From NCBI GenBank assembly GCA_015661185.1, contig JACVXU010000009.1, forward strand, positions 1 through 38,248: a DNA stretch of 38,248 nt, in the 5' to 3' direction. Of this stretch, positions 1-38,248 are shown in pieces. The stretch is from Bacteroidota bacterium (GTDB lineage: Bacteria > Bacteroidota > Ignavibacteria > UBA10030). Made by a program: the position numbers and the translations under genes. The notes beneath the pieces were generated by a model that was given only the letters and a program-made list of their open reading frames with translations, searched no databases and was not told where the DNA came from. The first letter of the stretch is position 1, and every line of letters begins with the position of its first letter.

Positions 1-118
1 CCTGAATTTGATGAGAGGCGATGGAAGAGGGGATTTGACCGATGGCACCACCGAAGGCTGATGTCGACCTCAGGAAAAGAATCACGACGAGAATGGAGAC
101 CGTGAACAACCGGATCAT
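1..118 (-). CDS. N-terminus of a secreted protein, cut by the window edge
   Basis: An ATG at 118 is preceded by a GGAGAG ribosome binding site about 8 bases upstream and opens a frame that runs to the window edge without a stop. The first 39 residues begin MIRLFTVSILVVILFLR, then STSAFGG. This is a short positive start, a hydrophobic core and a small-residue cleavage-like site, so a Sec signal peptide is likely. The mature part is not visible, so no function can be given. The nearest upstream gene on the same strand is apaG, 160 bases away. Confidence 0.55.
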   Translation of the reverse strand, partial: MIRLFTVSILVVILFLRSTSAFGGAIGQIPSSIASHQIQ

Positions 119-279
119 ATTACTCTCCTTTCAAAGAGTGAATCGATAAATGGAGAAGCGAAGATCTGGCTCAAGAGAGTGAGCTTCATGGTCTATTATA
201 CAGCAGGGTACCTTGAGTGTCATGCAAGTAGGCACGACTCCATTCCAGTGCATTCACACAAGAATGAACTTCACGGAAA

Positions 280-663
280 TCAATTCGCTGCAGCCCGAAG
301 CACAAATCGTGGGATGACAACTCTGAATTCTTCGCCGCTTTCACGTCGCATGAGATAGGTGCCTTCCATTGCACCCTCGAAGGTCTCTAGTATGGAAAAG
401 CTGTTGTAGACATGAGCCTCACCAGGCGGGATTAACGGTTGCTTTCCAACAACACCCTCTCCTTCCACCTGCTTCACATCGCCGTTCGAGTCAGAGATGA
501 ACCAATGGCGGCGCATCAGCCGGACAGGTTCATCCGTGTTATTGGCAATACGAATGAAATAGCCAAACACGAATTTCTTCCGCAGGATGTCCGATTGGCC
601 GTCGATATACGTAGGGTGGGCTGTGACTGTGATGCCTTCTGTTGTAGCAACATAGATGCTCAT
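280..663 (-). CDS. apaG: ApaG domain protein (DUF525)
   Basis: A 126-residue protein, the usual length of ApaG (about 125). The core reads RRHWFISDSNGD followed by EGEGVVGKQPLIPPGE, matching the conserved ApaG block (RYWLITNGNG, then GEGVVGVQPLIAPGE in enterobacteria). ApaG is a small fibronectin-III-like beta-sandwich protein. It is named for linkage to apaH and for cobalt/magnesium phenotypes; its biochemical role is poorly defined. The frame could extend to 726, but MSIYVATTEG at 663 matches family starts and has a GTTGGAA Shine-Dalgarno-like sequence. The neighbours give no functional clue: it sits alone with flanking gaps of more than 130 bases. Confidence 0.9.
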   Translation of the reverse strand: MSIYVATTEGITVTAHPTYIDGQSDILRKKFVFGYFIRIANNTDEPVRLMRRHWFISDSNGDVKQVEGEGVVGKQPLIPPGEAHVYNSFSILETFEGAMEGTYLMRRESGEEFRVVIPRFVLRAAAN

Positions 664-799
664 GTTTCCAACTGGTCTTGTCAATGGTGGGGATTGCAAG
701 ATACGGCAACAAATCCTGCCAGTCAAGCGATATGTCAGTATGAAGGTGCCTTACCTCGTTAGTGAGGGCTCATGACGCTCAATGTCATGCTGGGGAGAG

Positions 800-1201
800 T
801 CATGATGTCCCCAAGGCAACATTATCGTTTCGTAGGATGCCCCGTTGAATACCAATGTCATCAACAATCTGGAGAAGCCTCTCGAACGGAACCTTGCTCA
901 CCATGAAATCAAGGCCGGTCATATCAATGGGGGTAGCCATGCGAAGGATCGCGAACCCAGTGATGTAAATGAATGGGATATGTTGTAGGCGTTCATCGCT
1001 TCGAACAGATTCATGAAGCTGTGTTCCTGTACGATTAGGCATTTGAATATCTGAGATGATGATATCCACTGTGTTACGCGTCAGTAATTGGAATGCCTCC
1101 ACACCATCCGCTGCCGGCAGGACTGTGTGCCCACACAACTCCAATGTCTCACACAATACGCCTCGGTATTCAGAATCGTCTTCAGCAACAAGAATACGCA
1201 T
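800..1201 (-). CDS. Stand-alone response regulator receiver (CheY-like)
   Basis: A 133-residue protein made of a single REC domain with no output domain. The acidic pocket is D8/D9 (VAEDD), the phospho-acceptor is D51 (IISDIQMP), the switch threonine is T81 (YITG) and the conserved lysine is K103 (VSKVPF). All the residues needed for phosphorylation are therefore present. The start at 1201 has AAGGAGG about 10 bases upstream. No histidine kinase is nearby, so the partner is unknown. The last 20 or so residues after the lysine are a short tail without recognisable features. It probably signals by protein-protein contact, as CheY- or Spo0F-like proteins do. Confidence 0.88.
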   Translation of the reverse strand: MRILVAEDDSEYRGVLCETLELCGHTVLPAADGVEAFQLLTRNTVDIIISDIQMPNRTGTQLHESVRSDERLQHIPFIYITGFAILRMATPIDMTGLDFMVSKVPFERLLQIVDDIGIQRGILRNDNVALGTS

Positions 1202-1471
1202 GTACTTCCCCCTCCTTCTCGGTGCGTTAAGAATCTCAGCGGGTTATAAGAACATCGCGTCCGCCTTCAGGCTCCACTTCCGGAGTCCGATACCTATTCT
1301 CACACCAACTTATGGGCAAAAGGAAAGCCAAAACCGTGTGCCCTAATCCGATAAGTTCGGACGAAAGTTGAAGCTAGGGGGCCGTTGTCGATTGGTTAAT
1401 TGTAGAATCGAAAGGCGTAGGAGGGGAAAAATTAGATTGAGGACTTGAATCAAGGTGGGCAAACAATCGAA
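1202..1471. other. Intergenic stretch, no gene seen
   Basis: This is the first part of a gap of nearly 400 bases between the receiver gene and the regulator pieces. No frame here looks coding. The only minor pattern is an imperfect inverted pair, TCCGATAAGTTCGGA, at about 1347-1361. The rest of the gap holds a terminator-like hairpin and a cold-shock remnant, listed separately. The receiver gene's promoter should lie in this stretch, but no convincing -35/-10 pair was picked out. Confidence 0.5.
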
Positions 1472-1499
1472 TCCCGATCCGCCTTTCGACGGACCGGGA
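1472..1499 (-). terminator. Hairpin downstream of the cold-shock remnant
   Basis: On the minus strand UCCCGGUCCG pairs with CGGAUCGGGA over 10 bp, including one G-U pair, with an 8-base loop. The G-U pair means the fold is favoured only on the minus strand. A modestly T-rich stretch (TTCGATTGTTTG) follows. It lies about 30 bases past the cold-shock stop codon, where a terminator of that gene would be. Confidence 0.55.
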
Positions 1500-1529
1500 C
1501 GTATTGAAGAAGAGTTCGGTTAGATCTTA

Positions 1530-1580
1530 CTAAACGTTGGTTGCCTGCAAGCCCTTCGGGCCGCGTTCGAGTTCGAACTG
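1530..1580 (-). pseudogene. C-terminal remnant of a cold-shock protein (CspA family)
   Basis: Minus-strand codons from 1580 to the TAG at 1530-1532 read QFELERGPKGLQATNV and then stop. This is the characteristic C-terminal strand of bacterial cold-shock proteins (FELE-GPKG-QA-NV). Upstream in the same frame the similarity fades within a few residues. The N-terminal RNA-binding motifs (KWFN, GFGFI) are absent, because that space is occupied by the end of the AAA+/Fis regulator. The piece ends 30 bases before a terminator-like hairpin, as an intact gene would. It is best read as what remained after a deletion or insertion removed the first three quarters of the gene. Confidence 0.7.
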
Positions 1581-1597
1581 AGATTGTTTAGGCAAAC

Positions 1598-2152
1598 CTA
1601 ATGTGGGTTCACTTTAACTGTTGCCAATCGCTTCAGTTTCTGACCGAATACTTGTTCGGTCATTCCAAGGAATTGCGCAGCCTTGGATTCATTGAATCCA
1701 AAACGTTCGAGTGTCCGTCGAATGATGGTGTTTTCGATTGCATCAAGGGATTTGTCGAGAATGGGTTTCTTGCTTTCCATCAGCCCGCTCACCATCCTCA
1801 CCACTTCTGTTCTCTCATCAACCAATTCCTCAGGCAACACAAACTTGCCGTCAGTCGCAGATGCTATGCACCGCTCAACCACCGATTTCAGTTGACGGAC
1901 ATTCCCCTGCCACGGAAGATTAACCAGTGTATCGAGCGTGTTAATGTCGATGACAAGTCCATGGGCAAAGTGCTTTACCAAGGCAGGAATATCTTCGCGG
2001 CGTTCACGGAGCGGCCGGATTTCGACCTTCTCAAAACTATTGATTCGCGCACACAGATTCTCAGCCAGCTTGCGTTGCGCCAGAAACTCCTTGGTCGACC
2101 CGCAGAGGCACCTCATCCTGAGTCCTGTACCCGGCATCCTCAATCCCTTCAA
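1598..2152 (-). pseudogene. C-terminal piece of an AAA+/Fis-type regulator
   Basis: From about residue 14 this frame carries the second half of a sigma-54-activator-like AAA+ domain: CLCGSTKEFLAQ corresponds to the VIAATNRDL region, and RPLRERREDIPALVKHF is the sensor I/II linker typical of NtrC-family proteins. The lid helices contain LPWQGNVRQLKSVVERC (consensus WPGNVRELEN). The end is a Fis-type helix-turn-helix (RRTLERFGFNESKAAQFLG). The residues before this are an out-of-frame read-in, so the ATG at 2152 is not a true start. The N-terminal half lies upstream in another frame (2061-2393). Fis helix-turn-helices bind DNA; the target is unknown. Confidence 0.7.
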
Positions 2153-2393
2153 ACACTACCGCCCCATGCGAGATGCTATCCAATTCCGCGTGCAGCTCTT
2201 CTTCATTCTTGCTTGCGAGATCGAAAACCCGGACAGCGTCACCAGCAACAATGAGTGAAGCAACCATACTCTTCCCCACACCGGGTTCCCCCACTACGAG
2301 AACATCCTTCCTGTTGGCAGCAAGTCTTGCAACCTGCTTTCGCAGATGTTCAAGATGCTTACTCCTGCCCGCTATGTGGATTTCAGCCGTCAT
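2061..2393 (-). pseudogene. N-terminal piece of the same AAA+ regulator
   Basis: This frame carries a Walker A motif (VVGEPGVGKSMVASL) and a degenerate Walker B-like stretch (GAVVFEGIEDAG), then runs out of homology near residue QDE and continues out of frame to its stop. The downstream half needs a +1 shift. Only about 35 residues separate Walker A from the B-like segment, and no GAFTGA loop is present. Even a repaired protein would therefore not be a normal sigma-54 activator. The start at 2393 is preferred over the in-frame ATG at 2408, because CAGGAG lies 5 bases before it and nothing similar precedes 2408. It is either a decayed gene or a sequence with a consensus error. Confidence 0.65.
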
Positions 2394-2606
2394 ACACTCC
2401 TGAGTCATTTTTTAAGCTGGGATAATATAGCCTGAAGCAATCCGAAAACCAGTGACTTTCAACAAGTTGGCCGTATCACACTTGGGTTACGGGAGGGTCG
2501 AATTCAGGCTATTTTGAGAGCTTGGAAATCGGGCAGATTTTCCTTGAGGATTAAGAAAGAACTCTGAGGCGCAAACGGGGAATGTGTCATCGGGAACCTA
2601 GTCTTG

Positions 2607-2689
2607 CGGAGAGCGAGGGATTCGAACCCCCAAGGGCTTGCGCCCGCCAGTTTTCAAGACTGGTGCAATAGCCGTTCTGCCAGCTCTCC
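2607..2689 (-). tRNA. tRNA-Ser(UGA)
   Basis: The acceptor stem GGAGAGC pairs with GCTCTCC. The anticodon stem CCAGT/ACTGG encloses CTTGAAA, giving anticodon UGA. There is a long class II variable arm with CGGGC and GCCC, as expected for serine, and a T arm GGGGG-TTCGAAT-CCCTC. The discriminator is G and CCA is not encoded. A degenerate partial copy lies immediately upstream of its 5' end. Confidence 0.93.
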
Positions 2690-2700
2690 AATAGAAAATT

Positions 2701-2777
2701 ACTGATGCAATAGTTGATCCCGTTGTTTGGGATCAATTCCGTCGTTTTGTGACGGGACCGTTCTGCCAGGACTCCAA
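2701..2777 (-). repeat. Degenerate partial copy of tRNA-Ser(UGA) containing two small hairpins
   Basis: On the minus strand the 20 bases ending at 2758 match the 5' end of the intact tRNA-Ser(UGA), including TGGCAGAACGG, with two mismatches in the acceptor. The bases TATTGCATCAG near 2703-2713 match its TATTGCACCAG with one mismatch. Between these two matches the copy has about 43 bases that the tRNA lacks. They fold as two adjacent hairpins: GATCCC/GGGATC at 2716-2734 and CCGTC/GACGG at 2739-2755, each with a 7-base G/T-rich loop. The 3' half of the tRNA is missing, so the copy cannot be functional. Confidence 0.6.
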
Positions 2778-2824
2778 GATTAGACGAAGCCACTATGATC
2801 AGCGAGCATCAGTCGTCAGCAGCG

Positions 2825-3244
2825 CTAGAGCTCGTCCTTTCGCTGCAACCTATCTCGGTTCTTCTTCAGGATTGCTTCGAGTTCTGTTACGTTGTGAGGG
2901 TGTATGAGATGATGACAACGTTTGCACACAGTAACAACCCGCGAGCTATCCATGTAAGATTCAAGCTTGTATACAAAAGTCCTGTGATGTAGAAGGAGAG
3001 ACTCCTTTGAGCCACAAAGGCTGCAATGGTCTCCCAAGTTCTTGCCGACGAACTCTTTCCATTCATCCGACTGCCAGACCCTGCGAAGCTCATCCGAAGT
3101 CAGCGAGTGCTTTCGCTCCGTCATAGTCGGCGAATTGCCAAAACGGCGAATACTATTGAATTTGTAATTGCGCATTTGCGGAACTGAGGTCGCCTCTTGC
3201 TTTCTGTTGCAAGATACTAAAACCTGATTCTGAAGGCAATACAA
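2825..3244 (-). CDS. HNH-like / zinc-finger protein
   Basis: A 139-residue frame whose C-terminal part has two CxxC knuckles, C74/C77 (HCSLCGSK) and C107/C110 (VCKRCHHLIH). Between them lies a paired histidine, H86-H87 (LLLHHRTFVYK). Spacing and order match the HNH endonuclease-like fold (beta-beta-alpha metal). The usual HNH asparagine is not obvious, so nuclease activity is not assured. The TTG start at 3244 follows GGAGAGGGAGAG, a good ribosome binding site. An alternative ATG at 3124 (MTERKHSL) would give a 99-residue protein holding the whole domain. It lies with the glycoside hydrolase between two tRNA-Ser genes and may be cargo acquired there. No toxin, terminase or methylase partner is nearby. 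Confidence 0.62.
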   Translation of the reverse strand: MYCLQNQVLVSCNRKQEATSVPQMRNYKFNSIRRFGNSPTMTERKHSLTSDELRRVWQSDEWKEFVGKNLGDHCSLCGSKESLLLHHRTFVYKLESYMDSSRVVTVCKRCHHLIHPHNVTELEAILKKNRDRLQRKDEL

Positions 3245-3314
3245 CTCTCCCTCTCCAAATTCTAGCGATGTCTTTGGTTGTCACCTTCGATTCACATTTG
3301 AAACAACGCAGAGT

Positions 3315-5306
3315 TCATCGGAACTCCACGAACAGCGAAGCAAACGGCGGCAGGGTCAATGCAACCTGCGAGCCGCCATCACCCATCTTCTTCAACTCAA
3401 CCCTCTGCTCCTCTCCTGTCGCCGGATCGATAATCGTCGCGTTGCCAGCTGAGCGGAAAACACCTGCGCCGGAATATTCCGCAGATGATGCGTTCACGAG
3501 GAAATAGGTCCGCCCATTATCTCGCGACAGAGTCGTGCAAAGGATGCTTGATGAAGCTGGTGTAAGATGACACACAGGCGGTACGCGAGAACGGATCAAA
3601 TAGTGGATCGGGGTCGTGATTTGAGCTATGATTGATGCAGATCCCTTCGCAATGATCGCGGCCATCATCTTCTTGATGTCACCATCCTTCTCAACCCCTT
3701 CGGCCGCAAATTGCGGATGGAGCGGATAAGCAAATACCGATCCCCCTTGCTGGGCAAAGCGATGAATTGTCTCGAGCGTTTGAACTCGGATCGTGTCCAT
3801 CGGCGGAAGGACAACTACATCGTACGCGTGCTCTCCAACCACCAGAGTCTTTCCTTCCACTCTGCCGGCAGCCATGTTCTTCTCATCCATAATATCATAC
3901 TCCACCTGATGCTGGATCAACTCCCGACAGAGATTCGCGAATGATTCATCAATGAAGCGAACACGGTCGCTTGGATGCGGCTCGTACATCGAGCGTGTCG
4001 GTGGAGTGAAGTTTGCCCACACCGAAACGATCGGGTGCAGAACGGCAGTACGTCGGTGGTATGTTCCTTCGCCGAGGGCCGTATTGACCCGGCTCACATA
4101 GTCGGTGTACTGGCGATATTCCTGAACAGAGAACCGCCGCGACTTAAGGGCGGGATCCGGCGGCTGATTCGGGTTCAGTGACACGCTGTAGAAGCTCGTA
4201 AAATCCGTGATCCCCAGACTCATCAGGACGCCCGCTGTGCACTTCATCTGTGCCAGGGATGCATGACGGCCTCCCATCGATCCGAAGAAGTCGCTGATCT
4301 CGCACATCACCCGTCGCTTGCCCTGGAGACGAGCAGCGGAACTCGCGACCTTTGGCACCAGAAAGAAAGGTTCCCTATCCTGCATGATCCTCTCCGGACT
4401 TGAAAGGATCATATCGATTCCGGGGATGTCAAATTTCCGATAGCACGTGAACGGATCGCCATCGAACAGCGTCTGCCAGACCAGCGTTTCCTCACCCAGC
4501 AAATGTCCGCTCGACATGACCTTGTGCGCCTGGCACCAATCCTGAAGCTGTGCAAAGTAGGTCTCAGCACAGAGGTCCGAGATCACTTCATAAAAGTCGC
4601 ATCGCATTTTCCTGTCGATCTCTCCAGTGTCTACGAAAAGACTCTCCCAGTGTGCAGTGATGTCATACCCTTTTCTCGATTGGAAGACCCGGGGCAGGCT
4701 TTCATGCCACGGAAGCGTTTTCGGATAGTCCAGTCCGGCGGGAACGTACGTGGAAATCAGCGAAGGCTCATCGGTGAAGAATGCCTCGACGTAGTCTCCG
4801 ATCGGATGGAGAGCGCGTTCATAGCTGTCATGAGTGACATTGATGAACGTCGCCACAGCCTCGCGATCAAGGATATTGATGTAGTGGCGCCTCTCGAAGA
4901 AGTTTGCTGTCGCATGAGTATTTTCGAAGAGTTTAGAGACCTCATACCGCGGCCGACCGTCGTTGTTGAATGCTTGGATCAAGCCTTCCGCTTCACCCTT
5001 TGGATATTTTTCAAGCACCAAACCTCCAGCCGCACCGCTCGGGTATCCTTTTTCGTCATAGATCCAAACCCTCAGTCCCATCTTATGTGCCAGTTGAACC
5101 CCGCAACGGAGGATTTCCCAGGCGTTTGCGTCGTTCAGATACTTTTCGAGACTCACCGTCGTCACCAGGCCACTCACGCCGCAATCCAGAAGACTCTGGA
5201 ATCCGAGTCGCATGGTTTCGTCGGACGTGCCACACCATTGCTCAAACGAAGAGACGAACTGTAAAGGACGAGAGATATCGAAAGGCTGCTGGTTAAGAGG
5301 AACCAC
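3315..5306 (-). CDS. GH106-like glycoside hydrolase (alpha-L-rhamnosidase-related)
   Basis: A 663-residue protein with no signal peptide. The N-terminal barrel carries WIYDEKGYPSGAAGG at 81-95, a motif of the GH106 / putative glycosyl hydrolase family (DExGWPSGxAGG type). It also has FFTDEPS around 177-182, GHLLGEE at 267-273 and a further acidic CEISDFFGSMGG near 335. These are candidate catalytic or calcium-binding acids. Residues of about 430-540 (FANLCRELIQHQVEYDIMDE through FAQQGGSVFAY) resemble the glutamine-amidotransferase-like domain seen in GH42-type beta-galactosidases. The final 80 residues look like a beta-sandwich. Classical GH106 enzymes are about 1000 residues and exported; this one is compact and apparently cytoplasmic. 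The start is a GTG at 5306 with a weak ribosome binding site; an in-frame stop lies about 50 bases upstream. The substrate is unknown. Confidence 0.72.
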   Translation of the reverse strand: MVPLNQQPFDISRPLQFVSSFEQWCGTSDETMRLGFQSLLDCGVSGLVTTVSLEKYLNDANAWEILRCGVQLAHKMGLRVWIYDEKGYPSGAAGGLVLEKYPKGEAEGLIQAFNNDGRPRYEVSKLFENTHATANFFERRHYINILDREAVATFINVTHDSYERALHPIGDYVEAFFTDEPSLISTYVPAGLDYPKTLPWHESLPRVFQSRKGYDITAHWESLFVDTGEIDRKMRCDFYEVISDLCAETYFAQLQDWCQAHKVMSSGHLLGEETLVWQTLFDGDPFTCYRKFDIPGIDMILSSPERIMQDREPFFLVPKVASSAARLQGKRRVMCEISDFFGSMGGRHASLAQMKCTAGVLMSLGITDFTSFYSVSLNPNQPPDPALKSRRFSVQEYRQYTDYVSRVNTALGEGTYHRRTAVLHPIVSVWANFTPPTRSMYEPHPSDRVRFIDESFANLCRELIQHQVEYDIMDEKNMAAGRVEGKTLVVGEHAYDVVVLPPMDTIRVQTLETIHRFAQQGGSVFAYPLHPQFAAEGVEKDGDIKKMMAAIIAKGSASIIAQITTPIHYLIRSRVPPVCHLTPASSSILCTTLSRDNGRTYFLVNASSAEYSGAGVFRSAGNATIIDPATGEEQRVELKKMGDGGSQVALTLPPFASLFVEFR

Positions 5307-5375
5307 GGTCAGGTTTCCAGTGGGGTGCGAAAACCGGTTCGGTTGGTCGGGTTACCGCTAAGTTCGAAACGAAGC

Positions 5376-5465
5376 TCCGATTCGACTCTCGCCGCACGTC
5401 ATTTGCTATTGCGGAGAGGGAGGGATTCGAACCCTCGATAGAAGTTACCCCCTATGCAGGTTTAG
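5376..5465 (-). repeat. Tandem copy of the 3' half of tRNA-Ser(GCU) plus its flank
   Basis: Bases 5376-5465 recur at 5467-5556 with a single mismatch (5407 versus 5498), a 91-base period. The copied unit starts in the downstream flank of the tRNA and ends inside the anticodon loop. It therefore contains only the tRNA 3' half: CTAAACC, the variable arm, the T arm and the acceptor strand (5412-5465). Without a 5' half it cannot fold as a tRNA. Confidence 0.85.
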
Positions 5466-5468
5466 TTC

Positions 5469-5621
5469 CGATTCGACTCTCGCCGCACGTCATTTGCGAT
5501 TGCGGAGAGGGAGGGATTCGAACCCTCGATAGAAGTTACCCCCTATGCAGGTTTAGCAAACCTGTGCCTTCAGCCACTCGGCCACCTCTCCGGTGAACGT
5601 GCGGCGAGAAACGTCGAATCG
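5469..5621. repeat. Inverted repeat bracketing tRNA-Ser(GCU)
   Basis: The left arm at 5469-5490 (CGATTCGAC then TCTCGCCGCACGT) is the exact reverse complement of 22 bases in the right arm at 5597-5621. The only difference is a 3-base insertion (AAC at 5610-5612) in the right arm. The tRNA gene sits inside the loop, 12 bases from the left arm and 5 from the right. The left arm is also present in the tandem copy (5378-5399). A decayed right arm follows the 5'-half copy (GACGTACGGCGG near 5705). Confidence 0.75.
5503..5591 (-). tRNA. tRNA-Ser(GCU)
   Basis: The acceptor GGAGAGG pairs fully with CCTCTCC. The anticodon arm ACAGGTTTGCTAAACCTG gives anticodon GCU, reading AGC/AGU serine codons. A long class II variable arm and the T arm GAGGG-TTCGAAT-CCCTC complete an 89-base gene; the discriminator is G and CCA is not encoded. 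It is the only complete copy at a locus that also holds separate duplicates of both halves. Confidence 0.95.
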
Positions 5622-5661
5622 AGAATCCCGCTTTATGTTATTCTGAACTCGAAGTGCGGGA

Positions 5662-5728
5662 CAAACCTCGCTGTGCCTTCAGCCACTCGGCCACCTCTCC
5701 AGAGGACGTACGGCGGAAAATGTCAAAT
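5662..5728 (-). repeat. Copy of the 5' half of tRNA-Ser(GCU) plus upstream flank
   Basis: Bases 5671-5700 are an exact copy of the first 30 bases of tRNA-Ser(GCU) on the minus strand, ending GGCTGAAGGCACAG. After a 4-base insertion (CGCT on the plus strand) CAAACCT continues the match up to the first anticodon base. The flank beyond 5700 also matches the intact gene's upstream flank imperfectly (GGACGTACGGCG versus GAACGTGCGGCG, then GTCAAATC versus GTCGAATC). This half therefore duplicated together with about 30 bases of flank. Confidence 0.75.
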
Positions 5729-5791
5729 CCTTGAGCTTAAACGATGTGGAAAGATATTGAAAAACTCGCGGAGATGCAATCCGAAAACAAA

Positions 5792-5820
5792 AAGCCCATC
5801 GGCAACGCGCCGATGGGCTT
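5792..5820 (-). terminator. Rho-independent terminator of the zinc-ribbon membrane protein gene
   Basis: A perfect 12-bp stem, AAGCCCATCGGC/GCCGATGGGCTT, closes a 5-base loop. On the minus strand it is followed by TTTGTTTTC. It lies 65 bases beyond the stop codon at 5885. Confidence 0.88.
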
Positions 5821-5884
5821 CTCCCCCACGCTTTGGAATCCCTCTCCTCCTGGGTTGCCTGTCCTCCGAGAACAGACGGGCGGT

Positions 5885-6235
5885 CTAGATAACGCTGCTC
5901 ACAAGCAAGACCGTCACTGCGAGGCCGACAAACAATTCTGCCATTTGCAGGTATTGTTTCGCCGTCTGATGCGCCACATGCTTGCCGCACACCTCGCAAA
6001 ACGTGACATTCGCAGCAGTCAGGTTGTAGCAGTGCGGGCAGGACCTCCTCCGCACGTTACCTGAGTCCACGACCACCACCTGCTGAGCGATTGCGATCGT
6101 CAGAAACCCAATCGCGGGCGTCAAGACGACCGAGTACCAGAATCCAAGCCAGAACCCATGCCCCTTCTTCCTGTTCCAAAACGCCAGGACAACTGCTGAC
6201 GTTATGTAGATAATGAACAGCGTAAGTGTGTTCAT
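5885..6235 (-). CDS. Small membrane protein with a zinc ribbon
   Basis: A 116-residue protein with hydrophobic segments at about 3-19, 30-55 and 97-116. Between the second and third segments lies a rubredoxin-like zinc knuckle with C66/C69 (CPHC) and C80/C83 (CEVC). The first two membrane segments resemble short membrane proteins with a GFWLGFWYS turn. No named family is recognised. The start at 6235 follows a run of G residues that can serve as a ribosome binding site. A strong terminator closes the gene, and the preceding gene on this strand is the EamA transporter about 110 bases away, so it could be transcribed alone or with that gene. The function is unknown. Confidence 0.72.
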   Translation of the reverse strand: MNTLTLFIIYITSAVVLAFWNRKKGHGFWLGFWYSVVLTPAIGFLTIAIAQQVVVVDSGNVRRRSCPHCYNLTAANVTFCEVCGKHVAHQTAKQYLQMAELFVGLAVTVLLVSSVI

Positions 6236-6344
6236 TGTCCCCCCCTCACTTTGTGGCTAGTCATTCATTATGAGAACGATACCCCAGTGCGTCAATAACG
6301 TTCAGACATGCCACGGGCATCTCGGTTTCATGGTAGGTCATTCT

Positions 6345-7214
6345 CTAAGACAATTGTGTGATGTAGATCGCAATGATCGTGACTATGCTCCCGGTCACAA
6401 AGGCGGGTGTGATCGTGTAGTCGAGGAAAACAAGTGCCAGGATTGTGGCAATGACCGGTTGGGCGTTCGCAAATACGGCAACCTTGCTTGCCTCTATGCG
6501 GCTCAATGCATGATACCACAGCAGATAACCGAGAATGGAAGTTCCGATAGCCAGGTAGAACACACCGGCCCAATCCAATGCGCTAAGCTGGTCGAAAGGA
6601 AACTGAAAGGAGCTTATCAAGCCGATAGGTGAGAACATCGCGGCTCCACAGATCATCATGGCGGCGGTCGTCCTGAGCGCCCCATACTTCAGTATCATCT
6701 GCCTGCCGAGAACAGTGAACAACGTCCATGCTATGACTGCGATGAGGATCAGAAGATTGCCGAATGCATATCCTGAGGAAAAATCGATCCCTCGTTCAAA
6801 GATCACAATCGAAATTCCAACGAAGGCCATCCCGATGCCGAATGTCTTCCTTGGGTTCATCTTCTCTTTGCGCGTGAAACGAGAAAACACGAGAACGAAA
6901 ACAGGAGTCGCCGCATACAGGAGTGCTCCGTTTGCCGCTGTCGAATACTTCATGCCGTAGAGGTAAAGGAACTGATTCAACGCAACTCCCAGAAATCCGA
7001 GAAGGGCCAGTTGCCTCCAGTCGCCACTGTCGATTTTCAGCGGGCCCGATCGGACACGTGCAATGGCCCATAACCCTGCCGCGGCTATCACCGTTCGTAG
7101 AAATGTCAGCGTCGCAGCGTCAATATCACCCACCACCGCCTTCGCAACGATGTGCGTCCCACCCGCGATGACTTGCTGGAACACCAGCAGGAAGTATATG
7201 TTCAATCGGTTCAT
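6345..7214 (-). CDS. EamA-family (DMT superfamily) transporter
   Basis: A 289-residue inner-membrane protein with about ten hydrophobic segments arranged as two EamA repeats. The first repeat includes FLRTVIAAAGLWAIARV and LYLYGMKYSTAANGALLYA. The second includes AWTLFTVLGRQMILKYGAL and IGTSILGYLLWYHALSRI, the latter being the recognisable second-repeat signature of drug/metabolite exporters. Length matches the usual 280-310 residues. Members export amino acids, nucleosides or other metabolites; the sequence does not say which. It is divergently transcribed from polA across roughly 260 bases, which must hold both promoters. Confidence 0.88.
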   Translation of the reverse strand: MNRLNIYFLLVFQQVIAGGTHIVAKAVVGDIDAATLTFLRTVIAAAGLWAIARVRSGPLKIDSGDWRQLALLGFLGVALNQFLYLYGMKYSTAANGALLYAATPVFVLVFSRFTRKEKMNPRKTFGIGMAFVGISIVIFERGIDFSSGYAFGNLLILIAVIAWTLFTVLGRQMILKYGALRTTAAMMICGAAMFSPIGLISSFQFPFDQLSALDWAGVFYLAIGTSILGYLLWYHALSRIEASKVAVFANAQPVIATILALVFLDYTITPAFVTGSIVTIIAIYITQLS

Positions 7215-7473
7215 GGTGCTGTGATCAATGTACGCTCCGACATCCTGAAAACCAAGGATGACCGTGCAGGACGCACGCTATAGTACAAGAAGTGGAAAGG
7301 CGAAGCCGACAAACCCTCGTAGTGATCGGACATGCCCCTTGCCTCCAGCGCAAATCAACCTTACATTTGTGTACAGGTTCGTCGCCTCCCTTTGTTCTAC
7401 CCTTTGTCGCGGAGGAATGAAATATCCGGCGACACCGACGATCACTTCGATTCCTATTCATGATCATGGTTCT

Positions 7474-10137
7474 ATGAGCACCTCCAAACGACTATTCCTC
7501 ATCGACGGCAACGCAATCGCCTACCGCTCCTATTATGCTTTTATTCAGAGGCCCCTGATCAATTCCAAGGGCCAGAACACGAGCGCCGTCTATGGCTTCG
7601 TCACATTCCTCAACCGGATCCTGAGCCTTGAGTCGCCAGACTATATCGCTGTGGTGTTCGACACAGGCGCTCCGACGTTCCGCCATAAGGCGTACAAGGA
7701 GTACAAAGCAACGCGACAGAAAATGCCGGAAGACCTGTTCTCGCAGCTGGCGATCATCAAAGACATCGTGACCGCGTACAAGATACCGGTCCTCGAAATG
7801 GACGGCTTCGAAGCGGACGACATTATCGGCACGCTGGCGAAGCGAGCAGAAAGCGAAGGGGCTCTCTCGTTCCTTGTATCATCCGACAAGGACTTCATGC
7901 AACTCGTCACCAAGAGAACAAAGATGTACAAGCCGGGTCGACAAGGAACAGAGGTCGAAATTGTCGATGCCGAAACAGTGATGCAGAAGTTCGGCGTGCT
8001 ACCAGATAAGGTCATTGAAGTTCTCGCCCTGACTGGCGACTCGTCTGATAACGTGCCTGGCGTTCCGGGAGTTGGCGAGAAGACGGCCATTCCACTCATT
8101 CAGCAGTATGGTTCCATTGAGAACTTATACAAAAACATCTCGAGCATAGAACAAAAGGGCCTGCGTCAAAAGCTCGAAACGAACAAGGACCTGGCCTTCC
8201 TTTCCAAAGAGCTGGTCACCATCGATACAGATGTTCCATTGAATGTCGATTTCCATTCGTTGAAAGCGGCCGATCCGGATTTCCAAACGCTGAAAGGGAT
8301 CTTCGCGGAGCTGGAATTCCGATCTCTCTTGCAAGACATTCCGAAGTACTCCCCGCCCAAGGCAAGACCGCCGGACAATCTGGATTTCCCGCCCCCGGAT
8401 GATATCGAGCTTTCTGACATCCGTAGCGACAAGCACACGTACACGCTTGTCACTGATCCAAAAGCGCTCAAGCAGCTCTGCACTCGATTGAAAAAGGCGC
8501 AACGATTCGTTTTCGATACAGAGACGACATCGACGGACTCTCTCAATGCGGAACTCGTGGGAATTTCGTTCTCGCTCGAGCCGCGCGAGGCCTTTTTCGT
8601 TCCCGTACGACCGGCCACCACCGCTCCACAGTCCGATCTCTTCGGCAAATCGAAATCCGCAGACCAGGAGAAAGGCCTCAGTCTCGAAGAGACGCTCGGA
8701 TCCGTTAAGAGGCTCATGGAAGATCCACAAATCAGGAAAATCGGGCATAACATCAAATACGACATGCTTGTGTTGTCACAGTATGGCGTTTGGACGCAGG
8801 GAGTCGAATTCGATACGATGATTGCGAGTTACATCCTCCGCGCTGACGGACGCCACAATCTCGACGCACTTGCGAAAGAACATCTCCGCTACACCAAGGT
8901 GTCGTTCACGGACCTTACAGGATCAGGAAAAGATCAAAAACCAATCAGAGAGGTGCAACTCCAGGACTTGTGCGACTATTCCTGCGAAGACGCTGATATG
9001 ACGTTCCGTCTCTATGAGCATCTCCGCACGAAACTCGCCGATCAGGGGATGATGAAGCTCTGCACCGATGTTGAGTTCCGCCTCATCCCGGTCCTTTCTG
9101 CCATGGAACGAACGGGGATCACTATCGACGTGCCATACCTGAAGAAGATGTCGAAAGAACTCGAGCTTCTCCTCGAATCTCTTATCAAAGAGATTCATGG
9201 CTTCGCGGGCGTCGCATTCAACATCAACTCCACCCAGCAGTTGGGCGAGATCCTGTTCAACAAGCTCAAGCTGCCGACTCAGAAAAAGACCAAGACCGGT
9301 TTTTCGACAGACGTTGGAGTGCTCGAGACGTTGAGAAGCGCACATCCCATCATCGAGAAGCTTCTCGACTACAGGCAATTTGCAAAGCTAAAATCGACGT
9401 ATGTCGATGCGTTGCCAGCCTTGATCAATCCCCGATCAGGACGTGTCCACACCTCTTTCAACCAAACGGTCGCGGCTACCGGTCGGCTCTCGAGCAGCGA
9501 TCCCAACTTACAGAACATTCCTATCCGGACAGAGATTGGGCGCTCCATCCGAAAGGCTTTTGTACCTGGAAGCAAGAACGACGTGATGCTCTCTGCTGAT
9601 TACTCACAGATCGAGCTGCGAGTGATGGCCCATATCTCGGGCGATGAAGCGCTGAGTGAGGCGTTCCGGAATAATGAAGACGTCCACACGACAACCGCGG
9701 CAAAAGTCTTCGGCGTCGCGCAGAAAGACGTTTCAAAGGAAATGCGCAGGAAAGCAAAGGAAGTGAACTTCGGGATCATGTATGGTATCGGCCCTTTTGG
9801 GCTCGCGACCCGTTTGGAGATTTCCCAATCTGAGGCAAAGGAGATCATCGCCCGATACTTCGAGAGGTTCCCGAAGGTGAAGCAATATATCAACGATACA
9901 ATCGCATCGGCCCGCTCGAATGGCTACGTCGAGACCCTCCTGGGCCGCCGACGCTTCCTGGCCGATATCAACAGCAGCAATCAGAATATTAGGCAGAACG
10001 CGGAGCGGCAGGCAATCAATATGCCCATCCAGGGTACAGCTGCCGACATGATCAAACTTGCGATGATCCACATCGATGAGGCGTTTATAAAAGAAGGCCT
10101 TGAATCAAAGATGCTGACGAGCTGGTCTTTGAAGTGA
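7474..10137 (+). CDS. polA: DNA polymerase I, frameshifted at motif C
   Basis: The polymerase and nuclease of repair and Okazaki-fragment processing. The 5' nuclease comes first (RLFLIDGNAIAYRSYY, TGDSSDNVPGVPGVGEKTA). An intact 3'-5' exonuclease follows, with VFDTETTSTDS, HNIKYDMLVL and YSCEDADMTF. The polymerase domain has motif A (LSADYSQIELRVMAHIS) and motif B (RRKAKEVNFGIMYGIGPFG). After residue 881 (codons ending ATG CTG at 10116) the frame breaks and stops at 10137. The expected LQVHDELVFEV motif C is found only in another frame (10116-10259). The loss fits a deletion of about 13 bases removing L-Q-V-H. MSTSKRLF at 7474 aligns with family starts; an ATG at 7417 follows GGAGG too closely, and the frame stays open back to 7258. 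If real, the polymerase active site is destroyed while both nucleases stay intact; a consensus error is equally plausible. Confidence 0.9.
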   Translation: MSTSKRLFLIDGNAIAYRSYYAFIQRPLINSKGQNTSAVYGFVTFLNRILSLESPDYIAVVFDTGAPTFRHKAYKEYKATRQKMPEDLFSQLAIIKDIVTAYKIPVLEMDGFEADDIIGTLAKRAESEGALSFLVSSDKDFMQLVTKRTKMYKPGRQGTEVEIVDAETVMQKFGVLPDKVIEVLALTGDSSDNVPGVPGVGEKTAIPLIQQYGSIENLYKNISSIEQKGLRQKLETNKDLAFLSKELVTIDTDVPLNVDFHSLKAADPDFQTLKGIFAELEFRSLLQDIPKYSPPKARPPDNLDFPPPDDIELSDIRSDKHTYTLVTDPKALKQLCTRLKKAQRFVFDTETTSTDSLNAELVGISFSLEPREAFFVPVRPATTAPQSDLFGKSKSADQEKGLSLEETLGSVKRLMEDPQIRKIGHNIKYDMLVLSQYGVWTQGVEFDTMIASYILRADGRHNLDALAKEHLRYTKVSFTDLTGSGKDQKPIREVQLQDLCDYSCEDADMTFRLYEHLRTKLADQGMMKLCTDVEFRLIPVLSAMERTGITIDVPYLKKMSKELELLLESLIKEIHGFAGVAFNINSTQQLGEILFNKLKLPTQKKTKTGFSTDVGVLETLRSAHPIIEKLLDYRQFAKLKSTYVDALPALINPRSGRVHTSFNQTVAATGRLSSSDPNLQNIPIRTEIGRSIRKAFVPGSKNDVMLSADYSQIELRVMAHISGDEALSEAFRNNEDVHTTTAAKVFGVAQKDVSKEMRRKAKEVNFGIMYGIGPFGLATRLEISQSEAKEIIARYFERFPKVKQYINDTIASARSNGYVETLLGRRRFLADINSSNQNIRQNAERQAINMPIQGTAADMIKLAMIHIDEAFIKEGLESKMLTSWSLK

Positions 10138-10259
10138 AGAAGAAGGAAGAGACCAAGGTTCGGAAGATCGTCATGAAGCACATGCAGCAATCGCTCAAAC
10201 TCGATGTCCCGCTTGAAGTCGAAATTGGGGTCGGCAGAACCTGGCTCGAAGCACATTAG
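10116..10259 (+). pseudogene. polA: Out-of-frame C-terminus of DNA polymerase I
   Basis: Reading from 10116 gives DELVFEVKKKEE at the second residue onward and ends VEIGVGRTWLEAH before TAG at 10257-10259. This is the last 45 or so residues of a normal Pol I, including the Asp-Glu of motif C. It has no start codon or ribosome binding site and only makes sense as the continuation of the polA frame upstream. With the missing residues restored, the whole protein would be about 930 residues, the length of E. coli Pol I. Confidence 0.9.
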
Positions 10260-10268
10260 CCCCCCCGC

Positions 10269-10377
10269 ACCTTTCGAAGGTTACAGGGCGCAACCAAGTT
10301 ACCTTCGAAAGGTTAGCTCGCCCCCAGAAGGTCGCCTCGCACAACCAAGTCACCTTCGGAAGGTTAGCTGCGCCCCC
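10269..10377. repeat. Palindromic tandem repeats between convergent polA and peptidase genes
   Basis: A unit beginning CAACCAAGTTACCTTCG and running through AAGGTTAGCT to a C-rich end occurs at 10291-10325. It recurs with a few changes at 10342-10377, a 51-base period. Each unit holds a near-palindrome (ACCTTCGAAAGGT or ACCTTCGGAAGGT). The reverse complement of the first palindrome occurs upstream at 10269-10281, so 10269-10313 can fold as one long hairpin. Position between convergent stops suggests a REP-like element acting as a two-way terminator. Confidence 0.7.
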
Positions 10378-10384
10378 GTGTCAC

Positions 10385-11069
10385 CTATTTCACCTCAACC
10401 AGCCCCGCCGTCTTCAGAATCTCAACATAATTCATCACATCCTGTAGATCCGTTCTTCGTTCCGCTTGTGCGTCGAGCATGTTCTTGATGTCGAGAATGC
10501 TGTTCTTGCCGTTGATCAGGAGCTGAAGTTCGCTGCGGTCCAGTCTCCGAGACCCTCCCTGACCACGCGTCGTCTGGGTACGTGGCAGGTACTCCCTGTA
10601 CCCCCCATAGCCGTTCGCCTTTACCTTCTCTGTGGGCTTCGGATACATCTTCGAGGCTTTCTTCTCCAGCGCTGAGAACTGGATCGTCACCGGCTCCGCC
10701 TTCAGACCCTCTGCAGTCGTTCTCATATGCCGTTCAAGAACATCGAGTTCGATCTTTGTGATCTGTTCCACTGATTTCTTCGTCGACGCCAAATACTCAC
10801 CGACTCTCTTCTTGTCGACTGACAGCTGGAGGATGGTCTCCAGCGTATTCTTCTCATTCACCGCCGCCGCTTCAAGGTACACACGGGCAGCCTTGTAGGC
10901 CTCAGCCAGTGTTTCCTTCGTCGCCTTGTTCAATTCCTCAAGACCCCGAACCATTTGATGCCCCAACCGGGCCGTTGCGTTGCTCGTAATCTCCCCTGCG
11001 ATCCTTGTCGCCATTGCGTCATCAGCTGTCGCGATGGTGTAGGCGCTCGCTGCGCCGATGACGGCGACC
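10385..11069 (-). pseudogene. Out-of-frame C-terminal piece of the M28 peptidase
   Basis: This frame begins sensibly at RVAVIGAASAYTIATADD, which in M28 peptidases follows the Zn-binding WYHTS segment by a dozen residues. It then continues for about 215 residues: a helical region (LEELNKATKETLAEAYKAAR) and a terminal winged-helix-like segment (DIKNMLDAQAERRTDLQDVM) found at the end of this M28 subgroup. The first codons back to 11101 are out of frame, so the GTG/ATG-type starts there are not real. The joining point is near 11067-11071, where the pentamer CGGGT (minus strand) is shared by both frames. Confidence 0.72.
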
Positions 11070-12437
11070 CGAGGTATGGTACCACTGATCGGGCCAGGCA
11101 ATCATCATGATTCCCGGCACCTGGACGCCCCAGTCATTGAACACTTCGTGATCCGATGCCCCATAGTGCGTCTCAATGCTGTAATAGAATGGCTCGTCTG
11201 CCCCCGTCGGTGCAACGATTCTGTGCGTGACCGGGAAAAAATTTGAGCGGTTCTGCAGGTGTTCTTGATTGCCCTCTCCAACGAAACGGAAATAATTCTC
11301 TACTACGTCATTGACAAAGTGCGGATTGCCGTACGTGGTACGCATAAGACACATGTACGACTTGTTCCTGCTCAGCCACTCGCCGACCATGTCCATATTG
11401 ATGTTGCAGAGGGTCTTTTTCATAAGCTCTTTGTTCGCTTTCACCCACGGTCCGGTACCGGAGAACTCCGGACCCCAGAGAAACCTGATTGTCCTCTTTG
11501 GTGGCGGAATCCGTCCTTCTTTGATCAGCGTGTGAAGAGTTCGGGCAACCTCCAAGATTGCTGCGCAACCCGAAATGTCGTCATTTCCTCCCTGCTTCAC
11601 ATAGCCCTCGTGAATATGGGCAGACAGAATGACTTCTCCGGCATTAGGATCGGTTCCGGGTATGTAGCATGTCAGATCCAGGATCTCATACTTTCGTGTC
11701 TCGGCCACGACTTTTGCCTGAACTGTGATCTTCTCCCCTGCAAGTAAACGCTTCTTGAGATACTCGCCCTCACGAGGAGGTATCTGGAATCCAAACTTCG
11801 CCGGTCGGTTTTGCTGCTGATCGCCCCTGACGCTTCCCCACGGCAACTGGACTGCGTCAAAGAGTGGTCGCTGCGAATAGATCGAAATCACCCCAATCGC
11901 TCCCGAGTCCATGCACGCGATCTGGTGAAGAGACGAGGTCGGTCCTTCCGCGACAACGATCTTGTTCCTCACGTCCTTTCCGGCAAAGTCCTCCCGTCGG
12001 CCCAATCCAACCCACACAAGCTCTGCTGTCGCATCTGTCGTGACGCTTCCCTGAGCGAGCATCGCGGCCATGTCGAGATAGGAAGCCAGCTTCTGTCGCT
12101 TGGGCGAGACTTCCCACAGTTCTCCTTTGACAGCGTCCCACGTTTCTCCACCCGGGAAGCGCACAAGTTCTGCACCAGGGAGATTATACTCCTTCATTTT
12201 CTCGAAGAAGAACTTCGTTTCGTAGAAGACCGACTCGTATTCAGATGCAGGCCGGTCTTTGTCATACCCTCCCGTTTCCATAATCACATGCCATGCGTTT
12301 TCCCCCGAGGTTTCTCCGATGATCTCGTTCATCGTTCGCTCGGGCAAGAATGTCCATTGCAGCCAGGGCGTCATTTGCGCAGAGAGTTTGCTGACTGTCA
12401 GGAGCAACGCGGCAAGCGCAATCAGGCATTTCTTCAT
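11022..12437 (-). CDS. Secreted M28-family metallopeptidase, frameshifted
   Basis: The protein starts with a signal peptide (MKKCLIALAALLLTVSKLSAQ) after AAGGAG 9 bases upstream. Residues of about 130-260 form a protease-associated (PA) domain, with GKDVRNKIVVAEG near its end. The peptidase domain then shows the di-zinc ligands of M28: His in LSAHIHEGY, Asp in GGNDDISGCAA, Glu in WGPEFSGTGPW, Asp in NINMDMVGE and His in YGASDHEVFND. It therefore looks like an exported aminopeptidase with a complete active site. After WPDQWYHTS the frame breaks and ends in about 16 nonsense residues; the C-terminal third is in another frame (10385-11069). Compared with relatives, about 12 residues (the D-x-x-D-K segment) are missing at the junction. 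The gene stands alone, 120 bases past the frr terminator. Confidence 0.85.
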   Translation of the reverse strand: MKKCLIALAALLLTVSKLSAQMTPWLQWTFLPERTMNEIIGETSGENAWHVIMETGGYDKDRPASEYESVFYETKFFFEKMKEYNLPGAELVRFPGGETWDAVKGELWEVSPKRQKLASYLDMAAMLAQGSVTTDATAELVWVGLGRREDFAGKDVRNKIVVAEGPTSSLHQIACMDSGAIGVISIYSQRPLFDAVQLPWGSVRGDQQQNRPAKFGFQIPPREGEYLKKRLLAGEKITVQAKVVAETRKYEILDLTCYIPGTDPNAGEVILSAHIHEGYVKQGGNDDISGCAAILEVARTLHTLIKEGRIPPPKRTIRFLWGPEFSGTGPWVKANKELMKKTLCNINMDMVGEWLSRNKSYMCLMRTTYGNPHFVNDVVENYFRFVGEGNQEHLQNRSNFFPVTHRIVAPTGADEPFYYSIETHYGASDHEVFNDWGVQVPGIMMIAWPDQWYHTSGRRHRRSERLHHRDS

Positions 12438-12555
12438 AGACTTACTCCTTATTGATGGAAGAGGGTAATATCACATTGTTCAGATCAGGATTCTGGCGCA
12501 GGCATGTCACAAAAAGCGATGGGTGGAGAATAGGCAATTCTATACCCAAAAGCAA

Positions 12556-12580
12556 AAGTCCCGGTGTTGGGCCGGGACTT
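12556..12580 (-). terminator. Terminator after frr
   Basis: A 9-bp stem AAGTCCCGG/CCGGGACTT with a 7-base loop is followed on the minus strand by TTGCTTTTGGG. It lies 35 bases past the frr stop and closes the ribosomal/pyrH/frr transcript before the peptidase gene. Confidence 0.82.
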
Positions 12581-12614
12581 CCTTTATTCTGAAGATGTTT
12601 CGAACCGTCCGAGA

Positions 12615-13172
12615 TCAGACTTCCATAATTTCTTTCTCTTTGAGCACGAGGAGGTTGTCGATGTCTTTAATGTGTTTGTCCGTCAGCTTCTGTGATTCCT
12701 GCTCGCCCCGCTTACGCTCGTCCTCGGAGAAATGTTCGGCCTTTTCCGATTTTTTCAGATGCTCGATCGCATCACGGCGGACATTGCGTACGGCGATCTT
12801 GCCATCTTCGCCGAACTTCTTGATGAGTTTCACCAGCTCTCGGCGGCGCTCCTCATTGAGGGGGGGGATGGGGACCCGGAGGATGGTGCCATCGTTCACC
12901 GGATTCAGCCCGAGATTTGCACTCAGGATGGCCTTATCGATAACCGCCAGCATGTTCTTTTCCCAGGCCTGGACTGAGACGGTGTGAACATCAGGCGTGC
13001 TGACGTTGGCAACCTGATTGAGCGGCACCATCGTGCCGTAGTAGTCTACCTTTATCCCGTCGAGAAGCGCCGTGGTTGCCTTGCCTGTCCGAACCTTCGC
13101 AAGTTCGTCCCGCACTACTTCCACCGCCTTCTTCATACGGTCATCTGCATTCTTCAGGATGTCCTTAACCAT
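12615..13172 (-). CDS. frr: Ribosome recycling factor
   Basis: A 185-residue protein, exactly the family length. It shows the RRF signatures RTGKATTALLDGIKVDYYGT, PLNQVANVSTPD and the C-terminal VRNVRRDAIEHLKK. With EF-G it splits the post-termination ribosome into subunits in the cytoplasm. It follows pyrH by 54 bases, the widely conserved pyrH-frr pairing, and precedes a clear terminator, so it is the last gene of the operon. Nothing in the sequence is unusual. Confidence 0.97.
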   Translation of the reverse strand: MVKDILKNADDRMKKAVEVVRDELAKVRTGKATTALLDGIKVDYYGTMVPLNQVANVSTPDVHTVSVQAWEKNMLAVIDKAILSANLGLNPVNDGTILRVPIPPLNEERRRELVKLIKKFGEDGKIAVRNVRRDAIEHLKKSEKAEHFSEDERKRGEQESQKLTDKHIKDIDNLLVLKEKEIMEV

Positions 13173-13226
13173 ACGGATCCACCTTTTCGCTTGTGAGTAG
13201 GATTTGCTGGAGTGGAGTATGATAAA

Positions 13227-13952
13227 CTATGAACTTGGAGAATACACCTTCGAGCCAACAGCTTCACCCAGGACAATCCGACGCAAGTTCCCTGGCGTAT
13301 TCATGTTGAAGATAATAATCGGCAGCTTATTTTCCTTGCACAATGTAATCGCCGTCAGATCCATCACGCGGAGATCCTTTTTCAGGACGTCGAGGTAGCT
13401 GATTTCAGGAATCCGTATGGCATCTGCATTCTTCTCCGGATCGCTGTCATAGATCCCGTCCACCCTCGTTCCCTTCAGTATGACATCGGCTTCAATTTCG
13501 ACGGCACGCAGCGCTGCCGCCGTATCTGTTGTAAAGTACGGATTTCCGGTTCCCGCTGCAAAGATCACAATTCTCCCCTTCTCCAGGTGCCGGATGGCAC
13601 GGCGACGAATGAACGGCTCGGCGATTCTCTCCATGTTAATCGCGGTCTGGCACCTCGTGAACAGATTATGCTTTTCAAGGGCATTTTGCAGCGCGAGTGC
13701 ATTGATCACCGTGGCCAGCATCCCCATATGGTCGCCAGTCACCTTGTCGATGCCGTCGGTCGACTGATCCACCCCGCGATAAATATTCCCCCCACCGATC
13801 ACAATTCCGACTTCAACCCCAAGTTCCCTTATTGAACGGATCTCTTCGGCAAACACGCTCAGGACCTGGGAATCGATGCCGTAGTCGCGGCTGCCCATGA
13901 GTGCCTCGCCGCTCAGTTTCAATAAAATGCGTTTGTACAGTGGTTTTTCCAT
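13227..13952 (-). CDS. pyrH: UMP kinase
   Basis: A 241-residue amino-acid-kinase-fold enzyme phosphorylating UMP to UDP with ATP in pyrimidine nucleotide synthesis. Signatures are [13 protein letters not shown] at the start, [12 protein letters not shown] for phosphate binding, [16 protein letters not shown] in the centre and [17 protein letters not shown] near residue 130. The C-terminal half contains [20 protein letters not shown]. It lies between tsf and frr as in many bacteria. A strong hairpin with a T tract between tsf and pyrH may lower expression of pyrH-frr relative to the ribosomal genes. Confidence 0.97.
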
Positions 13953-13971
13953 AGTCGCTCGAGGACGAAAA

Positions 13972-13995
13972 AAATCCCGAATCGCTTCGGGATTT
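13972..13995 (-). terminator. Strong terminator-like hairpin between tsf and pyrH
   Basis: A perfect 10-bp stem AAATCCCGAA/TTCGGGATTT with a 4-base loop ends in a run of seven T residues on the minus strand. It lies 10 bases past the tsf stop and about 20 bases before the pyrH start. It should end most transcripts from the ribosomal genes, or attenuate them, leaving pyrH-frr to read-through or to a promoter close by. Confidence 0.85.
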
Positions 13996-14005
13996 GTTTG
14001 ACAGG

Positions 14006-14611
14006 TTACCTTGGTGATTCGCCTAAGTGATAACGATGGAACCGGCGGACGCCGATCTTCTCACCGACTTTTCCAGTAGCATCCGACAAGAGGTCCCTGA
14101 TCGTCTTTCCGGAATCCTTGATGAAGCTTTGCTCAAGGAGACACACCTCCTGGTAGAATTTCTCCAGGCGCCCCTCGGCAATTTTTTCGGCGATCTCCGG
14201 TCGCTTTCCTTCGTTGACAGCTTGCGCCTTGTAGATCTCCAGTTCCTTCTGCAGCGTCGCCTCATCGACATTTTCTTTGCTGACGAACAGTGGGCTCATC
14301 GCAGCGATCTGCATGGCGATATCGTGCGCTAGTTGCTTGAACTCAGGCGTCTTGGCTACAAAGTCCGTCTCGCAGTTTAGCTCAACCATTGCGCCGACAC
14401 GACTTCCGGCGTGAATGTATGCTTCGATGACTCCTTGGTTTGCTTCCTTCTCAGCACGCTTCGCCGCGACAGCAGCCCCCTTCTTGCGGAGGTAATCGGT
14501 GGCCTGTTCCAGGTCGCCATTTGTTTGCTCAAGAGCGCGCTTGCAATCCATCATGCCCGCCCCTGTCTTATCACGTAATGTCTTTACGATTTCAGATGAT
14601 ATCACAGCCAT
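14006..14611 (-). CDS. tsf: Elongation factor Ts (short form)
   Basis: A 201-residue guanine-nucleotide exchange factor for EF-Tu. The N-terminal UBA-like part ([20 protein letters not shown]) and the [15 protein letters not shown] core that inserts into EF-Tu are intact. At about 200 residues it is the short type (Thermus-like) that lacks most of the second core repeat of the E. coli protein, with the conserved [11 protein letters not shown] near the end. It follows rpsB by 18 bases, the standard rpsB-tsf operon. Confidence 0.96.
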
Positions 14612-14629
14612 ACTTCGGAACTACCTCCT

Positions 14630-15403
14630 TTAGTGAGCTCTCCCTGGAGCATGCGGTTTCTCAGACGACTCCTTGTTTTCTGCACCCTGCGCCATCGCCT
14701 CATCAGCCTGCCGGGCAGCGACCTTCTGGCCGCCTTCAATGACGGCATCTGCGATTGCCTTGGCGATGCACTGGACGGATTTCAACGCGTCATCGTTCGC
14801 CGGGATCGAGAAATCGACGAGATCCGGGTCACAGTTCGTGTCGACGATAGCAACGACCGGTATTCCGAGGCGTCGGGCTTCTTTGACTGCAATCCCTTCC
14901 TTTTTCACGTCAACCACGAAGATCAAGCCGGGCAATCGTGACATCTCCACGACACCGGAGAGCACATTATGAAGTTTTTCCCGTTCACGATCGAGGAACA
15001 ATCGCTCCTTTTTCGTGATCTTATCAAACGTCCCATCGCTTTCCATCTTTTCGATGTTCGTGAGGCGCTTGACGCTCTTTCGGATGGTAGTGAAGTTTGT
15101 GAGCATGCCGCCGAGCCATCGCTCGGTAACGTAGAACGCTCCGCAGCGTTTCGCTTCCTCCGACACAACCTCCTTCGCCTGCTGCTTTGTCGCGACGAAC
15201 AATGGCTTCCGGTTTTGCGAAACAATATTGGAGACAGCGTTACACGCTATTTCCAGCAACTCTTGGGTTTTTTTCAAGTCGATGATATGAATCCCATTGC
15301 GCTCCATGAAAATGTAGGGCTTCATTTTGGGATTCCAACGGCGGGTGATGTGCCCGAAGTGGGCACCGGCTTGCAGCAGTGCTTCGAGTTCTACACGAGG
15401 CAT
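14630..15403 (-). CDS. rpsB: 30S ribosomal protein S2
   Basis: A 257-residue S2 protein with the hallmark [21 protein letters not shown] near the N-terminus, the central [16 protein letters not shown] and the later [18 protein letters not shown] segment. The C-terminal 30 residues (after [11 protein letters not shown]) form a charged, alanine/glutamate-rich tail, common in this group. It starts 126 bases after rpsI; that spacer contains a strong hairpin, listed separately, which may be a regulatory leader. Confidence 0.97.
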
Positions 15404-15453
15404 GATTGATCCTTTTGAGTTGGTTCGGCTATTCTCGTCGTCTCTTCACGGAA

Positions 15454-15481
15454 TCCCGACAATCCGTTCGGATCGCCGGGA
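15454..15481 (-). promoter_or_regulatory. Hairpin in the rpsI-rpsB spacer, candidate leader element
   Basis: On the minus strand UCCCGGCGAUCC pairs with GGAUUGUCGGGA around a GAAC tetraloop, 12 bp with two G-U pairs. The G-U pairs mean it is stable only in the RNA reading toward rpsB. No T tract follows, so it does not look like an intrinsic terminator. It ends about 50 bases before the rpsB start, where S2-binding autoregulatory leaders lie in other bacteria. An S2 leader is an inference. Confidence 0.45.
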
Positions 15482-15528
15482 CACTCCCGTTCAGATCAGA
15501 GAATATGATTGATAAATAAAAACTCTGG

Positions 15529-15915
15529 TTAACGCTTCGAGAACTGGAATCGTTTACGAGCCTTCTTCTGACCATACTTCTTCCGCTCGACCATACGCGG
15601 GTCTCTTGTCAAAAGTCCGGCATTCCGAAGGTTCTGCCTGTGATCCTCGTCGATTGACACGAGTGATCGGGCAATCCCAAGCTTGATCGCCCCAGCCTGG
15701 CCTGTCTGTCCGCCCCCTTCAACCCTGACCTTTACGTCATAGCGACCCTGTGTCGCCGTCGCCTCAAAGGGCTTAAGGACTTCCTCACGCAATACTGCGA
15801 TCGGAAAATATATCTCCAGTTCTTTCTTGTTGATGGTAACCTTGCCGGATCCGTCCGTGAGCTTCACGCGAGCCACGGCAGTTTTCCGACGACCAACGGT
15901 CATAATTGGTGGCAT
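15529..15915 (-). CDS. rpsI: 30S ribosomal protein S9
   Basis: A 128-residue S9 protein. Signatures are [22 protein letters not shown] at the start, the [20 protein letters not shown] core and the basic tail ending [12 protein letters not shown], whose last residues reach the P-site tRNA. It follows rplM by 24 bases, the universal rplM-rpsI pair. Confidence 0.97.
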
Positions 15916-15939
15916 CGATATCCTTGTAAAGTGATGATG

Positions 15940-16380
15940 TTACAGTGAAAGGGGCTCAGGCATCTGAGCGCTGTGTGGATGTTCAGAGCCGACGTAAACC
16001 TTCAGTTTCTTGATCATTCTTCGTCCCAGTCGATTGTGCGGAAGCATGCCCTTGACAGCATGTTCGACCATCATATGCGGTTTGGTCTTTGCCACGTCTT
16101 TAATCGACTCAAACCTCGCTCCACCCGGGTACAACGTGTTGTGATAGTATTCCTTGAGTTCCTGACGCTTGCCGGTTACCACAACTTTTTCCGCATTGAT
16201 CACGACTACAAAATCACCAAGGTCTGCATTTGGTGTGAATGTCGGTTTGTGCTTGCCCCGGATAATATGGGCAATCTTGGAAGCGATACGACCCAAGGTC
16301 TTCCCCGTGGCATCGACAACGAACCACTTCTGGTCCACGTTTTCCTGTGTGAAAAACCTTGTCTTTGATGACAATTCCAC
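15940..16380 (-). CDS. rplM: 50S ribosomal protein L13
   Basis: A 146-residue L13 protein with VVDATGKTLGRIASKIAHIIRG, GDFVVVINAEKVVVTG and the KGMLPHNRLGRRMIKKLKVY signature. Translation starts at a GTG with CCGGAGGT upstream. It is the first gene of the ribosomal block. A TATATT sequence lies about 45 bases before the start, which may mark the promoter, but no firm -35 partner was identified. Confidence 0.97.
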   Translation of the reverse strand: MELSSKTRFFTQENVDQKWFVVDATGKTLGRIASKIAHIIRGKHKPTFTPNADLGDFVVVINAEKVVVTGKRQELKEYYHNTLYPGGARFESIKDVAKTKPHMMVEHAVKGMLPHNRLGRRMIKKLKVYVGSEHPHSAQMPEPLSL

Positions 16381-16543
16381 TCTTACCTCCGGATCAAAAG
16401 AAAAATTCTCAACTTCAAATTTGAGTTTTTAATATACCGCTCTTTGGCTGGAAAGTCAACGATTTTTTGGCTGGTCGGACGCTGGCCATGCATCGGACTA
16501 GCAACGTGCATAGAGGAATTCCACGGGACAGGAAACAACTTTG

Positions 16544-17431
16544 CTAGACCTGATTTTCAGCGTGGTAGGAGCTCCGTACCAACGGACCCGACTCTACGTG
16601 CCTGAAACCCATTTCCATTCCGAGCTCCTTAAGCATTCTGAACTCGTCAGGATGGGCATACCGATCAACGGGCAGATGCTTGTACGTGGGCTGCAAATAC
16701 TGCCCAAGTGTGAGAATATCGCACTTCGTCTTCCGGACATCCTTCATCACCTCAATAACTTCTTCGGTCTTTTCCCCGATCCCGAGCATCAATCCGGTTT
16801 TCGCAACAATTCCACGGCGCTTTGATCGCTCCAGGACCTCCAGGGATTGAAGGTAGTTAGCCTGCGGCCTCACCGTCCGGTAAAGGCGTGGAACAGTTTC
16901 CAGATTATGGTTCAGAATGTCGGGTCGGGCATCCAGGACAATGTTCAATGCTGCTTCGCTTCCCTTGAAATCCGGGATCAACACCTCAACGGTCACGCCG
17001 GACACTTCGCTGCGAATCAGTCGAATGGTTTCAGCAAAAATGGGGGCACCACCGTCCTGGCGCTCGTCACGGTTTACCGATGTGATAACTGCGTGACGAA
17101 TGCTCATCAACTTGACCGCGTCGACGACCCTCCGCGGCTCATCCCAATCAAGTCCGTATTCCGGCCGCCCGGTTTTCACCGCACAGAATCCGCATGAGCG
17201 GGTGCAAATATCCCCTAGGATCATGAATGTCGCCGTCCCGGAGTGCCAGCACTCCCCCATATTCGGGCAACGAGCTTCTTCACAAACAGTATGCAACCGA
17301 TGAGTGTCGATGATGTCCTTAAGCTTCGCGTACCCTTCGCCACCCGGAATCTTTGCCTTCAACCACTCCGGTCGCCGTGGTCTCTGAGATTCTGCTTTTC
17401 CTATCGCGAGTTTTTCAGATGTCAACGCCAC
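16544..17431 (-). CDS. lipA: Lipoyl synthase
   Basis: A 295-residue radical SAM enzyme that inserts two sulfurs into protein-bound octanoyl groups. The auxiliary [4Fe-4S] cluster motif is [12 protein letters not shown] and the radical SAM CxxxCxxC motif is CTRSCGFC. The C-terminal RSSY serine that ligates the auxiliary cluster is present. The usual [10 protein letters not shown] and [15 protein letters not shown] segments are intact. Its start directly abuts the E2 stop, so it is co-transcribed with the lipoyl-carrying protein it modifies and with lipB, giving a self-contained lipoate cluster. Confidence 0.97.
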
Positions 17432-18733
17432 TTAGAATATCCTCGTGAAATCATATTGTTCAAGATTGGAAACAACTTTGGCCAGGAACTGCCCGCCAAG
17501 CGCACCATCGATGATGCGATGGTCGAACGCAAGCGTAAGGTAGACCATTGACCGGACGGCGATTGAATCGCTTCCCGCGGAATCCGTCAGGACCACGGGA
17601 CGCTTCTTTATCGCACCAACCCCCAGAATCGCCACCTGCGGCTGATTGATGATCGGCGTGCCGATGATGTTTCCGAAGACGCCATAATTCGTCACCGTGA
17701 ATGTTCCGCCCTGGATTTCCTCAGGCATCAGACGCTTTGTTCGCGTCCGGACAGCAAGATCATTGATGGCTCGTGCAATCCCGAAGAAATTCTTTTCATC
17801 TGCGTTCTTGATGACCGGGACGATGAGCCCACTGGGAGAAGCGACAGCAATCCCGAAATTGATCGACTTCTTGAGAATGATCTTGTCCCCCTCAACGGAG
17901 CTATTGAGCAGCGGAAACGCTATCAGCGCTCTTACAGACGCATCGACGATGAACGGCATGAAAGTGAACTTGAAGCCCTCCTGCTGTTCGAATCGATCAG
18001 CGTACTTCGACCGAAACTCAACGATTCTTGAGAGATCGCATTCAGAGATAGCCTCGACATGCGGAGACGTGCGAACACTCCGCACCATGTGTTCCGCCAT
18101 CTTCACCTGAATGTTCTCCATCTGAACCACCTCGAAGTGGGGTGGCGGATACTTCAGCTGGAGTTTCTTGATGTCGATGCGCTCGACCGTGGCCTGCGCC
18201 GATGAGGCGGGTCCGGTCACCCGCTTCTTGAGGTATTCTTCTACGTCCTTCTTTGTGAGCCGACCCGCGATCCCGGAGCCATCGAGGTGGTCCAATTCCT
18301 CAAGAGCGACCCCTTCCTTCCCGGCGATTGCCCGAACCAAGGGTGAATAGAAGCGCCCTCCTTCAGGTTTTGTCTCTTTCTTGATAGGCGCTCCGAAGGC
18401 TTCCGCCCTTGGCTGAGCCGCGACTGAAGAACTCGCAGACGACTTCGGGTCAGCCGGCGGGGCCGTCGCTGGCAATTCTATCCTCACAGAAGCCGCATCC
18501 GTCTCGATGAGTGCTATCACCGTACCTACGTCGACGGTCTCACCTTCAGGGACTATGATCTTCGAAAGGAATCCCGCCGCCGGCGAAGGAATCTCCGAGT
18601 CAACCTTGTCTGTGCTAATCTCAAGAATCGACTCGTCCTGTGCGATCTTCTCACCGGGCTTTTTCATCCAGCGAAGGATCTTCCCTTCCTGAATACTCTC
18701 CCCCATCTTCGGCATCACAACGTCGACGATCAT
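17432..18733 (-). CDS. 2-oxo acid dehydrogenase E2 (dihydrolipoyl acyltransferase)
   Basis: A 433-residue core subunit of a 2-oxo acid dehydrogenase complex. An N-terminal lipoyl domain carries the modified lysine K43 in STDKVDSEIPSP. An alanine/proline-rich linker follows. The peripheral subunit-binding domain lies around 127-172 (SPLVRAIAGKEGVALEELD). The catalytic domain ends with the acyltransferase motif FDHRIIDGALGGQFL, whose His and Asp are the active-site residues. There is a single lipoyl domain. Pairing with a fused E1 of branched-chain type suggests a branched-chain or broad 2-oxo acid complex rather than a classical pyruvate E2, but the sequence alone does not settle this. It sits 12 bases after E1. 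Confidence 0.93.
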   Translation of the reverse strand: MIVDVVMPKMGESIQEGKILRWMKKPGEKIAQDESILEISTDKVDSEIPSPAAGFLSKIIVPEGETVDVGTVIALIETDAASVRIELPATAPPADPKSSASSSVAAQPRAEAFGAPIKKETKPEGGRFYSPLVRAIAGKEGVALEELDHLDGSGIAGRLTKKDVEEYLKKRVTGPASSAQATVERIDIKKLQLKYPPPHFEVVQMENIQVKMAEHMVRSVRTSPHVEAISECDLSRIVEFRSKYADRFEQQEGFKFTFMPFIVDASVRALIAFPLLNSSVEGDKIILKKSINFGIAVASPSGLIVPVIKNADEKNFFGIARAINDLAVRTRTKRLMPEEIQGGTFTVTNYGVFGNIIGTPIINQPQVAILGVGAIKKRPVVLTDSAGSDSIAVRSMVYLTLAFDHRIIDGALGGQFLAKVVSNLEQYDFTRIF

Positions 18734-18745
18734 TGGAGGGCTCCT

Positions 18746-20794
18746 TCAGTATGCGGCAAGATCTTCGAGGGCTGCGATGAGTTTGGCTTCATTGGGGAGC
18801 ATTTCGTTCTCAAGCGGAGGACTGTAAGGGACCGGAGTGTCAAGAGCCGCCACTCGCTTCACCGGGGCATCAAGGTACTCAAAACAATGTTGCGCAATCA
18901 ACGCCGCAATCTCCGCCCCAAATCCGGCTGTGATCGTGTCTTCATGAGCTATCAAAACTTTGCCGGTCTTCTTCACAGAGGCGTAGATTGCATCCGTATC
19001 GAGGGGATTGATCGTGCGTAGGTCGATGACCTCAACACTCACCCCTCGATCTTCAATTTTTCGTGCCGCTTCAAGTGACTTCTGGACCAAGGCGCCGTAT
19101 GTGATGATGCTGATGTCAGTCCCCTGCCTCTTGACGGAAGCAATGCCAAACGGAAGCACATAATTCTCATCCGGCTCGAGTGAGGCGGCGTATCCTTGCC
19201 GGTACAGTCCCTTGTGCTCCATGAAAATCACAGGATCGTCACCTCGTATGGCGGCCTTGAGCAGACCTTTCGCGTCAGCCGCATTGGAGGGGAAGGCCAG
19301 ACGGATTCCCGGGACGTGAGCCAGGATGCTCTCAAGGCATTGGCTGTGATAATGCCCTCCGTGGATATACCCCCCTACCGGGACGCGTATGACGAATGGA
19401 CACGGCCAACCGTTATTCGAGCGGTACCGGAACATCGCAATCTCGTCGCGGATTTGCATGAACGCGGGCCAGATATAGTCACCGAACTGAATCTCCGGAA
19501 CCGGCGACCATCCTTTCAGCGCAAGGCCGGCTGCCACACCGACAATGCTCGCTTCGGCGAGTGGCGAATTGAATGCACGCGAGACGCCATAGTGTGTCGA
19601 GATACCTTTCGTTGCAGTGAAGACTCCGCCTTTACCATCTGCCACGTCCTGACCGAAGATAATCATCTTCGGGTTGCGCGCCATTTCCTCTTTCAACGCA
19701 TGATTGATCGCGTCAACGAGTACGACCTTCGGTCCTGTATGCGTCGGCTCCACAAAGTCACGCGGAGGATTTGCGTGAGCGCTGCCGTACACGTAATGCT
19801 GTACCGTCGATGGATCCGGCAGCGGGCGGAACTCAGCCCACTTCGCAGCTGCATCGACTGCTTCTTTCGCCTCAGCCTGAATCTCCGTCGCTTCTTTGTC
19901 GGTAATGAAGCCTTCTTCGATCAGGTAGTGGGTCATGATCGGATTGGGATCTCTGGCCTTGTCCCGTTCGACATCCTCTTTGCTTCGATACTTGAGCTGA
20001 TCGTCTGAGGAAGAGTGTGGAAGGAGCCGGACCACGTTCGCACGGATCAGGGACGGACCGCCACCCTTGCGAGCCCGGCCGACCGCTTTCTGCATCGCAG
20101 TATAGACTTCGGCGAAATTCGACCCATCAACTTCAAATCGTTCCAGTCCCTTGAAACCGCTGACGACTTCAAACACCGAGCCGCCGGCAGTCTGGTTTTC
20201 CACCGGAACCGATATTGCATAGCGGTTGTCCTGAATGAAAAAGATGACAGGATACGCATCGCGTGCGGCCCAGTTGACAGCCTCGAAAAACTCCCCTTCG
20301 CTCGTGGCCCCTTCACCGGAAGAAACATAGACAACCTCATCCGTCCGTTCCTTTTTGCACGCCATGGCAACACCCACCGCCTGAAGGTACTGCGTGCCGG
20401 TCGGGCTTGATTGAGTTGGGATCCGAATATCGGGCCTGCCGTAATGGCCCTGGGGCAGGCGACCGCCTGTGGTGGGATCTTCAGCGCGGTGCAGAGCAGA
20501 AAGGAAAATGTCCTCTATCGTCATGCCCATATGAAGCGCAAACGCCATGTCGCGGTAGTACGGGAATCCCCAATCATGATTCGGCCGGAGAGCGGCTGCC
20601 GCGGCGACCTGCGCCGCCTCGTGGCCGGAACCGCCGATATGAAAGAAGCACTTCCCCTGCTTCAGCATGATGAGGATCTTCTCGTCTGCGCGACGAGCAA
20701 CCAGCATCGTGCGATATGCCCGGAGAAGCTCTTCTTTCGAAAGCTTCACCGCGCTCGACTCCCTGGCTGCAACACGTGACTGTGTTGTCGGCAT
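18746..20794 (-). CDS. 2-oxo acid dehydrogenase E1, alpha and beta fused
   Basis: A 682-residue thiamine-diphosphate enzyme combining both E1 subunits in one chain. The alpha part (to about 340) has GGSGHEAAQVAAAAAL and the ThDP/Mg motif GEGATSEGEFFEAVNWA ending QDNRYAIS. The beta part begins near VVLVDAINHALKEEM and holds GKGGVFTATKG, FNSPLAEASIVGVAAGLAL and the C-terminal VIDLRTINPLD and IAHEDTITAGFG segments. The fused form is common in Bacteroidota and relatives and is usually annotated as a branched-chain or general 2-oxo acid E1. MPTTQSRV at 20794 has AGGAGA 9 bases upstream, so the longer frame to 20851 is not used. It acts with the adjacent E2 and lpd. Confidence 0.93.
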   Translation of the reverse strand: MPTTQSRVAARESSAVKLSKEELLRAYRTMLVARRADEKILIMLKQGKCFFHIGGSGHEAAQVAAAAALRPNHDWGFPYYRDMAFALHMGMTIEDIFLSALHRAEDPTTGGRLPQGHYGRPDIRIPTQSSPTGTQYLQAVGVAMACKKERTDEVVYVSSGEGATSEGEFFEAVNWAARDAYPVIFFIQDNRYAISVPVENQTAGGSVFEVVSGFKGLERFEVDGSNFAEVYTAMQKAVGRARKGGGPSLIRANVVRLLPHSSSDDQLKYRSKEDVERDKARDPNPIMTHYLIEEGFITDKEATEIQAEAKEAVDAAAKWAEFRPLPDPSTVQHYVYGSAHANPPRDFVEPTHTGPKVVLVDAINHALKEEMARNPKMIIFGQDVADGKGGVFTATKGISTHYGVSRAFNSPLAEASIVGVAAGLALKGWSPVPEIQFGDYIWPAFMQIRDEIAMFRYRSNNGWPCPFVIRVPVGGYIHGGHYHSQCLESILAHVPGIRLAFPSNAADAKGLLKAAIRGDDPVIFMEHKGLYRQGYAASLEPDENYVLPFGIASVKRQGTDISIITYGALVQKSLEAARKIEDRGVSVEVIDLRTINPLDTDAIYASVKKTGKVLIAHEDTITAGFGAEIAALIAQHCFEYLDAPVKRVAALDTPVPYSPPLENEMLPNEAKLIAALEDLAAY

Positions 20795-20847
20795 GTATTC
20801 AACATCTCCTCTCGTCAGGACATCCCCTCGACGGATTACTCCTGCGA

Positions 20848-21540
20848 TCACTGAATTTGAAGTGACTCAACACGTTTTCGGAGCGATTCAGCAGAAACCA
20901 GTACAGGCATACAACCAAAAACGCCGGCAAAAGATTCCGTCAGCTTGCGTTCGACCTCCTCGATAGGGATTTCCCTTCCAAGGTACCGCTGCATCGAGGT
21001 TATGCCTTTGTGGAAAATGCCGCACGGGATGATGCGTTCAAACTTTTGAAGATCCGTGTTTACGTTCAGGGCGAACCCGTGCATGGTTATCCACTTGCTC
21101 ACCTTGACTCCGATCGCAGCGATCTTTTCTCCACGGACCCACACACCCGTCATGCCCTCTTCCCGCCCTCCTTTGATGCCAAAAGCATCCAGGAGATCGA
21201 TGAGAACATCCTCAAGTGAGCGTAAATACTTGTGGATATCTGGAGAGTACTTGTTGAGGTCCAAAATGGGATAGCCGACAATCTGGCCCGGGCCATGGTA
21301 GGTAATATCGCCTCCCCGGTCAATCCGAAACACTTCTGTTCCGTCTTTGCTGAGTTCTGCGTCCGATGCGAGAAGATGATTAGCGTCCCCGCCCTTTCCC
21401 AGAGTATAGACGTGATCGTGTTCTGTGAGAAGCAGGACATCGTCGATCAGGCCAAGACGTCGCAGATCGAAGACCCTTTGCTGTAAGTCCCAAGCTTCAG
21501 CGTAGCGGGTCCGGCCAAGATTCGAGACTAAGATCTGCAT
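20848..21540 (-). CDS. lipB: Octanoyl-[acyl-carrier-protein]:protein N-octanoyltransferase
   Basis: A 230-residue enzyme moving octanoyl groups from ACP to lipoyl domains. The conserved RGGDITYHGPGQIVGYPILDL block, the catalytic lysine in AIGVKVSKWITMHGFALN and the catalytic cysteine in IIPCGI are all present. It lies between lpd and E1, with 26 and about 50 bases of spacing. Together with lipA at the end of the cluster it provides the complete endogenous lipoylation route for the E2 encoded here. Confidence 0.96.
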   Translation of the reverse strand: MQILVSNLGRTRYAEAWDLQQRVFDLRRLGLIDDVLLLTEHDHVYTLGKGGDANHLLASDAELSKDGTEVFRIDRGGDITYHGPGQIVGYPILDLNKYSPDIHKYLRSLEDVLIDLLDAFGIKGGREEGMTGVWVRGEKIAAIGVKVSKWITMHGFALNVNTDLQKFERIIPCGIFHKGITSMQRYLGREIPIEEVERKLTESFAGVFGCMPVLVSAESLRKRVESLQIQ

Positions 21541-21566
21541 TCTTCCTCAGATTGTTAGCATGCTTC

Positions 21567-22961
21567 TTATAGATGTATTGCGTGCCCGAATGCGTCTCCG
21601 GCAGCTTCCATGATCGCTTCAGACAGTGTGGGATGAGCATGCATGGTCCGGTGAATCTCTTCATTCGTCGTTTCGAGTGCCCTCGCCAGGACCAACTCGG
21701 CGATGAGCTCGGTCGCCTCAGTGCCGAGAATGTGGGCACCGAGGAGCTCACCGTATTTCTCATCGAATATCAACTTGACGGTTCCTTCGGTCGCTCCGAT
21801 CGCCATCGCCTTGCCGAGCGGACGGTAGGGGAAACGACCAACTTTTATCTTGTGTCCGGACGCGACAGCGGCTTCTTCCGTCATTCCGACGCTGGCAACT
21901 TGCGGCTGGCAATACGTGCAGCTCGGGATGTTCGAACGATCGAAGCTGCGGATCGACTTCCCCGCGAGATGTTCGACGGCTACAACGCCTTGCTGAGAAG
22001 CGGCGTGAGCAAGCCATGGCGCACCCGAGACATCACCAATGGCATAGATTCCATCGACGGTCGTCTTTCCAAATTTATCTACGACGATGGCGCCTTTTTC
22101 GACCTTTACGCCCACAGCTTCCAAACCCAGATTCTCGACATTTCCCTGAACCCCGACCGCCATGAGGGCAATATCCCCCTTCACGTCTGTCGTTCCTTCC
22201 TTCGTACTGACTTTCAAGCGGACGTCGTTTCCGACAACGACTGATTCCACTTTCGCATTCGTGAGAATTTCAATTCCCTGTTTCTTAAGGCTCGATTCGA
22301 GGAGCTTCGTTATTTCTCTGTCCTCTTTCGGCAGGACCGACGCCAACATCTCGATGATAGTGACTTTCGTTCCGAACGTATTGTAGAAATAGGCAAACTC
22401 GATGCCGATGGCGCCGCCTCCGATGACCAGAAGTGATTTTGGTACTTCAGGGAGCGTCATAGCCTCCGTGCTCGTGATAATCTTCTTCCTGTCAATCGTT
22501 GCCCCTGGAATTGATCGTGGCCTCCCGCCTGTAGCGAGAATCGTGTACTTCGTTTTCACCGTATCGACGACCTTGCCATCGTTCGTAACCTCGATGGCGT
22601 TCTTTCCCGTGAGCCTTGCCGTCCCGCTGACAACCTCGATCTTGTTCTTCTTCATCAAGTACTCCACCCCTTTCGAGATCCGATCGGCGACGTCCCGACT
22701 ACGCTTGATGATCTTTCCGAAGTCAAATGTCAGATCTTTGTACGAAAACCCAAATTCCTCCGCCTTTTTGAAAGAGTTGAACAGTTCGGCGCTCTTCAAC
22801 AGGGCCTTCGAGGGGATGCAGCCCCAATTGAGGCAGATTCCACCGAGTTTGTCACGCTCGATGATGCCCACTTTCATTCCCAGTTGTGCGGCCCGGATGG
22901 CTGCGACGTATCCACCGGGACCACCCCCAATGACGGTGACATCAAACAGTTTTTCAGCCAT
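21567..22961 (-). CDS. lpdA: Dihydrolipoyl dehydrogenase (E3)
   Basis: A 464-residue flavoprotein reoxidising dihydrolipoamide with NAD. It starts with the FAD-binding VIGGGPGGYVAAIRAAQLG. The redox disulfide C43/C48 lies in GGICLNWGCIPSKALL, followed by the NAD-binding VIGGGAIGIEFAYFY. The second FAD motif is DGIYAIGDVSGAPWLAHAA, and the C-terminal HAHPTLSEAIMEA carries the catalytic His-Glu pair. MAEKLFDV at 22961 with AAAGGA upstream matches family starts; the frame runs on to 23225, but that extension covers a promoter and hairpins. It is the first gene of the lpd-lipB-E1-E2-lipA cluster. Confidence 0.96.
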   Translation of the reverse strand: MAEKLFDVTVIGGGPGGYVAAIRAAQLGMKVGIIERDKLGGICLNWGCIPSKALLKSAELFNSFKKAEEFGFSYKDLTFDFGKIIKRSRDVADRISKGVEYLMKKNKIEVVSGTARLTGKNAIEVTNDGKVVDTVKTKYTILATGGRPRSIPGATIDRKKIITSTEAMTLPEVPKSLLVIGGGAIGIEFAYFYNTFGTKVTIIEMLASVLPKEDREITKLLESSLKKQGIEILTNAKVESVVVGNDVRLKVSTKEGTTDVKGDIALMAVGVQGNVENLGLEAVGVKVEKGAIVVDKFGKTTVDGIYAIGDVSGAPWLAHAASQQGVVAVEHLAGKSIRSFDRSNIPSCTYCQPQVASVGMTEEAAVASGHKIKVGRFPYRPLGKAMAIGATEGTVKLIFDEKYGELLGAHILGTEATELIAELVLARALETTNEEIHRTMHAHPTLSEAIMEAAGDAFGHAIHL

Positions 22962-23064
22962 GGAAATCCTTTCGAGGTTAAGCAGGAAACTTTCGCGGAG
23001 GCGTTCTCTCCGGGGAAGCAGGACGGGATCGAGAACAGGAACTAAGGTTGAAAGAGACGACTGC

Positions 23065-23093
23065 AATATAGCCATAACTGAAAAAAAAGGCAA
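23065..23093 (-). promoter_or_regulatory. Candidate promoter of the lpd-lipB-E1-E2-lipA cluster
   Basis: On the minus strand TTGCCT is followed after exactly 17 bases by TATATT, a sigma-70-like pair. It lies about 105 bases before the lpd start and within a run of eight T residues. It overlaps the base of a hairpin (23089-23109), so the T run could instead belong to a terminator or attenuator fed from further upstream. Confidence 0.4.
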
Positions 23094-23160
23094 CCAGCCT
23101 CCGGCTGCCCAGACATGGCCTACCGGGCCGACGGCGACGCTGGCGGCGCCCTCGGGTAGG
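23089..23160 (-). promoter_or_regulatory. Two hairpins upstream of lpd
   Basis: On the minus strand CCTACC...GGTAGG (23119-23160) closes a GC-rich hairpin that continues with GGGC/GCCC after a 3-base bulge. A second hairpin, 23089-23109, pairs AGCC with GGCT and GGC with GCC, and runs into TTTTTTTT at 23088-23081. No gene on this strand ends upstream, because smpB diverges. The pair therefore belongs either to a leader (attenuator) of the lpd operon or to a short independent RNA. Confidence 0.4.
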
Positions 23161-23203
23161 AAGAAGCGGCATGCAGGAACATGCATTCGGACGCAGATTG
23201 CGA

Positions 23204-23232
23204 TTGATTCTCTTTCACTTTTCACGTACTAT
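23204..23232 (+). promoter_or_regulatory. Candidate smpB promoter
   Basis: TTGATT at 23204-23209 and TACTAT at 23227-23232 are separated by 17 bases. The expected transcription start would lie only about 15 bases before the smpB ATG, giving a very short leader. Confidence 0.4.
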
Positions 23233-23252
23233 GATGCAAAATTTCGTGCGGG

Positions 23253-23717
23253 ATGACTGAGAAAGAACAGCGAGTTGTCATTTCAAATCGGAAGGCGCGG
23301 CACGACTATTTCATCCTTGACACGGTAGAGGCAGGCCTTGTGCTGAAAGGGACAGAAGTAAAGTCCCTCCGTGCGGGGAATGCGAACCTGCTGGACAGCC
23401 ATGCTCTCGTGAAGAATGGAGAGATGTGGCTCCTCGGGATGCATATCAGTCCATACAAGCAGGCCAGCTTTGAAAAGCACGACCCTCGGCGCACACGCAA
23501 ATTGCTGCTCAGCAAGCGCGAGATCAGACGGTTGCTCGGTAAAGTACAGGAAAAAGGGTTGACGATCATTCCCCTCTCGGTTTATTTCAAAGGCGCATAC
23601 GCGAAGGTGGAGCTGGCCATAGCGCAGGGGAAGAAGAGTTACGACAAGCGTGAAGCGCTTAAACAACGCGATGCTAAGCGTGAAATCGCACAGCGGTTAA
23701 GAAGAACTACGGACTAA
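23253..23717 (+). CDS. smpB: SsrA-binding protein
   Basis: A 154-residue protein that brings tmRNA to stalled ribosomes. Family segments are NRKARHDYFILDTVEAGLVL, GTEVKSLRAGNANLLDSHA, the central LLLSKREIRRLLGKVQEKG and the positively charged tail from GKKSYDKREALKQRDAKRE, which enters the mRNA channel. No tmRNA gene is visible in the window. The ATG at 23253 follows a weak GCGGG. tyrS follows after 19 bases, so the two are probably co-transcribed. Confidence 0.96.
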   Translation: MTEKEQRVVISNRKARHDYFILDTVEAGLVLKGTEVKSLRAGNANLLDSHALVKNGEMWLLGMHISPYKQASFEKHDPRRTRKLLLSKREIRRLLGKVQEKGLTIIPLSVYFKGAYAKVELAIAQGKKSYDKREALKQRDAKREIAQRLRRTTD

Positions 23718-23736
23718 CTGGAGATTCACGAAGGAA

Positions 23737-24954
23737 TTGTTCCCTCCTCTCAACGAGCAGATGGACCTCATCAGGCGAGGCGCTTCGGAAATCATCCCCG
23801 AAGACGATCTTGTCAAGAAGCTTGAGAGATCCATCAAAACTGACATCCCCCTCCGTGTGAAACTCGGCTGTGATCCCAGCCGACCTGATCTCCACCTCGG
23901 TCATTCGGTAGTCCTCCGTAAGTTGCGCCAATTCCAGAATCTTGGTCACCAGGCAATCCTCATCATCGGGGACTTCACCGGCATGATCGGTGATCCCTCT
24001 GGCCGCAACAAGACTCGCCCTTCCCTGACGATTGAAGAAACTCGCCTCAACGGTAAGTCCTATTTCGAACAAGCGACGAAAATCCTCGCGACGCAAGGCG
24101 TTCGAATGGAATACAATTCGCAATGGCTTGCCAAGATGAATTTCTCGGATGTAGTCGTCCTGGCGGGCAAGTACACTGTCGCACGGATGCTCGAACGCGA
24201 CGACTTCACACAGCGATACAAAGCCGGTGAGCCAATAAGCGTTCACGAGTTTCTCTACCCGCTGGCACAGGCCATGGATTCCGTCGCAATCAAATCCGAC
24301 GTCGAACTCGGCGGGACCGATCAGAAGTTCAACCTGCTGGTTGGACGCGACATTCAACGAGAGTACGGACTGGAACCCCAAGTCATTTTGACAACTCCCC
24401 TGCTTATCGGCACGGACGGCGTCGAAAAGATGAGCAAATCCTACGACAACTACATTGGTATCAGCGAACCGGCGCGAGAGATGTATGGAAAGACGCTGCG
24501 AATTCCCGATAGCCTCATGTACACGTATTTCGAACTCGCGAGCGATGTTTCCAACAAGGACCTGGCGGAAATCAAACAGCAGCTGCAGGATTCTTCCCTC
24601 AATCCGCGGGATCTGAAACGGAAGCTTGCACGAACACTCGTAACGATGTATCACAGCAGCGAGGAAGCGCAATCTGCTGAGGCGGAGTTTGACAGGATTT
24701 TCATTGACAAAGAAGTGCCGGATGTGATCGAAGAATTCGTTCTCGGCGGGAGTGTCGTCGAATCCACAGTCGTGGGTCTTCTCGCCCTCTCCAGGCTTGC
24801 ATCGTCGAAAAGCGAGGCGAGGCGCTTGATTGAACAGGGGGGCGTCTCCATCGACGGGGAGCGTGTCACAGATTTGAACACAGCCATACCTCAGGCCAAA
24901 GCGTTTATTGTCAAAGTCGGGAAAAGAAAATTCCTGAGATTCGTCCAAACGTGA
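23737..24954 (+). CDS. tyrS: Tyrosyl-tRNA synthetase
   Basis: A 405-residue class I synthetase charging tRNA-Tyr. The HIGH-like motif is in PDLHLGHSVVLRKLR and the KMSKS motif in GVEKMSKSYDNY. The tyrosine-binding region includes EFLYPLAQAMDSVAIKSDVELGGTDQKFNLL. A C-terminal S4-like RNA-binding domain (SKSEARRLIEQGGVSIDGERV) closes the protein. Length and motif order fit the TyrZ-like group. The start appears to be TTG at 23737 in AAGGAATTGTTC, a context shared with the next gene; the first internal ATG (23761) would trim conserved N-terminal residues. Confidence 0.94.
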   Translation: MFPPLNEQMDLIRRGASEIIPEDDLVKKLERSIKTDIPLRVKLGCDPSRPDLHLGHSVVLRKLRQFQNLGHQAILIIGDFTGMIGDPSGRNKTRPSLTIEETRLNGKSYFEQATKILATQGVRMEYNSQWLAKMNFSDVVVLAGKYTVARMLERDDFTQRYKAGEPISVHEFLYPLAQAMDSVAIKSDVELGGTDQKFNLLVGRDIQREYGLEPQVILTTPLLIGTDGVEKMSKSYDNYIGISEPAREMYGKTLRIPDSLMYTYFELASDVSNKDLAEIKQQLQDSSLNPRDLKRKLARTLVTMYHSSEEAQSAEAEFDRIFIDKEVPDVIEEFVLGGSVVESTVVGLLALSRLASSKSEARRLIEQGGVSIDGERVTDLNTAIPQAKAFIVKVGKRKFLRFVQT

Positions 24955-24996
24955 TCATTCGCACTCACATACAATTCACAAGAGGGAGATGAGGAA

Positions 24997-25542
24997 TTGT
25001 TCACACCTACCAAGATGTTTTTCACCAAAGGGGTCGGCCGTCATAAAGACTATTTACAGTCCTTCGAACTCGCACTGAGGGACGCCGGCATCGAGAAATG
25101 CAACCTCGTCACCGTCTCGAGTATCTACCCTCCCAACTGCAAACGCATACCAAAGGAACAGGGTCTCGAATTCCTCCAGCCAGGCGCTATTACGTTCTGC
25201 GTCATGGCACGAAATGCCACAAATGAGCCGAACCGGCTTATCGCAGCCTCCGTCGGCGTCGCTACGCCTGCTGACCCCAGTCTGTACGGCTACCTGTCGG
25301 AACACCATCCGTTCGGTGAAAGCGACGAGCGAGCCGGTGATTACGCAGAGGACCTCGCCGCGACCATGCTTGCGACGACCCTTGGCCTCGAGTTTGACCC
25401 GAACACGGCGTGGGATGAACGCGAGAAGATGTTTAAGATGTCCGGCAAGATCATTCGCACATTCAACGTCACGCAGTCTGCAGAGGGCGACAAGAAAGGA
25501 ATCTGGACGACTGTCGTTGCGTGCGCCGTCCTGCTTCCATAA
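24997..25542 (+). CDS. Pyruvoyl-dependent arginine decarboxylase
   Basis: A 181-residue proenzyme of the PvlArgDC family converting arginine to agmatine, the first step of polyamine synthesis by this route. The self-cleavage site is the Ser-Ser pair S41-S42 in [12 protein letters not shown]; cleavage between them makes the beta chain and an alpha chain whose first serine becomes the pyruvoyl group. The family block [13 protein letters not shown] and the [13 protein letters not shown] loop are present. The start is TTG at 24997, in GAGGAATTGTTC. It lies 42 bases after tyrS on the same strand and may share its transcript. No agmatinase or agmatine deiminase gene is nearby. Confidence 0.92.
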
Positions 25543-25562
25543 GAATAGCCAGCACTTATCAC

Positions 25563-25600
25563 AAACAGGGGCCGTCTCAGACTCGAGGCGGCCCCTGTTT
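25563..25600 (+). terminator. Terminator of the smpB-tyrS-arginine decarboxylase unit
   Basis: A perfect 12-bp stem AAACAGGGGCCG/CGGCCCCTGTTT encloses a 14-base loop, 20 bases past the stop codon. Three T residues end the stem but no long T run follows. Confidence 0.78.
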
Positions 25601-25641
25601 GCTGCAACTTACTTCTTCATTCGTCAATCGATTGTTCGGTG

Positions 25642-25724
25642 TTCGATATTCACACGAGAGTGAATTCGGGTGAATATCTGCGCCGGAGGCGCATCCGCTT
25701 TAGCGGACAATGGCGAATATCGAA
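25642..25724. repeat. REP-like multi-hairpin element between convergent genes
   Basis: The outer arms TTCGATATTC (25642-25651) and GAATATCGAA (25715-25724) are perfectly complementary. They enclose two tight hairpins, TGCGCC-gga-GGCGCA (25679-25693) and TCCGCT-tt-AGCGGA (25694-25707). A second GAATATC (25672-25678) gives an alternative pairing for the left arm. The element fills the space between the convergent arginine decarboxylase and rsmI genes. It resembles dispersed REP/BIME-type repeats, though only one copy is visible here. Confidence 0.65.
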
Positions 25725-25731
25725 TAATGAA

Positions 25732-26424
25732 TCACGAAGTGTGTTTTCCTGCCAGCCCATCGATCATCAGCACAAACTCCCCTTTCGTTTCCTCCTTCGC
25801 GAATAGTTTGTAGAGTTCGGGCGCGGTCCCGTGAAAAATCTGCTCAGTCGGCATTGTGAGATCGAACGCAACACAGAGACGTCGGGAATCACCGATGACA
25901 TCCGCAATGTCCCGAACGAGCTGAACCAACCGATACGGCGCATCCATCAACACCACAGTCCGGGCTTCACGCTTGAGCTGCTGCAGTTCGGCGATGCGAC
26001 GATCCCGTTTTGGAGAGAGAAATCCCTGGAAGAGAAAATTGCGGATAGGGAAGCCGGAAACGATGAGTGCAGGCATCAGGGATGATGCCCCGGGAATCGG
26101 AACGATCCGTATTCCGGACTGGATAGCCTTCTGAACCAAGACCTGTCCTGGATCCGAAAAGACGGGCGTCCCTGCGTCCGAAATCAAGGCAACCGACATT
26201 CCGCCTTGAATCCGCTCCAGGATGACCTTCGTTGCGGCCGCCTCGTTGTGCTCATTGAGACTTTCGACGGGCTTCTCAATTCCGTAGTGCCGGAGGAGTC
26301 GCGATCCCTCCTTCCGCTCTTCATACACCACAAGATCAACTTCCTTCAAAACCTGAAGCGCCCGAAGAGTGATGTCTTCCCAATTGCCGATCGGCGTCGC
26401 GACTAAAAACAGTGTCCCCGCCAT
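25732..26424 (-). CDS. rsmI: RsmI-like SAM-dependent methyltransferase (tetrapyrrole methylase fold)
   Basis: A 230-residue protein of the family that 2'-O-methylates C1402 of 16S rRNA. It has GTLFLVATPIGNWEDITLRAL, SLNEHNEA, the SAM-binding ALISDAGTPVFSDPG and the IVPIPGASSLMPALIVSGF block. Two features differ from E. coli RsmI. The protein lacks the roughly 50-residue C-terminal helical domain. The usual AEDTR after the first strand reads VYEERKEGSRLLRHYGI. It may therefore be a divergent paralogue whose rRNA target is not certain. It is the last gene of its strand run; a REP-like element follows. Confidence 0.82.
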   Translation of the reverse strand: MAGTLFLVATPIGNWEDITLRALQVLKEVDLVVYEERKEGSRLLRHYGIEKPVESLNEHNEAAATKVILERIQGGMSVALISDAGTPVFSDPGQVLVQKAIQSGIRIVPIPGASSLMPALIVSGFPIRNFLFQGFLSPKRDRRIAELQQLKREARTVVLMDAPYRLVQLVRDIADVIGDSRRLCVAFDLTMPTEQIFHGTAPELYKLFAKEETKGEFVLMIDGLAGKHTS

Positions 26425-26430
26425 AGAGCA

Positions 26431-27741
26431 TCAGCCCGCAGCGGATTTGGAGTAACGTTCTGGCGGCATTCCCCTCCGACCCGATTCCCATTCCTTGATG
26501 AACGTGATGATTAACGCAGTTGCCGGAACGGCAATCACCAAGCCGAGGAATCCGAGGAAGTAGAAGAACACGAGGATGGAAAAGATGATCAACAAGGGGT
26601 GGAGACCGACCTTACTGCCCACGATTCGCGGGGATAAGTACATTGTCTCGAAGATACGCAGTGATTCGATCGACCCGATTGCGAATAAGACTTTCAAGTG
26701 AACCGGAGGGTCGCTAAACATGGCCACAATCGCGGCGAGGAACATCGTGATAATGAGACCGAAATAAGGGATGAGGTCCAGAATGGCTGCGATGACGCCG
26801 AGCATCAGGGCATATTTGATGCCGACGATCGAGAACATCGTAGCAATGATAACACCCTGCAAGAGAGCAACAGTGAGAGCACCGCGCAGATACAGTCCAA
26901 TCACCTGGTCTGCTGAGTTTAGGTACGATTCAACGCGGTCGCGAAAACGATGGGAGAAGAGCAACAAGAATCGATGACGTATTTTCGGCAGATCAGTAAG
27001 GATGTAGAATGTCAGAAACGGCACCAGCACGACGTAGAATATCTGCGTCACCAGACTACTGATGCTGGTTGCCAACATCAGAAGTCCACGCACGAGGTTC
27101 TTCAGGATATCTTCGAGCTTTGGAGTGAATTGGCTCGTAACCGTGTTTCGCACTTCGTCGCCGGAAACGCCGTACCTCTCTAGAGCCTTGAGCATGCTGC
27201 TGTTCCAGATCGAAGCGTTGATATCGACGATGAGCTTCGAGAGCGCATCGAGAATGCCTTCAACCTGCGTCAGGACGACGGGAAGGACAAGGAAGAAGAA
27301 GAGCGTGATCAGTCCAAGAAGTATGAGAATGAGCACCATGGATGTAACCCACCGGGGCACACCCCAGCGTTCGAACCGCTCCACGATCGGATTCATCATG
27401 TAGGCTAGCACCAGCGAGACCACAAATGGCGCCAGCAGCGACGAAATCGACGATACGAACCAGATTCCAAAAAGAATAACACTCAGCCACATGATTTTCT
27501 TGGCGAGACTATATCCCCTCAAAGGATAGAGAAGGAACAAAATCGCACCAAGTAACATGAATGGCGACAAGACTGACTGTATCGAGTAAATAAGAACAAG
27601 GAGGAGCAGGATCGCTCCGATGAGAAGAACAATCTCGATACGACCAAGCGATTGGAACAACGAATCCCAGTGCGTGTCGAGAGCACCGAGCTGTGGATCA
27701 TCTCCCCTTCGTACTCTCTGTGGGCGTTTCCTGGTACTCAT
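26431..27741 (-). CDS. AI-2E family permease (PerM/YdiK-like)
   Basis: A 436-residue membrane protein with about eight hydrophobic segments, the first pair at roughly 35-85. Family features include the conserved PIVERFERWGVPRWVTS loop and the periplasmic amphipathic region. The C-terminal pair includes IKYALMLGVIAAILDLIPYFG and the PRIVGSKVGLHPLLIIFSIL signature. Members include the proposed AI-2 exporter TqsA and Na+/H+ antiporter-like proteins, so the substrate is unknown. The start overlaps the dut stop (TAATG), indicating translational coupling; the longer frame to 27831 would run through dut and is not used. Confidence 0.88.
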   Translation of the reverse strand: MSTRKRPQRVRRGDDPQLGALDTHWDSLFQSLGRIEIVLLIGAILLLLVLIYSIQSVLSPFMLLGAILFLLYPLRGYSLAKKIMWLSVILFGIWFVSSISSLLAPFVVSLVLAYMMNPIVERFERWGVPRWVTSMVLILILLGLITLFFFLVLPVVLTQVEGILDALSKLIVDINASIWNSSMLKALERYGVSGDEVRNTVTSQFTPKLEDILKNLVRGLLMLATSISSLVTQIFYVVLVPFLTFYILTDLPKIRHRFLLLFSHRFRDRVESYLNSADQVIGLYLRGALTVALLQGVIIATMFSIVGIKYALMLGVIAAILDLIPYFGLIITMFLAAIVAMFSDPPVHLKVLFAIGSIESLRIFETMYLSPRIVGSKVGLHPLLIIFSILVFFYFLGFLGLVIAVPATALIITFIKEWESGRRGMPPERYSKSAAG

Positions 27742-28217
27742 TACATTTTCCCCTTCAACGATGATACGCCTGTATGCCCAAATCCTCCCCCACCACGATC
27801 GGTTTCGTCGAGAGACTCCACTTCCTCCCACTCAACCCTCGCATACCGGTGAATCACCATTTGGGCAATACGGTCACCCCGACGGACAACGAAAGGCTGT
27901 TTGCCAAAATTCGTCAGAATAATCTTGACCTCTCCGCGATAGTCGGAATCGATCGTCCCAGGCGAGTTCAGTATCCCAATCTGGTGTTTGATGGCCAGTC
28001 CACTCCGCGGACGTACCTGTGCTTCGAATCCCTCGGGAAGCTGAACGCTGATGCCCGTTGGGACGAGCACGGTCTCGGCAGGATTGATACTCACGTCGGA
28101 CTCGACAGCAGCAAGGAGGTCCATGCCAGCTGAACCTTCAGTTGCATATGTCGGAAGCGGCAGGTCTTCGCCCCCCTGACCAACACGGCTGATGCGGACT
28201 TTGATGTGCTCTGACAA
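27741..28217 (-). CDS. dut: dUTP diphosphatase
   Basis: A 158-residue trimeric dUTPase hydrolysing dUTP to dUMP, keeping uracil out of DNA. All five motifs are present: AGMDL (30-34), RPRSGLA (69-75), GTIDSDYRG (87-95) with the catalytic Asp, GDRIAQMV (114-121) and the C-terminal glycine-rich GGGGFGHTG (142-150) that closes over the active site. It is translationally coupled to the downstream permease by a TAATG overlap. Confidence 0.96.
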
Positions 28218-28298
28218 GTAGGTCTGTCAATCGCTGGAAGATTTCTATGAGTTGAATATAGGCAAGAGTGCAAAGAGAAGCAAACCTGCGACAATGAC

Positions 28299-28330
28299 GA
28301 GCCCCGGTGCGGATCTGCGCACCGGGGCTC
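28299..28330 (-). terminator. Terminator-like hairpin after the sigma/anti-sigma operon
   Basis: A perfect 12-bp GC-rich stem GAGCCCCGGTGC/GCACCGGGGCTC has an 8-base loop. It lies 30 bases past the anti-sigma stop and about 80 bases before dut. No T run follows, so it may act with Rho or as an RNA-stabilising hairpin. Confidence 0.65.
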
Positions 28331-28360
28331 TGCAATGCCAAAAACAGCGTGGAGGACCTT

Positions 28361-29911
28361 CTACCTCCGAGGCACTGGGGAATCTTCTTTTTTCTGGTTT
28401 CGCTCTTGTTGCCGTTCGCGCTTTTCCATCTCTTTCATGAGGGAGTCGAGCTTGGAGATCTTTCGCTTTTGACCACGCGACGCGCTATCAAGAAATGGCT
28501 GCATCTCACGTCCATCGAGCTGGAACACACGGTTCCGGGAGCGCCGATCGCCTTTGAAGATTTCTATCCCTCCAGCGTCCCCCTCTTTTCTCATCCGGAT
28601 CATCAGGCTGTCCAGATCAAGATTAAAGAATACGGAACTGTCATCGCCGTTGAACTGGAAATTGAACGATGGCCCGGGATGGCGCCCACGTGTTCCTACC
28701 TGCACCGGCATGCGAGGCTTGACCCACATTTCAGAGGGCCTCGGCAAGCCTTCCCAGTCGTTACCGATCTGAATGCTGAAGAATTCCGAACCGCCAACAA
28801 CCCGAACCTGCGGAATCGGCACGCCAGATCGGTGCCTCACGGCAACTTCCCGTTCCCCCATCCGTCGGATCAGACTATTCATATGAACTGCGACCGAGGT
28901 CTGCACCTCCTGAACCTCACTGATGTGCCGGCGCAAACTATCCAGATCGATGTCGAGACGTGAGACGACGACGGTTTCAGGTGAAACCACAAGGAATGCC
29001 TCGGAGCGCTCTCGCAACCGCATCGTGTGCAGAATACGCTCAGATGACTCCGATCCCCGGCGACCACCGGAGAGCATATAGGGAGCCTGACGAACCTGCA
29101 AGAATCGCTCAAACCTCACCCGCTGCTCCGGTTCAAGTGCCGCCGCGATGCCGGAAAGCATGACACGATTCAATCGTGAAAGTTCAGGGTTGACAGCCAT
29201 CGCACGATCTTCTGCGACGAACACTGAGCCCTCGAGCTTCACCCGGCCAAGGTCCAGCAACGAATCAATGATCTGAAGTTGTGCGTGGCTCGGTCGAACC
29301 TCATCGACAAACTCTTTCACGGTCACGGTCGGTGTTTTCCGATCCCCCTTCTTATCCATGTCGATCGTGTACCCCCGTGCAGAGTCTTCGTTCACCCGCA
29401 GCTCAGTCTCTGCTCTAGCGTCCAGCGGCAGAGTCCCGAACATCGCGAACTGCAACGCCTGGTTTTTGTCAATGTGCGCGAAGAGAGGCATAAGGGATCC
29501 CTTGAGGATGTTGTCCTCAACCGACTTCTGCACCCGCTCCGATTGCCTGCTCACGTAATCAACAAGGGTTGCTCGTTGTTGAAACAACACGAAACCGACA
29601 ACGAGTACCACCACGGCAGTTCCCAGAGAAACCAGTGGAAGGTACTTCCGCGGAAACGGAAGCAGGTTTTCCTCCTCCCTTTTCCTACGCTCAAGCTCAG
29701 TTGAGAGACGTGTCCAGAATCCTATGGACGGGGTGAGGCGCATCCTGGCAGCGATCAGGCTCTCAAGAGCTCTCAGGTTTTCCAGTTCCCTGCGGGCTTC
29801 TGGATCCTGTAACACGTTCGTCTCTACAAACCGTGTCTGGTCTTCGTCAAGCTCTCCGTCGAGATACGATGAGAGCAGCTGTGAACGATCGGTCTTTGAT
29901 TGAGGCTTCAT
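28361..29911 (-). CDS. Membrane anti-sigma-like protein
   Basis: A 516-residue single-pass membrane protein directly after an ECF sigma gene. Residues 14-55 (SSYLDGELDEDQTRFVE onward) match the N-terminal helix pattern of anti-sigma factors. The zinc-binding H-x3-C-x2-C of ZAS proteins is missing, as no cysteine occurs before the membrane segment. That segment is at about 91-110 (LPLVSLGTAVVVLVVGFVLF). The remaining 400 residues are predicted outside the cytoplasm. They include a helical LEPEQRVRFERFLQ stretch like Spy/CpxP-type sensors and a charged Arg/Glu/Lys-rich tail. It probably holds the sigma factor at the membrane and senses an envelope signal; this is inferred from position and topology. 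Confidence 0.72.
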   Translation of the reverse strand: MKPQSKTDRSQLLSSYLDGELDEDQTRFVETNVLQDPEARRELENLRALESLIAARMRLTPSIGFWTRLSTELERRKREEENLLPFPRKYLPLVSLGTAVVVLVVGFVLFQQRATLVDYVSRQSERVQKSVEDNILKGSLMPLFAHIDKNQALQFAMFGTLPLDARAETELRVNEDSARGYTIDMDKKGDRKTPTVTVKEFVDEVRPSHAQLQIIDSLLDLGRVKLEGSVFVAEDRAMAVNPELSRLNRVMLSGIAAALEPEQRVRFERFLQVRQAPYMLSGGRRGSESSERILHTMRLRERSEAFLVVSPETVVVSRLDIDLDSLRRHISEVQEVQTSVAVHMNSLIRRMGEREVAVRHRSGVPIPQVRVVGGSEFFSIQIGNDWEGLPRPSEMWVKPRMPVQVGTRGRHPGPSFNFQFNGDDSSVFFNLDLDSLMIRMRKEGDAGGIEIFKGDRRSRNRVFQLDGREMQPFLDSASRGQKRKISKLDSLMKEMEKRERQQERNQKKEDSPVPRR

Positions 29912-29912
29912 A

Positions 29913-30545
29913 TTACACAGCCTCCTTCAACAAAGGCCCAAGAATCTTTCGCAGCATCGCGCGGGCCCGCGAGAGTCTTGACTTCACTGTACCAATTTCG
30001 CATTCCATGATCTCCGCAATTTCTTCATATGAGAACCCTTCAACATCCTTCAGGGTTACAGCGATACGGTATTTATCCGGCAACGACTTCAACCCGGCGG
30101 CGAGCAGCTCCTGCAGTTCGTGATCCGGAGGTTCGGCAACGATCTTCGCTCCCAACTCCTTGTCGGAGGACTCCATCATGGATTGGAGGGAGAACCATCG
30201 GCGGACCTTTCTCTTGCGTAGCTCATCCCTGCTCTTGTTGACAGCAATCCGATAGAGCCAGGTGTAGAACGATGACTGGAACCGGAACTGATGCAGCGCC
30301 TCATAGGCTTTGATGAAAACCTCTTGAGACAAATCTTCGACAATCCCTGGCTCGTGAAAGATGGAATAGATCAGGTTCCTGATCCGCTCCTGATAGCGTT
30401 CCACCAGGACACGAAAAGCGGCATGCTCCCCTTGATGGATCAAGGTGATCAAGACTTCATCGCTTTTCGCTTGAAGAGGTACTTCCGCCGGCTGAGCTAG
30501 CGTTTGATAAGCCATCGGCTGTTTTTTGTGACCGGATTCACTCAT
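29913..30545 (-). CDS. ECF-family RNA polymerase sigma factor
   Basis: A 210-residue sigma factor. Region 2 (about 40-110) has FRVLVERYQERIRNLIY, the -10-binding DLSQEVFIKAYEAL and FYTWLYRIAVNKSRDELRKRK. Region 4 (about 145-205) has LPDKYRIAVTLKDVEGFSYEEIAEIM and the helix-turn-helix GTVKSRLSRARAMLRK. There is no region 3, as expected for ECF/RpoE-like factors. The stop lies 1 base before the start of the anti-sigma-like gene, the usual coupled pair. The start is taken at 30545; MAYQTLAQ 10 codons later is an alternative. Confidence 0.93.
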   Translation of the reverse strand: MSESGHKKQPMAYQTLAQPAEVPLQAKSDEVLITLIHQGEHAAFRVLVERYQERIRNLIYSIFHEPGIVEDLSQEVFIKAYEALHQFRFQSSFYTWLYRIAVNKSRDELRKRKVRRWFSLQSMMESSDKELGAKIVAEPPDHELQELLAAGLKSLPDKYRIAVTLKDVEGFSYEEIAEIMECEIGTVKSRLSRARAMLRKILGPLLKEAV

Positions 30546-30678
30546 ATGGACGTATCGCGATACACTCGTGTTCCTTGTCTGCCCACCTCTTTGATGTTAT
30601 TACTATACACCGGTTCCGGGCCATTTGTTTCAAGGGGCGCACACAGTCTTTTTAGGAATATCGGCAGAAAAGAAAGAA

Positions 30679-30720
30679 GCCCGCGTGATCCACCCCCTTC
30701 AGGGGGCAGCCACGACGGGC
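30679..30720 (-). terminator. Terminator of the nuo operon
   Basis: A two-step hairpin: outer GCCCG-CGTG pairs with CACG-a-CGGGC, and inner CCCCC pairs with GGGGG around a 4-base loop. On the minus strand TTCTTTCTTTTC follows. It lies about 28 bases after the nuoF stop, so the transcript ends there. Confidence 0.82.
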
Positions 30721-30747
30721 CTCGTCCAACCATTTGGCTAAGCCAGA

Positions 30748-32019
30748 CTACGCTGCGGCTTCCTGCTCCATACGGGGGGGTACGGTCTTGACCCGCTTCT
30801 CGAATTCATCGCGAAAACGCCGAATCATCGATTGGACCGGCCAGGCCGCTGCATCGCCAAGAGCGCATATCGTGTTTCCTTCGATGTTATTGGCAATGTC
30901 CATCAATAGATCGACATCCCCCGCCCTACCCTCCCCCTTCTCAAACCGTTTCAGGATTTTCCATAGCCATCCGGTCCCTTCGCGGCACGGGGTGCATTGA
31001 CCGCATGATTCATGGTAGTAAAACATCGAGATACGAGCGATGACCTTCATCAGGTCCGTGTCCTCATCCATCACGATCAATCCGGCGGTGCCGACGGAGG
31101 AACCAGCCGCCTTCAGCGATTCCGCGTCCATGCAAGCCCCCTCCAACTGGTCACCACGCATAATCATCGTTGATGACCCTCCTGGAATGACTGCCTTGAT
31201 CTTCTTGTCACCCGGGACACCCCCTGCGTGCTTGTAGATGATCTCCAAAAGTGGAACGCCTGTAGGCAATTCATAGACGCCCGGTTTATTCACATGCCCG
31301 CTGATACCAACGAGGATAGGCCCGGGGTGTTTCGGGGCGCCGATCTTCGAATACCACTCCCATCCATGATCGATGATCAATGGGACGTTGCACATCGTTT
31401 CAACATTGTTGATTGTAGTCGGGCAGCCCCACAGCCCGAACTGTGCCGGGAATGGCGGCCTGACACGCGGATATCCGCGCATCCCTTCGATCGAGTTCAT
31501 CAGTGAGGATTCCTCACCGCAGATGTAGGCACCCGCCCCCTTGTGAACAACGATGTTGGTCGAGAATGTTGAGCCCAGTATGCTCGTCCCGATGTAACCC
31601 TTCGCGTAAGCGTCAGCGATCGCTTTCTCAAGCAACCTGATCCACTTACCGTACTCGCCCCGCACGTAGATGAATGAAGTGGTTACACCCATCGCATAAG
31701 CACCGATGAGAGTGCCCTCGATCAAGAGGTGGGGATTGAATTCGAAGATCTGCCGATCCTTGAATGTGCCCGGCTCAGACTCATCTCCGTTGACACAGAT
31801 GTACTTCGGCTTCGTCGTCTGCTTCGGCATGAAGGTCCACTTGAGGCCGGTGGGAAAACAGGCTCCGCCCCTGCCGCGAAGGCCGGACTTCTTCACTTCA
31901 TCCGTCACTTCTTCGGGCTTCATCCCGAGCGCTTTTCGAAACGCCTTGTAGCCACCCTGCGATTCGTAAACGTCTATCGTATGCAAGCCAGGTATGTTTG
32001 GTAGAATGAGCTTTTGCAT
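30748..32019 (-). CDS. nuoF: NADH-quinone oxidoreductase subunit F
   Basis: A 423-residue NADH-binding subunit of complex I. FMN/NADH sites are seen in GLRGRGGACFPTGLKWTFMP and YICVNGDESEPGTFKDR. The N3 [4Fe-4S] cluster is ligated by SCGQCTPCREG near residue 340 and the later cysteine in TICALGDAAAWP. It transfers hydride from NADH to FMN in the peripheral arm. It starts 6 bases after nuoE and is followed by a terminator; nuoG and the membrane-arm genes are not here. Confidence 0.97.
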   Translation of the reverse strand: MQKLILPNIPGLHTIDVYESQGGYKAFRKALGMKPEEVTDEVKKSGLRGRGGACFPTGLKWTFMPKQTTKPKYICVNGDESEPGTFKDRQIFEFNPHLLIEGTLIGAYAMGVTTSFIYVRGEYGKWIRLLEKAIADAYAKGYIGTSILGSTFSTNIVVHKGAGAYICGEESSLMNSIEGMRGYPRVRPPFPAQFGLWGCPTTINNVETMCNVPLIIDHGWEWYSKIGAPKHPGPILVGISGHVNKPGVYELPTGVPLLEIIYKHAGGVPGDKKIKAVIPGGSSTMIMRGDQLEGACMDAESLKAAGSSVGTAGLIVMDEDTDLMKVIARISMFYYHESCGQCTPCREGTGWLWKILKRFEKGEGRAGDVDLLMDIANNIEGNTICALGDAAAWPVQSMIRRFRDEFEKRVKTVPPRMEQEAAA

Positions 32020-32025
32020 GTCAGC

Positions 32026-32496
32026 CTATTTCAACTCAAGATCTGAGAGGATCTTTTCGAGTTTCTCCGGCGTGAGGTTCTCGTGGTACTCCTCACCCAC
32101 GGCAAGCATCGGTGCAGTTCCACAGGAACCCATACACTCGACCTCCGACAACGTCCATTTCTTGTCTTTTGACGTCTCTCCCAATCCGATGCCGAGGCGC
32201 TTCTCAAGCAGCTCTACGATCTTTTCCGACCCACGCAGCATACAGGAGACGTTCGTGCACACTTCGATGTGATTCTTCCCAATGGGTTTCGAGTGAAACA
32301 TCGTGTAGAACGTTACCACTCCAAGCACGTGCCCGAACGGCACGTCGAGCAGCTGCGCCGAATACTTCATCGATTCTTCAGAAATGTAGCCGTGCTCTTC
32401 CTGAATCATCCACAGCACCGGCAATACCAGGGCCTGTGATGTTGGATACGACTTCTTCAGCTCTTCGATCTTATGGAGATTCTTTTCAGATAACAT
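32026..32496 (-). CDS. nuoE: NADH-quinone oxidoreductase subunit E
   Basis: A 156-residue thioredoxin-fold subunit with a [2Fe-2S] cluster (N1a). The four ligands are C80 and C85 (EVCTNVSCMLRG) and C121 and C125 (ECMGSCGTAPM). Helical N-terminal residues include LPVLWMIQEEHGYIS, typical of the family. It lies between nuoD and nuoF with short spacers. Confidence 0.96.
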   Translation of the reverse strand: MLSEKNLHKIEELKKSYPTSQALVLPVLWMIQEEHGYISEESMKYSAQLLDVPFGHVLGVVTFYTMFHSKPIGKNHIEVCTNVSCMLRGSEKIVELLEKRLGIGLGETSKDKKWTLSEVECMGSCGTAPMLAVGEEYHENLTPEKLEKILSDLELK

Positions 32497-32514
32497 ACAG
32501 GAGATTGTCGATTT

Positions 32515-33771
32515 TTACTTGTCTGCTTCTCCCATCACCGGGTCAAGGCTGCCGATAATGGCGACGACATCAGAGATCATACAGCCAATGATCATTGTCG
32601 GGAGCGATTGCAAATTGACGAACGACGGTGAGCGGATCTTCATCCGCCATGGATATCCTTCACCGCTGCTGTAAATATAGAAGCCCAACTCACCTTTAGG
32701 GGCTTCCACAGCGCTGTAGATTTCCCCTACAGGTGGAGCAACGCCAAAATTCACCAGCATGAAATCGTGGATGAGCTCTTCCATCTTCGTGTACACGCGC
32801 TCTTTCCGGGGAAGAACTTTCTTCGGTTTGAATGCGCTCACCTCTCCGGCCGGCATTTTCTCAAGAACCTGGTGAATGATCTTCACGCTCTCTCTCATTT
32901 CCGCCATCCGCACATAATACCGTGCGAGGGCGTCTCCACCTTCATAGACCGGAACGTCAAAATCGAGATTGGAGTAGACCAGATATGGATTCGCCTGACG
33001 CAAATCATGGCCGACGCCGCATGCGCGCAATCCCGGACCTGTCAGCCCGAGATCGATGGCTTGTTCGCGCGTGACGATCCCGATGCCGTCTGTGCGTTCG
33101 AGGAAAATGCGGTTCGTGTTGAGCAGCTTTTCACATTCCACGATGTGTCCCGGCAACTCATCGATGAATTTTTTCACCATTGCTAAAGTCTCAGAGCTGA
33201 CATCCTGCGCGAGCCCGCCAATACGGGTGTAGCTCGTAGTGAATCTCGCTCCCGCGATATTCTCAAAGAGGTCGTACTGTTTCTCCCGCTCCCGGAACGC
33301 CCACATCCAGACGGTCAATGCACCGACATCCATCGCAAGCGAACCGAGGAACATTAAGTGCGAGGAGATTCGCGCCAACTCCGAGATCAGCACCCGGATG
33401 TATTGTGCCCGGATCGGTGCTTCAATGTCCAGCAATTTTTCAACGGCGATGGCGTACGCCGTGTTATTGTTCATCGGGGAAAGGTAATCCAGGCGATCGG
33501 TGTGGGGAATGAACTCGTGGTACGTGCAATTCTCGGCGAGCTTTTCGTAGCCTCGGTGGAGATACCCGATCTCGGGGACGCAGCCAATGACCGTCTCGCC
33601 ATCCAGGCGGAGTAGAAGCCGAAGCACTCCGTGCGTAGCGGGGTGCTGAGGACCCATGTTAAGAATCATGTCATTCTCAAGCGGGTCTTCAAACGAAACG
33701 CTCGTGTTCTGATCCTCGAGTGCCTGGAGGATCTTCGTCTTCCTTGGGACTTCTTCTGCTCGGGGTTCCAT
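32515..33771 (-). CDS. nuoD: NADH-quinone oxidoreductase subunit D
   Basis: A 418-residue 49-kDa-type subunit forming the quinone site with NuoB. Signatures are NMGPQHPATHGVLRLLLRLDG, IGYLHRGYEKLAE, RTDGIGIVTREQAIDLGLTG and the terminal GSLDPVMGEADK. The ATG at 33771 overlaps the nuoC stop as TGATG; a GTG one codon earlier (33774) is also possible. About 35 extra N-terminal residues precede the conserved core. Confidence 0.97.
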   Translation of the reverse strand: MEPRAEEVPRKTKILQALEDQNTSVSFEDPLENDMILNMGPQHPATHGVLRLLLRLDGETVIGCVPEIGYLHRGYEKLAENCTYHEFIPHTDRLDYLSPMNNNTAYAIAVEKLLDIEAPIRAQYIRVLISELARISSHLMFLGSLAMDVGALTVWMWAFREREKQYDLFENIAGARFTTSYTRIGGLAQDVSSETLAMVKKFIDELPGHIVECEKLLNTNRIFLERTDGIGIVTREQAIDLGLTGPGLRACGVGHDLRQANPYLVYSNLDFDVPVYEGGDALARYYVRMAEMRESVKIIHQVLEKMPAGEVSAFKPKKVLPRKERVYTKMEELIHDFMLVNFGVAPPVGEIYSAVEAPKGELGFYIYSSGEGYPWRMKIRSPSFVNLQSLPTMIIGCMISDVVAIIGSLDPVMGEADK

Positions 33772-34256
33772 CACTTGTTCTTCGGGAGAGGAATGGACCC
33801 GGGGATTCCCATCAATGGAAAGTCTTTTCTCAGCGGATAGTGCTCAAAGTCTTCAGGCATGTACACCCTTCGCAAATCGGGGTGCCCCTCAAACACGATA
33901 CCGAACATGTCGAACGATTCACGTTCGTGCCAGTTCGCCGTACCCCAAACACCGGTGACCGTCGGTACTTTCGGCTCTTGTTCCTCGGTGAAAGTCTTCA
34001 GACGAAGACGGTATTTGCTCGTGAGCGAATACAGGTTATAGATCACCCCAAATCTCTTGACAGGAGTATTCATGTCAATCCCGCACAAGTCAATCAAGAA
34101 ATCAAATTCCAAATCCGGATCGTCCTTGAGAAAGCGACATATCTCCACAATGCGATCCTTGGGAACGACTATCGTGAGCTCACCCCGAAACTCACTCGCT
34201 TCGATATTCTGCTCGCCAAAACGAGCTTTCAGCTTGTCGATGATGACAGCGTTCAT
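33771..34256 (-). CDS. nuoC: NADH-quinone oxidoreductase subunit C
   Basis: A 161-residue 30-kDa-type subunit with FDFLIDLCGIDM, the TGVWGTANWHERESFDMFGIVF signature, and HPDLRRVYMPEDFEHYPLRKDFP near the end. It is separate from nuoD, not fused as in E. coli, but the stop and start overlap. It begins 4 bases after nuoB ends, so nuoB, C and D are tightly coupled. Confidence 0.97.
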   Translation of the reverse strand: MNAVIIDKLKARFGEQNIEASEFRGELTIVVPKDRIVEICRFLKDDPDLEFDFLIDLCGIDMNTPVKRFGVIYNLYSLTSKYRLRLKTFTEEQEPKVPTVTGVWGTANWHERESFDMFGIVFEGHPDLRRVYMPEDFEHYPLRKDFPLMGIPGSIPLPKNK

Positions 34257-34259
34257 GCC

Positions 34260-34799
34260 TCAACCTGAAATTATCGGAAGAGCTTGTGATTCATCGAGCT
34301 TCAATCCACCGACATAGGCAGGAAAACTCCCTTTGCTTTCTCCCCGCTGGACCTTCTCCTGGAGTTTGATCAGAGCGTTGAGAAGATTGTCCGGACGCGG
34401 CGGGCATCCTGCCACATACACATCAACCGGCACGAACTGGTCAATCCCCTGTACGACCGAATAGGTGCGGTACATTCCACCGGACGAAGTGCACGCTCCC
34501 ATGGCGATGACCCACTTTGGATCCGGCATCTGGTCATAAATCTTCCGGACGACTTTTGCCATCTTGAAGGTTGTTGTTCCTGCGACAATCATCACATCCG
34601 ATTGGCGCGGCGAGAATCTGAACACTTCTGATCCAAATCGAGCTACATCGAATCTCGGGCCTGCGAATGCCATCATCTCGATCGCACAGCAAGAAATCCC
34701 CATTGGCATGGGCCAAAGGGAGTTCTTTCGGCACCAGTTAATTGCGAGATCGATTTTCGTCGTGAGAAAACTGTCACCCAGCGCATGCTCTAGTCCCAT
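34260..34799 (-). CDS. nuoB: NADH-quinone oxidoreductase subunit B
   Basis: A 179-residue subunit holding cluster N2, the last cluster before quinone. The four ligands are visible: the adjacent pair C37-C38 ([11 protein letters not shown]), C103 ([10 protein letters not shown]) and C132 (VAGCPPRPD). Its start overlaps the end of nuoA by 10 bases. Confidence 0.97.
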
Positions 34800-35158
34800 T
34801 CAAGAGCTCCTTTCCTCCACACATAAAAATACCCTATCAGCAAAATCCCGATAAAGATGACCATTTCGACAAACCCTGCGACTCCGAGCTGCTTGAACGA
34901 CACAGCCCAGGGATAGAGAAACACGACCTCGATGTCGAAGAGAATGAACAAGACCGCGACCATATAGTATTTGATGGAGAAACGTTCGCGTGCACTCCGA
35001 ACGGGATCCATCCCACTTTCATATGTCGAGAGTTTCTCAGCCGATGGTCTGCGAGGTCCGAACCACTCGTTCAATTTTACCATAACAACGCCGAATGCAA
35101 CTCCGCCGGCAAGCATCACGAAAATCGGGATATAGCTTTCAAGCATAGAATCACTCAA
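34790..35158 (-). CDS. nuoA: NADH-quinone oxidoreductase subunit A
   Basis: A 122-residue membrane subunit with three membrane segments at about 8-28, 66-88 and 93-115. The loop [23 protein letters not shown] is the family signature, and [12 protein letters not shown] carries the conserved acidic residues. It is the first gene of nuoABCDEF and is preceded by an AT-rich region with a candidate promoter. Confidence 0.97.
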
Positions 35159-35217
35159 ACTGAGAAAAACGTTGCAGTATGCAGCTGTGCGAAGATTTTA
35201 CCTGCAATATTCCTTTG

Positions 35218-35251
35218 CAAAATACCAATGAGATTAAACAATATTGGTCAA
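35218..35251 (-). promoter_or_regulatory. Candidate promoter of nuoABCDEF
   Basis: On the minus strand TTGACC is followed after 21 bases by TATTTTG. The pair resembles the Bacteroidota sigma-A pattern (TTG near -33, TAnnTTTG near -7). It lies about 60 bases before the nuoA start in the most AT-rich spacer of the window. A sigma-70-like TTGACT/TTTAAT pair overlaps it slightly upstream. Confidence 0.4.
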
Positions 35252-35281
35252 AAAGTCAAACAAATCAACGGGTTGGAGTGA

Positions 35282-36982
35282 TCACTGAAGCTTCATCACA
35301 ACACCTTCGAGCGGCCAACGAGCGCGCACTTTCAGCGTATCGGAATATGCAACAAATCTCTCTGAGCGATGAAATGGGAAAACCAGTCCGGGATCGTAGT
35401 TCCCGTTGCCGCTTCGATCACGGTATGCCCGAATGACGTACTTGCCTTCGAGAATATCGCCTAACACGAATGCCCCCGGTTGATGGATTCGAACGGTGTA
35501 CTCCTTCGGTTCCTTCCGTGAGACGTTGCGGGCGGTCAGGAAGACGTCTCCTTTCGCATCCGTGTTGCTCGTGTCGCTCACCGATCCCTCGATGCTGCTA
35601 AACGACTCTTCATCCACGGTCTGAAATCGGAATACCCTCAATGAATCTTTGCCTCGCTTTCCGTCAAGATTCATGACGCTCCGCATCCCGATGCGAAACA
35701 CAAACCACGCTCTGCTGATAAGTCGCCCGGCCGGAAAAATCTCCAGTGACGCATCAGAGAGCCACCTGAGAGAGACTGGAACAAGATTCCGGCTGCTGTC
35801 CAGCAACGTGATGGCTTTTTCCGCTTCTGCCCTGTGCACTGCATCGGAAAAGTGGAGGAGGAATCTCGGCTGGACATCGATCTCTCTGGCACTGTCCGAG
35901 AGAGAGAATGACACAATCTTTGGTCCGAGAGTGTCTCTCGCTTCTGAGCTGGAGAACGTCAACTGGCTGGCTACGGGGCTCACAACCAGCCCGTTGATAC
36001 CCCGAAGAACCGCTACCTCGACACGATAGGTCGCGCCCGCAGTTTGAGTGTCAGTCACAACAAGAACTGAATTCAGCGTGGGAAACACGGGGCAAACGGA
36101 CTTTACCGCCAGTAGCTTTTGATCGAGCGTATCCAATATTCGGAACCAGGTTGCACTGATGCCGGTTGTGTCGATCGGCAAGGAGAATTCCACGACCAGA
36201 TGTCGCTGATTTGTCGGCGAGACTTTGAGGAGCCGTACCGCAGAAGTATCTTCTCTCTCAAGTTTCATCCAAACACCAGATTTGAGGGTGTCTGCCGGAG
36301 TCAGGGCAATCTCCTCCGGCTGCACTCCAAACTCATCAACTTCCGGATCGTAGAGAAGGTTTTTGTACTCATCTCTGACGGCGATAACGCGATACGATCC
36401 GAACGCAAGATGCCTCAGGAGAAAATCACCATTTGTTCCCGTCTGAGTGACGAAGTCGGGTTTGGTCGTCCTCGGATCGAGCGTGTCCGGGTTGAGACCG
36501 TCGAGTTTGTATGCAAAGACCATCACGCCAACCGGCGGATCTATGTCTCTGCGCGGGAAGATCCTACCTTCAACGGCGCCGTGGTCAATATCCTCCCCGG
36601 TCGAGAACGCGAGGGTGAATGATTGAGCCATCTTGTTCCTGTTGTGGGTATCGGCGACATCTGTCCCCACTGTGACAACGTATGTCGTGTATCGCCGGAG
36701 CTGCCCTGGAAAACGAATCTCGACTTCACGTCCGGACCAATCGAACTCGAGCTGTCCAAGCGAAGGGGATATGAAGATGGCTCCTTCGACGCTGCGATGG
36801 TCCACGTATTCGCTGAACTCAAGAGTGATGCTGTTACCAGCGAAGCGGGTAGTGTAGTTCGGGGGAAGCGTCGAGGCGACAAACGGTGGCTCCGTGTCGA
36901 TCGGGCCCCCTTCGGGCGCACGTTGGCCGGCGCAGGAAAAGAGAACGAGTGTGGTAATGAAAATCGGTATGAAGCTGCGCAT
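35282..36982 (-). CDS. Ig-like domain lipoprotein
   Basis: A 566-residue exported protein. The signal peptide ends in a lipobox (LVLFSCAGQ), so it should be lipid-anchored. Residues of about 30-130 form a Big_5-type Ig-like domain (PFVASTLPPNYTTRFAGNSI through MAQSFTLAFSTG). A carboxypeptidase-regulatory-like beta-sandwich follows at about 135-215 (GAVEGRIFPRRDIDPPVG, FLLRHLAFGSYRVIAVRD). Further beta-rich domains fill the rest, including a second Big_5-like stretch near 330-440. Such proteins are frequent in Bacteroidota; the function is unknown and probably concerns the cell surface or envelope. Its ATG overlaps the stop of the VapC-like gene (TGATG), an odd partner for a toxin. Confidence 0.8.
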   Translation of the reverse strand: MRSFIPIFITTLVLFSCAGQRAPEGGPIDTEPPFVASTLPPNYTTRFAGNSITLEFSEYVDHRSVEGAIFISPSLGQLEFDWSGREVEIRFPGQLRRYTTYVVTVGTDVADTHNRNKMAQSFTLAFSTGEDIDHGAVEGRIFPRRDIDPPVGVMVFAYKLDGLNPDTLDPRTTKPDFVTQTGTNGDFLLRHLAFGSYRVIAVRDEYKNLLYDPEVDEFGVQPEEIALTPADTLKSGVWMKLEREDTSAVRLLKVSPTNQRHLVVEFSLPIDTTGISATWFRILDTLDQKLLAVKSVCPVFPTLNSVLVVTDTQTAGATYRVEVAVLRGINGLVVSPVASQLTFSSSEARDTLGPKIVSFSLSDSAREIDVQPRFLLHFSDAVHRAEAEKAITLLDSSRNLVPVSLRWLSDASLEIFPAGRLISRAWFVFRIGMRSVMNLDGKRGKDSLRVFRFQTVDEESFSSIEGSVSDTSNTDAKGDVFLTARNVSRKEPKEYTVRIHQPGAFVLGDILEGKYVIRAYRDRSGNGNYDPGLVFPFHRSERFVAYSDTLKVRARWPLEGVVMKLQ

Positions 36983-37368
36983 CAGATGGAACGTTTCTTG
37001 GAGAGCGGAATCTGAAGGACTTGGAGACCCTCGATTTTCATCAAAGTCTTGTCAAAGGTCACAAGTGGAGCGCCTTGGACGATGGAAGTCGCAACGATGA
37101 TAGCATCGGGAAGGCGGAGTCGGTAGCGTCGGCGAAGACCAACAGCCATTGACTTGATTTCCGGGCTCAGCTCGATGATAGCAACATCCTCGAGGAACCG
37201 GAGTATGATTTGTTCTTCAGCTCCTTTGAGCTTCGGATACGAAAGCAACTCCATCTCACTGATGCAAGAGATATGAAAAACACCAGCTGGAAGACTCTTA
37301 AAATCGATTCTTCCCCCAAGAAGATACAGAACCGCGTTCGTGTCGAGCAGAACATTACTTCCACTCAT
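36982..37368 (-). CDS. vapC: VapC-like PIN-domain toxin
   Basis: A 128-residue PIN-domain ribonuclease. The Mg-binding acids are D9 (LLDTNAVLYLL), E38 (CISEMELL), D88 (RLPDAIIVATS) and D106 (LVTFDKTL), the complete family set, so activity is expected. VapC toxins cut tRNA or rRNA when their antitoxin is degraded. The gene overlaps the preceding antitoxin-like gene by 14 bases and the following lipoprotein gene by one base. Confidence 0.88.
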   Translation of the reverse strand: MSGSNVLLDTNAVLYLLGGRIDFKSLPAGVFHISCISEMELLSYPKLKGAEEQIILRFLEDVAIIELSPEIKSMAVGLRRRYRLRLPDAIIVATSIVQGAPLVTFDKTLMKIEGLQVLQIPLSKKRSI

Positions 37369-37558
37369 CGCGGATCCGGTTCTGATATTCCATTGGATTT
37401 CGCCGAATGCGAATCGTTCCGAGATATTTTCTCAGCCCGGTTCGCGAGAGTCTCCTGCGTGCTCGATGCCCCATCAGGGAATTCCACACCTTCAGGGGGA
37501 CAATCACTTCCTTTGGAATTCCCTTCTTGTCGACGATATATCGAATCGGTTGTGTCAT
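37355..37558 (-). CDS. VapB-like antitoxin
   Basis: A 67-residue protein starting MTQPIRYIVDKKGIPKEVIV and continuing through LKVWNSLM. This resembles the small prevent-host-death/VapB-type antitoxins that carry an xxxVIxPLxxWxxL segment. The basic C-terminal half (RARRRLSRTGLRKYLG) ends just inside the toxin gene. The frame continues upstream to a TTG at 37609, but the ATG at 37558 is preferred; neither has a strong ribosome binding site. Its role is inferred mainly from its coupling to the PIN-domain gene. It would normally bind the toxin and the promoter. Confidence 0.72.
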   Translation of the reverse strand: MTQPIRYIVDKKGIPKEVIVPLKVWNSLMGHRARRRLSRTGLRKYLGTIRIRRNPMEYQNRIRDEWK

Positions 37559-37745
37559 GTTTTGCTCAGGCTGCTTCAACAATATAGCTCGCAAAGTCTT
37601 GGATTTCAAGTGACTATTTCACACGCCGGCATCGGGATCCTCCTGGGACTTCCCGGGATCGGGGAAAGCAACGAGTTCGCGGCAATCCGAGGTCTGGCCG
37701 AGCCTTTGGTAGTTCATTAGGTACGAAGTAATGTTTCAGACTACG

Positions 37746-37975
37746 GCCTGTAAAGCGAACTTCAGTTCGCTCGAGTTTCGTCGGACCTTTGCGGCGAAAT
37801 GAATGTCGCCTTACAGCTTGTAACGCGAGCTTCAGCTCGCTCGGGCTTTGTCACACCTTGCAGACGAAATGAATTCCGTCCTACAACTCGTTGCGCGAAC
37901 TTCTCAGCCAGAGGCTGATGAGCCCTCGGCACAAGTTCGCCCGGGGCGGAGCGGCCAAGCTCTCGGGACGAAGTC
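37746..37975. repeat. REP-type repeat cluster beside a REP-associated transposase
   Basis: Two 70-base units occur in tandem, 37746-37815 and 37816-37885, similar over their whole length. Each has a perfect hairpin, GCGAACTTCAGTTCGC (37755-37770) or GCGAGCTTCAGCTCGC (37825-37840), followed by a TTTCGTC/TTTGTCA segment and ACGAAATGAAT. A third, more divergent unit starts near 37886 (TTGCGCGAACTTCTCAG) and reaches toward 37975, with an internal CAGCC...GGCTG hairpin. This is the organisation of REP/BIME elements mobilised by adjacent transposases. Confidence 0.75.
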
Positions 37976-38212
37976 TTACAGGCCAATGAGCCCTTCCTTC
38001 ACGTATGACCATTTCCAATCGCGCCAGTTCTTGCACAAACCAGCTTTCACAGGATTGTCGAGAATGTACCAGACAGTTCTTTCCAACTCAGCCTCATCGC
38101 GAACCACATGGTCGTAGCTTTCATGGTGCCAGAATGCACCTGAACGACCAATTAGTTCTCGCTGAAAAAGTAGGTTTGCAGTAGCTCCTGGTGATGGTTG
38201 TTGCCTACTGTG
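37976..38212 (-). pseudogene. C-terminal part of a REP-associated tyrosine transposase (Y1/IS200-like)
   Basis: The minus-strand frame ending in TAA at 37976-37978 carries GRSGAFWHHESYDHVVRDEA and later WYILDNPVKAGLCKNW, then DWKWSYV. These are the C-terminal signatures of RAYT (Y1_Tnp) transposases, normally 180-230 residues; the Tyr in HHESYDH is the nearby conserved tyrosine. The frame is closed upstream by an in-frame TGA at 38213-38215 and the homology weakens before about 38165. The N-terminal half with the HUH motif is therefore lost, frameshifted, or beyond the window edge. REP-type repeats lie just downstream. Confidence 0.75.
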
Positions 38213-38248
38213 TCAAATTTGTTCTTTGATATTTGCTTTGCTTCGTCG

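Follow-up and report, generated by a model that had tools for sequence, protein, structure and literature searches.

An intact tRNA-Ser(GCU) gene as cargo of a double-hairpin insert in the anticodon loop of an older tRNA-Ser(GCU) gene

How does a complete tRNA gene come to lie between two separated halves of the same gene? This question is raised by the tRNA-Ser(GCU) locus in the window (the whole stretch of DNA that was analysed, 38,248 nucleotides). The intact gene (5502-5591, minus strand) is detected by ARAGORN, scores 60.8 bits in Rfam, and is the sole intact GCU copy found in its own genome (G000). All further parts of the locus lie on the same minus strand. Read in the orientation of the tRNA, the 5′ half is followed after about 70 nt by the full gene and this, after 36 nt, by the 3′ half. 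The 3′ half (5411-5465) comprises tRNA positions 36-90, starts with CTAAAC, is 100% identical to the intact gene, and is part of a 91-bp tandem repeat of 98% identity. The 5′ half (5662-5700) comprises positions 1-35 and ends in GTTTG, ahead of which a 4-nt insertion (CGAG) is found; together with its flank it forms a 59-nt repeat that is 86% identical. The break is the same in both halves: it separates tRNA positions 35 and 36, which are G34 and C35 in the anticodon GCT (G34/C35), and no target base is lost or duplicated. A sequence-only reading had described the half copies and their shared anticodon break, and its coordinates are right within one or two bases. The arrangement is far beyond chance. 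Same-strand partial self-copies within 700 bp are found for 12 of 41 tRNA genes examined in the genome, against none with reversed queries, none on the opposite strand, and 2 of 205 with queries of other isotypes.

The 196 bp between the halves (5466-5661) are organised as a double hairpin of a family named E here, with the tRNA gene in the loop of the second hairpin. The insert reads TCCCGC...GCGGGATTCTC, an arm, the whole tRNA gene, the complementary arm, and a GGAA end. Hairpin 1 and its linker (TCCCGC...GCGGGA TTCTC, 5621-5661) were located by pattern search. The left arm of hairpin 2 (GATTCGACGTTTCTCGCCGCACGT..., 5592-5620) is an inverted repeat of the right arm (5466-5501), which ends in ...GTCGAATCGGAA; in E, the right terminus is conserved as GGAA. 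As RNA, the region folds into a tRNA within a hairpin within a tRNA (z = -5.1). One compensatory C-G/T-A change separates the hairpin 2 arms of G000 and G003 from those of G001 and G007. Further arms lie outside the halves. The outer right arm (5373-5410), read as the older gene's flank plus the right arm of an earlier round, is 98% identical to the inner copy. Between the promoter and the 5′ half lies the outer left arm (5701-5733). It resembles the inner left arm, with 86% identity across the 59-nt repeat of which the 5′ half is a part. The putative tRNA promoter, TTG-N20-TATCTTTC, which we take to be Bacteroidota-like, was identified by sequence upstream of the outer 5′ half (5748-5779); the same motif precedes the tRNA-Ser in G001, G002, G004, G007, G012, and G022. 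Just upstream of this promoter, the minus strand also carries a strong terminator-like hairpin followed by a T-run (5792-5820).

Comparison with relatives tells the older gene from the newcomer. The G34/C35 break recurs in G001, G004, G007, G013, and G027, and an insert at this bond is present in three genomes, measuring 196 bp in G000, 191 bp in G001, and 190 bp in G007. When the insert is removed from G007, a seamless tRNA gene remains that is collinear with the same-genus genome G022 from the promoter through the next tRNA-Ser. In G001, the outer 5′ half has a deletion of 8 nt and is still connected with the ancestral promoter and the leader ...TTTCAGCACAC, a leader also found in G012. Because of this ancestral leader and the collinearity of G007 and G022, the outer halves are assigned to one older tRNA-Ser(GCU) gene and the inner intact gene is the cargo of the insert. 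The proposal that each half had been duplicated from the intact gene with its own outside flank is thereby reversed, as the intact gene is the newcomer. The suspicion of an integration footprint was well founded, as was the view of the anticodon arm as the point of breakage or insertion; the alternative of two independent duplication events has to be given up, since a single older gene supplied both halves. The independent assemblies UBA9647 and NC_groundwater_753 have the same architecture, which makes an assembly artefact unlikely. The outer left arm is absent from the ancestral-type flank in G001 and G012, and the presence of this extra arm between promoter and outer 5′ half in G000 suggests an earlier round of insertion there. 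Since the outer and inner 3′ halves are nearly identical while the outer left flank has diverged, a later tandem event or gene conversion may have contributed at this locus. The second-round insertions in G000 and G007 are not necessarily independent events. A pattern scan of the genome contigs returned 83 stretches; after filtering, a tRNA half with an element signature remained only in three (L184, L192, and L203), all of them tRNA-Ser loci of already known relatives. The pattern CACAGGTTTGTCC with one mismatch yielded mostly noise.

Alternatively, the repeats could stem from two ordinary tandem duplications, one of 91 bp (3′ side) and one of 109 bp (5′ side), that hit the same bond by chance, with no mobile element involved. 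Direct repeats do exist, and the 3′ repeat alone resembles a simple tandem duplication. However, in several genera the two junctions fall at the termini of E (TCCCGC and GGAA) and at a single tRNA bond, inverted repeats flank the intact gene, and the empty site is recovered by a single excision. The comparison of G022 with G007 largely refutes this explanation, and it is held to be highly improbable. Insertion of a mobile E with a tRNA cargo, which split an older tRNA-Ser(GCU) gene at G34/C35 in nested rounds, is with good confidence the explanation of the locus as a whole.

E follows a fixed plan: TCCCGC, a loop, GCGGGA, the linker TTCTC, and then a covarying second hairpin with a GGAA end. 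The pattern TCCCGCN{8,30}GCGGGATTCTC gave 47 matches in 24 of 61 related genomes and none in the reversed control. The aligned copies form two adjacent hairpins, of which hairpin 1 and the linker are invariant, in part because the search pattern demanded both. Hairpin 2 lies outside the search pattern and shows changes on both sides in 13 of 25 pairs, i.e. compensation. E is thus a real family. With a covariance model, 16 copies were found in the genome G000 and E was detected in 33 of 41 relatives. Among 198 genomes sampled across the phylum, nine contain E, all in the same order as G000, and none was found outside this order. All 21 invariant residues of the E alignment (A1) are present in 5466-5661. 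Against the covariance model R1 the insert scores 17.7 bits (E-value 0.02 in 31 kb), which is weak because the model does not accommodate a 90-nt tRNA in the loop; its membership in E therefore rests on the arms and termini. A loop-free copy at the same tRNA bond in G027 reaches 42.8 bits, but this copy belonged to the training set of the model. No published description of such an element was found in the open-access literature, and the order-restricted double-hairpin family E is new.

The positions of E outside the focal locus point to tRNA genes as well. In three genomes, 16 of 35 copies have a tRNA gene at a distance of 150 bp or less, where 0.16 would be expected. A set of 97 unique copies was collected from model-found loci; these include tandem arrays and related loci, so that the following counts are not all independent. 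A tRNA gene is present within 300 bp of 51 copies. In 39 copies the GGAA end directly abuts tRNA sequence (28 displaced fragments and 11 intact genes); the TCCCGC end does so in only two. Direct repeats span 48 copies, compared with nine in the control, and 32 of the 48 are flush with an E end. Recurrent tRNA breaks at E are located in the D-loop, at 34/35 of the anticodon, in the variable loop, and at the gene ends. A simple E insertion is found at T34/C35 of tRNA-Arg(TCT) in G000. The pattern reaches beyond tRNAs, because at least six copies in G000 lie away from tRNA genes, in apparent displaced 5′ ends of serine/threonine kinase genes that were identified by eye from the translated start, without a family search.

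Several individual loci illustrate the variety of these arrangements. At L358-L360 and L362-L364 (contigs C352, C416, C327, C228, and C142 of G000), E lies between apparent displaced 5′-end fragments of such kinase genes and further copies of the kinase start, which was read by eye as MIG..SHYxILEKLGEGGMGVVYK. Tandem arrays of three to four units occur at L354 (G007:C35), L355 (G008:C4), and L356 (G008:C27), each unit consisting of a tRNA end piece, its flank, and one E copy. At L368 (G013:C10:61500-62500), E copies abut tRNA-Phe on both sides in inverted orientation. In G000, L265 (G000:C368:1-1300, 56-270) resembles the tRNA-Ser locus in architecture: the repeats TCCCGCAAAACTTC/GAAGTTTTGCGGGA flank tRNA-Leu(TAG) in inverted orientation, and a displaced 5′ part lies upstream of it. 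Upstream of the intact tRNA-Gln(CTG) gene at L259 (G000:C191), its 5′ end is repeated three times in a row as copies of 13-15 nt, and a palindrome follows each of them.

An anticodon loop bordered by a palindromic stem ranks among the classic attB sites (PMC8371274), which raises the footprint of a tyrosine-recombinase integrative element or prophage as an alternative. Partial restoration of the target is typical of such elements, and the focal insert likewise occupies the anticodon loop while the target is kept functional. It differs from them in having no integrase, in its size below 200 bp, and in the whole tRNA carried in a hairpin loop. The 18 matches to the integrase family PF00589 in G000, G001, G007, and G022 all lie outside the locus contigs (C133, G001:C100, G007:C73, and G022:C253, respectively). 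The ends of the insert are those of a small hairpin element and not of a prophage or integrative conjugative element, and E recurs at kinase genes also. Phage and plasmid matches are confined to the tRNA itself, by which a phage or plasmid origin was also rejected. A footprint of a tyrosine recombinase is accordingly highly improbable here. Group I introns share the anticodon-loop position; the insert differs in its small size, in containing a tRNA, and in lacking a group I core, the only Rfam matches being two tRNAs. Since the Rfam scan returns only tRNAs, a hammerhead or other known RNA was likewise discarded. A split or permuted tRNA of the Nanoarchaeum type was rejected because the gene is also present intact and its halves are decaying in relatives. 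RNA-primed copying of E, with the tRNA or its halves as primer, was considered because junctions lie at gene ends and at 34/35; it is unsupported because the 3′-end junctions carry no CCA.

If E is mobile, an enzyme would have to move it. One suggestion is a Y1 transposase (IS200/IS605, RAYT-like) acting through the hairpins, as with REP elements. Hairpin ends fit such enzymes, and the genome G000 encodes 14 Y1_Tnp genes, one of them 508 bp from an E copy. Against this, E adjoins only one of the Y1 loci examined, which is at a kinase-fragment cluster where E is expected anyway, and no transposase is generally linked to E; a Y1 transposase as the mover is rather doubtful. Like REP/REPIN sequences with their RAYT, E is short, non-coding, palindromic, and dispersed in tens of copies. 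In contrast to them, E is asymmetric, contains neither paired inverted REPs nor a GTAG or CGTC tag in its consensus, and so departs from the two inverted REPs with a conserved tetranucleotide tag of a REPIN. It also favours tRNA loops, can hold a whole tRNA gene, and is in general not linked to a transposase. The mitochondrial double-hairpin or repetitive hairpin-forming elements (PMC2800124) share with E two adjacent hairpins, insertion into genes including RNA genes, and an inferred mobility. This is a likeness only. E resides in a bacterial chromosome, differs in sequence, carries tRNA cargo, and is accompanied by displaced target copies.

A second suggestion invokes cleavage of the tRNA by a SegB-like GIY-YIG homing nuclease, with the halves as by-products of repair and E as a non-autonomous partner or a scar. 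SegB cuts tRNA genes and amplifies tRNA together with segB (PMC13096335). Features like those of this phage homing system are seen here, with GIY-YIG genes beside tRNAs and tandem tRNA-nuclease units in G013. For eight of 21 GIY-YIG ORFs a tRNA is found at a distance of 150 bp or less (expected 0.13), and such ORFs are placed between displaced and intact tRNA parts in G009, G012, G013, G020, G036, and G038, and at tRNA-Leu(CAA) in G000. The latter locus (L239, G000:C167:13300-16200) shows, at about 1480-1881, a tRNA-Leu(CAA) fragment, a small GIY-YIG ORF, and the intact tRNA-Leu(CAA). A GIY-YIG gene is found at the same tRNA-Ser in G013, G015, and G021. In G013 (L017, contig C5, 1502-2448), tandem units of 3′ half, GIY-YIG ORF, and double hairpin follow downstream of tRNA-Ser(GCU); the double hairpin in these units belongs to a second family and is not E. 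The small GIY-YIG ORFs gave nothing useful in NCBIfam and PHROGs. The focal locus differs from the phage system in being chromosomal and in having no nuclease gene in the mobile unit: no GIY-YIG ORF was found in the whole window, and in three genomes just a single E copy has a GIY-YIG gene within 1 kb. Cutting by such a nuclease is a rather unlikely origin of the halves. GIY-YIG nucleases and Y1 transposases are both candidate movers of E, tied to it only through proximity.

The T-arms of displaced tRNAs are often broken by another palindrome, in most at GTTC/GA; examples are L240, L248, L254, L256, and L262 in G000 as well as L005, L006, and L012. This site is the centre of the SegB motif RAWTSGAAC (PMC13096335). 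The palindrome possibly protects the displaced T-arm from a SegB-like nuclease; the coincidence of GTTC/GA with the SegB motif is a lead and not proof.

For the preferred reading, a mobile E with tRNA cargo, the following course is proposed. The targets of E would be tRNA gene loops, entered in either orientation. If the essential tRNA gene that is hit has a single copy, the cell would survive only if an intact copy arrived at the same time; at tRNA-Ser this may be supplied as loop cargo, at other sites as a tandem partial copy. Once restored, the tRNA would be open to a new insertion, by which the older halves would be pushed outward and decay, leaving nested layers. The original promoter, which precedes the dead 5′ half, is probably still the start of transcription. 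That a mobile element with an essential tRNA cargo inserts repeatedly in this nested manner, and that the joining of GGAA to tRNA sequence implies recognition of tRNA-shaped DNA or RNA, is put forward tentatively, with about as much to be said against it as for it and perhaps slightly more.

Such a course would represent a way to parasitise single-copy essential tRNA genes, in which the replacement is brought along as cargo, and would offer a natural system for studying how hairpin elements recognise tRNA loops. The association of E and GIY-YIG genes with tRNA genes gives a lead on free-standing homing nucleases in bacterial chromosomes. For the order itself, the activity of E would account for many of the tRNA fragments that lie beside tRNA genes.
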